Positions 1 through 64,000 of a stretch of DNA of 64,000 nt are shown here, piece after piece. This DNA is from Branchiostoma floridae (taxonomy: Eukaryota; Chordata; Leptocardii; Amphioxiformes; Branchiostomatidae). The DNA lies in the NCBI RefSeq assembly GCF_000003815.2, contig NC_049982.1, forward strand, positions 10,728,175 to 10,792,174, written 5' to 3'. The notes under the pieces are model-generated. The model did no database searches, was not told the origin of the DNA, and was given only the letters and a program-made list of their open reading frames with translations. A program made the translations under genes and the position numbers. How positions within the stretch are numbered: the stretch's first letter is position 1; every line of letters starts with the position of its first letter.

Positions 1-3000
1 GCACGTCCAGTTCCCGCGCTCCTTGTTCTCCTCCCCGCAGCCACAGCAGGTCGCCGACGGCTCCTCTATCGGCTCGTCCATAATGAAGATCGGCCGCGTG
101 GATTCCGTGATGTCGGAGGAGTCTGGATTCTCCTCGGCAGGTTCCATCTTACCGTTGTGCACTGCAGCATCCGATGCCTGGAGGGGACAGAAGCCATGTG
201 AAGGGTGAGGAGTCACAGAAATCTTTTATAAGCCATAGGAGTCTGATATCATCAAATAAACAAGGACTTTGCAAAAACATCAGTCACAGAGATACAACTA
301 TAAAGCAAAATTCTGCTAGTATCAGTAACTGCCAAAGAAGGCTTCAGCGCGGAAGGGTTGCAGACTGCCCAATTTACACATGAAATGGTCCCCTTGGCTA
401 TCTTTGCTTGCCAAGCTGATTGACATTTGGGTCATGTTATCTGCATTGATAGGCACAGTAGGAAGCTTTGGATAGAAAACTATACCAGCGGCAGACTCCT
501 GCATAAAGCTGATAAGATTTGCATAAATAGGACATGCCAATGAAACAAAGGAGAAAAAAAGCACACCAAAGCTTAGGTTGTAATACTACCAATCTCTCCT
601 GTGCTATAAAAAGTAAATTTTAATTGGCTATGTTAAAATAACAGGAATGATCATGATGATGAATAATGTATACTAACAGGCATATCTGCATATGCATTGG
701 TCAACTGGTATGGAAAGATACCCCTTTGCTGCAGGTGGCTGAATGAATGCAATAAGTTATAATGCAGAATATGTTATAATGGAAAGCAATATGAACAAAA
801 TTCAAAGTACATTACTATCCATCTCCACTGGTATCTAAATATGTGTTGCTCCTTATACTTATACGAGTTATATGAGTTATACGAGTGCCTATTTGTTTGC
901 TTTGTACAACTTTGAAAAGGACAATAAAACCCCTGAAAGGAGAAACTGCTCTAGCATGTGTGTAATTTGTTCATGATAAATTGACCATGAAATCCATGGT
1001 GATTTGCTGGTTATTCCCTCTTGTTCAGGGCCAGCACAGCCTGACCACATAACAGTGACAGGTATGGTGTTTGTCAACAGTACAGTACTTAACCCCTGGC
1101 TTCTTGTTACTATCACTGCTGCATCCTACAACTGTCAACTTGCTTTTGTCAAAACTTTCAAACTACCGGTACATGTGCCAGAATTTTCTGCCTTAGGAAG
1201 TACCGGTACTGTAAATTCATCTACATTTTCGCAGTGGTTTTACTTCCTAGTGTTTTAAACTTGACTGAATGAGACTAAAAGTAAAACAATTCCATAGTAC
1301 AGTAGTGATAAAAGGTCAACTTGCATGGTAAAAAGGAAGACACATGTGTACATATTGGCAGTATCATGAATTAACGGTGTAGATCAGGTCCGACTACAAA
1401 ACTGTTGAAGTAAAACCGCTACGAAATTTCTACAGAAAAGATTTACAGTAAATGACAGCACAATGTAGTTTATGAAGTTCTGACTGTTTGTCATCTTTTT
1501 CGCACCAAATCATGACATACCAAACTCATGTTTCCTTAATGTTCTTATCATTATCCCTGTGTTCAAATGTTAGCCATCTCACAATAGCCATTATTCCCTT
1601 AAGCAATTACTGGACAGTCCCTACAAGTATTGAAATTGGAATCACTTGTATCCTGCTGCCATAGGTCACTTGGGGTCACTGCTGGACAGATAGGATTCTC
1701 AAAAGTCCCTTTGTCAATGAGACAGTCATGGGAGATGTGTACCCATTTATAGGTATCCTATGTTCCTGGTATCTGGGTCTTCTTTGCCTAAATCTACTTT
1801 ATCTGTAACCTAAAAGTTTGAACACAACTCACAAAATAGCTTAGGCAGGTACTAATTATGCAAAAGCCACTAATAATTCGGTGTGGGTAACTACTAACTA
1901 CGTGTACTGTAACGATACATGTCAAAACCAATATTTTTTCAATAATGTGCATGTTGTGGGAGCTGGAGAAACTATGACTTTGCCCTCCTACATTTACCTG
2001 GATGTTTACTTGGAGATTAACTTGGAGATGAGAGGAAGGCTGGGCTTGTAAGGCCCAGTATTCTGCAGGCGGAGTTGAGTGAGTGTACGAGTGAGTGACA
2101 ACAATACACTGCATTTCTGTACTAGTACTTACTCTATTGTATATCCCAGGAAAAAACGTGCACAAAGGATTTCTTTTTCTTGTCCTTATTTAGCTGGCTA
2201 GAGACTGTGAGGTTTACATGGGCATGTAGAGACCACAACAGGAAGACATTAGCGATAAGAATAAGAATAGGGATAATCTGATTAGATCTGACAGCTGTTA
2301 CAAGGGTTTACTGTGAACACTGAAGACTCCATTTCTGTCCCTTTCATCCCATAATACATATAAAATGGGGAACGTTAAATAAGATATATTGGTAGCTAGT
2401 AAAGGTCTTAAGTTGCTCACAACGTGAATTTTTTTCTATCACAACATCAGGATTCTCCATGAATTATGATATGGGGGCTAGTGCAGAAAAAAGGGCCCAT
2501 GGTGGTGATTGCAAAATTTACCAGATTTATGAATTCCACTGTCTAAAATGGTCAGATATTTCCAATTTCTGCTGTCTGGTGTTTTAACTTTAATAGCTAC
2601 TTTATACCTGATGTTTCCCTTTCTCCGCCTCCCCCCTTTTCTGGTCCACCCTCAAAGAGTCAAAGGTACAAAGAGCTTTGACATCAGTACAAACTGAAAC
2701 TAAGGCCACACCAATTTTATTTCTTGTTTCTCAGATTTCCCGACCCTATCTTTTCCGATTTGAAAAAAAAACAAATAAAAACTTTTCAAATTGATAGCCA
2801 CTGATTGTGTTGACAAAATTTCACTGCCTCTCCTTTCTCAAATTAACTATGGGACTCAAATTCCAGTAGGTCACCGTAGTGTACATGCCTATTTTGGACG
2901 CTATAATTTTTCTTCAAACTTCAGACTTTGTAACCCTAAATGTTGAAAGTTAAGGTTTTCTTGTCCAATCTCTCCTACTCCTGACTTTTTGAAAAGTTTT

Positions 3001-6000
3001 TTTTTTTTTTTCAACCGACCGACCCAATTTTTTTCTGAAAAAAATCCAAGAAACAATAATGTAGTTCAACTGACAAAAACCATAAAGATCCACAACCCCA
3101 ACAAGTGTATCTGGAATTCATTACTTGGAGCTTCTCCAATGCTTTTTAATTTAGCTGGGAGCTTAATAACCTGTGTACAAGGCCAAGAAATATTAAAATG
3201 GTCATGTCAACATCAGCAGAAGCTCTTATTCATTTCACATGGGAATCTCTGTGCCTTTGAAAATTCATCAAGGTTTATATTGGACAGATCTACGAGTACA
3301 AAGGAACTACTGTACACAGTGCTGCAGGGCCTCACACCACATCTTTCACATCTTTGATATATGGTAGATCAAATTCAGCACATGTAGCCCCAGAAATGCT
3401 AAAATACATGAAAGCTAATTTGTTAGTCTTCATATTCTGCCTGGTAGCTCAGTTTGTAGGCACAAATGAGGCCACTGAAAGGCTGCTGCTTTTGTCTGGT
3501 ACAAAGCTGCACTGTTAATACTGCTGGGAGAAGGGGAATTCCCAAGTAAGGATTTCCCTGTTATACATGTTTCTAAAGAAATATTTACGAAATGCAAGTA
3601 CTGAAATATTACATGATAATAAAGATACAATGTATATACTTATATCTGGACGGTGAAAACTTACTAGTAGGTAAATGTTGTTTCTATCATTGAAGGAAAT
3701 GAAAATTTAATTTTCTATACTACTGTACAGGAATTGACCTACACCCATATATGTAGAAACACAGAAGGCAAAGCTGTTCTCATCCATGTAAGAGAACAAG
3801 GAATCAATTAAAAAGACTGACACATTTCATTAAGTATGACATCAAAATAAAAGGTGTTCTAAAAATTACACCAAAAAGAAAACAATTGTGACAATGTCAC
3901 TATTTGACCTTACAAAGGCCATGTTATTTGTACAAGCTTAATTCTTCTCAAACAAAGCAAGAAATGGTAAAAATAGATGGTCTACAGCATGCTCTGGTAT
4001 AGATATTATTGTAACCATTTTCTAAAGCTTTTAAATCTTAGATCTCCAAAATGTTCATAACGCAGTTACATTAATTTTTCTGGGGATATCTCTGATGTCT
4101 TGCACATTGACAAAAATTTTTTTTAGTAGAATATATTTTATTACCAATATAGTCATATAAACCTTTGTGACTTTCCCTACACTAGCTACCCTAGGCCCTC
4201 TTGTCAGCAGCCTGCATGTTTAACACAACCCATTCATGCGTGAAGCCAGACTGCTGAATTTCTGAGGCATTCAACACAGCTAAATACATACAAGGGACCC
4301 TGAGCCCTACTGGGGCATGACCAGGGCATTTCATTTATGGGTGGAAAAGCCTGGCTTGGTTCAAGTACAAGGAAGCCATTGTTTGTTTCCTGGGATCTGC
4401 GATGGCCAGATCTGCTTTACATCCTGCCAGGAATCTTTTAACACTGCTTCATTCAACTGTAACAACAGAAAATCAGCAACAGTAACTTTCTGATTATTTC
4501 TTTCAACTTTGCATTAGCCTATGACAATCTGCATTTCTTAACGTTTTATTGCATTTTCCTGACTGAGTGAGGCGCCATGTCCAAAGGAAATTCAAACCTT
4601 ACCAGAGGTCAATATAAAATATAAAACGTACAACAAAAGTAACAACCTTGCCCCCATGTGCCCTCCCTGACAGCTAGGAAATTGTGAATGTCAAGAATGT
4701 AAACTATATTAATTGAAACCTGATATGTCAACAAGAAGCCTGTACTGCAATATTTCACTTATAATGACAAAAAATGTACAAATGAAGGTTTCAGAAAGAC
4801 CCTACATTGAATTTCCCTGAAAAAGCCATTATGTGACAAAAACATTAATGCTCTTCAGGACCAAAGAGTTTTGGGACATGCTTATCCAAATTATAAGTAT
4901 CTTTGGGAGTAGGGAAGTCTGTTCAAGGAGGTTGAGCTACGACGGGGTGCTTATTATGAGCCGACTCCTATTCTTTTTCAACCTCCTTGGTCTGTTCAAC
5001 TCAGTTTGGCCTTAGACTTTAGAGTGTTAATCTTGTGTCTCAATTCTTGCAAACATCTTTTTTCGATCTTGTGGGTTAGTAAGGGTAGATCTGGGTCAAG
5101 TAAGCTGGGACTGAGGTAAACCTTCTACCCAGGCTATAAACACAGCATTAACCAGGGGCTGACAGCAAAGTCCATAGAGTAGAGAACAGGTTACAGAAAC
5201 GGTTCAAAAAGTTTTTTAGAAATGCATCACACAAGTTAAACTGTACATTTTTTTAAAAAGATTCACACTCACAGGATGAATTCTAATTTTTCAGACTAGT
5301 AGATGGTGGAAAAAAATCTGTAAGTATAATAGATATCTGGCATATATTGTCGTTAGACACAACAGAATAGAATACATTCGCAAACAACAGCGCAGCAACC
5401 ACCAAACTCCTTACTCAACAAAAGCACTGACACTACAAGAACTGACCCTCACTTTGTGTATGTTTTGCGTGTGTGGCCTCCATAGGAAGCTATTGATTTG
5501 AATAGGATTTTGTTTCTATCTATGTTATTGTTAGCAGTTCCAAGAGTTTGTGGTGGGACCAAAATAAACAAGTGGCAGACATCCACCTTTTGTCTACATT
5601 CCAGAGTGATTCCATACACTTCACAGTGAGGAGTGACATAAAACTGAGGCAGAGACTCAGCAGCGTATTGGCTACATTGGAATCACACAGGAACCAAAAA
5701 TTGCAAACAACATTGTGCTAAAATAGGTGGAAAGATGTCACATTGCATAAGAGATAGGTTTGGTTGTTTTCTTTAATAACTTAATTATACATAGTATTTT
5801 CCAAGCAGAGGTTTCAGTTGATAGGCTAATAGTGGGTGCAATTTTCTACTCTCAAAGCAGAGGTTATGCTCTGGCTGTTTTTTTTTAACGTGTTTTAGTC
5901 ATTTTTATCATATTTCTGCTGGCAGACGTCAAGAAACATGACAAAATAGAAAGGCCAATAAAAACGACTAAAATAAACATAAAAGAACAGCCAGAGCCTA

Positions 6001-8065
6001 ACCTCTGCTTGAAGAGTAGAAATTTTCTCAATTAGGTGACAACTTTTCAGCTTCACTCCGCTCTCTCAGTCACTTTCATAGCTAAAAAGGCTAGCACACT
6101 GGCTAGACAATTATTTGGAGGCAGCCACTACTTGTCCACTGACCAAAAGCTCTGCTTGGAGAATACATCCTTATGCCATAAGTTACCGGTATGGCAATGC
6201 AGGACAGGGATGAAAAGAAAGTGCAGCTAACAAACAAAACACTTCTGGAATGACTGGTTGCACTTACTTGGACAGATTAATACAGAAAAGTAATTGTGCT
6301 GATAGCCACCAGTTTCAACAGGTGGACACTTTCATCTACAATTGGTTCTAATACAAACCGTCCACACCTGGTGTAATGTGGTGAAAATGATGACAAGAAA
6401 GAGCCAGGGGAAATCAGTGGGATTATGTCCATTATCCTGATTGTGTCCAGTGGGCAACTCTTTATGTTGCGATTGATCAAAGTCAACCATAACTTTTTTT
6501 TTCTTAAACTTGAAGAAACATCTGGGGAGCGGGGATATATTTAAATTTATTCCCCATCACTCATTGTTTGGAAGCCCATGTTGTTAAGTTGTTAAATCTT
6601 AAGTCATTTAAGCTTACCCAGTCAGATAGCTTACATTAATTTCATGTCTTTACATTCAGGTTTGGGGATGGACAGGCTGAAATATATGTCCATTCCATAC
6701 CTAACATGTAAATTTCCATCTGGAGACAGGTCCTGGACAGCTATTTCAGGAGCTGTAAGGCTATATATTTCTTAAGAATCACATTTTTTAAGTTGTCTTT
6801 ATCAGTTCTTAAATACTCAGCATCCCTACATGTCCTCAGTAAGGTCTATCTAGTGACAGACAGTGAGAAACAGGTGATGACACCACTCAGATGTCACTGT
6901 GTGCATCAACATAGATAAAAACCACATGGCAGCAACCAAAGTACAGATAACTTATCACATAACATGAGGATTAGGGAAGATCCCTCTTCTATTCTTGAAT
7001 GGGTTAATTAAGCCTATGTATATGTACCAACCCATTTGGATATTGCATCCAGAGCTAGAGAGAAATTCTTCACATTATTTTTGAGAAAATTCACTGTTTC
7101 CCTTGCCAAATATGGAAACGTGAACATCTCCCAATAAACACTTTCTGTTTAGCTATAATGCTGGAAGCTGCTGTCATTTGGAAATCTTTTCCTGATCCTC
7201 TCTCCTTTCACTTTATTTACCATTCATCCAAGTATAAATCTTTGTTGACCCCACAAAGTTTCATCAAGGAGGTTTCATCAAGTTTCATACATTTTCAGAT
7301 ATTTCCTTGTTGCCCCTCAGACTGAACAGGGTAAATCCCGCTGTGATGTCTGCTGTACACTGGAAAGGAAAACTTGGCAACCATGATTACATTTTAAAGA
7401 TTTTCACAACTACACACCAAATACATGTACTTCCTTTGCAAGTTATGTCAAGTTCAGTACGACATCTTTTCTTATCACTTATGCAAAGGTTTGGAGTGGG
7501 TCTATTTGGGATGTTCTTTCCAGAATCATATTTTACAGCCGCTCTGAGTTTGAAGTCCAAGAAAAACGACAGCCTAGCGTGTAAGTGGAGGAAATGTGAC
7601 TTGGTATGTTCCTTTCAGCAAATATCTCAGGCTAGTTCCAAACCGTGGAGATGTCCCCGCCCCTCCTTAACTGTTGACACAAGTAAGGCTGGGATCACTC
7701 CATTAAAGCAGGTCACGTTCAAAGTCGCCAGCGGGCCCGTTACCACCCTTAGGGACCCAACACATCAAGAGGGAGGCAAATTTTCCGGACATGCCTACCC
7801 CAAGGTCGTGGCAGGCCCGTTCAGCGTGTAATTTGCCCGCCTTTGTTTTTGTGGTGTACGAAAACCAACTGTTGCGCTTTTCTTGCAGCGAGCAGCACGT
7901 TCCTGAGAAATAAAGACAGCCCGGTGCTCTAAATCTAACACACCTAACGTTAACATCCCCACAAACTTGTGACCACGTTGTTCAACAACTTACCTGACCC
8001 AAATCTTTCCCGTTCTCGCCTTCGTGGTGCTCCTCCATCTCGATCGCCGAACTCGAGGTCTCCAT
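1..8065 (-). CDS. 5' end of an incomplete gene, possibly an SLC6-type transporter
   Basis: Two coding exons are visible on the minus strand. Exon 1 (8065-7994) starts at an ATG in good context and gives 24 residues beginning METSSSAIEMEEHHEG; it ends CAG|GTAAGT. Exon 2 (177 to the window edge) follows a clean CCCCTCCAG acceptor in phase 0 and gives 59 open residues without reaching a donor. The visible 83 residues are acidic and polar, with RPIFIMDEPIEEP, then a cysteine cluster CCGCGEEN and ERGNWTC. The ending RGNW resembles the stretch just before the first membrane helix of SLC6 Na+/Cl- transporters, whose cytoplasmic N-termini are variable in the same way. The diagnostic helix lies outside the window, so the family call is only a guess; a small zinc-binding segment is an alternative. 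The intron is about 7.8 kb. The gene model itself (start, donor, acceptor, phase) is well supported. Confidence 0.55.
4916..4997. mobile_element. Short palindromic insert, copy 1 (64 bp) with flanking direct repeats
   Basis: The insert 4925-4988 begins AAGGAGGTTGA and ends TCAACCTCCTT, a perfect 11 bp inverted repeat. It is flanked by AGTCTGTTC (4916-4924) and GGTCTGTTC (4989-4997), which match at 8 of 9 positions. This is the longest of four inserts in the window with the same AAGGAG/CTCCTT ends. There is no coding capacity, so mobilisation in trans is inferred. Confidence 0.65.
5840..6026. mobile_element. Miniature inverted-repeat element (about 187 bp)
   Basis: The left arm (about 5840-5879: AATTTTCTACTC, AGCAGAGGTTATGCTCTGGC) is the imperfect reverse complement of the right arm (about 5986-6026: AACAGCCAGAGCCTAACCTC, GAGTAGAAATTTT). 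The interior is AT-rich and non-coding. A diverged half copy lies at 8,806-8,850 (CAGAGGTTAGGCTCCGGCTG). No convincing target duplication was found. The superfamily is not assigned. Confidence 0.6.
7258..7279. repeat. AAGGAG between 8 bp direct repeats (possible scar)
   Basis: GTTTCATC (7258-7265), then AAGGAG, then GTTTCATC (7272-7279). This looks like a terminus-only remnant of the palindromic insert family: target duplication kept, body lost. A simple local slippage duplication is the main alternative. Confidence 0.35.
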
Positions 8066-8805
8066 TTTGTTAGGAAATTGGCGATTTCTTCCTGCCGTTT
8101 TCCTCACGCCTTCTTCCTGGAAGCCCGTCGCTGCCCTGTGCCCCACTGCGGAGTTCTACACGCCGTGTAAACGCTGGAAACGTTGCGTCAGTTCAGGGTC
8201 AAAGTCAAGGCGGGGTAAGGCGTAAGAGACAGGGGCGTCCGTTATCTGTGCTTCACTGTGGCACACTCCCAGCACCAGAGGCCTTCCTTCCTCCAGCCGG
8301 AAACAGGGACAGCCAGCAAAGTAAGGCCAGATGGAAATAATATTTCGGTGGGGGCGGTTCGTTAACCTGCACCGGTGGAGGCGGCGGGTCCACAGGCGCA
8401 GCTGCTTATCCCGTTTACTTTCTTTTCTCTCGTTTCCTTTTCTGTTCCTTGTTTTCTTTCCTACTTTCTTCTGTTCTTTAAACAATATGTTCCCTCATCA
8501 TTTCTATGCTTTCTTCTTTCCCCTATTGATGACAAACCCATAAATCCTAGGCCATACTTCATACTTCCTTACTTCAAAAGCATCACATTTTGCAAGCAAA
8601 GAACATTTGCGCATGCAGGTTTTCAAAAAAAAAAAAAAAAAAAAAATACGAGTCACTCAGTGATGATATAAATCAATGCAGAAACTTCAAACGAAGATGC
8701 CGACTTGCTCTATTTCATAATCTGTTGGGACCATCGGCAAACAAACGTACTGTCTTTCTTTCGAATTCCATAATGTCATCTATTTAGAGAAACTCGCTGT
8801 GAGAA

Positions 8806-8920
8806 AAACTATAAACTCTACAATCAGAGGTTAGGCTCCGGCTGTTTTTGACGTTTTTTTTTAAAGCCGTTTTTGTCTGGCTTTCTAGTTTCACTGTTTT
8901 CTTGATGTCTCGCGGCCGCT
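8806..8920. mobile_element. Diverged half copy of the 5,840 inverted-repeat element
   Basis: CTCTACAATCAGAGGTTAGG followed by CTCCGGCTGTTTTTGACGTT matches the arm of the element at 5,840-6,026, then runs into a T-rich interior and GTTTTCTTGATGTCTCG, which resembles the reverse complement of CAGACGTCAAGAAACATG in the other copy. The opposite arm is not present. Confidence 0.4.
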
Positions 8921-9699
8921 TGGAGAGAAGAGAAAACTGGCCGAACGCCCACGGTTGCGACAGCTCAACAAGAAGCACAAGACTCGTCTGATCACAGATA
9001 AACTGAAAGTATGACTTCATTAAGTTCATTTCCAGTTGACTGGTCAGTATTAAATAGTAACGGAAACAGCTTGATATCTAACGTTATTTTCATTAGAAGA
9101 AGGGTGTGCCAAAACTGTTATCGGGTAATTCGCGTTGTGAGATGCGTGAAAATAGCCTCCTTGCAGACTTCTGGAACTATGGTGTTTATCTTTTTTCTTT
9201 CGAATTCACTGATTCACAAATTTCAATATGGGCTAAGGTTCTCTATGATGATATGGTGGGGAATGGAGCTTTGACACCCATCATACAGAATGTAAGCCTA
9301 TGTTGAAAATCACCACCAATTATATATATATACACACCCTGGGAGGAGGATATAATTACTTTTTCATCACAATAAAGAAGCGAGAAGAGGTCAAATTCAC
9401 AGTAGAATATATTTCTTATATGATAACGTTAGGATAACATTGTATTATATAAATGTAACTGTCAAATATTCTTTCTTACGACCTATGAATTGCGGAATGT
9501 CCGGAATGTCTCTGTCTGCGTGAGAAGTTTAATTTATTTTAGTTTGATAAGTTTAATCTAATCAGCCACTTTGATTTAATTCTGTTAGTAATCCACACTA
9601 TTTCTGAGGTTTGATTTCGCTTGTTATCGTCTGGAGATAGAGTGCATTGTGTCTTGGATCCCGAGTGATGTCAATCACTGATTCCATGAGTACATCCAT

Positions 9700-9750
9700 C
9701 TAACAATCAAGGAGGTTATATCAAGGAGGTTATATCTCCTTGAAACAATC
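9700..9750. mobile_element. Short palindromic insert, copy 2 (33 bp) with flanking direct repeats
   Basis: The insert 9709-9741 starts AAGGAGGTTATATC, repeats that unit once in tandem, and ends CTCCTT. The flanks are CTAACAATC (9700-9708) and GAAACAATC (9742-9750), matching at 7 of 9. It has the same termini as the copies at 4,925, 18,010 and 42,297. Confidence 0.55.
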
Positions 9751-10819
9751 AAGAATTTGCAGAGTTAGTTATATACTGTATTCTTGATTCTGAGGGTATA
9801 ACGTTAATTAGTTTTCATATTGCAACAGATTCTTTGTTTGATTTTTAAAAGCTGTCTCGAATGTACCGCTGAAACACCATTGACGTACTTCATTATAACT
9901 TCAAAAGTTTCGGCGTTCTTTCCGCGACCGTACTTCGATCAGAAAATTCTTCTGAACCTTCCCCAATGTCACTTCTGACCTCTCCCTGAATCCTGCTCGC
10001 CCTAGCCCAGCACCTACGTTCCCATGACAACCGAGGAAATCCTCCGGAATCCACCTTTTGCAGCAGAATTCCCACAGAATCTGTTTGTGAAGGTCCGTAT
10101 AAAAGGCGGAACATTGCATAACAATAGTCTGGGCGGCTGTGGGGGACGTTTACCGACCACTGAAAGGCCCAGGTGTGACCTCGCCTCAGCATACAGTTTG
10201 TATTCTGGTCGTGAACTTGATCGTTTTCTTCTCGAGACCTAACGGAGCTACCGCATGCTAGCGGCGTTTCCACAGACGGTATTCAGAAGATACACTCCAG
10301 CTAGGTTTACGAGGGAATAATCGCCATCTATTCTTGGTTTTACTGACAGAAAATAGGTTAACGTTTGGCTGTACTTTCTTGAGGTTCAACATGAGGCCAA
10401 CAATCAGCATAGAAGCATACTGTGAACGCATGATGACAGGCTTGGTTATATGGTGCAAGGATGGTGGAATGTTTCCTTGCTATTTCTATCACCCTGTTTC
10501 TTGTTCTCTGATACTCTATTCTTCACATAATAGACATTATAATGTCATACAGATAAGGCCACATAGCCATGACTTTGTTTATGGATGACATCCTCTGTGC
10601 GAACATGCGAAACAAAGTGAGTGAAGAAATGCCAAAACATGAAATTTTGTAATCTATAAATATCTGTCATGAAGGGTCACTGCCTGTATTCCCGAGGGTT
10701 GCCTGTAGTCATTGCCTGGAGTGCCGATTATTTGATTGATCAATAAGAGTTATGAAATTGTGTCGGAACGGTGTCCACATCGGTATTAACAACTGCTCTT
10801 TCATTGGCTGTTACTGGTT

Positions 10820-12460
10820 CCCATGGCGACGACGACTTTTCTCGCTTAGCTGAAGCCATAGTCATAGACGTTTGAATCCGGAGATGAAACCGATGATGAA
10901 CTTTACGCTCCTGAAGTAACCATGGAAAAGGAGCCTTTTACGTCCACGAAAGGAAATCTTAAGTAGTTATTACACGTGCCTGACACAGAGGATGGACAGA
11001 CTGTGGATGGACTTGTTTTGCACTGTGTCTCAAGTACAGGACACCAGCTGTGCAGCAAGGCAACTAGCAAGACAGTTTCTGGGAACATCATTGAGTCAGA
11101 TATTGCTGAGATCATCCCAAGTACAGGGGTTCCGTTGGGTGATATTGAGCTAAACACTATCAGTTGCCGGGCGAAAAGGTGTTGGCTGTTTCAACAGAGT
11201 TGCTGGTGACTTGGAGGTATACACTCGTCAGGAGATGCCACATTTGCTTGATGACCCTGATGTGGAAGGTTCACGGTAATTGTCGAGAAGTGGAACCATA
11301 TACTATCCTGAGAATGGCTTGATGTCTTAGGAGCTGATTGGATGCAACATTGTTGGTCCTTATAGTGACACCATTGAGGAGAAGAGGCCTGTCTCCGCAT
11401 CTAGGGCACCATATGACCCACAGCCAGACTGCAGTAGTGAGGAGGATCCTATTGAGTGCACTAAAAGTCCGATGATGCTTCAGACGAGGCATCTCATCTA
11501 CTTGACCCCTTTGTGGCAAATCAACAGTACCTCCAGGATCCCTTTGAAGTGCACCTTCAGTCAGAAAATGTTATTAAAGAGCAGGCATTCTACCTCCAAG
11601 ATCCCATTGAGGTATTGCACACTGGCATTTTACATTTTAACCCAGTTGTATGCTGGACAGAGAACGTAACCGGGTTGCAGGCAGCAAAGTAGGAAGTAGG
11701 TGAGGAAGATCAAGATAACTTTTGAATTGTGGGCATGTGCCTGTTTCTGTTTGTTGGAAGAGATACAGAATATTTACAGTTTTCAACTTACATGCATAAA
11801 GTATGTGCGCCAAGAACAATTCTATGACTACTGGTATCATCGATGCCACCTAGATATCTATTTGCTACAGTTTATGGCAAAATCACAAGAGGTCTCTATT
11901 ACCTAGTTCCGGGCAATAGAATCCTTACTGTATTCTCATCATCTCTGTTACACTAGATCCCAATGGTGCACAAGGCATTGGAAATACAAATGTACCACTA
12001 AAAACAATAACATACAGTACAAGTACTAGCAGTCAAAAGGTACTATGCTTGGATTCAGTCAAGTCACAGGAAGCTATAGGAGTATGGGCACTTGAATACG
12101 TTTGTGTTGTACACCATCAGATACATGTTCATCTTAGTAATCTGAATACTGTTAACCCTTTACCAGAGGCCTACTTTCCAAAACATGGCCCTGCAGTGCA
12201 GCCCAGGAAATGGCAACAATGGAAGGACCACCAGAAGGACCACAGTGCAGACTGTCACCAAGAAGGCACATCGCAGCAGCTGCCATACTGGCATACACCA
12301 CCCTGCATTGGAGTTCCCTTTACTTGGCTGTCCCGGTTGGCTTCTTGTCATGGGTTTACCCAGTCTTGTCACAGCTATGATTGAAGGGAAGCAAAAGCCG
12401 AGTAAGCTCTTGAGGGAAAAGCCCATACAGGCAGCCACACCTGCAGCCTCAGACCATTAA
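10820..12460 (+). other. Coding-like but frame-broken region, unrecognised
   Basis: Several plus-strand stretches read like protein but sit in different frames or are cut by stops. Examples are an acidic run FESGDETDDELYAPEV (near 10,873), PDTEDGQTVDGLVLHC (10,979-11,209), RYTRQEMPHLLDDPDVEG (near 11,214) and SDDASDEASHLLDPFVANQQ (near 11,468, open to about 11,610). A 91-codon frame at 12,185-12,460 follows. I do not recognise the family. The pattern fits a decayed gene or retrocopy, or a rapidly evolving multi-exon gene whose junctions I cannot place. No polyadenylation signal or homologous domain was identified, so it is not called as a gene. Confidence 0.3.
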
Positions 12461-13710
12461 TTCTGAAAACAACTCTTTCATCAGTTTACATACAAGATAG
12501 AAGATCTGTTTTCTGTATGCCTGACGTTGCCAGATTGTCTGGAACACCCCAGTGACCTCCCTCTTTTCTGTGCACCTACAAATGTGAACCCTGGCAGAAT
12601 GTGCCTCTGACGTTCAGGACAACTTGGCAGGAATCACACTTGAAGGTGCACTATCCCAAGTAATTCCAAGCTTGTTTCTAAAGATATGTCTTATGACTCT
12701 TTTATCATTTATGTACCAATTGGTGAGGCTCCTTCTGTAAACTCTTCAGCCATTCCTGTATTCTGGTAGAGAAGAATTTAGTATAGCTTTGGGCACTTTA
12801 ATATTGCATACATGTTTATATTAAGCCTGTGTTTACACAATCTCTCACTGGCTGTAGGGCTGGACGGTAGCACGATTTTTGTCAGGCTAGTTTATATTGA
12901 TGTACAGATAAAATGTCAGTCAAAAGTCTGTGGAAATCACACCTTACTGGTTTACATAAGACTGCAGCTTTCTTTCAATGTTTACTGGATTCATTCACTG
13001 GAGGAACAGAGCTGTGTTGATTGTTGTCTATTATTTGAAAACCTAATACTGCAACATCTAAGTTTGGGCCAAAATGTGTTTTTTACTTTTTAAGTGCCCG
13101 GTATAATAACCTTATGAGAAAGTTATGAATGTGCAGTCTGAGACAGATAAACACATGACAATAACAGTTGATAAAAGTACAGCTTTGTTTAGTGTACTAC
13201 ACATACATTAATTTATAAAAAGAACAAACATGAGCTTATATATATACAAGGTACTTCAGATTCTAGAGATTAGAAGCTAATGAATAGCCATGTAACATTA
13301 ACAAAAACATTGCACCGATTACTACTTGCAGATATTGTTGTGTAAAAATACAGTAGACTTTTAAAATAGCTGACCACATAAGGTAAAGTTTTTCAACTCA
13401 AAACTAAAAAGTCATCAACTCACAGCCATCTTCTTAGTACTTTGCTGAACACATGACAAGATTAAAGGAGATTTTACATTGATTCCTTTTATCGGACAAC
13501 AGTGCTGTGCTACTTCTGAATGAATTACACTGTACAGCAAGATACTATACCATCTATACATGAATAGCAGTATCTGCTTCATTCATGCGCACTCAAAACT
13601 GAATACATTAGACAAGAATGAAAGGGCTGTGTCAACTAAAGTCTACTAAACACATACCTTTAATATATTGCAATCAAGTTGTGCAGTAGCTGTAGCAAGC
13701 ATAGTCCATG

Positions 13711-13716
13711 TTTATT
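13711..13716 (-). terminator. Probable RTF2 polyadenylation signal
   Basis: AATAAA on the minus strand (TTTATT on the plus strand), about 150 bases past the RTF2 stop codon at 13868-13870, giving a short 3' UTR. The canonical hexamer is seen; its use is inferred. Confidence 0.5.
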
Positions 13717-13867
13717 CAATGAGACCCCTAGCTAGTATCCCCTCACTTTCATGCTATCTCTTGGTCTATCATACGATCGAAATCAATATACATTTTTGTA
13801 CACTTTCCTCTGCTTGTTTTAAAGGAAGGGATGTGACAGTAAAGTTCCCATCACAGTCACACGCACC

Positions 13868-16642
13868 CTAGATACTCTTGTTGACCCAGCTGGCACAATG
13901 TACCACCCTCTCCTTAGCATTATGATGGGATGTGAAGAGGGACTTGAACACCTCACTCCTGTTGGGATCATGGTAAATACTTGATGCCTTCCCTTTGTGT
14001 GCTCCATTTGGTTTGGTGCCTCCTCTGGATTTGTCCACTCTGGAAGATGATGCACCATTGGTCAGTTTGGTCAGCTTGCTGGGAGGTGGTCCGTCTGTGG
14101 AACTGGACGATGCTCCGTTGGTCAGTTTGCTGGATGATGGTCCGTCTGGTGAGGAACTACTACTGGAGGAAGCCTCAGCTGGTGCCTTGGATACAGTCTC
14201 TGCTGCACTTCTCTTCTGTTTTTTGGCTTTCTTGTCAGCCTTGGCCTTCAGCCTACGCTGCTCCATGCGTTCCTTTGCCTGAGGAAGGTCATCTTCAGCT
14301 GGGTTCAAGGTCACCACGTCCTCTTGACTGAGAGGGAAAAAAGAGAAAATTATAATTTAGGTCTTACTAAAGTCAGAAGACAAAAAGTACATGTATTTAT
14401 GTTATTGCAAAGGACACAAAAGTAAAAATGAATATAAAAGGAAGCAAAGAACTACAGATTCTTACATTGTTTTCATTTACCTTTCCTACACATACTTCCC
14501 TTTCCAACCCAAATAGCACCAGAGTCCTGACAATACATCAGAAATTAATAAACTTGATGTGCACAGAGAGCTACTACATGTTAATCATATTTCAGGAGTC
14601 AGGAACTTGTATGGTAACTGATATAAAAAAACACTGCTTGAAATTACCCCCTTGTGGCTCCATTAAGTCATGTTTATACATACCTGAAGGCAGCCCCACA
14701 TTTGTGACATGTCTTAGTCTGGACCTCCTTCAGCGCTCGTTCAGAGAACGCACAGCCACAGCCCCACAGGAAACAGAACTGGTAACGACCACTCATCTCC
14801 AGTCCCACCACTGGGCAGATGTACTTTGCTGCCTGGTGGTCTGCATATGCATCACCTGTAAGATAGGAAGAAGCCTCTTACCTTCACATGTCTCCTTTTA
14901 ATTTGAAACAAATGTTCTGCAACTTTAAGATGCGAATGACCTTGACAAGCCCTTCGGTCTAAATGCTGGTAAGTCTTACAGCAACTGAGCGGCTTTGTGA
15001 ACACTTACACATGTGTCTTAACCCTTCAGGCTGTTGGGTAGAAATCGTACATAGTACATACCACTGTCGGGCTTGCCATTCTTCCGTGCTGGGTTTTCCG
15101 TCAGCTGCAGTTCCTTCACATCCTTCAGCCCGCGAATGTGCTGAATGTTGGGGTTTCCTGACTTGTCCAGCAGAGCTTCCAGAAGGGCCTCCTTGTTGTA
15201 GAGATGGCCCATCTCACAGGCCATGATGGGCGGCCGCAGTGGCTCCTGGCTGAGCGCACAGTGCTGCCATTTTGCCACCATGTCTGCATTCTTGTCTTTC
15301 TGTAATGTGAAGGGATTGGATGTTAGACGAGCAGCAGACAGTTCTGCCTCAAGATCGACATTGGGCATAAACAGGTGCCAGAGAGTGTTATAGAAGAACA
15401 TAACTAGTATCAGAGTCAAAATTTAATGAAATTCTGATGGCTGATTGTTAACAGTTAGTGGGTCAGACTTATCAGGGAGCCCTCAAGACACAACTTACTC
15501 TTTTGAACTTCACCTTACAGTTTTCACCGAAGTGGACTAGTAAAAACGATATTACAAGACACTGGGTTTGTCATACCACATTGAACTTTCTTTGTGTATG
15601 CAAGACTTTCGTGCTCAGATTTTTTGACATAAAAATTGATAAAGAAGAAGAAGTTTTGTCCGTTCCTCCAACTCAAAAATTCTTGATATAGGACGCAAGT
15701 ATACAAAAGTAACGGTCTCCGCACTGGTGTTCCAGTGCTGAATCAATGGGTCAAATCGGCTTCAGCACTGGTTTTCCAGTGCTGAAGAAACGTCAGCACT
15801 GGTTTTCCAGTGCTGAACGGCCTTGTTCCAGTGCTCAAGCTCCCTCAGCACTGTAATTCCAGTGCTGAACCCAATGCGAGCACTGGATTTCCAGTGCTGA
15901 ACTTTTCCGAGCACTGGTTTTCCAGTGCTGAACTTCCGTCAGCACTCGGGTTCCAGTGCTGAACTCGCGGCGGAGAGGCGGCGAGCCAGTTCAAAGGTCA
16001 TTCAGCACTGGTTACCCAGTGCTGAAACCGCCGTCAGCACTGGAACCGAGTGCTGATATACAAAAGTAACGGGTTCCGCACTGGATTTACCAGTGCCCGG
16101 GGACTTTTCAGCACTGGAAGACCAGTGCTGTAAAAACTTCAGCTCTGGGCTTCCAGTGCTGACGTTTATAAAGCACTGGAACGTTACAGTGCTGAACGTA
16201 ATATTCGTGTAGCATGCGTCCGTACGGCTGTCTGAGTTATTTCCTTTAGACTTAGATATATCTGTCCGTGTTATTTAATCTCCAATCAGATCTTGTGTGA
16301 CACTAGCGTTTACTAGATTTGGACTAGAGTAGACACTTGTGATATTGTTTTTACATTATTTAAATCTATTATGTTACCAGTGAAATCCAGTGCTGAAGTG
16401 GTCGTCAGCACTCGGTTTCCAGTGCTGACAGGAGGGCCTCGAGTGCTGAAGCTGCCTCAGCACTGGATTTCCAGCACTTTCTCAAGTTTCTGCGACACTT
16501 TGTGGGGAGGGGGGCAACTTCCCTTTCTGATGAGTTTCAGAATACAGCCGTCAAATAACTACACCAAACATACCTGTTCTGGCTTTTTCTTCATCCTAAC
16601 GAGCTCATCCCTCTTTGGGATTGTTCCTCCGTCACATCCCAT
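13868..16642 (-). CDS. RTF2: Replication termination factor 2 (RTF2/RTFDC1), complete
   Basis: Four exons: 16642-16574, 15299-15062, 14855-14684 and 14327-13868, all with GT/AG borders, giving 312 residues (human RTF2 is close to this length). The start MGCDGGTIPKRDELVR is nearly identical to the family signature. Exon 2 carries the first U-box/RING-like half (ALSQEPLRPPIMACEMGHLY, then LLDKSGN). Exon 3 carries the second half: YICPVVGLEMSGRYQFCFLW, then CGCAFSERALKE and TCHKCGAAF. Exon 4 has a basic coiled stretch, a Ser-rich low-complexity linker and a conserved tail with EVFKSLFTSH and WVNKSI. RTF2 works in the nucleus at stalled forks; its removal via DDI1/2 and the proteasome allows fork restart. 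The Ser-rich linker contains a near-duplicate (SSSKLTNGASSSS.DGPPPSKLT). Intron 1 holds the dyad-repeat array. The gene is divergent from KMT5. Confidence 0.95.
15721..16478. repeat. Array of dyad-symmetric units AGCACTGG-n-CCAGTGCT in RTF2 intron 1
   Basis: About 14 two-armed units plus about three half units share the consensus (TT)CAGCACTGG-NNNN-CCAGTGCTGAA. Units start near 15721, 15761, 15793, 15845, 15878, 15909, 15939, 16001, 16033, 16078, 16108, 16139, 16171, 16405 and 16457; half units lie near 15826, 16386 and 16435. Spacers between units vary in length and sequence, while the arms are conserved. The 4-6 base loops vary (TTTT, TGTT, TAAT, GGTT, GAAG). A second duplicated block, ATACAAAAGTAACGG, precedes the units at 15721 and 16078. 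The array is interrupted by about 180 bases of unrelated sequence (16,200-16,375). Confidence 0.9.
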
Positions 16643-17090
16643 GTTCTTTTCCGTTCAAATTCCCGAGATAATGTAGAAAAACCTGGCTGGAATTTTCCAG
16701 ACTTTCCTGTCCCAACTTCTGGTGTAACTAGTCGGGCTGGTCATGTGACCTGAATCATACAGCACCAAATCCACTGATATCAATGCGCTGATATAAAGGA
16801 GTTACAAGTTTTGTAAGATTATGTATGAAGTTTCTGCATTTCTAGCAACATATTTTTACAATAACTAGGTCGCATGTCGATGCTGACAAACTTAAGGAAG
16901 TAATGATGGGTTTGGGAGGAATAATTAACGTTATAGAGTTATTTTCTGTAAGCGGCAGTGCCGCCATGTTTTTCGGGTGTGATCCGCCGTCGCCATTTTC
17001 GCCCCTCGAAAATTTGTAACATTTTGAAGAGATCGTCGTCATTTATGGGCGGATTTTACCGGGAAAATCCGACAAACGCCAGTCATCGAC
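16643..17090. promoter_or_regulatory. Bidirectional promoter region between RTF2 and KMT5
   Basis: The RTF2 start codon (16642, minus) and the first KMT5 exon (ending 17151, plus) are about 450-500 bases apart, head to head. The interval contains GCCGCCATGTT (16960-16970), a good YY1-type site, and a CGCCATTTTC motif about 25 bases further, typical of TATA-less housekeeping promoters. No TATA box is evident. Shared control is inferred from spacing only. Confidence 0.55.
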
Positions 17091-17151
17091 GTGTTTGATC
17101 GCTACAAGGGGCTTCTTTCTGACGTTCCTGGGAGATTTTGTTCCGACCAAG
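17042..17151 (+). other. KMT5 5' untranslated exon with a short upstream ORF
   Basis: The sequence ends CCGACCAAG|GTGAGT at 17151, a strong donor. The next acceptor on this strand that opens the KMT5 frame is TTTTGTTAG|GTTGACC at 18297/18298. Joining the two gives an upstream reading frame starting at ATG 17091 of 21 codons (MFDRYKGLLSD...) that stops (TGA) just before the KMT5 ATG at 18306. Joining by splicing is inferred; the 5' boundary is approximate. Confidence 0.5.
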
Positions 17152-17798
17152 GTGAGTGTACCGGTAGCAAGATCAGTTTTACTGCGGCATCGATGAACCT
17201 GATCGCTCATATCGCCTGTCACAAGACAAAAAAAAATCGACCGATAAAATTTTTAAAACGCTTTGGACTGATTATCTGCAGTGATTGATGTATTGCATTT
17301 TTATAATGTTTACGTCACGTATTTTTCTTTTTCATAACTTATCCGTGATGATTTGGATTTGTTTTGCGGTGACAATTTGTCTGATCGGGTTTGGGCGGGC
17401 GGAAAATTTGGTGTAGTTAGGCCGGGTAACCTTTGAACCGCATGATGTGTCTAAACGGTGGGTGGGGAGGGGGGCAAAAATATTCCCGTCTGCTTTTTTT
17501 CCAGCAACGTTGTATAGAACAGAACTACCCACATTAAAAAAAAGTTTCAGCTCAATCAAGTTTAGAGTAGTAAAGTGAAAAAAATGGCATGATGCTTTTT
17601 GTAAAATAAAACAATGACAGGGCAGGGACTTGCAGACCTTCTTTCAAAAAAAAAAAAAAAAAATACAAATTATTATCCTGAAACTCAAGCAGATTTTTAA
17701 AGCTATCACACTAATTTCATGAAAGACAGGTTGTTAAGATGATGTTAGTTTTATCTACAAGAATGTGATATTAAATAAGCCTTTTAACAGAGATTAGA

Positions 17799-17958
17799 AC
17801 AGGAATTCTAGGTAATATGTCAAAGGTAAAGGTCCAGAAAATATGCACACAGTCCTTGTCTCAACACATTGTTATGATTTGCATAACAATGTCCAAACGG
17901 GTTTTGTTTTCTTCCTCAGAGCCTTTACCTTTGACATATTAAAACCTAGAATTCCTGT
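17799..17958. mobile_element. Miniature inverted-repeat element (160 bp) in the KMT5 5' intron
   Basis: The ends are ACAGGAATTCTAGGT (17799) and ACCTAGAATTCCTGT (17958), followed inward by a second shared block, ATGTCAAAGGTAAAGG, and its complement. The arms total about 36 bases with one small gap. The centre has its own dyad (ACATTGTTATG / CATAACAATGT). It is non-coding and of unassigned superfamily. Confidence 0.7.
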
Positions 17959-18000
17959 CGCTGCACTTGCTTCCTGATCTCTGTGAAATGGCTTATTATT

Positions 18001-18054
18001 GGTTGTATCAAGGAGGTTAAAAAAATGTTTTTTTTTAACCTCCTTGGTTGTATC
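18001..18054. mobile_element. Short palindromic insert, copy 3 (36 bp) with perfect 9 bp direct repeats
   Basis: GGTTGTATC (18001-18009) and GGTTGTATC (18046-18054) flank the insert AAGGAGGTTAAAAAAA-TG-TTTTTTTTTAACCTCCTT (18010-18045). The flank match is 9 of 9 and the arms are almost perfectly complementary. This is the cleanest member of the family and lies in the KMT5 5' intron. Confidence 0.75.
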
Positions 18055-18305
18055 TATACTAAAGCTGGAATAATTGCCCTTCGGTGTAACACATCAGCTT
18101 CGCAGACACACGATGGATCAGCAGCTGATTATATTAGACTGAACGACCTGTCACACCTAGCTTATTACGCATATAACAGCATATGTTTTTTTTAACTATC
18201 CAGTGAAGATGCCCCTACTGTGCTTTGTTGTAATGTGTATATATCAACCTTTTCACTCTTTCTTGGGTTTTCTCAATTGTTTTGTTTATTTTGTTAGGTT
18301 GACCA

Positions 18306-21300
18306 ATGGTAGTGGAGGAGGATAGCCAGCATGTTCCACCGCCACGAAGCGCACCGTCCACTGGGATGTCATCGCGGGAACTGTGTGAGAACGACGACCT
18401 GGCGACCTCCATAGTCCTGGACCCGTACCTGGGCTTCATGACTCACAAAATGAACACAAGGTAGGAGAGCTGTCGTGTGTATCAATCAGGAGTGATAACT
18501 AGAGTATTCTGCAAAATAAGTTGCATCCGGCACTGTCTGCGGACTGGGTAAAATTTACTACAACAGTATTAGGGAAGAATCAACATCAAAAAGTTAGTTG
18601 CCTGTGTGATTGCAAATTTTTGCATTGAAATTATGTTCTAGGACTAGAAAGGCTAAGACCTGTATGTAACTTTAAGTATGAAACATAAGTTACATAACCA
18701 TTTGACTTTGTACCTCTTTCTGACGGAAGACAGCTATTATTGCATCTTTGTTCTCTTGTCTGTAACTTAGTTGCCTTTTCATCTGTCTTTCTTACCTATG
18801 CACTCCGACACTTCTCTCACTCTCTGTAGCCCCACACCCTTGTACAGACGGTAAGTGCAGGCATTATTAGATAATGTATATAGACATACATCTGCCACAT
18901 CCTTGTGATTTTAACATGCATATTTTAAAGGTAGTCTCTACTATACTGATTAGCTTTGAATTCCCAAAAAATCCTTTTTCTTAAAAAGGCAGTTGTGGAC
19001 AAAGCGATATGAGCCTTGAAGTGTACAGTACAATACAGTACATCTACTAGTTTTTTTTTTTTACTGTTCACGCCATGTTGTCATGTTCGTGATGTAATTT
19101 CTTGGTAACTTTCTTTCCTTGTACACCTAAGGTTTCGCCCAGTGCGCCCAGGTAAGAGTGAGGACCACAAGCAGATCTTGGAAAAGTTGCGTAAGTCTGG
19201 GAACACAGAGAAGGCCTTCACAGATCTGACCCAGGGGGAGTGGATCTGGAAATATCTCCAGCACAAGACTCAGCACCAGAAGAAGATATTCAAGTCACAC
19301 GTAGGTCACAGCATCAGCATGTGTACACTAAATTACTAAAGTACTTGCGTGGAAAAAAAGCAAATAGTCCTCTCTTGTAAACTTGGTCTTTAATCTATCA
19401 TTTCTTGTACCTATAAGGCTATGTGTATTTTGTACTTTCCTGATCATCAATCATCATTGCCTTGTTTGTCACACTAGCATTATCTCTAATACGGCATATT
19501 CCATACGCAGACCTGTCATTAAGACTCCATGAATTCACCTTATTCCCAGGTTGTCCGATACCTGCACATGTTCCACCCTGATGCTGGGTTTGAGGTAGTC
19601 CCCTGTGACAGGTACTCCCTGGAGAAGCATGGAGCCAAGATTCTTGCTACCAAGGCCTGGTAAGTTTGTAGGGAAAAAACAATATATCTTTACACCATGT
19701 TTTAGTGGAGGAAACAAGATTTTAGCCCCAAGGAAAAAAACTTTGTAACATGACACAAATTTTATATGTAACACGTCCTACATGCAAGTGTTCCCTGTTC
19801 CCACACTGAAGCTGTCTCTGTAACCCCAGGACAAAGAACGAGAAGATCCCCATGCTTGTGGGCTGTATCGCAGAGATAACAGCAGAGGAGGAGAACCAGC
19901 TTCTCCAGCCGGGGGTGAACGACTTCAGCGTCATGTTCTCCACACGCAAGAACTGTGCTCAGCTGTGGCTGGGACCTGCTGCCTTCATCAACCATGGTAC
20001 ATGTCATGTCACCAATCGTGCATGTTATGTTCATGTGATTGTTATGTGATACTGCTGTTACACTATCACTTGATATTACATAATGATGCTCAAATTCCAA
20101 TATACACAAGAATAAAGATCTGCATAGCTGTAAGAAGGAGAGACTGAAGACAACCATGCATATGTATTAACAGGAGCATAGATATAGATATACATTAACA
20201 TTTATCAGATATACAGTGGTCCTGTTGGTGATTAGTTACTTTGATTGGTACCTCCAAATTTGACAAGTTTTCTTTCATTTTACAGATTGCAGATCAAATT
20301 GCAAGGTAAGAGTTCTATGTTATTCTTATACTCACTTACAAGTACATGTACATTGAAGCATTTTGAAAAAAATATCCTTTCAGCATAATCCTTTATGTAA
20401 AAATTTAAACAGTCTAAAGTAGGCTTAACCATTAGAGAAATACAAACAAGATGACTGATGAGTAATACATGATAATTTGATTTTGTTACTACACGTAAGT
20501 CAGTCACATATACCTTACCAGAACTCCTGTTTCCATTGTGCCCAGTTTGTGTCCACCGGCCGTGACACTGCATGTGTGAAGGTCCTGAGAGACATTGAGG
20601 CTGGAGAGGAGATCACGTGTTACTACGGAGAGGGCTTCTTTGGTGATGACAACTCCTACTGTGAATGTGAGACCTGTGAAAGGTGGGTCAGGATCTTGCT
20701 ATAATGATCAAAGAATAGGATAAAAGACATTTATGTAGGCCTTCCTGATTGAAATAAAGATAAGTGAAATGTAGTGATTGTCTTGTGTGATGTTTTTGTC
20801 AATGTTTGATCTTTGATTGTAATAAAGATATGGTTTTGTTACCCAGGAGAGGGACAGGAGCCTTTGCTTCCAGAGAGGGCAACAAGGAGAAAGTCCACAA
20901 CACTAAGTATGGCCTACGGGAAACTGACAAAAGAATACAGCGGCTCCGTAAAGGTAGCAGTGCTACACCTACCTGCAACATGAGCGACAAAGCTTCCACA
21001 AGGAACAGTAGGTTGAGCTCTTCTAGAAGAACCCTGGGAGGAAGTGTCGATGTGAACACAAGTGGACCGTACAAGATAACCAAGTATGACCGTGAACTTC
21101 TAGAAGCACAAGGGATCAAGATTCCTGAAGCTAAGGTAGTTTTGACTAGAAGTGTCCTCCCGGAAAAAATGAACGGTTCAATAAACCTGACTTCTCTCAA
21201 CATGAGGGAAGGGGGAAGGAGGTCAACCCGAAGAAGGCTGTCCACTGTAGGCAATTCCTCAGTGCCTGACAAGCTGGATGCTGCTAGTGAGAAAGATGGT

Positions 21301-22401
21301 GTCCTCAGTAGAGTTATGTCTATGCCTGTGGCATCTAGGAAGAGACAGGTTGGGCGGAAACGCTCTGTGTCACCTCCTAAATTAAGAACTCACAAAGACG
21401 AAAACATGGAAGTAATAACAGACAGGGGACAGCTAGCTTCAGAGAGTTCTTTGTTACCTCAGAAGGAGACAGATTTAGCCACAAAGATGTCACAAGAAGA
21501 TGTCAAAGGCTCAAGTTCTGACTGTGAAGACTTTGTCCCAGACGACCATGGCTGTGCTACAGACATGTCTGCAGCTGCCATGGAGAAGATGAGGAAAAGA
21601 GCTGCTAAGGAGAGGAGGAGGAGAAGACGAGAGGCCAGAAGGAATGGCACAGACATGAATGGGAGGAAATTTTCACCTAACAGAACCAAGTATGATTCTC
21701 AGTTAATTACAGAGAATGGAAAGTTACCCAAAGTGACGATCAGGCTACGAAATAGAAACTACCCAGAAATCATTGGGAGGACGGAAACTACTTGTGGAAC
21801 AGAGAGTGAAGTGCTTGATCGAAGAACTGCTGACGACTCCAGTCAACACGTAAGGAAAGATTGGATGCCAGTCAACCATGCTGCAGGTCGAAGCACAAGC
21901 AACACAAAGACAAGTGCAAATACCTCTGTTACTAGTCGTCCTAAACTGAAAATCAAACTCTGCAGGCCAAACGGTGAGTTCCAAGTGGAACAGAATGGCG
22001 GGAATGCCCCGGACATCACCGAGTTTGGACTGGCACCTGCACAGTTCTACGGTAGAGACAGAGGCAGTAATGGCCAAGGGGTAGAGCTCAATGATAGTTC
22101 GGGGGTCACTAGGTTAGATTATACTCACATTTCAGAAGTATCCAGGGACCAAGGAGTAGGGTTCAAAGACAGTTCAGGGGTTGCCAGGGGCCGAGGGGCA
22201 AGGTTCAGAGACAGTTCAGAGGTCACAGGTCAAGGCACAGGATTAAACAGGAGGAGAAAGTGTAGCGGTGGAGGTGAGTGTTGCTCTGAGGAGTGTGTTG
22301 CCAGCAGGGCAAAGAAATTGCGACTGATTGTTGGCAATGACTCCATTGATATCGATTTGGCATCCCGAAACAGAGAAATGAATGCCAAGAGTTGCACTTA
22401 A
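18306..22401 (+). CDS. KMT5B: Histone H4K20 di/trimethyltransferase, KMT5B/KMT5C (SUV420H) family, complete
   Basis: Eight coding exons: 18306-18460, 18830-18850 (21-nt microexon), 19132-19300, 19550-19659, 19830-19996, 20286-20305, 20546-20682 and 20847-22401. Frame is kept throughout and the product is 777 residues. The N-terminus has [20 protein letters not shown], the SUV420 signature. The SET domain covers about residues 116-260, with [15 protein letters not shown] (N206-C209), CYYGEGFFG (239-247) and a post-SET zinc motif C-E-C-E-T-C (253, 255, 258). The long last exon encodes a basic, disordered tail with an Arg-rich NLS-like patch (near 21,590-21,650), a conserved KYD-QLI-EN--LPK motif and the C-terminal [17 protein letters not shown] also found in the vertebrate proteins. 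It uses S-adenosylmethionine to di/trimethylate H4K20 in heterochromatin. It is probably the single ancestor-like gene of the vertebrate KMT5B/KMT5C pair, so the symbol is approximate. Confidence 0.95.
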
Positions 22402-22437
22402 CTTGCAACTTAATAAATTGGCAAGTGGTTTGTGCAA

Positions 22438-22502
22438 ATGACTCGTACAGTCACCGCTCAATCAGTCAAATTGACTGATTGAGCGGTGACTGTATGAGTC
22501 AT
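22438..22502 (+). repeat. 65-nt near-perfect hairpin at the start of the KMT5 3' UTR
   Basis: The left arm 22438-22469 and right arm 22471-22502 are 32 nt each around a single A. They are complementary except for one pair, which becomes G-U in RNA. It starts 36 bases after the KMT5 stop codon. The arms contain CAGTCACCGCTCAATCAGTC and its complement. Confidence 0.9.
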
Positions 22503-23645
22503 GTCAGTCAATGTATAGTTTGTATATATATGTCAAAATGTGTATCTGTGCATGTTTTTTGCCTGTTGAAAGTGCAACAGTATTTCTGCAATATTTTAAG
22601 CAAAGTTTGAACACAGATGTGAAAGTTGGAATGAAATATGTTTGTAAAGTCGGAACGTACAGTGTTTACAGAGCTGTCTCAAAACACCAATTCAAACACC
22701 TGAACATGAACCTTGTTTTTCTGTAATATGGTAGACATGTGTACCATTCTCCTATCTAAAACATGCTGTCATGTTGCAAGACCATATACCTAGTTAAAAG
22801 CAAGTTTTCCTGAAAAACATATTAGTATGGCTGTTAAACAGTTGTGCAAATTTCTTCATATTCTAAGCCTCACAAACTCAGCATTCTGTACTGGATGTTA
22901 TTTTCAGCTGTAGTTAAGCTGTATTTTAGGTGTATTTTAGACAATGTAAATATACAGTGTATAAATATGTGTAGGAGAAGAAGTGGTTATGTTGTACTGT
23001 AGGAGATGTAACTGTCAGGTGTTGATGTTTTCCACAGATGCAGTGGTATGAAATTGTAGTATTGATGAAGAAATAGCTCGCAAAGTTCAGGAATTCTGAT
23101 TATTTTCCTTACAAAAGGAAGATAGGTATAATAATGAACTGGTGTGATGTTTTTAGGCAAAGGTACCGGTACATTTTTTTCCGCAGCAGATCATGTGATT
23201 TTTAGGTTTTCCTGCTACACCCAACTTCAATCAGCAAGAAATGAATTTTTGTCTAATATCCTTACAATGAATTCAATTTGCCTGCTGAAATTCGAAAAAG
23301 TAATCTGTGATACAGGCTGAAAACTAAGTAACAGTAACATTTGGTATCTGTTTTTTAGTTGAGCTCCATGCTACAAAATGGTGCTTAGTTGTTCATTGCA
23401 TTAATTGTTCATGGTTTGGTCAATAGATTTGTACATAGTATTTTAATGTCATTATTTGAATCAGGGGTACTAATGTACTGTGGTACATTATTGTGTGATA
23501 GCAGCAAACACTGCCTGTCCATTTTGACTGTTTTAAATCTTTTCTTGTCAGGTGAGCTCATGAAATGTGTGGCCATTTTGATTGCTGCAATCTTCCCGAA
23601 ATTGTGTTAAAATGTCAAATTTTTGTCATATATTGTAAAAATGTA

Positions 23646-23651
23646 AATAAA
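23646..23651 (+). terminator. Probable KMT5 polyadenylation signal
   Basis: AATAAA within GTAAATAAAAAATAC, 1.25 kb after the stop codon. The intervening sequence is AT-rich with no coding features apart from the hairpin, as expected of a 3' UTR. Nearer alternative signals were not seen. Confidence 0.45.
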
Positions 23652-25000
23652 AAATACATGTACTTTGCCTGTAGCTTTGTGATGCTTCCATCTTTGGAAT
23701 GTTTGAATATAGTTTATCATTCTGCCTCCATACAAGTTACCAGTGTACATGTCACTTCATTAACTTTAGACAAAATGAAATGTACAAGTAGATTTTTCTT
23801 TATCAAGAGCCCCCAATGATCCCAATTCAGCTTCCATGCATCCATCCTTCTTGGTGCAACAGCTGACATATCTACTTCTTAATTTGTGACCTGGACGGTG
23901 TAAAATGTTAAGAATAGGCCAGTAAAAAGTTGTGATCAGGCCTTGTTACTGATGTCATGCAGTCCAAGACTTCTTAGTACTTCACTCGGGAGACAAATAT
24001 ATTTCAAACAGTTAATACTTTTGGCTCTATTACTTCTGGAAACTAGGATAATAGAAATTTACATTTATTGATAAAACTAGAGGAAAACCGATATATTCTG
24101 TTTCTTAAGAGCCTTTTGAGAAGCCAGTCAATGACAATGGCATAATATAAAAGCCTCTTTATTAGAAAACGGCACATGATAAGCAAAACAATAATAATTT
24201 CTTGCAAATGTCCCATAGATATTGAAGTAGTTATGATACTTGGTATTATGTACCCAAGAATTCGAAGTCATACAATGTTATTTAAGTCTAAGGGTTACGC
24301 GTCATCTTGCGACGTGTACTGGGTCATCAAGCAGTTTGACCTTTGGCTCAACCTTTTCACCTCTGACCTGGATAAACCAGTCAACAGACAAGGGCTGTCC
24401 TGTTACTGCCGTGAGGTTTAGTTCACAAATTGCGAGATTTCTGCTCGATATAAGGACCTAGACAGGAGGTAGGTGGATAGCATGATTGTTGGTAGTCACC
24501 CTGTCATATGGAGGCCACCTTTTACATTGGAGTAATGTATTACTCTACGTAAGGGATCAAACAAGTGGTTGAGTAGTTTCGTTTCATTTTCACCAGGCAG
24601 AGAGCAAACATGTCCGCACGCACCTATTCAATGCCTGGGGCACATAAAATTCACATTGCGTGACAAGTCCGCACTAAACACGGTGTTTATTTTTTTGTAT
24701 TTTCCCCATTGTCTACATTTTCTATGGAATATCTTGAGGTCCAAATGTTCTTGGGCTGTTCGGAATCGATCCGAAGTTCTGTATCTATCCCCGAGCAGAT
24801 GTAGGGATCCGGCTTAGTGTTTTACTTGACTGCTATGATCGCAGTAACGTGGTCATGAGTATTGAATGCTTTTGAAACCACCATGGTTTTACATTCCATA
24901 TCCTTTTGCATGGCCAAGGACATGTTACAATGTGTATTTGTTGATATAACTAATGTAGAAATATAAAAAAGGTCACAAGAGAAGCAATGTTTAAAAAAAA
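23652..25000. other. Intergenic stretch, nothing identified
   Basis: Mixed-composition non-coding DNA. Upstream exons of the zinc-finger gene at 25.5 kb might lie here, but I could not place any with a convincing donor and phase. Confidence 0.4.
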
Positions 25001-25460
25001 AGAGCGGCCAGATTTGTCTTAAATGAACCCAACTGTCCAAACTCTCAGTCAAGTGCCACTAAAATAGTCTCGGACTTGGGATGGGATACACTAAAAAATA
25101 GAAGAACAGCCAACAGACTCAAAATTCTCCAGAAATCTAGACAAGGTCTCCTAGCCCTGCAGGTTAACTCTTATTTGCAGCTGAACCCAAGGCAATCTCG
25201 ACATAACCACCCAAACTCATATAAACTCATTAAGACCAATAAAGATTGTCTCAATTACTCATACTTCCCAAGAACCTCTATCGACTGGAATAGTCTACCA
25301 TACTCAACCACCCTTCAAACAGACCCCGCTAAGTTCAAGGAAGAGGTGTTACAACACCTAAGGAATGGCCAATAAGACAGCAGTACCGCGCCCTGGGTGG
25401 ATTGCCCCAACATAACACAAGGGGTGTTACCCAGTAACAAAACAAGAACAAGGTGTGAAT
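25001..25460 (+). mobile_element. 5'-truncated LINE: reverse-transcriptase ORF C-terminus plus tail
   Basis: An open frame from 25001 to the stop at 25373-25375 (about 124 codons) reads RAARFVLNEPN, SDLGWDTLKNRRTANRLKIL and YSYFPRTSIDWNSLP. These are the recurring motifs of the C-terminal region of CR1/L2-type non-LTR retrotransposon ORF2 proteins: arginine-rich entry, LGW-L--RR, FPRT---WNSLP. The catalytic reverse-transcriptase motifs are missing, so the copy is truncated and inactive. A short tail with GGTGTTACCCAGTAACAAAAC follows. The left edge abuts an A-rich run. The clade is not determined. Confidence 0.85.
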
Positions 25461-25547
25461 GTATGGACGCAAGAGTCATGTCTACATTTATGAAGGTTAG
25501 AAATTAGAGTCAAGAAATATTTTATTCATGTGTAATTTGTTTATCAG

Positions 25548-26076
25548 GCTCATGATGGAATGTGGCTACATGGCAGCTCGTAAGGGCAGCATGAACAGGC
25601 ACATCAAGACCCACACCGGAGAGAAACCCTTCGTGTGTGGGAAATGTGACTTCAGGACGACTCGGAAGAGTAACCTGGATGTGCACGTGAGGACTCACAC
25701 GGGTGAGAAACCGTTTGCATGTCCAGACTGTGACTACAGAACAGCTGACAAGTCCAGTATGAACAAGCATGCAAGAATCCACACGGGTCAGAAGCCGTAC
25801 ACCTGTGGAGAATGTGGCCACAAGATGACTCTAAAGAGCACCTATACCAGGCACATGAGGACCCACACGGGAGAAAAGCCTTTCGTATGTATGGTATGTG
25901 GCTACAGGGCAGCTCAGCAGGGCACAATGGACAGACATATGATGACCCACAAAGGTGTCAAGGGTGCCAGATACCTGAAGGACACAGCTGCACCTGGACA
26001 GACATCGGACTCACAAAAATCCAAAGCTGGAAGTAACAGTAGAATAAAGACAGAAAATGGTACAAAGGATGCTTAA
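25548..26076 (+). CDS. C2H2 zinc-finger protein, 3'-terminal exon
   Basis: The exon opens after TTTATCAG (25541-25547). Reading G|CTC ATG ATG GAA TGT places it immediately inside a zinc finger and requires an upstream exon. One partial and four complete C2H2 fingers follow: FVCGKCDFRTTRKSNLDVHV, FACPDCDYRTADKSSMNKHA, YTCGECGHKMTLKSTYTRHM and FVCMVCGYRAAQQGTMDRHM, joined by TGEKPF/TGQKPY linkers. A short polar tail ends at TAA (26074-26076). The first finger shows only its second cysteine (MECGYMAARKGSMNRH), so its first cysteine is replaced or encoded by the missing exon. The product is a probable DNA-binding regulator; family-level naming is not possible. The LINE fragment 170 bases upstream may separate this exon from its partners, so a broken or partial gene cannot be excluded. 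Confidence 0.8.
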
Positions 26077-28184
26077 TTTAGTTTCTGTCATAACTTTCCA
26101 TGCCTGCAATACATAGCTGGCCATTAAGTAGCTGACATTTTGTTTTTAAACAGGGCATGTTTTATGTATACCTAGCATAAGGGTGCAATTGAGAATGGCT
26201 TTATGAGTATTGGTAGGGTTTGTAAATAATTCATTGACCATAGAAAAAGTTATCAATAATAGTGTTTCTTATGGTTCTAAATTGAATTGGCAATGCTGCA
26301 TTTGTATTATTGGGTCTTCACCTGAAGATTGTTGAAGGCGTTTTGGTTGTACACATTCTGAGCAATGAAAATGTGCCATGTTATGATATATTTAGTATCC
26401 ATGTAAATAATTTGCTAGTTCTATGGTATGACCAAGAACGTTTATGAAATATTTCTTCAAAATTCCTTAGTATAATAATTCAACTTTTAGCTTTGGTAAC
26501 CATTAATGATTTGAAAGTCACTTGTACATGAACTTGTGAAAGCATAATGCAATTGAATGTAAATATTTAATTTCTTTTGTATAACTTGAACAACATTGAT
26601 ATTAGGACTCAATGTGTTTATGTGGGGGCACATCATTGACTATGCATTGCTCATTAACAATGGTTAAAATTTTTAAAACAGAACTTGACTTTTTCTAAGG
26701 CTGTGTCAACTTCCTGTATTTAATTAATTCTCTGTTGTATTTGTGAAGGTTTGCAGGTCAAGTTTTTATCTGTACTAGGCCAGTTTTGCTGAAAAATATT
26801 TATGGCACGATTTATTCTTTTAACGGTTTGAATTGAGAACCGCAAGGTTGATATACATACTGTGCTGTTGAAAATACAGTTCTTGATAATCCTTACCTAC
26901 AATGTACTTTTTTTGCTGACATTTAACAATAGTGAGGCTTCATAGAAATATATTTTGGCAGCTTCACATGCTACCATATAGAGCTGTAGCCTGTGTACCA
27001 TCCTCCGTAGTGACTGCTGGCTCAATACATTTGAAGCATGGTACTCAGTAATCTCCAAGCAGATTCCTGGTGGCATAAGATAGTATCAAAGCTGGCCAAG
27101 GAGTATAGCCGGCCAGAGGTCAGCTGCCTGCTTGGAGAGGTACTCAGGCTACTAGTAATAGAGCTGTGTAACTTAACAATTTTAGGTGCAGGCAGAGTAG
27201 TTTAGGTACAGGTCCAGACTTGGACCCTAACAATTACGCCGATTATCAAAGTTACAAGGCACCCCTTTTTTTTAGTGGTTGTCATTTTCGGACGAGAATT
27301 GACGTATTTGAATCTCAAAATAAGTCTGTACATTTTATTAATCTTCAACTTGCAGGCTATCAACTCTTGTCACCTTTGAGACACGATTCACTTATCTTGA
27401 GTCTACATAAGTTATGTCCATTGACTAGTGACTAGTTTGGATACATGTACACCAGGTGTTGGTGTCCAGACCTGTAACAGCTTTACATAATTTACAGGTC
27501 CAGTTATCAGGTGTACACCCCTACTACTTGCCCCTACTACCATGCATGCAAGTATCTGTAAATTTTTTTAAAGACCTGTAGATATGATTGTACCATAGCA
27601 GTGGGAATGCGTGACTGACTTAATTCAGGTAGTAACACATGACTACAAACAAGCACGACCAATGCTGTAGCAAAGTGATTTATTTCTGCATGAATTGGGT
27701 GAGGACCTCTGGTGAATACAGTACAAAAACACAGCACGTTCTCAACACAGCTTAGGACCAGGGATTGTCTCCAAACTGCAATATCTGGCAGAAATAGGTA
27801 ACTAATATTCACACGTTTCCTGTCTTGAAGATACTTCTGTTTGTTAAACTGGACATCCCCCTTTGACATCAGTACTCTGTTGGTAGGCAACAAAGTTTGA
27901 AACTTTCCCTGGTATTTCTAAAGACATGGACGCCACTGTTCTGTACCATATGGCCTGGAAATCACGCGCTTGGGAGACCATTAAAATGTACTATGTTTGC
28001 TACATCATATTGCATACCTGACTTCGTGGCAACACACGACTAGTTAATAACAACGTCTCCAGCTTCTAGAAATCTTGCAACATCAGATAACCAGACGGGT
28101 CGTACCGTTTTACGTCATTACATTTCATTTTCACATCTGTAGCTGTGCAAGAAAGAACTGAAGAACGTCAACCTATGGAACAAT
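26077..28184. other. Zinc-finger 3' UTR and intergenic DNA
   Basis: AT-rich, no genes. It probably begins with the zinc-finger gene's 3' UTR, although no canonical AATAAA was found. It contains the short hAT-like element at 27,049-27,138. The minus-strand open frame at 27,537-27,893 has no recognisable domain. Confidence 0.45.
27040..27147. mobile_element. hAT-like miniature element, internally deleted copy (90 bp)
   Basis: The element 27049-27138 has ends TAATCTCCAAGCAGA and CTGCTTGGAGA. It is flanked by GGTACTCAG at 27040-27048 and again at 27139-27147 (8-9 bp duplication). Its left part (GCATAAGATAGTATCAAAGC) matches the longer copy at 42,008-42,183, so the two are one family. The 8 bp-class target duplication is typical of hAT elements; the assignment is by that criterion alone. 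Confidence 0.75.
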
Positions 28185-28190
28185 TTTATT
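28185..28190 (-). terminator. Probable caprin polyadenylation signal
   Basis: AATAAA on the minus strand, about 1.04 kb past the caprin stop codon (29225-29227). The intervening DNA has the A/T-tract character of a 3' UTR. Another AATAAA lies further on at about 27,680, so the end is uncertain. Confidence 0.4.
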
Positions 28191-29224
28191 TTTGTTTTCT
28201 ATAGTTTTTTTTCTCTTTTGCGATTTTTTTTCTTCAGTTTTTTTCTTTTTACTTGGTGTCTGATGGTGGTCACAAAATATGCCCGGCCAACTAAATGTGT
28301 CTCCACAATGGTTGGCCATACATGCTCTTCATGTTTCCCCTTTAGTGTACTTGTACATACATCTCAACAAAATGAGTTGGTAAGCTTTTAGAGACACCTC
28401 AATGGCGGCGCTTCATCTTTTTCTACCATGACGTTGTTTAAAAACAAATATGTCACAGTTTAAAGTCAAAAACAAAAACAAAGGTGCAAACTGCATAACA
28501 CAACGTTCTGAACAGAAACTGAACAAGAAATTGAACAAAATAGAGGAAGGAAAAAAGGTAGGAGCTCAATAGAAATATTCAACTGCTTCTTTTGAAGCAC
28601 CTGGATTAGAATTAAATACATCTAAGTGTCAGGCGCTTTTGAAACCATCTATTTTGTATAAACATGGTATAGCAAGATTTTGAACAAAGCAGGCTTTTCA
28701 ATTTGTAAGTTGGCTACTGAATGCAACAAAACCTTTAACATACTTTATGCTCATGTTTCTTAAGAGACATCAATATCCACTTACAGTGTATGTTTTCAAA
28801 AAATGTTGTGACTTTGTTGACAGTAGTACAAAACAAAACTTTCAGGAGGATTGGCATATAATACTACTGTCAACAACAAGATTGGGGGAGCAGAGTTTGA
28901 ACTGTGAGAGTATGTGGTGTCTATAAGATACCTGTAATATGCCATGGGATCAAAAGCACCTGAATCTATTCACTTAGTTTTTTTAAGAGGGTGTGGTCAT
29001 CTATTCTGTCTCACTGTAAAACCACAAATGGTCAGCAAAAATTTGTCTTGTCTGCCCTTTATACCACTCGTTTCTACCTGAGCCAAACAAAGGACTACCC
29101 CTCAATACAGTAGATGTTTGCATTATCAAGTCTGCTACACTACATGTTATTGGTCAGTGTTGGAGAGAGCTTGATCGTCATTGGTCAGTTCATGATGGGT
29201 GTGGTCGTTGTGCTTGTGGATGGA

Positions 29225-32200
29225 CTATGCCACTGCCTGTGGCTGGGGAGGGGAGGCCGCGCCTGGCTGGGAAGATGGCGGCTTGTTGAAGCCTCCACGT
29301 CCGCCTCTCGGGGACACCATACCACGCATCCCTCCGCGACCTCCTACAGCAATGGCTGTGGGGTGGACAACAAAGGATTAATAACATTAGAAATATTACA
29401 CAACAGTGGAAACCCAGAAAGAGGTTTGCATTAAGGGAAGAGGAAAACTTGCACATCTTACAAATGCTGCATATAAATGGCTAACAAGAATTTGGCAAGA
29501 ACATCAGCTTACTACTCCAATTTCTCTTGCGTCATTAGATTGGTCCCATTTCTTTTTTGTTAGTTTTACTGTTTTGAAATGTCTTGGAGACAACATTTTA
29601 CATGTGGGATAAGCTAAAACACAAACGGGTGTACCCACCTCCCCTGGGGGCTCCACGAGGGCCGATGCCGCCCCTGCCTCCCCTGGGGAAACCATCCTGG
29701 ACAAACAATAAAAGATACATCAATATCCTGATCTTTTTAACTTTTCTTTAAAAATTTAAAACTATTTCTTTCAATATCTTCTACTTCTACATCTTCTACA
29801 ACAATAATGATTAGTGACAACAGACTTCTGAGAGTGAGTGACCTTCAACCCTCAGGTCACGTGACCCACAGAGCTGAAGAAACCATGGCCTATGCCTGGG
29901 GAAAGCTTCTCATCGCAAGTATTTTCATTGCGAGTTCTAGTTCAATTTTCATATTCCTAAAGACTTCTAGTCCCTTTACTGTTTTGGCCACCTCAAACAC
30001 AACAAATAGGACACCTAAAATTATGGAGAAGAGAGAGACACAAATTGGCAACTTTACTCTGAGTTTACCCTTCCCTTCCACTCACCTGTTGCCTGGTGTA
30101 GCCCCTCTGCTGGTCCTGTCCGTACGTGTTGGGGAACGTCTGGTCACCACGGAAACCACCCTGGTAACCAGGATTGGAGTTCTGGTAGAAACCTGGGTGG
30201 CGAGGGAAAATTGCATAGGTAAGTCACAAATTATTTCAATGAACGTAATATCTCATCAGATGCAAGATGCACAGCATAATATCATAAGATGTGTCAATGC
30301 GGTGATTGCAATGTACTTCTTTCTGAACATCTAAGTTTCTATCTAAGAAACCACACAAAAGAACTACTTCTATGCCTGTATCAGATGTTTGTAACCTTGA
30401 GGGTTGCAGAATTCCCAAGGAAGACCTGTATTGTGTGTAGGCTAGAAGGAGTGTTGTACTTGCCATGGAAGCGAGTGAGGTCAATGGGTACATGTATGTT
30501 AGTGGTGTCATGGTAGGCACCTGATGAGAGAAATGTACATGTCAATCACCCTTGGTGTGCATGTATGTCTGTACTGTAGTGCAAATATGTGAAACAATCT
30601 ATACAACAAAACAAAAATACAAGAAGAAAGGGACAGAAATTCCACAAACTGTTCTGTAAGGTCGATTGTTATGTCATATGTCTGTGCTGAGTATAATGTC
30701 TTTGTCATGTGCATTGTGGATGGACTATATTTTTTCATTTGGCAATTTTTTTCAAACCATAAAAATTCAAGTATCCAAATATGTTTAGGGGTACAATTTA
30801 TCAATATTTTGCATCTCTGATGAGAGGACATGCTGCGCGTCCTGGAGAATGGGTCACATACGAGAGTAGCTGATAACCCACCTGTGAACGCGCTGTTGAA
30901 GCGTGCATTCCCTCTCCCATTCATGCCCCCACGTCCTCTGAAGGAGGCGCTGTTTCCCCGGCTGCCACGACCGCCGCGTCCCCCTCGGTTCTGGAAAGGC
31001 TGGTTGCGGAAGTGCTGCTGGGACGTCATGAGGCCAGACTGCTGGAATCCTGGGGGAACAACAACTCTCATGTCAGGAGTTACAGGCACAAACTGAAGGG
31101 AGTCACAGATTGCTCAAAGCATCTAATAAATCAAGTTAGTATGTGTTCAAAGAATTACAAAGATCAAGCATTGCCACAGTGTCTGACTTGCAAGAAAATA
31201 CATACATTCAAAACTCTGTAGATCTCATCCTCCTATGCAGGGACATCCAACAGCAAAACCGCCCGTCTGGATGTACCCTGCTCTTTCAACCGTCACTCTT
31301 AGTTCCTGTGGACGTCCCCCCCAAACCAGCTGTTAGCCAATCAGAGAACAGGCCTTTCAGTTTTCAAAAGCGGTCTTGCATATATAAGGGTAAGCTCATT
31401 AATATTTATAAGCAGGGCAGTCAGGAACTAAGGGTGACTGTTGAAACAGCAGGGTACATCCGGCCAGACAGGCGGTTTTGCTGTCCCTGCGTAGGAGGAT
31501 GTGTAGATCTGTCCTGTCTATCTCCCATTTGATACCGGTAATACATTGTTTCATGGAGAGCCCTGACACTAGTCTATAACAAAGTGAAATAATGGCTAAG
31601 TATGAAAGGCTTTTCATCATTGTTGACAGTATGCCTGTCCTACCTCCCGAGTCTCCTGTAGTGACAGTAGCATCTCCAAATTGCTCACTCTGTGCAGGGT
31701 ACTGCTGGCCCTGGGGCGGAGACATCTGCTGAGGGTTGTCGTTCCCCTGCATCGAGTACGACGCCATCGTGGACTGAAACGGTGCTGCATTAACATTGGT
31801 GCCGGCTGACGATTTTGGGACCTGAACATCGTTCTGATTGGGCATGGGGATGGTTGGCGTCTCGTTGGGCAGGGGAATCCTGTTGTTATCATTTAGAGCT
31901 GCCATTTTCGATGCCTCGTGGCCCGTGTAAGACAATTGGCCAGCTTGTGAGGAGTCCTGAAGTCCGTAACTCTGAGAGGTTTGCATGGTGGACTGGTCGT
32001 TGGGAAGGGGAATGGTGGGCGGGGGGTTGTAACTGGAGCCTATGTTTCCTAAGGAATGATCTGACAGGCCCTGCGATTGAGAGCCCAGCGAGGAGGAGCC
32101 AAGCTTACCGAGAGACTGCTCCGTGTGTGAGCTGGTGTCCACGCCCCACTGCTGTGAGTTGTACTGTTGGTTTGACATTTGTGAGAGTCCAGTCTGTCCT

Positions 32201-35200
32201 CCGTACTGCGTGCCCGCCACAGCCTGGCTGCCGTATTGTGTGCTGGAGCTGGTCTGGTAGTTGGTAGACGTTTGCTGACTGCTGTATTGTGAGTTTGCTG
32301 TGCTGCTGCCGTACTGGCTCTGCTGGGAGTTGTACTGAGAGTTCTGAGCATTGTACTGGCTGCTGGATTGTCCGTACGAGTTGCTGCTGTACTGATTATT
32401 TGCCGTCTGTCCGAGCTGGGCGTTCCCCGTGTACGACTGGCCGTACAGAGTCTGATTGGTCTGTGTTTGTGTTGTGGTGGCTGTTGGGGGCGGGGTGATC
32501 GTCCTGGGAGCCTGCGGAACCTGTGCTGGGGCCTGCTGGGGGTATCCTGTCTGTTGTGATTGTTCTGAAAACGCCAGAAATGGTCATGTTGATTCATTGG
32601 CTATTCAACAACTTGTTACGTCAATTTTTCTATAGCAGGTTCAGCAAACAATAACATGCTCAGACAAAAAAGAAAAAGCAGGAAATTTTTTAATGCAGCT
32701 ACACATAATTCACATCAACGACAACAGCAATGACATTTGTGATGTCTCAGACAAAAATGCTCAGCAAAAGTGTTAAAAACTAAAAAACCTATTTTGTGCC
32801 ATGAATTAGAACCAGCTACTAAGTAGGTCAATGAGTATCGTAACTGTCAGCTTTTATATCATAGGCCAAAAATAATGTACGCAAGCTTCAATGCAAAATT
32901 GACAAACTATAATCACAAGGACAAGAACAAAAGGGCAGGCACTGCTGGGAATTTTTTTGGGAAAGGAATGATTTGGGAGACATTTTGGACAAGCCTACGT
33001 ACCTTTCTGTTGTACAGAAGGGGGCGGAGTGATAGGTTTAGGGGGTCCCGACATACTTGGCTGCGCGGCGACCACAGCTGGGTCCATACTATGGGTCGGG
33101 GCTGAAAGGACAACACAGCACCTCTAAGTTACATGTCGCCGCAATACTTTCTCATGACATCCGCTATTTTCCTTACAAGCATATATCTAGAATGGGTCAT
33201 TTCTCAGAAAGGGGGACTGTGCTTTGAGATCTTTGAAAAAGGAGGAAAGTAGTTTTCCTTGCCCCTTGTCCATGCTTTCTTGTACCAGATCAGTAACCAC
33301 AAGCTCTGATGAAGAGAGCTAGCCACTGCCTCTACCAAACAAAAGCTGTCCACTTCATAGGCCAGCAGAACCCAGACTTCACTGTATGCTTTTGGATGTG
33401 TGAAACGTCGCAGACTAGGAGCTTACACCATGTCCACTTACTTTCCCTGTCGATGAGCGACTCCTGCATGAAGTTGAAGCTGCCCTGCACCGTTGCCAGG
33501 ACTTCGTCCAGCGAGCGCTGCGGTCGCACCACCATCGCCTGCTGAGCTGCCGTCATGGCGAACATGGAGTCGGCCATGGACGCCGACGTCTGGTTGGACA
33601 CCAGGGGCTCCTGGGGAGGCTCGGGGGCCAGGGGTTCCTGCACCTGGGGGTGGGGAGAAGATGATGAATGGTTTATTGAGAAAGCATACTCTCAGAATCC
33701 AACAATGGAAGCCAGAAGGCTGAAATGGTGTCAGACTTGACATTGATCATTTTTAAAGTCAATGTACAATTGAAAAAAATGTTATCGAAATATTCAAAGG
33801 AAGATTAAAAACAAACTGCTTGGCAAGAAACATGGATGTTAATAGGGGTTCAAATATCCTTTTTCTGAAGCTTCTGTTTGAGTACCAAGATAATCACTAT
33901 ATGTTGAACAACAATCATAACAGTTGCAGGTGAATGTATTATGGAGGTGGAGCTCTTAGCTTTAGGATACTTTTCCCAGTCAAACCTAAAAGTTTCAGAT
34001 AAGGTACAATCAGAATAACAGATTCCATGTTACATGCAGGCATAGGGAGTTCATAAAATTGAAGGAAACATGGTTAAGTATTCATGGTATCTGTCAGTAA
34101 GCAAGCAGGAGTAGTTCCTAAGTTTAAGAAAAAAAATAAAAGAAAAGGTGAGTTTGCTGGTGTCTTCTTTCCATGCAAGAAAATACACCTCTGACAATCG
34201 AACATTGTACATCAACTTTATAGAGATAATCAGGGTTAGAAACATGCAGAAGGTCAGGGGTTACAGAGGGGTCAACCTTGGAGGGGAGAATCTGGGAGTT
34301 GATCACCTACCCGGCGCTCAAAGACCAGGGAAGTTTTGAGCACCTATGCATGGAAAAGAAAAAAGTGAATTTTGCTGAAACCACCGTGTAGTTTAACAAA
34401 AGGGTGGGACCTTACACCTCAGGCCTTGAATAACTTTTAAAAGAGATAATAAGAAAAAAGAAAAGAAAAAAAGAAACGTAAAATGACACATGCCTAATTG
34501 CGCAACAAGCTGTTTTCTATATGCAGGCAGCACACTCACATTGTGATCGAAGGAGTGTGATCGTGATATACTTTTACTACTAGCAGTATGATAACAAATT
34601 TGTATACCTGAAATTACCAACTGATGGGCAATAACACTATCTTTTACCTTTCAAGCAACATTGAAGACAATAAAATTACAACAGTAACATATACTTGAGA
34701 GAAATGCAGTCAAACCTATATATATCCTAGCTTTTGATTTTTTGCATGCAAGGACTGTAAATAACAGATGTAAACCTTGACTGACTACACAAAAGATATG
34801 ACAAATCTTGTTGTTCTGATCTGCTTACCTCAGTCTCTTCCACAGTGGTGATGTCCTCCGTTTCTACGGCAACAAACTCCTCCTGTGGAGGCACCTGCTG
34901 GGGTGGGGCCTCCTCCTCCACCTCTTCTTCTGGAACAGGTGAGAAAAATGATGAAAACATCAGTTGACAATGATTTTAGCATGAACATCAGAAAATCTGG
35001 TTTGCTTCAGCATCGCTTCAAAAGAATCTGTATCTTTATAGCCAGTATAATCACCCTTCAGCGTAACACACTAGCTTAATGTCTTAATGTCTAAGGAAAG
35101 TCAATGAAAGTTTTAGGTTAAGGTTGACAGGCACTTCTTTGCATCCATCCATGCCATCATCCCTTACCTTCTTCCTCTTGTTGTTCTTCCTGGGCCGGCC

Positions 35201-37572
35201 CATTCTCAGAGGGGGGCTCAGGCTGGGCATGCATGTTGTCCCAGTACGGGCAGTTCACGACTTCCTGGAGCAATTCCCGCAAGTCTTTATCTGCGGCGTA
35301 GGGTCAAGGGTCGTACTGGGTCATCATATCTTCTTATGTCATAAATAACCGAGGCAACAGTCCTAGTGTTCCTCATCGGACAATTAACATTAAATCAACA
35401 CTAAAACATATCCCTAGTTTGTTTGCTTGTGCCTTTAGTCACGGCAAGATACAGAATTTCAAAAGGTTCAGTTTAAGCTTGATTTGAATCAAGTACTGTT
35501 GAAAACATATGTTGAACAACACAATCCAGTCTGATTGGTGTTAGCAGGACAAGGATACATGTGGTGCCTGCTATCTCCTTCTCACGAGCATCCAGAAGAC
35601 ACAAGACATGCTCGCTGGCGTCTGCCTGCTGGCTGCTGAAACTGGTGCCTTCCTCCGTCTCAGGGTTAATGACCTTGTACAGCTCGTCCAGTTGTGTCAG
35701 CTGGGCTTCTGTCAGGGGCTGGGTGGGGGAGCCAGAACATCAGTACAGTCTTTAACAGTTACAATGCACATAAGCAGGAATACAGATACATTTGATTATA
35801 CAACATGATGTAGAAATCTTCCTTTGAAATGGTGTGATTTAATTGTAAACATGACAGACAGATGTTCCTTCAGTCTCTGTGTTGTTGGCATAGATTTTGA
35901 CGAATAAGAATTTGCAATTTTAAATAAAGCTATTAGCATTATCGAAAATGAAGACAGGTATATATATAATCCTGTTATAAATGGTTATCTTAATGGAATC
36001 AGCACAGATGTTCCTTCAGTCTGCATGTTGTTGGCATATATTTTTGGCGAAAAAGAATTTGCAATCAAAGCTATTAGCAGTATCCAGTGTTCTCACCAGG
36101 CCTTTTCAGCATAGCGGGCCGATACGCTGTGGGCTGGAAAAATGACGCTGTAAAAAGCCCGCTACGCTGCTTTTTCATCCAGCGTAGCGGCAAAAAATGG
36201 GGAATAAAAGAAAAATATCGTAGTAAAAATACATAGGCACGCGCCAAGCACGCGCCTTCGCTGTTTCAGGAAGTTATCAGCTCGAAGTGAGGTGTTTTAC
36301 AGCACCGACCCGCCGTACCGCTGTTTCGCAGCCCCTCCCACCCTTGCGTTCCCGCGCGCGGAAATGTAAACACAGACGCGAGAGGGCCTTGCCCGCACGT
36401 GATTAGCGGGGCGGGATCTCTCCCCGGAACAGCCGGAACAGCGGCGTTGATAAACAGAGGCTGTTACTAGCAGTTGCGTCTTTCTTTTTCAGTACGGAAA
36501 ATAGAATCAATTATTTCTGACACATTTCTAGAGCAAGAACGGGTCGCGTTCCAAAGTTTCCTGTTCTAAATTTTGCGTGTGCCGCCCTGCGTTCGTGCCA
36601 AAAAAATAAAATAAAATGAGTAGCGCGTGTGCTGCGAGTGATCAGTGGGGTGGGATACCTCCCCGGAACAGCCAGTTCCCGGGGAATGCCCTTATTTGGG
36701 GAGCTGGGTTGACCAACATAGGCTGTTACTGATAGTTGCGTAATTTTTATTTCAGCGCTGGAAATAGAATCAATTCTTTCCGACATAATTCTGGAGCAAG
36801 AGCGGGTCGCTTTCCCAAAATCCCTGTTCTAAATTTGAAGCTCTTTGTATCGGCATTCGTAAGATACAAACCATCGTAAGTTTGTATGTAAAACCCGGGC
36901 GTTTAATAGTTTCGCCGACAAGCCTCCCCTTGTGGCCCCGCCCACAAACCGCCAGGGCAGTATCGGCACCTTTCCGATTTGATCAAAGGGCCGCCGGCTA
37001 TCAATCAAACGCGGCTGTTGTTTACAGTTTCAGTCATGTGCCGTGTGCAAGTTTACAGCGAACTTCAACGTAATATTACATTCCTTGGACTTTCTTTCCC
37101 ACAGCGGTGCTTCTACAAAATATTTATTAGACTGTAACACGGAGTCCCACATGTTTTAAAGAATGGAATCTGACGCGGAACAGCGGTTTTTACCGGGTAT
37201 TTTCTTGAAACATGTCCGTGGGAATATCGTCTAAACTCTAACGGCGAGGCGGCGACGCAGGGAGACCTCCAACAAAAGTCGCACGGCTGCTAACAGCGAT
37301 ACTAGCGCTATAAACAAGCGCTTCAACTTCGGATGGCAACAAGGACAATATTTTTAAGTACTGTTGAGCTGAGTAAAGTTTGTTGTTTATGACCGTATCA
37401 GTTTTTAGTTGTCTGTGAATCTTTGACCCGAAATATTGTTACGTCAAACTGCTGACGAGAAGTTAAGTGACTGCTGCGATTATCGTAGATATGGCCCTAA
37501 AAAAATGATGAAATAAGCCTTCTCAATAGCCTAAAATGCAAGAGCTTCCGGGGGGCTTCGCCACCCTGGGTC

Positions 37573-37603
<31 letters not shown>

Positions 37604-40600
37604 CGGGGGCCTTCGGCGGCCCCCGGACCCCTGCCCGACGCTGTGAAAAATTCCTGGTGAGAACACTGGTATCATTATGTAATCCGATTATAAATGGTGA
37701 TTTTATTGGAATCACCACAGAAGTTTCTTTAATCTGCACGTTGTTGGCATAGATTTTGAAATTAAAAAATTCGCAATTGATAGTAATCGAAAATTAAGAC
37801 GAGTAATTTTAACCCCGCTATCAGATCCCGATATCCCCCCAACCCCTGTGTACCCACCACGGCGCCAGGCTTCCCCTGTTTGAAGTCGTCGCGCACAGCG
37901 TCGGTCCCTAGCAGATCCAGCACGTGCTGAATCTCCAGTAGGTCCTGCACTCTCTTGAGCTCCACCTCCCGCTGAGCCAGCAGCTGGCGCTTCTCCGCCT
38001 TCTTCACCAACTTCTGGGTCTGCCGTTCCACACAGAGATCAACCGTTTTTACGTGCATTTTGCGAGCTATATGCCTACCTTTACATTAAATGTGGACATT
38101 ACAACCTTTGCAACACCAGGCAAAAATTGAGTAGGCAAAAGCCTGAATTTTTTTCATTTCCATTTGATGAAAAAAAAAACTTAAGATACTTCCCCCATCA
38201 TTTGCGTACAAATTTCTGTCATTGATCAATTTCCTGGTGAGTGTTTGGGCATAGGTTTTTCAAATTTGGCAATTTTTTAATACCAATTTTCTTCAGTCAA
38301 GGTTGACGGAATGAGCTTAACATTTTTTCATCATACCCAGCAAAATTCTGTCAAAAGGCAGGTGCTGGAAATTGCAATAACGTAGGATATTGCATGTAAA
38401 GTAACTGAACCTTACCCAAGACTTATCACTGCTAGAACAGTACAAGCAGCCTAATATATATTTCCTGGAGAGGTATGCTGAACTCACCTCAGCGTTGATT
38501 GTCAGGAACTGCTTCATGAAGTCATTAGTCAGCTCCAGACACTGCACAACCTCATCATACTTCGCGGCGGCTTCCTGTAACCAGGAACAAAAAATCCTCA
38601 GAACTCAATAATGGCTGCATGCCATCAACATTTCTAATCTGTCCTGTCCTTTTATATAAGAGTGGCACCGTAACCTCTGGGATCCAGGGAAGTGTCAGGT
38701 GCAATTTTTCTTGTATTTAGTTTCTCCTCCTGCGCACATGTTTGTCATGGGTTGGCACCGAGGCCTTTACACAGCCAGCACTACCAGACAAAAAGAACCA
38801 CACAGTTCTTGGCACCAGCTATCATGGGAAAAGTCTACATACCAGATCCATGGGTACCGATCCATGGACAAGGACTTAGACAGGACAAGGACAGATAACA
38901 TCACAGCCATTTCACAAGCATGGTATGGGAATTGGGAACTTGCTTTCCTCATTGTGTGTACACACAACTTAGCTTCAATTCTATTACCAAAACATTTTGG
39001 GACATTTATCTACACAAAAACCTAAAGACAGTCATGATGCAAAAAAGGAGTTTATGACTAGTATGGATACCATGGACAATACACACTTTTACTGACCATA
39101 TTGTTTCGTGTTTTGTCTTGTGGGTTTCCTATGCATGAATAAAATAACACCCTAAAGTTTGTAGATATGTTTTGGTGACATGGGCACAACGACTTTGAAC
39201 AAGTCACTTCCTAACATGGTGACATCATCGATTCATCCTGTACTGCTAGTACTAGATGAAAATATTTTCAATCAAAGTGAAATCTTCAAATTTAAATCCT
39301 TAACCATGAGTAAGAGTTAAACATAAGTGGTATTTGTGTTACCAAAGGGTTGATAATGCACTTAAATACCAGGATTTTAAAAACATTTCAACTTGTTATA
39401 AGAAAAATGAGGATCCTACCAGCTGGTCTTTGTTCAGCTCTTCTCCTTTCTTGGATAGTTCTCGATATCCATCCAGTTTTTGCTGTGGGAAGAACAAGAA
39501 ACATGTGTTGTTGTATTTTAGACATACACCTAAAAGATTACATTGGCACGGTTTCAGTACAGAATACAGTACAAAGAATGTGTCCAAATAATGGAAATAG
39601 ACATTGTTATGAGAATCAGTCCATTGACTAAACATGTGATACTAATTTATTCAATCAATTGTGTCACTATCCAATTAAACAAGTCAAGTCCTTAGCTTCT
39701 GGATGACAGTTGTGTGCAATGTATTTACAACTGCAAAACAATGGCTATACACAATGCAAGTAAGCCAGTCCTTGTAGACTCTTACAATTCAGATAGTTAA
39801 TTATAATGTCCAGCATTAAAATTGGTCTCGTCATGAAACAATAGTACGTAACTGAGGTTTCAGTTCAATGTACATTTGTATCTTCCACTGCTTCAGGATT
39901 ACATGTACTTGTATGTGTTGCTGAGAGGAATAATCAGGACAGAAAACCCTGACCCACAAATTCAACTATGTGTACATTGTTTGTGTGTATGTTTATATAG
40001 CACATGGTACTCTTGGCAATGGCCTTGATAAAATGTATTTGGGGAGTTGCTTTCACAAGCCAAGGACGTGAAAGGTCATCTGTGAAAGGGATTTTGTAGT
40101 TTGCTCTAAACCGTGGTTGTCACAACATTTCTCCCAAGTCTATCACACAAACTTCCTTCAGTCAGAGTCAGTCATTAATACTACTCTACTCTATAAACGA
40201 GACAAGAACATTAAAAAATCAGTCTTCTGTAAATATCAGTCTTCTGTAAAAGGGGTTTGTAAAATTGGAACTGGTTGAAAGCTGATTATCATTCAAAATG
40301 ACATCAACAGACCTTACACTTAGGCATATCAGATATATGGACTGTTTGGCGGATATCAATCTGGGTGTATTGACAGCATAGACAAGGAGCTTTAAAAAGC
40401 TTTCTGGTGTAAAAATGTATTGATAATTTTATTATCCACGTGCAAAAAAAAAAATAAGAGACTTTGACATTATCTTCATGATCTAAAATATTTGTCAAAA
40501 AGTTATAAAACTGTAGGTTTAGTAGTTTCACATACAGGACCTAAAATGAAATACAAAACTCCACACACGTTATCATGAATGACGAAACTGAAACAAGGAA

Positions 40601-41222
40601 CTCATGTTGCCCCCCTCCCCCTCACCGCATAAATTTCCACCAGCTACGCAATAAAATAACGGCTATGACTTCAGCGTGTAAGAATGAACATATCATCGCA
40701 GGAATACCAAAATCGGTACCAAAATACTGTCTGCTAATTCCTCTCAATTGAAAGCATCGTGGTTTATGTGTTTCTTCACAAGAAAACTGTTGTGCGGCTC
40801 GTTTTGTCCTTCTGTCTGCCCAACACGTTCGGGACGCCATCTTTTAAATTTTCAGGATGACTTCCCGTACAACAGCCTTCCTTTCTTTTCCGCTATCTAC
40901 GGTCAAAATCAAAAAGCGATAAACGTCTTCTCAATCCCCAAAGTCTCCTGGTTCAGCCTTACATGAACAGATGTCCAAAACTGACGGATTTGTACGACTG
41001 AGGACGCCGGAGTGGGGCCAAGAACAAAGCCAACATGTCCCGGCCGGGTCGCCATGCTTCTCTCACCACCAGCGATGTCATAGTCTGTTTCTGCGGCCAA
41101 TTTCTTACCTTTCGCTTCTCCAAATTGCGAACTTTCTTCTCCACAATGTTCAGGACTTGCTGGAGAGCATTTTGATGCTCCTGTGGCGAGCCTGGTCGGG
41201 GTTTAGACGAGGCAGAGGGCAT
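29225..41222 (-). CDS. CAPRIN1: Caprin (cytoplasmic activation/proliferation-associated protein), complete
   Basis: Fourteen exons: 41222-41109, 39482-39420, 38574-38488, 38019-37858, 35718-35559, 35290-35168, 34929-34829, 33643-33442, 33101-33003, 32564-31644, 31049-30882, 30192-30086, 29696-29639 and 29343-29225. Frame is kept and the product is 827 residues (human CAPRIN1 709). The N-terminal helical dimerisation region includes VLNIVEKKVRNLEKRK, EIQHVLDLLGTDAVRDDFKQ and TQLDELYKVINPET. An acidic Glu-rich segment and VQGSFNFMQESLID follow, then a long Gln/Ser/Tyr-rich segment with the conserved TNVNAAPFQS (residues 626-635). The C-terminal RGG region (GRGGRGSRGN, RGGRGGIGPRGAPRGG, SPRGGRGGF) ends at TAG. 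Caprin binds G3BP and mRNAs in cytoplasmic granules and translation control. One donor (T|GTATCC at 35558) is weak, but phase and homology (TT-Y-KDL) support it. Unlike human, residues 408-485 are SYGQ-rich. Confidence 0.95.
31217..31510. mobile_element. Fold-back transposon with about 80 bp arms and 9 bp target duplication
   Basis: Direct repeats TGTAGATCT at 31217-31225 and 31502-31510 flank an element of 276 bp whose ends are CATCCTCCTA and TAGGAGGATG. The arms stay complementary for about 80 bases (GCAGGGACA, AGCAAAACCGCC, GTCTGGATGTACCCTGCT, CTTAGTTCCTG) with small indels. Long arms plus a 9 bp duplication are the hallmark of Mutator-type non-autonomous elements. The unpaired centre carries GCCAATCAG (about 31336) and TATATAAG (31381-31388), which looks like a small pol II promoter. 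It lies in the caprin intron between exons 10 and 11. Confidence 0.85.
35850..37800. repeat. Three tandem about 150 bp intronic repeats, the second split by a transposon
   Basis: Unit 1 (about 35850-36003), unit 2 (about 36004-36084, continuing at 37674-37720) and unit 3 (about 37721-37800) share CAGATGTTCCTTCAGTCT, GTTGTTGGCATAGATTTT, AGAATTTGCAAT and TATAAATGGT-AT--T--TGGAAT in the same order. The break in unit 2 is exactly the transposon at 36,085. It lies in the caprin intron between exons 4 and 5. Confidence 0.75.
36080..37673. mobile_element. 1.58 kb non-autonomous DNA transposon with 5 bp target duplication
   Basis: The ends CAGTGTTCTCACCAGG (36085) and CCTGGTGAGAACACTG (37668) are a perfect 16 bp inverted repeat, flanked by GTATC on both sides (36080-36084, 37669-37673). 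The interior is GC-rich with CpG, unlike the host intron. It contains a roughly 270 bp imperfect internal direct repeat: blocks near 36,400-36,575 and 36,640-36,835 share GGAACAGCC, AGGCTGTTACT, ATAGAATCAATT and CCTGTTCTAAATTT. The right part is extremely GC-rich (CCCCGCCGGGGGCCTTCGGC). No transposase frame is visible. The CAG-start and 5 bp duplication suggest a hAT-related group, but the superfamily is unproven. Confidence 0.85.
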
Positions 41223-41999
41223 GATTTCTTCCCACCTTCTTCAGACACCAAGTTTGCAGCAGCTACAGTACCAAAATTCTGACCCAACATTCACGTGTGC
41301 AGGAAGCGCCTACCCCGTTCCGCGATGGTCGCGCCGGGACAGGGAGGCGGCTGTGTTAGGGGTTTCCATGCCTGCTTGTCACATCTGAAATACAGTAGAT
41401 CCAAGGAGATATAGATAACTGTTATATAAAACCAAGGACGAATCGATGACACCAAGGCAAGCAAGTTTAAACCTCTTATTAGTCATTTTCTTTAAATCCA
41501 CTTCATCGCACTAAAGTGTAATGGATATTGTTTTCTCCCTTGACCAGAACAGGGCCTATCGAGAATTTATGTTATAACATTATGTGTAGAAGATAAGGGA
41601 TGACAAAACTATCAATCATCCTGTTTGAATTAAAATTGTTGATAGTTTTGGCATTAAATTTGGAATCCCCCATCTTATTCACTTCAAAAGGCTAGCATTT
41701 TGTCAAATGAGGGTCTGCATGGGGGATCTCGACAACAATTTACGCTGAATTCAGAAGAACCCCCTATGTGTTACGCTAAATGAAGGAAGGCAATTACGCT
41801 AAATTTGGTCGCCTCACTACAAATTACATAGATAAGATGGTTTTCCCTACGAGTTATGGGAAATAAGAATAGGCTGCCTACGCCTTACGGAAAAGAGCAT
41901 GCAGACCCTCTTAAATCAAAACCCCTGCCATTTTATGGTCTTCTATGATTTTAAAAGGACCAAGCATGTTCTCATATAAAGATTGATTGACTGATTGAT

Positions 42000-42191
42000 G
42001 TTTTGTATAATCTCCAAGCAGATGCTACGGTAGCATTAGATAGTATCAAAAGCTGGCAGAGGAGTGAAGCTGGCTTAGGAGTGTGTTTTGCCACAAATGG
42101 TCACAAATGTACACCTCTTGGCTGACTATCTCCTGGCCAGTTTGGTACTATCTTATGCCATTGTAGGATCTGCTTGGAGATTAGTTTTGTA
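42000..42191. mobile_element. hAT-like miniature element, full-length copy (176 bp)
   Basis: The 8 bp duplication GTTTTGTA (42000-42007 and 42184-42191) flanks an element 42008-42183. Its ends are TAATCTCCAAGCAGATGCTA and the complementary AGGATCTGCTTGGAGATTA, with complementarity continuing through TAGATAGTATCAAA / TTTGGTACTATCTTA. It is non-coding and is the same family as the 90 bp copy at 27,049. Confidence 0.85.
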
Positions 42192-42287
42192 ATCTTAAAC
42201 CTAATACTAAGGAGTTTCAATGCCAGTTTAGCTTTGTACAATACCCCCATGTTTATGCCATATATAATTGCAATATTTAATAGCACT

Positions 42288-42332
42288 GGTATTGGCAAGG
42301 AGCTTTTATCATAAAAGCTCCTTGATATTGGT
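42288..42332. mobile_element. Short palindromic insert, copy 4 (27 bp) with flanking direct repeats
   Basis: The insert AAGGAGCTTTTAT-C-ATAAAAGCTCCTT (42297-42323) is a perfect palindrome apart from the central base. The flanks GGTATTGGC (42288-42296) and GATATTGGT (42324-42332) match at 7 of 9. It is the smallest member of the family. Confidence 0.6.
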
Positions 42333-44179
42333 GTTTTTTTTTTTTTTTAATAAAAAATTAAACGACCGCGAGACCCACCAAAGAGCTTTTCGACCGTAAT
42401 GCGCCACGGGAACACAGCCTATCTATGGTACATGGTAAGTGACTCGCCCATGACGTCATGGTGGCCATGAGGGGTATCCCAGAGACACCTGGTGTATCGG
42501 ACACTCCTGGTTGGGCAATTCGGGGTAGGATCCTGACTTCAGAATCTCTTTGTCAAAAATAAACGAACGACCTGCAAGTTACCCCCACAGTTTTATTCCA
42601 TAAGCGTCTGGACGTGAAAAACAGATGCGTGACGTCATTCGTTTGGCGCGAAACAAGGCGACAGTGTGGGGGACGTATCCAGGGCCAAGTCATGCTTGTA
42701 CAGTACATGGTACTTTGCAAACAATGAGTCATCGGGACACGAAAACAGGGTCAGCTGTTTCAGATGACGGACAGGGTTCCGGGACACGTCCGGCAGTACC
42801 AAAGCTTTAGTAAACATTATATTATGAACTTTGTGACAAAGATAATCTATATAAGACATACGACAATCCTTTTTGAAGTTTACCTCACAAGTGAGAGTCG
42901 GAAGCGGCGGGTATGCTTGAGCCGCAAACTTTCAATTTACAAAACGGGAAAAAGTGAAAGTTGGAAAGAAGGTCTGTACATGTTTGTTCATGATTACAAT
43001 ACAACGACCTGAGGTGACAGCCAAGAAAATCAAAACAAAACGAACACCAGTAATAAAGACTGCAGACACTTGAAACCGACTACCGAATAAAACAAGTTGT
43101 ATTGATACGATGTCGAAACGTTCAACGATTTGAAGAAATGCAAAATAAAACGGCTTAAAGTAGCTATCTATTCTTGCAACAGATTAACCTTGGTGAAGGT
43201 AACTTTCCGTCTTGCACGTTGATCACTCAGCTCTAGTGTAACGTTACCTCCGTTTTTAGTCTTAGTTGCGCGCCTACATTTGACTGGATGACATTGATGT
43301 AAGCACGGATTTTAGACAGTGAGGGACTTCAAAAATTCCACAGGTGAGCTGATTTATTCGATCCAGTGGATGCAATATCATATAGTTTTATCCAGAGTTT
43401 TATCCAGCTCTGTTAAATTTGCTGCCTCATGCGACTCAGCGGCAACCTCTGCTTGGGGTGTAAAAGTATTGGATCTTGCGCGGTACACTGCAGTTTGAAC
43501 AAAGACTGTGACAACTTATGATGCAAGCGAATGATTGATTGTGACAAGACTAACGTTAACGTTACATGCAGTTCACAAATGAGACCTAGATAGCGCTTTT
43601 CCCCCGTGTTGGTTTGTCTCCACTCCTGCAGTAATATTGATGACCGCAAGGGCGGGAACTTTCATCTGACTCGTCAGTGTCATGTACTTCAGAGTAAATC
43701 CAAGTCGAAGTTCGTGAAAGTGACCCATTTTCTTCACGTGTACAAAGTCTGCTCAGTTTTAGAGCCAGCTGCTAGTCGAATGCTGACGTAATGCACCGCT
43801 TTGTAGTAGAATCACGTGATCCATGTGGTCATTTCCCAGAAAGCTCAATAATGTTTTGAAGCTCCATGCATGACTGCTCTGTTGATTTCGGCAGTCTGGA
43901 TATTTGGCTGTTGGTTTTAAGTAGATACAGACAAATAATAATGATAATGGAATATACTCAAATATTTGATCATGTTGCGTATTAAATAAGTTTGGAGGGA
44001 CTTTGCGCCCAAGACACTTGCAAGTGACGTAATGCTATATATTGTGTGATCACATGGGGAACACAAATGGCGTTTTAACCGATGTAATGTTCCCGACATC
44101 TTGGCAGAAATACTTTTGCAGTGTCCAACTGGTTTGTCCTTGGTGTCAGATCTCCTTCCTTGACTGCTGTAGCAGCTCC

Positions 44180-44360
44180 CAGCGGGAGCGCACAGTTCCG
44201 ACTCGCTCGGCAATTCCCGGCTACTTCCGGAGACGTCGGGTGAGGCATTCGGCTGTTTCCGGTAAGCTTCGGAAAGAATGATCATAATGGCGCTTGTTGT
44301 GCGGAGTTGTCGGACCTTTGGATAGTTTGTACTGGGATTGTTAGCAGCTGAAGGACCGAA
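44180..44360 (+). promoter_or_regulatory. CECR2 proximal promoter / 5' UTR
   Basis: Upstream of the ATG at 44361 the sequence is GC-richer and carries two ETS-type cores (ACTTCCGG near 44223, TTTCCGG near 44257), a CRE-like GACGTC between them, and AATGGCG at about 44287. There is no TATA box. The start site position is not determined. Confidence 0.4.
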
Positions 44361-47300
44361 ATGGCAGGCAGTAAGGACAAGAATAAGAAGAAGGAGCCTT
44401 CACAGTTGGAAAAGATACGTTCGTGGTGGGAAGTGCCTGCAATCGCCCATTTCTGCTCCCTTTTCCGAGCGGCCTTCAACCTTTCGGACTTCGAGATCGA
44501 AGTGAGTGTCCGCTCTGTTTTCCCTACTCACACTAGAATTACTCCAGTTTCGCAACAAGTGTAGTGGCTCATAATTCAATCCTGTGCACTTGAACTTTTC
44601 TTACGGCAAAAACACGTGGAATCTTTGCCATGTGGTACAGGGATCTTTATCAGAAGACTGTAGTTTCCATGTCCTTTCTTTGCTTCATGCCGCAATTTGC
44701 TGTGGTCGGTGTGTCGTGACACAAAACATGCAGTTGAAAATTTTTGTTCAAATTTCTGCTCCAAATCGCCTGCATTAGCATAACATTTGCATCGTGTTTG
44801 TGATCTTACCATTGACCCCCGACCTGGGTCACTTAAGTGTGGATACAAAACATGGAAAACAAGTTTGAGGAATGTCAGAAAAACGAAGAAAAGTTGTGTG
44901 GGGAAAGGGGCGAAGCGAGCTACGGGACGGGTGAGCGCTAGCCTCGCCTCCTTTTGTGCCTGTTCCGGTTAGTTCTCTCACGAGAGCCCCGGTTTGCCCC
45001 CTCCTAACTCCTCCGAGCAGTATATTAATATCTCATTTCCATAATTTGATTAATATGTAGGAACTTGAAGGTCATGTGGAGGGGTTTCTGGGCGTGCCTA
45101 GGGTGCGGAAAGACCGTGAAGACGGCCCGGACTTCGGCGGCGCCGAACCCCGCAGAAACATGGGGGGACAAAATGTCGTTCGACTCTTGAGCCGACCCAA
45201 CAACAACCACCCCCATTCCATCCCGTGTTTCTGTCTCCATAACACTCTTTTCCTCCCGCGTTTCTGTCAGAATTTCCCCATAAAGACCTGATAGAGTTTT
45301 CTGTAATATTTTTGCGCCAGAACCAGGTTGTTCTTGGCCGTTATCAGTGTACAAACGTCGGTGTGTTAGACTTTGGAACTTGGCTTGGGACAAAACAAAA
45401 GCTGGAGCTGCTGTGCAGCCAGGAAGTGGCCCTGTAGTGTTGTTCACGTGCTTGTTCTCACACACTTACCTATGTTTTAGCTTCCCCTTTCCTGAAGCAT
45501 ACATTCCCACTGCCCACCTACCCTAAGTTTGTTTTTCTTGAGTGTATTTTCCACAATTGTCAATGAGTTTTTGTTACAAATTGATCCAGTTTTGTAAATA
45601 GACAATAGTAGTAATTATAATATTCTGGTGTACATGTGTATACTATGAGGATGTAAAAGCCTCAGTATTTGCAGGCATATATATAGTAGGTTGTCACCCC
45701 TCATGCAACGTAGCGTAGTAGTGCTATCATGGCCTTCGTCATTTCCTTGCATTCGTGTTGACTTTAGGATCAGCACGTCATGGCACAATGGCAATGTCAG
45801 GTGCCAAATGTTGAAATATTAAGATATCAGTTGATTATTTCTGGATTTATGCACAGTTTTGCTGCTGGTGTTTTGTGGCTGCTGGCATTCCGTGCCTGTT
45901 GTAGTATGTGCCAAGAGACGCAAGATTTAGGACAGTTAGTAAAATCTGAGTGTGAAATGTTTTGAATTTATATCAGGAGAGATTCTGGACAGAGACTTGC
46001 CTCAGGGAAAATGTTTAAGAATTGTCACATATTTTGCACCATTCAAAATATGGCCCCCTGTACCATAACCAATGGGTGTATTTTTAACATGTTTTTGTGT
46101 ATTATCCAATTAGTTCCAGATCAAGAAATATCAGTATAGTAAGCTGATAAACTGTTTGTGATCAGCACATCTCTTTCTTAGACTGTCACTGTTAGATCTT
46201 TTAAAATAAAATTTGTTATTAAAATGGGTTGTACATGAGTGCAATGTAGTAACATTGATTTGAATTCTTGGCCTCTGCTTTTAATATAATGTGAATATTG
46301 TGTGTATGTCACAGATAGCACACAGTAAAATTGCAGTTTTTCTTTTGTTGTGTACATTAACATAATGTATTTATCTGTCACTTGGGTGTTTGTGGATGTA
46401 ATTTCCCACATAGGTGCCATTTGCTTACACCTGTTCTACATGATTTATGGCAGGCTTCCAGTTTTTTGTTTGGAACAATATCATTTCCCATTCACTGATG
46501 ATCTAATGTTATTACTAGTAGCATGACATATTTTGAAGCACAATGAATGTATGTACACTATGGTAAGTTTGACAGTGGGCCAAGAAAACTCTCATCATTT
46601 ATATTTTTAGCAAAGTACTCTTTTGCCCCACAAAGAGTGTGATTCTGTATGTGGAACAGTTAAAGCATATAGCAAGTGGTTGTTATGACTACTTGGGAAA
46701 AAAGTTCCAAATCCAGTGCATGAGGCTATATAAAGCCATTAAAGGGAGATATATCATTGGTTGGGATTATCTTTCCCTGTTGTTGCAGGTCTGGACAGAT
46801 ATAACCCTTGGCCTTTGACCTCTAGAAATATCAACTACCTCTGTCAGTCTGTGTGTAAAAAAAAAAATGTGCTATATGTGATTGACAGTCGCTCACTTGT
46901 TTTCAACTCGTAAAGGATACATGGTTCCCATGTGTTTATTGGCAATGTTCACAGCTTCTTGATCTTTATATGGTCTTTAGTTTGATAAACAATGCTTACA
47001 CCCTTAACCAGTTAGACCAGTCAAGATGATGATTTATGATCATATGTAGCTGCTAGCTGGATACTGCAACTTGCCTATTCTGAATTGAGCTGTATTAGTG
47101 GTGCAAGCTTGCTCATTTTTGCAGTTTTCCATCTACAGTCCTTGCAATATTTACATGTAGGTCTTCAACTTTACCGACCTCTTCAATATAATGATGTAAA
47201 TCAGCCACTCTCAGTCCAACTCTGAAAAAGTTATAGTGGAATTATGATTATGTCAAATTAGTAGACAGACAACCATTCAAGTTGTAATATTTGATTTTGA

Positions 47301-50300
47301 AGTCAAGAGCCGGAATAGGAAAGCTTCTATGGGAATTTAAGAAACTCTGTTACTTAGAAGAGATGAAAATTCTGAGTTATGATGCACAACACGATTCCCT
47401 CCTTTCAACGCGAATCTCCCCATTCCAACCTGTATCCCTGTTAAATCCCTTCATCTTGGAACCGTGTCAAAGTCTTCTCTCTAAGGGAACATTAGATTCT
47501 TGATGACTGGTCCATTTAACCTTCAGGTAACGTTAACCCAGCGGGCTAAATGATAAGACAATGAGTGATAGCTTACCCGCCACATCTCTCTAAATGACTG
47601 TTTTGGGTTTTGGGTGATGAGCAGTCCAGGCCAGTATTTATGGATGTGTCTAATCTTGCTGCCACAGCCTACTAACCCCAAATAAAAAGGCTAGCAAGGT
47701 CAACGTGATTTGTGATGTCTTGCTGAGGCTTGTTTGCACTTAGCAGAGTTGTCCCAGCTGGTTCTTATATGGTTTGTCCGTCGATAATGTGTAAAATCAG
47801 AGCCTGACATACTGGACGCATATGCACTTTAGAGCATTCAAAATTGTTGCTGTGTACCTAGATTTTGACTGTGCACTTTGGTATTTCCATATGTGTAGGT
47901 TATGTGCATAAAGGCACAAGTATAAACAAAATTTTCTTGAAATCTATGTATCAAATAGATTAAAAACGTTATTCTACATTTAGTACTTGTTTGAAATCTT
48001 AAAGCTAAAGAATTTCAATATCAAATTCAAGTACTGTATCCCCTACTCTACTACAGTTTATTAATTTAGCATACAGAAATTGTTAAAAATGTATATGGTT
48101 AGATATCAAAGTATGATTTAATAGTACTAATTCAATTATATAGAAAAAATATATGAATAGATTAGACAAATACACCCAAGTACATCTTCTTATCATGAGA
48201 GGTCTAGGCTAAATTGTCAGGCTATCCAGGAACAGCTATACCAGTAGTACTACAAATGATACTTATATTTATATATATCATGCTATAGATTCTCTGAGCA
48301 GCTGGTATCAAGATACATGTATGGTAGTTTGGCAAAGTCTTTTGATATATTATAAAAATTCAGTGCTCAGTAAACAGGTACAATTCATCATCGATATGAA
48401 TATTGTGACTTCATTAGTACAGTACAGTACTGTACTGTAAGTGTTACGTGTTGTCGGTGGGCGATAAACAGTGATAAACACAGAATGCTAATGAAGTGGT
48501 TTATGAATAATTCATAAACAGCGCTATTGCCTACATACACAGCTGTCAGTGATCTTTGCTGGAAAAGCATTGTTTTTGTTCATTTGTTCTATTAATTAAA
48601 CACAACATTTTTTCCTGTTTCCTACAACATGTGATACATAACAGTAACACTAACAGTGATCCGGAATCTTTTTAATCTACGAAATTGTGAGTTTGTTTTT
48701 TCTGAAGTCTGCAGTGAACAGGTTGCTTTTTAACAACTGAACATCTCATACACAGTGTATCAGTGTATCTGTGTGGCTTCATATTTACCTTACACAGGTA
48801 GCAGTATTGGTGTAAAAGGAGATTCAGTCTAACTCATAGTACATGTATTACTATTTTCTACCTGGTGCTGGTCCTCATTTTATTTTGCTTCCTCTGTTCT
48901 CCCACAAGATATACGCTGAGTGCCAGGTGATTAAATCAACTTCCTGGCATGATGTAAAAGGCAGGATTTATTTGCTCTAACCCCTTTATCTTTATCTCTT
49001 TCCTTTCCTTTAAGATATGCCAGATTTGTAGATCCCAGTTGTAATCTTTAGGGAGCCTTTTACTCTATGGTAGTATACAATGTATAGTCTGTAGACTGTC
49101 TGACAGAAAACAATATTGTGGTGTAACTTTATGTAGTTTTACAAATGAAAGCGTCTGACTGTAGTAGCTATTGTATCTGATCACTATTTCTAGTTATCTT
49201 GACCTAGGTCATAATAAGGTCAACAACCTTGAGTTACAACTGTCCATGAAGAGGGCTTGTCATGTGACCATTATGGCATTAGTCACTGATAATGTACATG
49301 CCTGGTGATCCTGACTTAGTGACTATTTACTACTGGCCTAACTTTATATGGAAACAGTCATAGAGACATTACTCATGATGGGTGAGTAATCTTATGCTTC
49401 AGACAAACTAACCTTGATTACACTTGACGTAGATGTTGTACTATCTCCCTCTGATTAAAGTTGTCTGTAGTCCACTGGGTTCATTTCATTTTGCCAACAC
49501 TTCTAAACCAGCAAGCTATTAGTGTACATAGTGTATATCTGATGAAGTAGATACAAACCACTCCCCGTATCATTATAATTTCACAGAAAGCATCACCCCC
49601 TCATTAAGGCTGACTGTCCATCTCTTTTGCTATTGTTTGATTAAAGTGTAACTGAAATGAAATCGTCTGTAGCATTTTATACCAATAATGTAAAAATTTG
49701 ATCTTTTCTGAAAAAGTCAATGCAAGTTTCAAATCAATTGTCCGTCCGGAAGTCCCTCAAACAGCGACATAAAAATGTGTACTTTGAGCTCTTTGCTGGA
49801 ACTAATTAGGAACATGCCGTGACGTCATTTTAGTTAGTCCCTACTAGCTGGTATGGTTGACTAGGGGAATAATATACATTTGATAGACCCGTATCTTATA
49901 AAGGAAACATAATTCATTGACGAAACTCGGCACGACTAAAGAACACATACTTCACTTCACTTGAAGAGAATTTCGTTCGTATTCACGCCACTGAAATATA
50001 TCTTAGAGGCACTTGAAGTTGATGCACGTACCAAGCGTGCGTAACGCAAGCGGGGAGAAAGTTCATTATTGTAGCGTGTGGAATAAGCGGGGACAAACAG
50101 CCATCGCTTCTTCTATACACAAATGATAGCATGAGCTTACATTATCCTCAGTAAGGAGGCCATGCTGTACATTAATTTGAAGATGTTTTCTAGCGGAAGC
50201 GCAGAAGTTTGTGCCTCTTTGCGGTCTCAGCTTGTGTCTGCTAGCGAAACTGGGACTAAAGCTTCGCGTACAAATATACAACAGCTGAGCAACTAACTAC

Positions 50301-53300
50301 GTACAGTTCGCCAGGATTTGAAATGAGAAGCAACCTCATTGCCACAAGAAATGCGACTCAAAATACATTCCCACTCAAAGTATGTGTTTGTTTACAAACC
50401 TGTAAGCTTTTATCGGATAGATAGTACGTCGTAGACTGACTATTTCTAGTCGTGAGCACGGCCGATAGCTAAACGCCTCCAGATTGTGACGAGTCCGTGA
50501 AACATTTTGAGAGTAACTGTTCTTTCTGTCTCATATTTTTCTGCACAACAGACAGATTTTGTAAGCTCCCAGTGATTCGAGGAAAACACACAGACTGGTG
50601 TTTCCGTGATAGAAAATTCGAAAAGTGTGGTTAAATAATAGCGCATGGCACGGGGCCGCCATTTCTTTGTGAGGAATTTTTCTTTGTTGTTGACGACGAA
50701 AAATCCAAGATTCACTCGTAACTAGGTTTTACGGAGACCATATCAGTACTACATATAAATGCTACAATATTCATGACAAAATCTAGCGACAAAAGTGCCA
50801 AGTTTGTAGCTACACGAGCAAAAAAAAAACGAGTTATCGATGACATAGTAACGAGTACGTACATGCTTGTGGTCCCGCAACCTCGATATATTTTCCTTTG
50901 TTTACATGCTCAGGTTACGCTAGAAGTTTTTATACAAAACCAAACTATTTTAACTCATCTATCAACAACATGTCCACCGCTAAGACACTAAACAACACAC
51001 AGATTTCGTAAGCTCCTAGTGATTCGAGGAAAAACATACAGACTGGTGTTTCCGTGAAAGAAAATTCGAAAAGTCTCTGAGGTTTTTAGCGCACGGCCGC
51101 CATCTTTTTTGGGGCCATTTTTCTTAGAGTTGTTGTTGTTGACGACGAAAAATCCCAGATTCGCTCGTAACTTGGTTTTACGGAGACCAAAAACTACAAT
51201 ACTCATGACAAAATCTAGTGACTATTTTTCCAACGTATTTTGAATACGGTCAGCAAATTTTCGTGCTTGAAAATCTTGGGACAGCGTCGGCATCATTGTT
51301 GTTACGAGTTCGGTATAAGCGGTTCACTTTGTTATGAAATCTATCCGGACGCCGACAAAGATGTAAAATCCAAGAATCATTTGTGCTGTTTTGTGTCGGA
51401 GTCTAAGCGTACAAGTACTTCACAATAATGGCAACACAGTTATGACCAGAACAAGCTAAATACAAGGTAAATTTACAGGGTGAATTACTACTAGTATGTG
51501 ACAGATAAACGTCCTGCAGCTGTGATAAACTGTGGCGAATTCACCCTTCTCCGCGCGCGTTCCGTGACTGGAGTCGGCAGACCAGCGGTGTCAATAGTTG
51601 GAACTTTTCCTGCGATAATCCTTCTGGTCCTCCCACAGCTCTCCCAAGGTATAATCTCAAGGTTCATGTTGAAGTACGAGGGCTCGAAGTGTGCGGAGCT
51701 CGAAGTGTGCGGAGCCGTAGATGTCGCGGAAGGAACCATGCCGATGCCTCTGAACAAACTTGATACATAATTTTGTACACTGTTTTCTAGCTCGCTGAGA
51801 CTCTCAATTTGTCAGCCGCAGTTCTGTCATTTTTAACTTTGGGGAATCTGTGCATAGATATCCCCTCGGTAGACTGACTATTCTTACAGCTAATGCCATG
51901 TTGGCCTCCTGCGACACAATAACGTCCACTGGACTTTGTACTAACACGACCTGTACTACAAGACGCCATTACAGCGGACAGGGGTAGAGCTACTACAAGA
52001 ACGCGACTCTCTAAAATGACGTCATGCATATCATTTGAATTCGCCCTCGGATGCCCCAGATCGCACTTTTTGAAGACGTTTTAACATTACTTCCCGACCG
52101 AATTATCACATGAAAAATATTTCAATCTAATAGCGAGGAAATGACCCTCTAGATCGTTAAAAAATAAATTGTATTCAATTGTATTTCTGCAAGTCTTTAA
52201 ACAACTCAAAATGAGACTTCACATTTCAGTCTATGGTGAAAAACAAGTCTTTTTGTTAAAACTAAAAGCTTCTTCTATAGTAAAACCCACTTCACTAGGA
52301 TCAGAATAGCTAATAGATTAACTTTAGTTCTTGAATAGACTCTAAACTTGGTTGTACTGCCTTCGTATATCAGCACTTTACAATATATTAGTAGCATTAT
52401 TACCCATCATGCAGCAGTGTTATGACCAGGCTTTCCTGGAATACTCCAAAAATTCTCTATACTCCATAGCATCCTGTTTTCATGTTTTCTGCTTGATTTC
52501 TTTAAACTTAAACTAAAAGCATATATAATTTATCACACAAACTTCTGTCATACATCATTTTATGAAGATTTCTATGTAAAGTATTTTATATAGGATTCCA
52601 TATTGCCAACAGTGACCAAATAATTTACATGACATTGTATTCTCTACTATGAGATGTAGAATTCCTTTGAAACTGATTTTTTTTCAAAGTGCTGTCTGTA
52701 GATCCATCAACTTCAAGCACAAGGTGAACATCAAGCCTACCATGATCACAGACATGCAAGGCCACTGCAGCCAGCACCAGTCAAACTGAGGAAGTAGTGN
52801 NNNNNNNNNNNNNNNNNNNNNNNNNNNNNNNNNNNNNNNNNNNNNNNNNNNNNNNNNNNNNNNNNNNNNNNNNNNNNNNNNNNNNNNNNNNNNNNNNNNG
52901 AATAACGAACATGCAATGCTGCCATGCTATAGCTAGTCCTATGTATTTGGCAAAACATGTAGGAGCTTGCGCATCCTATTTTTCGTTTTCATTAATTTGA
53001 TTTATTGATCAATTTACAGCATATCCTGTGGTAGCCTGTTTTTATTTTGATATGAAGGATGAAGTGCCTGAGGACAAATAGTACAGAAGATAAGAAGCTT
53101 AAAATAATCTACTGTTGTAGGCATCTGGGACTATAATTACTACCACATCTCGAGTATGATCACTGCAGTTCTCAAGGATCATATAGGTCTTATTTTGATA
53201 TCTCATGATACAGATGGGCTAGTTTACTATAAACATTGGGGAGTGTTTTCTGAAGATAACCCTTACAGCCATGAACAGTCTTGTTAAAGCATTGACATAC

Positions 53301-56300
53301 GGTTCCTGTTGCTTTTATCCCAAGGTTCCTTGCTACAGTGGGGTTTTCTTGGGTGGTAAGGGGGATTTGGAGTAATGTTTTGTCTGAAAAAGTTTGTTTT
53401 GGCTCCAGATTAGCCTTGTTAAGTGGGCTAACCAGGGGTTAGGCTAGTGAGAAGGAGAAGGTTAAGTATACAGACCTGACAACTACCAAGGAACAGCTAC
53501 TGCTTAGCTCAGGGCCACAGATCTGTGTAGGAAGATGGGGTTATGTCAGCCAAGCTGATGCTGACACAATGAAGGATTTGGACGGGAGACTTTTGAACAC
53601 TGGGAAGAGTAGACGTCTTGCTGAAAACTGAGTCTACCGAATTATCACACTGTGGAGATCTCAAAACTTGTACTGAGGTACTATAATTGCTTTTAGACTC
53701 GCCGTGATTTTATTTTACCGTATTTAGGAAATGGTAAGGAGGAAATGTTGAGTAACTGCTTTGGGGAGGAAATGTTGTGTTTGCATTAGTGCTATAGTCA
53801 TATACTATAGTACTGTTCTCTGAAAGAAATACTAAAAATTTACCAGTTTTACGTTTGCAGTGAGCAATCACTGCAAAAACCAAGAACATAGATAGAATCC
53901 CCACGAAAATTTAACGAATTACAGCAGCCATTTGAGAGACTATGATTACCCTCTGATATAGGAATTCATATGTTTTGACTTTTCAATTTTTACACATAGC
54001 TGCAATCGATTGGGCTACTTTGATGTGCAAATGGAGCAAAAACAAAGCTGATCAGCCCTGTTTTGCTTTATGATCCTTTTTAAATCAGGGTGATAAAATG
54101 TATGGCTTTCAGGGAGTAGTTTGTGAGTATCAAATGGGATTCAATTAGGCTTTGTACTTTTCACTGACAGTGTGTAGCATTTTATGCAGGGGAAACTTGT
54201 AAAAATGGTGTTCTCCATGCCATGAACACAATGGGCCCCCACCTTGCCATGAAGTGAAGTGAGCTGTTGGCAGCTTTTACGGGAGCTGTAACTCCTGAAC
54301 AGCTGTGGTCCTTGTGTCCTCGCTGTGAGTGAACGACATTAGGCAATTTGCAGGGTGAGGTTACAGTTGGGTTTGCATTGATTCTGTTATGGTTGAAGGA
54401 CAGCTGAATAGTTAAGCCATGTGCCAGCTGTTGTAATGTAACCGCTGCCATAGTAAAATCAAGGACAGCCTTAGAGCAAGGCCATTGCCATATCAACTTT
54501 TTGATTGCAAACACTTTAATATCTATTTTAGTGCAGATAAAAGTGCTATATGCTTAGATACAAATGCACTGCTACCATCTACAGTCATTGTGATGATTAT
54601 CAAAAGTGTGTTTCTTGAAGGGGTCCTAAAGTAAACTTCAAAGGTTAATTACTGATAGCGATTAATTTTAGGAGGCAATAAATGCAACCCCCAAGTACGC
54701 TCTAATTAATCTATGCAATCTCAGCATGTGTACTGCTGAATACAGTGTGTCTGGGAAGGCCTGACAAAAGTAAGGGTACAAAACTAATTTTAGGGGCAAT
54801 AAAAGAAACAATTGTCTTCAACGCCTTGTTCATGTTTTGTTTTTTTAAATATCTTATGAACGATTATTGGACTTCTTTGTGTGCGTATCACCCCTCCTTA
54901 TGCTGGAAATATTCATGACGAAGGAAGTGTCTACATCTGTAGTGTAGGAAATACATGTGCAGGGTCTGCATGGGTTTATTGAGTGTCATTGTTTGTAAAC
55001 ACACAGTCCCAAAATTCATAACAAGTGGAATTCTGCAAACAGTTGGCTGATTGTGACCTCAGAGTCAGATCAGAATATCCGTGTTGAACGGTGTTAAAAC
55101 CATATTTGTATAAACATAGATTTTAGAATTTGTTGGAAAGGAGAAAATACAAATCAAGCTGTCAAATAGATTAATGGTCCTATGTCACACAAGGTCAAGA
55201 TCAGGGTTAACTTGCCAACTCCAGTCCCTATTACTAACACATTAAGTTGGCATGTACTTTTTATATATTGGCCCTTGGGGACTTTTCTCTTAAGTATCAA
55301 TGACACTTTTTTTAACTATGGCAATCTGATAGCCAATCACTGTTGTTTTGGAATTTGTATTACAGTGTTTGTAAACACAACATTTATATTATTATTATTA
55401 TTAACTTAATTATTTCAATATTTGTATAATGTTAACTTTTTCATCACCTGGAGGCTTGAATAGAAATATTTTTTTAATCATTGCAAATTCACTCCTAAAA
55501 TAATATGGATTATAGATACCGGTAGCATACAAAAATCTACTGTAGTCAACGTTACAACCAGAAGAAAGTATCATCTTCCAATACTGTAATGAAATATCAC
55601 AGTCACAAACAGGTACAATGTACCTGCTGAAAATGTGCCAACAGCAAGGCTCGAACAGTCGAAGTAAAAGCCCTTGTAAAGTAATCCGTTAATCCTCTTT
55701 GCAACAGTGTAATTCACATCAGGTATTAGGTGACTAGTTTGTAAAGGATGAATAGGCAAAGTTGAACAAATGGTATAAAAGTAAGAATAGGCTAATTGTA
55801 GTTTTCTCAGAATCAGGCTGGTGAAATAAAAAACAGCACCTGAGATTCTTGAAGGGAATTATTGATGTAAATTACTGTAGTGAAGTAGTAACTTGGCTTT
55901 GTATTCAATGGTTTGCTGTCGCTTACACCCATAAATACATGTACTTGAAAAGATTGCACCACGAAATTTCTATTCCACCCAAATGCTTTACCGGGTATTT
56001 ATATAGAGCAGTGAATGCAGGGAAGGAGAAAAGACAGGCAGATTTGTTGGCAGCTGGGAGAGGCTGTTCCCTCGCCTCCCTAGGGGAGCTGCTAATTTTG
56101 AAGGCGATTTTGAACATGATCCAAAGGGACCCTGCATGGATCACTGCCAGCCTTGTGTGCTCCACACACCCCAGCTGTACACGTTAAGTACTAAAGTGCC
56201 GGTTATGTTACATGCTGCACCGCCACCTCAGCCTGCACATGTATACATTTTGAACGTGAACTTGTTATGGAAAATCTTACCTTTTTCCTGGCCTTTTTCT

Positions 56301-57957
56301 TGGTAAGGGGTATGTTTATTTTGAGCTGTCCAAATGGGTTTTGATATTGCTTCTTGTTTGTTTACAACAGGATCAAAAGAGAGGATGGAAACAGAAACTG
56401 TGCAAGGAATATTTTAGGCCTCAAGCATTCATATTATCATAACTTCATCATATTATTGCTTGTGTTGTTTGGGCTGGAGGGGCTTGTACAGTCCCACGGT
56501 AGGGATTAAATAACTCACCATTTAACAACAAAAAGGACATGGCATTTGAAGAAGATGTCTTAAATCGAATGCTAGCAACATAATTTAGAAATATCAAGTT
56601 TTTTTTTTACTTGTTATATCCTATAAATTGTCGCTAGTCTTAATAGTAATACCATGGAATTAACAGTTTTTCGGGTATTTTACAGCTTCAGGCACATGGC
56701 ATAGGCCAAATTTGACATGGAAATAACACAAATAAACAACTAGAATATCAAAACTAACATGGAAAAATTGTTGTTTCAATGCAAAATTGTGGGAATCCTT
56801 TCAACCTGCTGTGATGTTTGATAAGCACATCCACTCCTAATCATTATGTCATTGTCAGTGACAGGAGCTTGGCCTATGCATGTCAAAGGTTTTGATGTTA
56901 AATTCCCACTGCAACCCCCTCAGGGAATACTCAGGCAGGTGTATTAGATGGGATTTGAAAATAGTAACATCGCCATTTGTCTGCAGATGTCCCCGCCCTG
57001 TTGTTACATTAGAACAGTCATGACCAAAGGCCTTAAACCTAACATTAGTGCATGCTGTTATGTAACTTGTGCCATATGCCACAGTAAAACGGACAGGGGA
57101 AATTGGAAATCACTAACATTCTAAGGGCAATTTGATCGAGAAAGGTGTCAGTTTCCATTTTAAGGATCATTTGATTGGTTGTTTTGTATCTAAATATATT
57201 GCACTCTATTTAGAACTAATTTAACCCCCAATTAAGAGCGCAAAGGGGCCAGTAACTGACAGCTTTATTATATGAACAGAATTCAACTAGAGAGTAGAGT
57301 TGTAATAAAGTTTATAAACCTTGTTGTTTTGTGAAGTGAGTAACTTGAGTTTGTCTTATTTGCCCATGTTTTGAAAACTCTGAATGGTTGGCATTCATTG
57401 CTTAACCTGTAGTTAGTAATTATTTGTAATGAGATAATTTGCAAGTAGGTTTGCTTGTTTGTGTGCTGATGAATACAAAATATTCTTCACCATTACAGAT
57501 GATATTCCCATCAATGTAGAAGGTATTGGTGCAGTGGATTGAAACTGTCTTTTACGTTTCCTTGATAAAAACTTGCCGACCGAACATGCAGGGGGACATT
57601 GACATCGAACACAAGACATTACATGAATAATGTTGCACATTTGAGTTCACTATTACCTTAAAGTCATTCCATTGCACAATCATTAATTTTCAATTATATA
57701 CAAGAAATCACAACATTTTGTACACAGTCTCATATTTCAGTTATTAAAATTACTGTTTCAGTGTTTAGAATTACTGGCCGCTAGCGTTTTTATCATTGGT
57801 TTTATCTGTGATGTTGACGTTTGCACATCTCTTTACAGGAGTTGGAAGAGGCGCTGCTGGCTGATGACGGCAGTTGTGATGGGGACACCACGCACGTTTT
57901 CCTGGCAGACCTGATCGCAAGGTTATTGCGGGGGTGTTACGGAAGGAGAGATATCGG
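44361..57957 (+). CDS. CECR2: CECR2 chromatin-remodelling subunit, first two coding exons (gene continues past the window)
   Basis: Exon 1 is 44361-44501 (47 codons, phase 0, ends GAA|GTGAGT) and exon 2 is 57839-57957 (after CTCTTTACAG, ends GG|GTATGT). Exon 1 carries IRSWWEVPAIAHFCSLFRAA then FNLSDFEIE, almost identical to vertebrate CECR2. Exon 2 continues ELEEALLADDG and HVFLADLIARLLRGCYGRRD, again matching, with a short extra segment (SCDGDTT). This is the N-terminal DDT/WHIM-like region of CECR2, which partners the ISWI ATPase SNF2L in the CERF complex; the bromodomain would be encoded by later exons beyond 64 kb. The basic leader MAGSKDKNKKKEPSQLEK differs from vertebrates. Intron 1 is 13.3 kb and hosts THAP remnants, repeats and the assembly gap. 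Intron 2 is over 6 kb. Confidence 0.93.
45061..45291 (+). other. Possible alternative terminal exon of CECR2
   Basis: After TTAATATGTAG (45050-45060) an open frame in phase with CECR2 exon 1 starts ELEGHVEGFLGVPRVRKDRE and continues for 76 codons to a TGA at 45289-45291. The first half is GC-rich and charged; the second half looks less protein-like. The canonical exon 2 also begins ELE. Splicing here would give a roughly 123-residue truncated product. This rests on frame and acceptor alone. Confidence 0.25.
48418..48439. repeat. Perfect 22 bp palindrome
   Basis: TACAGTACAGT-ACTGTACTGTA is built from GTAC/ACTG repeats in CECR2 intron 1. It is simple enough to have arisen from a short tandem repeat. 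Confidence 0.6.
50545..51225. repeat. Two diverged direct copies (about 230-250 bp), 446 bp apart
   Basis: Copy 1 (about 50545-50790) and copy 2 (about 50991-51222) share GTAAGCTCC-AGTGATTCGAG, CAGACTGGTGTTTCCGTGA, AGAAAATTCGAAAAGT, GTTGTTGACGACGAAAAATC and GGTTTTACGGAGACCA, in order. Each includes a GCCGCCAT motif (an ATGGCGGC site on the other strand). They lie upstream, on the minus strand downstream side, of the THAP remnant. Confidence 0.8.
51491..51969 (-). pseudogene. Decayed THAP-domain gene fragment, probably transposon-derived
   Basis: On the minus strand, a frame from about 51969 (MASCSTGRVSTKSSGRYCVA, then SCKNSQSTEGISMHRFPK) has the THAP N-terminal pattern with paired cysteines and HRFPK. 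It stops at 51787-51789. A second segment from about 51761 reads KFVQRHR...GSAHFE, the THAP middle and C-x2-H region, but in a shifted frame. A third frame gives SAHFEPSYF and later GKVPTIDTAG, the usual THAP end. A 16 bp tandem duplication (51682-51697 / 51698-51713) accounts for the second frame change, and the cysteine expected before SAHF is Gly. THAP domains are C2CH zinc DNA-binding modules, common in P-element-type transposases and their domesticated relatives. No transposase catalytic part was found nearby. Confidence 0.65.
52800..52899. other. Assembly gap (100 N)
   Basis: One hundred N residues inside CECR2 intron 1. The round length indicates a gap of unknown size; sequence on either side is ordinary AT-rich intron. 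Confidence 0.98.
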
Positions 57958-60900
57958 GTATGTAATTATCGTATTACCATTTGTATTGCAGGGGTCTTCA
58001 TGTTGCATCAATCATTGAAGAGCTGTTGTAATCTAACAAATTATATCCCCAGGCTTGAATTTCAAAGTGCTATTTGTATTTTAAGGATTTTTTAAAATCC
58101 AAGTCGTAATGTTTTTCCATAAACAATTTGTATGTGATCTTGACCTTCGCTCTCCTTCTAAAAATGCAGCATGTTTGAATATGTAAATTGGATGTTGTTA
58201 TTGTTGTGCTTGGCAGCTGCCCTTGCTCTAGTTGTTGAGGTCGAGAGGTGACCTACATAGCCTGTCCCCACCAACCTGCCATACTGTATTAGGATAATCA
58301 CATCTCTGTACCCATTGGTGATGGATAATGTTTATGCATATGCATGATGTAGATGCATTTGTTTATAATAACCAAGTATTGATGTTGGAAATAGGTTGGG
58401 TTGTCCTTATATTAGTGTTAGCTCAAGATGATATTCATTTTTCTTGTGGCTCCAATATGTAATTTCATAACTTGTTGATAGATCAGGAAGGATCCTAGGG
58501 TCCTGAGGGGAGGGTTTTTCAATAATGTGTATTGCATGTTTTGTAAGTACCTGTATTGTTATTCGTAATGACAGTTAAGTCATCAGGCACGTAGATCTCC
58601 GTCCATGGTGTTTCATGTCACTCTTTGCTAAAATCAAATTGAAGTGAAAGCTTCTAGTGACTAAGTGTTGAGTATTGTGGTGGTATGTTCCCAATGCCTC
58701 CCACCACACAGCACCACTCTTCAGCCCAAAATAGAATTACTCCAGCACATAACCCAAGAGGTCAAGGACAAAATGTTCAACAGGCAGGAGATGGGGCACT
58801 GTAGATTCCTATTCATTTCTGCATGGATGGGACAGTAATGGTTTAAAGCTCCAACACTTTTCTTTCGTCAGTTCGTGTATATCAGGGGGGGGGGGGGCTA
58901 TACTTTTCAAGGCAATAGCTTATCAAGTAACTGCTTTTATCAGCTTTTATTCTCCCCCAAGGTTGGCATTAAAATGCCCACAGCTATTTGGGCAACCTTG
59001 GCTGTATGTTCATCCAAATGAATAAACAATAGTTTTTGCAGTTTGATTAAATGATATTTCAAGAAGTAACAAAAATGAATGAAACAAAACAGGTCTGTTT
59101 CAGAAAAAACAAATTGTAGATGATTCCTCTTTGTTTGGTTACCTATACCTAATCCTACCAACAAAGCATGGCCTTTGTGACACTACCTGATTGAAAACAA
59201 CCATTGTAATCAAATAATATGTTATGATGTAACATTTTTAGTTGAGGCAATAAACCAGCAGCTGACATGTTAGCTTATATGAAATGTTTTCTGTGTATAG
59301 TACTTCCTAGACACAGACAGAACATATGTTTTAGTGGACACCAGAGAGTTGTGTATAGTCCATATAGTGTTGAGTTTGGAAGATTGTCTTTCATTAAGGT
59401 CATGGATAGGTCAAAAGGTCACGGGAGGTCACTTGCAGGGCAGGAGTTGAGGTTGTAGGAGGCTAGGTCACTGTAATGTAGGAAGCACTCTGAGCAAAAG
59501 TAATGAAGGGCTGGTCCATTTTACTGAGTTAGGGGAAGGAACAGGTGGGATTTGGGAAGAAGTATGTCAGAAGAGGAGAGTTTTAGTACATTGCTCCATG
59601 CTAGAAAATTCACCCCTAACAATGAGCAATGAAAGTACATTGAATAGGTTTACAAAAGGGAAAATAGAAGTTTTATGACATCATTTGTTTGTTTCCTGTA
59701 ATATTCCAATACTCCAAAATTTGTACAGCTGTAACAATCAGCAGAATGTCAAAGAAAAGACTTTTTACCCTGCCCATATTATCCAGTTTCTCTGTGCAGC
59801 TGCAGTTTTTGTACATTGACATAAAAAGCCAGTAACAATTCACCCATAGTGCTTCTTTGTAGAGAGCCTGATATCAAGTTACAAGCTGACCTAGGTGAAT
59901 ATCCTGCAACTGCTGTCTTAACAGTGCCAGTTATTGATATAATATTAGATCTAAGACAACATTAGGTTTGGATGTGGATCCTCCGTTCCTCTTGCTCTTG
60001 CCATTTTAGATCTGTATAGATATATGCATTATTTAGCGTAACCACTTAATGCCATAAATCATCTATGAGTACGAACAGGAGTAAATCTATACAACTATGA
60101 CCTGAAATTAACCCTACTTTGTGAGAAAAATTCCCTCCCAGGTCATTTGTATTAATGTTACAATGTAGCTCATTCGAAACCTCTGTATTCCTCTCATGAT
60201 CATGATAGACTGTTTACTGCCCTCAATTCTTACCATTAAAATTATGTTTTTTTCATATTATTAGATTTTGAAATTCTCGTGTACTTTTTCCTCAGCCTTG
60301 ATGTTGATTTTTACATGAATTATGATAAACATGCTTTCCTTTAGGACTTTCCGGGTCTGTTCCTCATTCATGATTTTTTTTAAAATGCTATTCTTGTTTA
60401 GGAGTAAATAGATGTACATATAGTGCAAATGTTCCATGGTGGGTATCCTTTAGGGCAACAGAATTAGCCCTGAACCATTTGGAGATTAAGTACAGTCAAA
60501 CCTGTATAAGAAGACCACTCAAGGGACCCAGCAAAAGTGGTCTTCATACATAGGTGGTCTTTATATAGAAAACAACGTGGCGGCAGTAAAGAAACTGACA
60601 AGTCAGAACATCGATAATTTATGCATGAAACGCATTTGTCTTTCTTATTATTTACAAGATAACACGATGTTATATAATGCTAAAATTACGTATACTTATG
60701 TTATTCTTCGTATTAAAAAGTATTATATTTGTAATGATATTTATAATAGATATGTTATAAGAATAATTTGAAAAAGAAAAACGGTGGTAATTCGTCCGGC
60801 TTTTTGCAGCGTGCCGTGCCGGGGCTGGCATAATTTTTTCTCATACCGCGGCCCTAATGTAACAACAAATATTCTGTAACTGAGGTATCACGCAGCTGCA

Positions 60901-63900
60901 CGCCGGCAAATCGACGAACATTTCTACCCAAAACGTAATCGCTATGATCAGAAAATGTTGCAGGCTTCTTCTTTGCGGGAGTTTTGTTTTTGTGTGACAT
61001 GAAAAATGCGACATTATTTTCGGGGTATATTTTGGAAACCCACGCTAACTCTCAGCACACTTTACGGCTGCATCAAAACCCAAAATTACGCTTGAGACAC
61101 CATAAATTCCCATATTAACACATGTTTCCACGAAAAGTTCTTTGGATTATGCATTTTCAACTAGGATGGTGCTACGTAATCGTGGAAAATAGCGTTCTTT
61201 TGCGTTTTAAAACGTAAGTCTTTGAAACAAGATGGCGTCGAGCTGGCAGCAAAGTTCCCATGATGCACCGCTCCAACCAATCAGAGCGCGAGATCGCCGG
61301 GGATTCCCCTACATTATACATGCAGTTGTTGTTGTTTTGGTGGTTTCAACCAATCAGAGGAGCGTATTTCCGACCTGCAGACGCCGCGATTCAGAACCGC
61401 GCTGTGCAAAATACGTATTTCTCGGGAAGAACAGCGAGTCAGATGTTTTATTATGACAGAAAATGCGTTTTTTTTAGTTTATCTTCGAAAAGCCTGGTGA
61501 AACTAAACGCTTTCATGTCTGCTCCCTGGATATAATGGCATTTTAGCCTGAGATTCTCATCACGAAGCCACCGAAAATTTGTAGAGTGAAGTGCCGATCC
61601 AGAAGTAATGAGAATGGGAGGGGGCATAATTTGTGGTAATTACGCTCATTTTTCGCCGTGAAAATTAAAGTAGCGTGACAAAATCACATGCCGCGGTCGT
61701 TTTGGCAGTGTTTAGGTAACGTGCGGTCGCCTTTAGTGGTGGTCGTGGTCCCGTTGGACAGTGGTCGTCATATACAGAAATGTTAATGCTTACGTCTATG
61801 GGAAAATTCAAGGGACCGCTTTTCGGCGGTCGTAGTGGACAGTGGGTCGTTATGCACAGGTGGTCGGTAGACCAGGTTTGACTGTATTGGGTCACAAGTA
61901 ATAAGCTTGATGATGTTTAGATGCAATGATTTGCCAGCACTGACGAGAATGATAATTAATATAGACCTCCAGGTAGATTTATGTTGGTTACCATGCTTGT
62001 GGGAGAAAAGCGGAGGCAGCTATCTTCCAAAACAATCCATCCCCTAGGTTACTCAGTGGCAGAGAAAACAGCAGAGGGGATAGGAGAGAAACAGAGAATC
62101 AATAAAAAAGCCAATCTCCCCACATTAGAGCTGCTTCTGGATGTAGGTCAGCTGCTATTTCCCCCGCCATCCAGTGCACACAAAGTGGCCAATTCAGCTC
62201 TTCCATTTGAGGATGGAGCTCAATAACTGTTTACCATTGATTTTTAGACCTCCCTGGGGGCCGTACAATATTGTGATATAGGGTGTACGCTCTGGGCAGA
62301 CTGTGATGTAAACAATACATGCAGATTTTTTTGTGCCCACTATTAGCTCTTTGCAAGAGCAATGACTGGCCTTGTCAAGTTACAGGTGAGGTAGTACATT
62401 GCAATTGTAATCTGGTAACTTGCATTCGTATTAGACTTGAATGCCATTGTTTACATACTGGTATTTTTAATTTTCAAGGTTATAAACCAAAATCGTCGTA
62501 CATTTCTATTTAGCCTAAGATAAGTGAACAGGAGGCAGGGTTGTGTAAACCTGTTCGATCCATATGGCGAAGCAGCGGGGTCACTTTCCGCCGCGGGGAC
62601 GGCCTAAAGCAGAATGGAGAGTTGAGTCTTTGTGAACCCATGCAGGATGTAAACAACTTCCTCTGGGCACTGATGTGATGGTTGAAAAAGTGAAACCAGG
62701 CATGTTATGCACCATATGGTAGTGAGTGCATAAACTATATCAGCTCCCATGTTGTCACCATCTGGCCAGCATGGAACCACTGTTGTCTTCTCTCCAGTTG
62801 TGATCAGGACATGATCATCTGATAGACAGTTCAGCTTTGGTATTAGATACTTTTATCTCATCTGGGTACAGAGATGGCTAGGAATGCAATGGTTTTCATC
62901 TTTTATGGCCTGTTAGCAATGAAAGACCTGTTAGTGTACCAAGGAGAGCTATACAGTTGCTGGGTAATTCTTTGACTTGTCTCTAATGCTATGAATTTTT
63001 TTTTCAGTCTGACACTCTTAGAAAAATTCAATATTATTCATTCAAGCAATTTGTCGATGAAGTTTAAGTTGGCTCGTGTAGTTGAACTCTACTGTTTCTA
63101 CTGTCACATTTCTAGTGGTTTATACCAGCCACTTTGTACCTCACCTGGTCACAATAACAATGCACTATTATGAAACAGTAAATTTGCCTCTTGTCTGTCC
63201 TGGAATAATAGATGACCTACTTGTCAGGCATTATCCCCCTGCACACAAACACACACATAACAGATCACCCTTCCCTGCTGCCATTATTTCCCCAGTCCCC
63301 AGGAGGAGCCACCAAATCACATGCTGCCAAATTGAACAAACTACTGCAGATGTGGCTCACATAACCAGTCACCTGTTAGCAATGATGTATGGGGCCTTTT
63401 GATGTCTGAGGACAGGTGGTCTTTTAGCAGGCAATGAAGTGTGACCTATGTGGACTTGGTAGATAAATTTGTAAAGGCCCTGAATGTCCCACTGCTAGTT
63501 GAAAATGCAGAAAGATTGTAACCCCAATGGAACATGTTAAATGGTTTAAACCTTCTCCCTATCCCATCTGGTCTTCTTCAGGTAATTGCGCGTGCTTTAA
63601 CTGTGTGACATTATCGTCAACTACAGTTTTGGGGCAGTGCATGTGGGGAAAATCCCATAACTCATAGTTAAGCACAACATGGCCACTTGTCTTGTGAACC
63701 CTTCATACATGTACATGTTGTATGAAGGCTTAGATCTGCTGCTTTTCGATCTAAGTTAGAACCTGGAATGTTAAGACTGCGCTATATGTCACAAAAATGT
63801 TTAGGTAAAATGTCAGCATGTAGAAAATGGATCATAGTTGCCATCGCAAGAGTTCCACGGCTCAGACCACAGGTGTCTTCTTGTTGCGTTAATTCATGTG

Positions 63901-64000
63901 GTCATTCCAGATAAGATGGTTGACTGGTACAAGGACAACAGGTGCAATGTGTGTATTAACTTACATTTGGTGCAAAGAACTTTTGCATCAGTTAGGCCTT
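57958..64000 (+). other. CECR2 intron 2 (to window end), no further exon seen
   Basis: I looked for the next conserved CECR2 segment on the plus strand (a region resembling the vertebrate TFHSYLEDIINYRWELE stretch) and did not find it. The interval holds a G13 run (58885-58897), a 1.39 kb DNA transposon (60,493) and otherwise AT-rich non-coding DNA. Confidence 0.55.
60491..61886. mobile_element. 1.39 kb non-autonomous DNA transposon with CAGTCAAACCTG ends and TA duplication
   Basis: TA (60491-60492), CAGTCAAACCTG (from 60493) ... CAGGTTTGACTG (to 61884), TA (61885-61886). The perfect inverted repeat is 12 bp. Inside both ends are repeats of GTGGTC and its complement (AAGACCACT, AGTGGTCTTC, GGTGGTCTTTATA on the left; AGTGGTCGTCATA, CAGTGGGTCGTTATGCACAG on the right), so the ends share a longer diverged subterminal pattern. 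The interior is CpG-rich relative to the intron and has no transposase frame. A TA duplication fits Tc1/mariner-like integration, but that family is not proven. Confidence 0.8.

Follow-up and report, generated by a model that had tools for sequence, protein, structure and literature searches.

Short palindromic inserts between 7-bp repeats in amphioxus: probable excision scars of P-superfamily transposons

Introduction

Four short inserts in amphioxus DNA begin with AAGGAG, end with CTCCTT and lie between direct repeats, which raises the question of whether so small a unit can itself be mobile or is what a larger element has left behind. The inserts lie in a stretch of 64,000 nucleotides, C4:10728175-10792174 (the window), in an assembly of 513,431,437 bp, and all genome comparison was made within this one assembly. 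It is very probable that these tiny inserts are excision scars of P-superfamily transposons and not miniature transposons. The mechanism is already known; its scale here and the architecture of the parent elements are unusual.

Four inserts in the window

The original prediction described four loci with shared termini and repeated flanks, and the window sequence contains all four inserts, with their flanking repeats, where they were predicted. In the 7-bp register adopted below, the features are:

4917..4923, unstranded: target-site duplication, left copy GTCTGTT, 7/7 against 4990-4996
4924..4989, unstranded: probable scar in which ~12 nt from one end of a P-type transposon family meets ~54 nt from the other; DNA search finds relatives with the same right end at 89-93%, full-length copies included
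4990..4996, unstranded: target-site duplication, right copy GTCTGTT, 7/7 against 4917-4923
9701..9707, unstranded: target-site duplication, left copy TAACAAT, 6/7 against 9743-9749
9708..9742, unstranded: probable scar with one end as a 14-bp tandem duplication (CAAGGAGGTTATAT x2, then CTCCTTG)
9743..9749, unstranded: target-site duplication, right copy AAACAAT, 6/7 against 9701-9707
18002..18008, unstranded: target-site duplication, left copy GTTGTAT, 7/7 against 18047-18053
18009..18046, unstranded: probable scar, near-perfect 38-bp hairpin with CAAGGAGGTTAAAA.. ends
18047..18053, unstranded: target-site duplication, right copy GTTGTAT, 7/7 against 18002-18008
42289..42295, unstranded: target-site duplication, left copy GTATTGG, 6/7 against 42325-42331
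42296..42324, unstranded: probable scar of the CAAGGAGCTTTTATCAG family, 29 bp; an identical 29-mer is listed at C1:14993428
42325..42331, unstranded: target-site duplication, right copy ATATTGG, 6/7 against 42289-42295

The flanks thus match at 7/7, 6/7, 7/7 and 6/7 of their positions. The interiors were also expected to be self-complementary throughout. This holds for the near-perfect hairpins at 18009-18046, which belongs to the GGTTAAAA family, and at 42296-42324, which belongs to the CTTTTATCAG family; it fails at 4924-4989, with arms of ~12 bp around a unique interior, and at 9708-9742, with arms of 7 bp and the 14-bp tandem duplication.

In 100 dinucleotide shuffles of the window, an AAGGAG..CTCCTT pair with a gap of up to 80 occurred 0.33 times on average and at most twice, compared to four loci in the window (5 rows, one nested). 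When the flanks were also required to match at 7 or more of 9 positions, none of the 100 shuffles matched the pattern, against the 4 real loci. On the + strand, CAAGGAGGTT was observed 5 times where 0.09 were expected, four times inside the inserts and once outside (7265). When any 6-bp inverted ends were allowed, still with flanks matching at least 7/9, the window gave 10 matches, compared to 3.66 on average and 8 at most in the shuffles; after removal of the four loci it is not clearly enriched. A chance origin is rejected by these shuffles together with the genome-wide counts against their control. Small bacterial repeats are likewise rejected, since the window carries animal exons (Rtf2, C2H2 zinc fingers), and Rfam gave no match in the window. 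Viral contigs, used as an unrelated control, contained 3 loci that amount to 2 distinct palindromes, and inspection by eye showed flanking repeats at neither.

A genome-wide class with 7-bp target duplications

The inserts belong to a numerous class. The pattern AAGGAGN{4,34}CTCCTT occurs 4,875 times genome-wide compared to 1,298 times in the reversed control, and with the outer C and G included, CAAGGAGN{0,20}CTCCTTG (14-34 bp) occurs 2,572 times compared to 37, an excess of ~70-fold. A genome-wide count above chance had been proposed as a check, and this is the outcome. Between 35 and 64 bp, the same ends with outer C and G give 1,128 matches against 57 in the reversed control; part of this excess is another repeat of 59-60 bp, CAAGGAGTATAGCCGGC..., whose copy L021 (the one with flanks read) has no flanking duplication.

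Flanks were sampled at 41 of 50 distinct listed places, all at the start of contig C1, and in the window, which gave 51 rows in total. Repeats of 7 bp matching at 6 or more positions flank 29 of the 39 rows with C..[GA] ends, and 20 of these are perfect (7/7). The controls are far lower: 0-1 in shifted registers, 11/1,482 for swapped flank pairs and 2/12 for rows with other ends. Two of the 10 C..[GA] rows without the repeat are nested inner matches of scars that do have it.

Among the 29 repeat-flanked rows, the inner C is present in 29/29 and the inner G in 26/29, while the outer G and the outer C are each present in 10/29. Because the inner bases are (nearly) constant and the outer ones are not, the C and G are part of the element, as had been suspected, and the duplication is 7 bp long. 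The 9-bp duplication first considered gives way to one of 7 bp outside CAAGGAG...CTCCTTG, as full-length parents and an empty site also indicate. The 7-mers of the 29 scars show a base preference, with G first in 17/29, T at position 2 in 22/29, A at position 6 in 18/29 and C last in 14/29. The 7-bp register also rejects hAT elements, which make an 8-bp duplication.

The single empty site is paralogous. The repeat around L039 has a copy at L009 (9381-9560, minus strand) that is ~80% identical and lacks the insert, and there the 7-mer is single, reading GTTTGGG for GTTCAGG. Retention of a single-copy target at an empty site, a further check proposed at the outset, is therefore true at one paralogous site, in an ~80% identical copy. 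With 29/39 rows carrying repeats of at least 6/7 and parents carrying 7-bp duplications, the flank identity is indeed that of target-site duplication.

Elements of a Mutator-like kind would duplicate 9 bp. In the AAGGAG register the flanks at 18010 do match 9/9, as they do at three fetched loci (L029, L031, L039). The contrast between the inner and outer bases speaks against this origin, as do the 7-bp duplications found in full-length parents, scars and the empty site, and the P-type domains of two parents; for chance hairpins, the count is ~70 times that of the control. Mutator-like elements or chance hairpins are therefore extremely unlikely sources of the class.

Full-length parent transposons

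A DNA search with 4924-4989 gave 8 matches, which include elements of 1,217 bp with 39-bp inverted repeats. Three complete 1,217-bp copies are 99.6-99.8% identical and lie between perfect 7-bp duplications (TTAAGAG, CTGGCAG, GTGAAAC); no open frame of transposase size was found in the 1,217-bp elements. A profile search with PF21787 (P-type RNase H) found 3 loci in the genome, two of which were extended to long parents. The first, C11:17071456-17080139, is 8,684 bp long; its inverted repeats measure 38 bp, and AAGTCAT flanks it on either side. The second, C19:10308832-10317273, is 8,442 bp long and flanked on either side by CTCTAAC; it has the CAAGGAGCTTTTATCAGGAGGAGAG ends that mark the second scar family, and a shared tip of 31 nt, CAAGGAGCTTTTATCAGGAGGAGAGAGCAAG. 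A perfect 7-bp duplication is present in 5/5 parents readable at both ends outside simple repeats; a sixth parent, C1:3741925-3743111, sits in a CA repeat, where the duplication is uninformative. The original view that the ends derive from transposons is borne out by these full-length elements, which share both the ends and the 7-bp duplications.

Both long parents carry PF21787 (2.2e-20 and 3.4e-19) and a C-terminal PF21789 exon (3.3e-7 and 3e-8). Pieces of PF21788 were also found in both, one in C19 above the cut-off (1.9e-5) and two others below it (5.2e-4 and 6.4e-4). The parents thus combine P-type transposase domains (RNase H halves and a GTP-binding insertion), a 7-bp duplication (with a palindromic GT...AC tendency in the scars) and terminal inverted repeats, as expected of the P superfamily. 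P elements and THAP9 typically have an N-terminal THAP domain, which is not treated as a defining trait here. Scanning of the ORF pieces, whose exons are not fully mapped, gave no THAP match, and RAG1_imp_bd was found instead. A PDB search with a 713-aa transposase piece gave nothing significant (best E 0.73, a tail protein).

On sequence grounds, a P-type parent can be assigned to each of two scar families, beside which GGTTAAA and GGTTATAT define further scar families. Longer relatives with the same ends and a coding capacity for transposase, which had been suggested as something to look for, are therefore represented by the 8,684- and 8,442-bp elements, and the transposases they encode are of the P superfamily, which leaves a Mutator-like enzyme unsupported. 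Inside the window, a search for longer elements with the same ends (end pairs up to 8 kb, flanks at least 6/7) returned 6 pairs, of which four are the known loci and two are long (2,215 and 4,168 bp) with mismatched ends. On the strand opposite the C11 parent there is also a 351-aa open frame without Pfam match (L059:1343-2392, +).

Arm lengths and junctions

The first scar family, GGTTGAAAGA, is matched 71 times in forward and 73 times in reverse orientation, compared to 0 in the control, and the matches listed cover 85 distinct places with 62 distinct sequences. Its parent end is CAAGGAGGTTGAAAGAGGGAAAGG. Arms were measured against three reference ends, two of them assumed variants, and the anchored arm length peaks at 21 nt (22/85 listed); arms exceed 21 nt in 5/85, by 3 nt at most. 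Against the sequenced parent end alone, 15/85 of the listed places stop at 21, 2/85 at 22 and none beyond. The second family, CTTTTATCAG, has 413 + 403 matches in all (control 0), with 68 places and 49 distinct sequences among the matches listed. In 62/68 listed places neither arm is longer than 18 nt, and in 6/68 the longer one exceeds 18 nt. The search patterns required 16 nt of one arm for the GGTTGAAAGA family and 14 nt for the CTTTTATCAG family, so that shorter arms are uncounted and longer ones, far longer in the GGTTGAAAGA family, were allowed; the matches listed come from the first contigs.

The junctions recur in a predictable way. If the tail of the first family is 21 nt long, it offers a single 2-nt terminal microhomology (AA against TT), which predicts CAAGGAGGTTGAAAGAGGGAACCTCCTTG, the commonest listed scar (10/85). 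For an 18-nt tail in the CTTTTATCAG family, a 2-nt terminal microhomology predicts CAAGGAGCTTTTATCAGATAAAAGCTCCTTG, again the commonest listed scar (8/68), while products predicted from 17- and 19-nt tails each occur at most 3 times among the matches listed. The second-commonest listed scar of this family (5/68) is not a product of 2-nt microhomology. Among the members of a third family, GGTTATAT (232 + 224 matches, control 0), is a perfect palindrome of 42 bp made of CAAGGAGGTTATATCACAAGG and its complement (21+21); a 42-bp palindrome occurs in the first family as well.

One could suppose that the inserts are palindromes of 20-40 bp that are bound by transposase and move as units. They share their ends and the 7-bp duplications with the parents, and identical sequences do occur at several listed places (10/85 in one family, 8/68 in another). 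Many of the listed sequences nonetheless differ from each other, including at the junction (62 distinct among 85, 49 among 68), and the commonest are those that terminal microhomology predicts. L030 and L038 have only 20 bp between intact duplications, probably too short for two transposase-bound ends, and the insert at 9708-9742 and L046, which likewise has a 14-bp duplicated end, carry duplicated ends such as repair could leave. Such micro-transposons are highly improbable. The mobility of a minimal unit, as first proposed, is unsupported by the listed matches. The repair product offered beside it comes close to the probable excision scar.

The inserts might alternatively be remnants of internal deletion, in which the middle of an element was lost via a hairpin or replication slippage, without cutting by transposase. 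A minority with long or very unequal arms would fit this: 4924-4989, with 54 nt of one end; C1:10092319, with 27-nt arms and a 54-bp palindrome; and C1:3569083, with arms of 31 and 17 nt. A 31-nt arm is found in a 51-bp scar. Internal deletion does not explain, however, why two families should have arms that end near 18 or 21 nt, and although the patterns allowed longer arms, only 5/85 exceed 21 nt and 6/68 exceed 18 nt among the matches listed. As a general origin it is highly improbable.

Proposed excision and end joining

Excision scarring would account for these features as follows. A P-superfamily DNA transposon with ends CAAGGAG...CTCCTTG would insert and duplicate 7 bp of target. On excision, the transposase would cut one strand at the junction of transposon and host and the other ~18-21 nt inside the end, so that each broken chromosome end would keep a single-stranded tail of transposon end sequence. 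From the arm limits and junctions of the two families, we infer a staggered cut 18 and 21 nt inside the ends. The two tails would be identical in sequence and could not pair along their full length. They would instead be joined by end joining, either at short microhomologies, by flush ligation once filled in, or with short insertions, probably in a polymerase-theta-like pathway. In the product, the two target copies would enclose a portion of each end, in some cases with filler between the portions, which makes a short imperfect palindrome.

The scars show what is expected of excision footprints, namely both target copies, limited end lengths, and microhomology or an insert at the junction, with exceptions. 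L008 contains 11 nt copied in from its own left flank, beside a weak flanking repeat (4/7). One-sided scars, with one end, almost none of the other and both target copies, occur at L065 and L071; of the 18 one-sided places read, others lack the second target copy, and five have a flank in common. The one-sided CAAGGAGCTTTTATCAG ends at L061, L062, L063, L069 and L076, with the common flank AGCTTCCAC, are probably copies inside another repeat. The insert at 4924-4989, with ~54 nt of one end, was probably formed by partial resynthesis before joining. For P elements, repair synthesis that stops short and is then closed by end joining has been described (PMC2895639, excerpts).

Several observations weigh against excision scarring. 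The tail lengths of the families differ (18 compared to 21 nt), and Drosophila P has 17. To explain the long arms, either partial resynthesis or an ordinary internal deletion is needed; certain junction sequences are found repeatedly, as would be expected of a mobile copy; 10/39 rows have no repeat; no locus with both a full-length and a scar allele was seen within the single assembly; and there is one empty site, in an ~80% identical copy. On this evidence, some of the scars may instead be products of ordinary internal deletion.

If most are excision scars, they are natural products common enough to record both the departure of transposons and the DNA repair that followed. With thousands of apparent scars in an animal reference genome, the position of the cut, the repair pathway and the ratio of excision to insertion may be readable from sequence alone. 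Excision would also provide a plain origin for short palindromes of a kind easily taken for micro-transposons.

Comparison with known systems

MITEs are short and non-coding, with inverted-repeat ends and target duplications, and the scars resemble them in all of these respects. Unlike MITEs, many scars are not copies of one another, and the recurrent ones fit preferred junctions.

The closest parallel is found in the excision products of the Drosophila P element, for which excerpts of PMC2895639 describe 17-nt tails, microhomology and templated insertions; a 17-nt stagger is also part of the P-element mechanism as excerpted from PMC7776569. Like the amphioxus scars, these products consist of a target copy, a limited end, microhomology or an insert, part of the other end and a target copy, and form short palindromes (PMC2895639). 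They differ in that they were laboratory-induced, with 17-nt tails and 8-bp target copies, while the amphioxus scars are natural and numerous in a reference genome, with 7-bp copies and probable tails of 18-21 nt.

Galileo, another member of the P superfamily, makes mostly 7-bp duplications with the consensus GTATTAC or GTANTAC (PMC4168063, in part). The amphioxus elements share P-type transposase domains with Galileo and P, and the scars lean towards GT...AC, in line with mostly 7-bp duplications and the palindromic consensus GTANTAC of Galileo (PMC4168063, PMC7776569, both in part). They differ from Galileo and P in the 38-39-bp inverted repeats of the parents, which start with CAAGGAG, and in a RAG1-N-like transposase N-terminus. 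Among the literature listed for this class of scar, no source mentioned these scars in amphioxus, which is not proof of absence.

A RAG1-like N-terminus on the parent transposase

The start of the parents' transposase resembles the RAG1 N-terminus. In the C11 parent (L049:2-424), the RAG1-N-like region lies in a separate frame that overlaps the catalytic frame (PF12560, 1.1e-10), and it matches solved RAG1 chains at 5.8e-7 (21wb) and 9.8e-5 (6oem). In the C19 parent (L056/L081, C19:10310191-10312491), the RAG1-N-like region and PF21787 are in one frame of 767 aa (PF12560, 9.4e-12), which matches 21wb at 4.7e-4 and 6oem only at 0.058. A genome search with PF12560 found at least 7 places, one of which is the C19 frame; the C11 frame is missing from this list, which is therefore incomplete.

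A transposon composed entirely of RAG1-N-like sequence, N-RAG-TP, has been described in Aplysia (PMC8355894, in part). By that description, the amphioxus parents are alike in carrying RAG1 N-terminal-like sequence on a transposon, and the C19 parent is set apart by having it in one frame with a P-type catalytic domain (PMC8355894).

A possible reading, to which we give somewhat less than an even chance, is that in a chordate lineage of the P superfamily the transposase joins a RAG1 N-terminal region and a P-type catalytic core in one protein, as in the 767-aa frame within a bounded transposon, and that its many germline scars record, across evolutionary time, tail lengths particular to each family (18 compared to 21 nt) and theta-type repair. 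If this is true, it would single out the P superfamily as the sort of transposon on which the RAG1 N-terminus was carried and from which it was perhaps donated. The presence of RAG1-N-like sequence on P-type transposases bears on the origin of that part of the V(D)J recombinase.

Other features of the window

The window contains an assembly gap of ~100 N at ~52800-52900 and several further repeats. An array of palindromic CAGCACTGG/CCAGTGCTG units with a period of ~31 bp lies at 15732-16471, and an inverted-repeat family like CAAGGAGTATAGCCGGC...GCCGGCTATACTCCTTG, which inflates simple motif counts, lies at 27049-27138 and 42008-42183. A foldback element at 5843-6022 has long inverted ends around AGCAGAGGTTA..TAACCTCTGCT, and an inverted-repeat element of 160 bp, at 17799-17958, is just upstream of the scar at 18009. 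Finally, a 49-bp palindrome is found at 22446-22494, and its stem continues outward beyond one mismatched pair.
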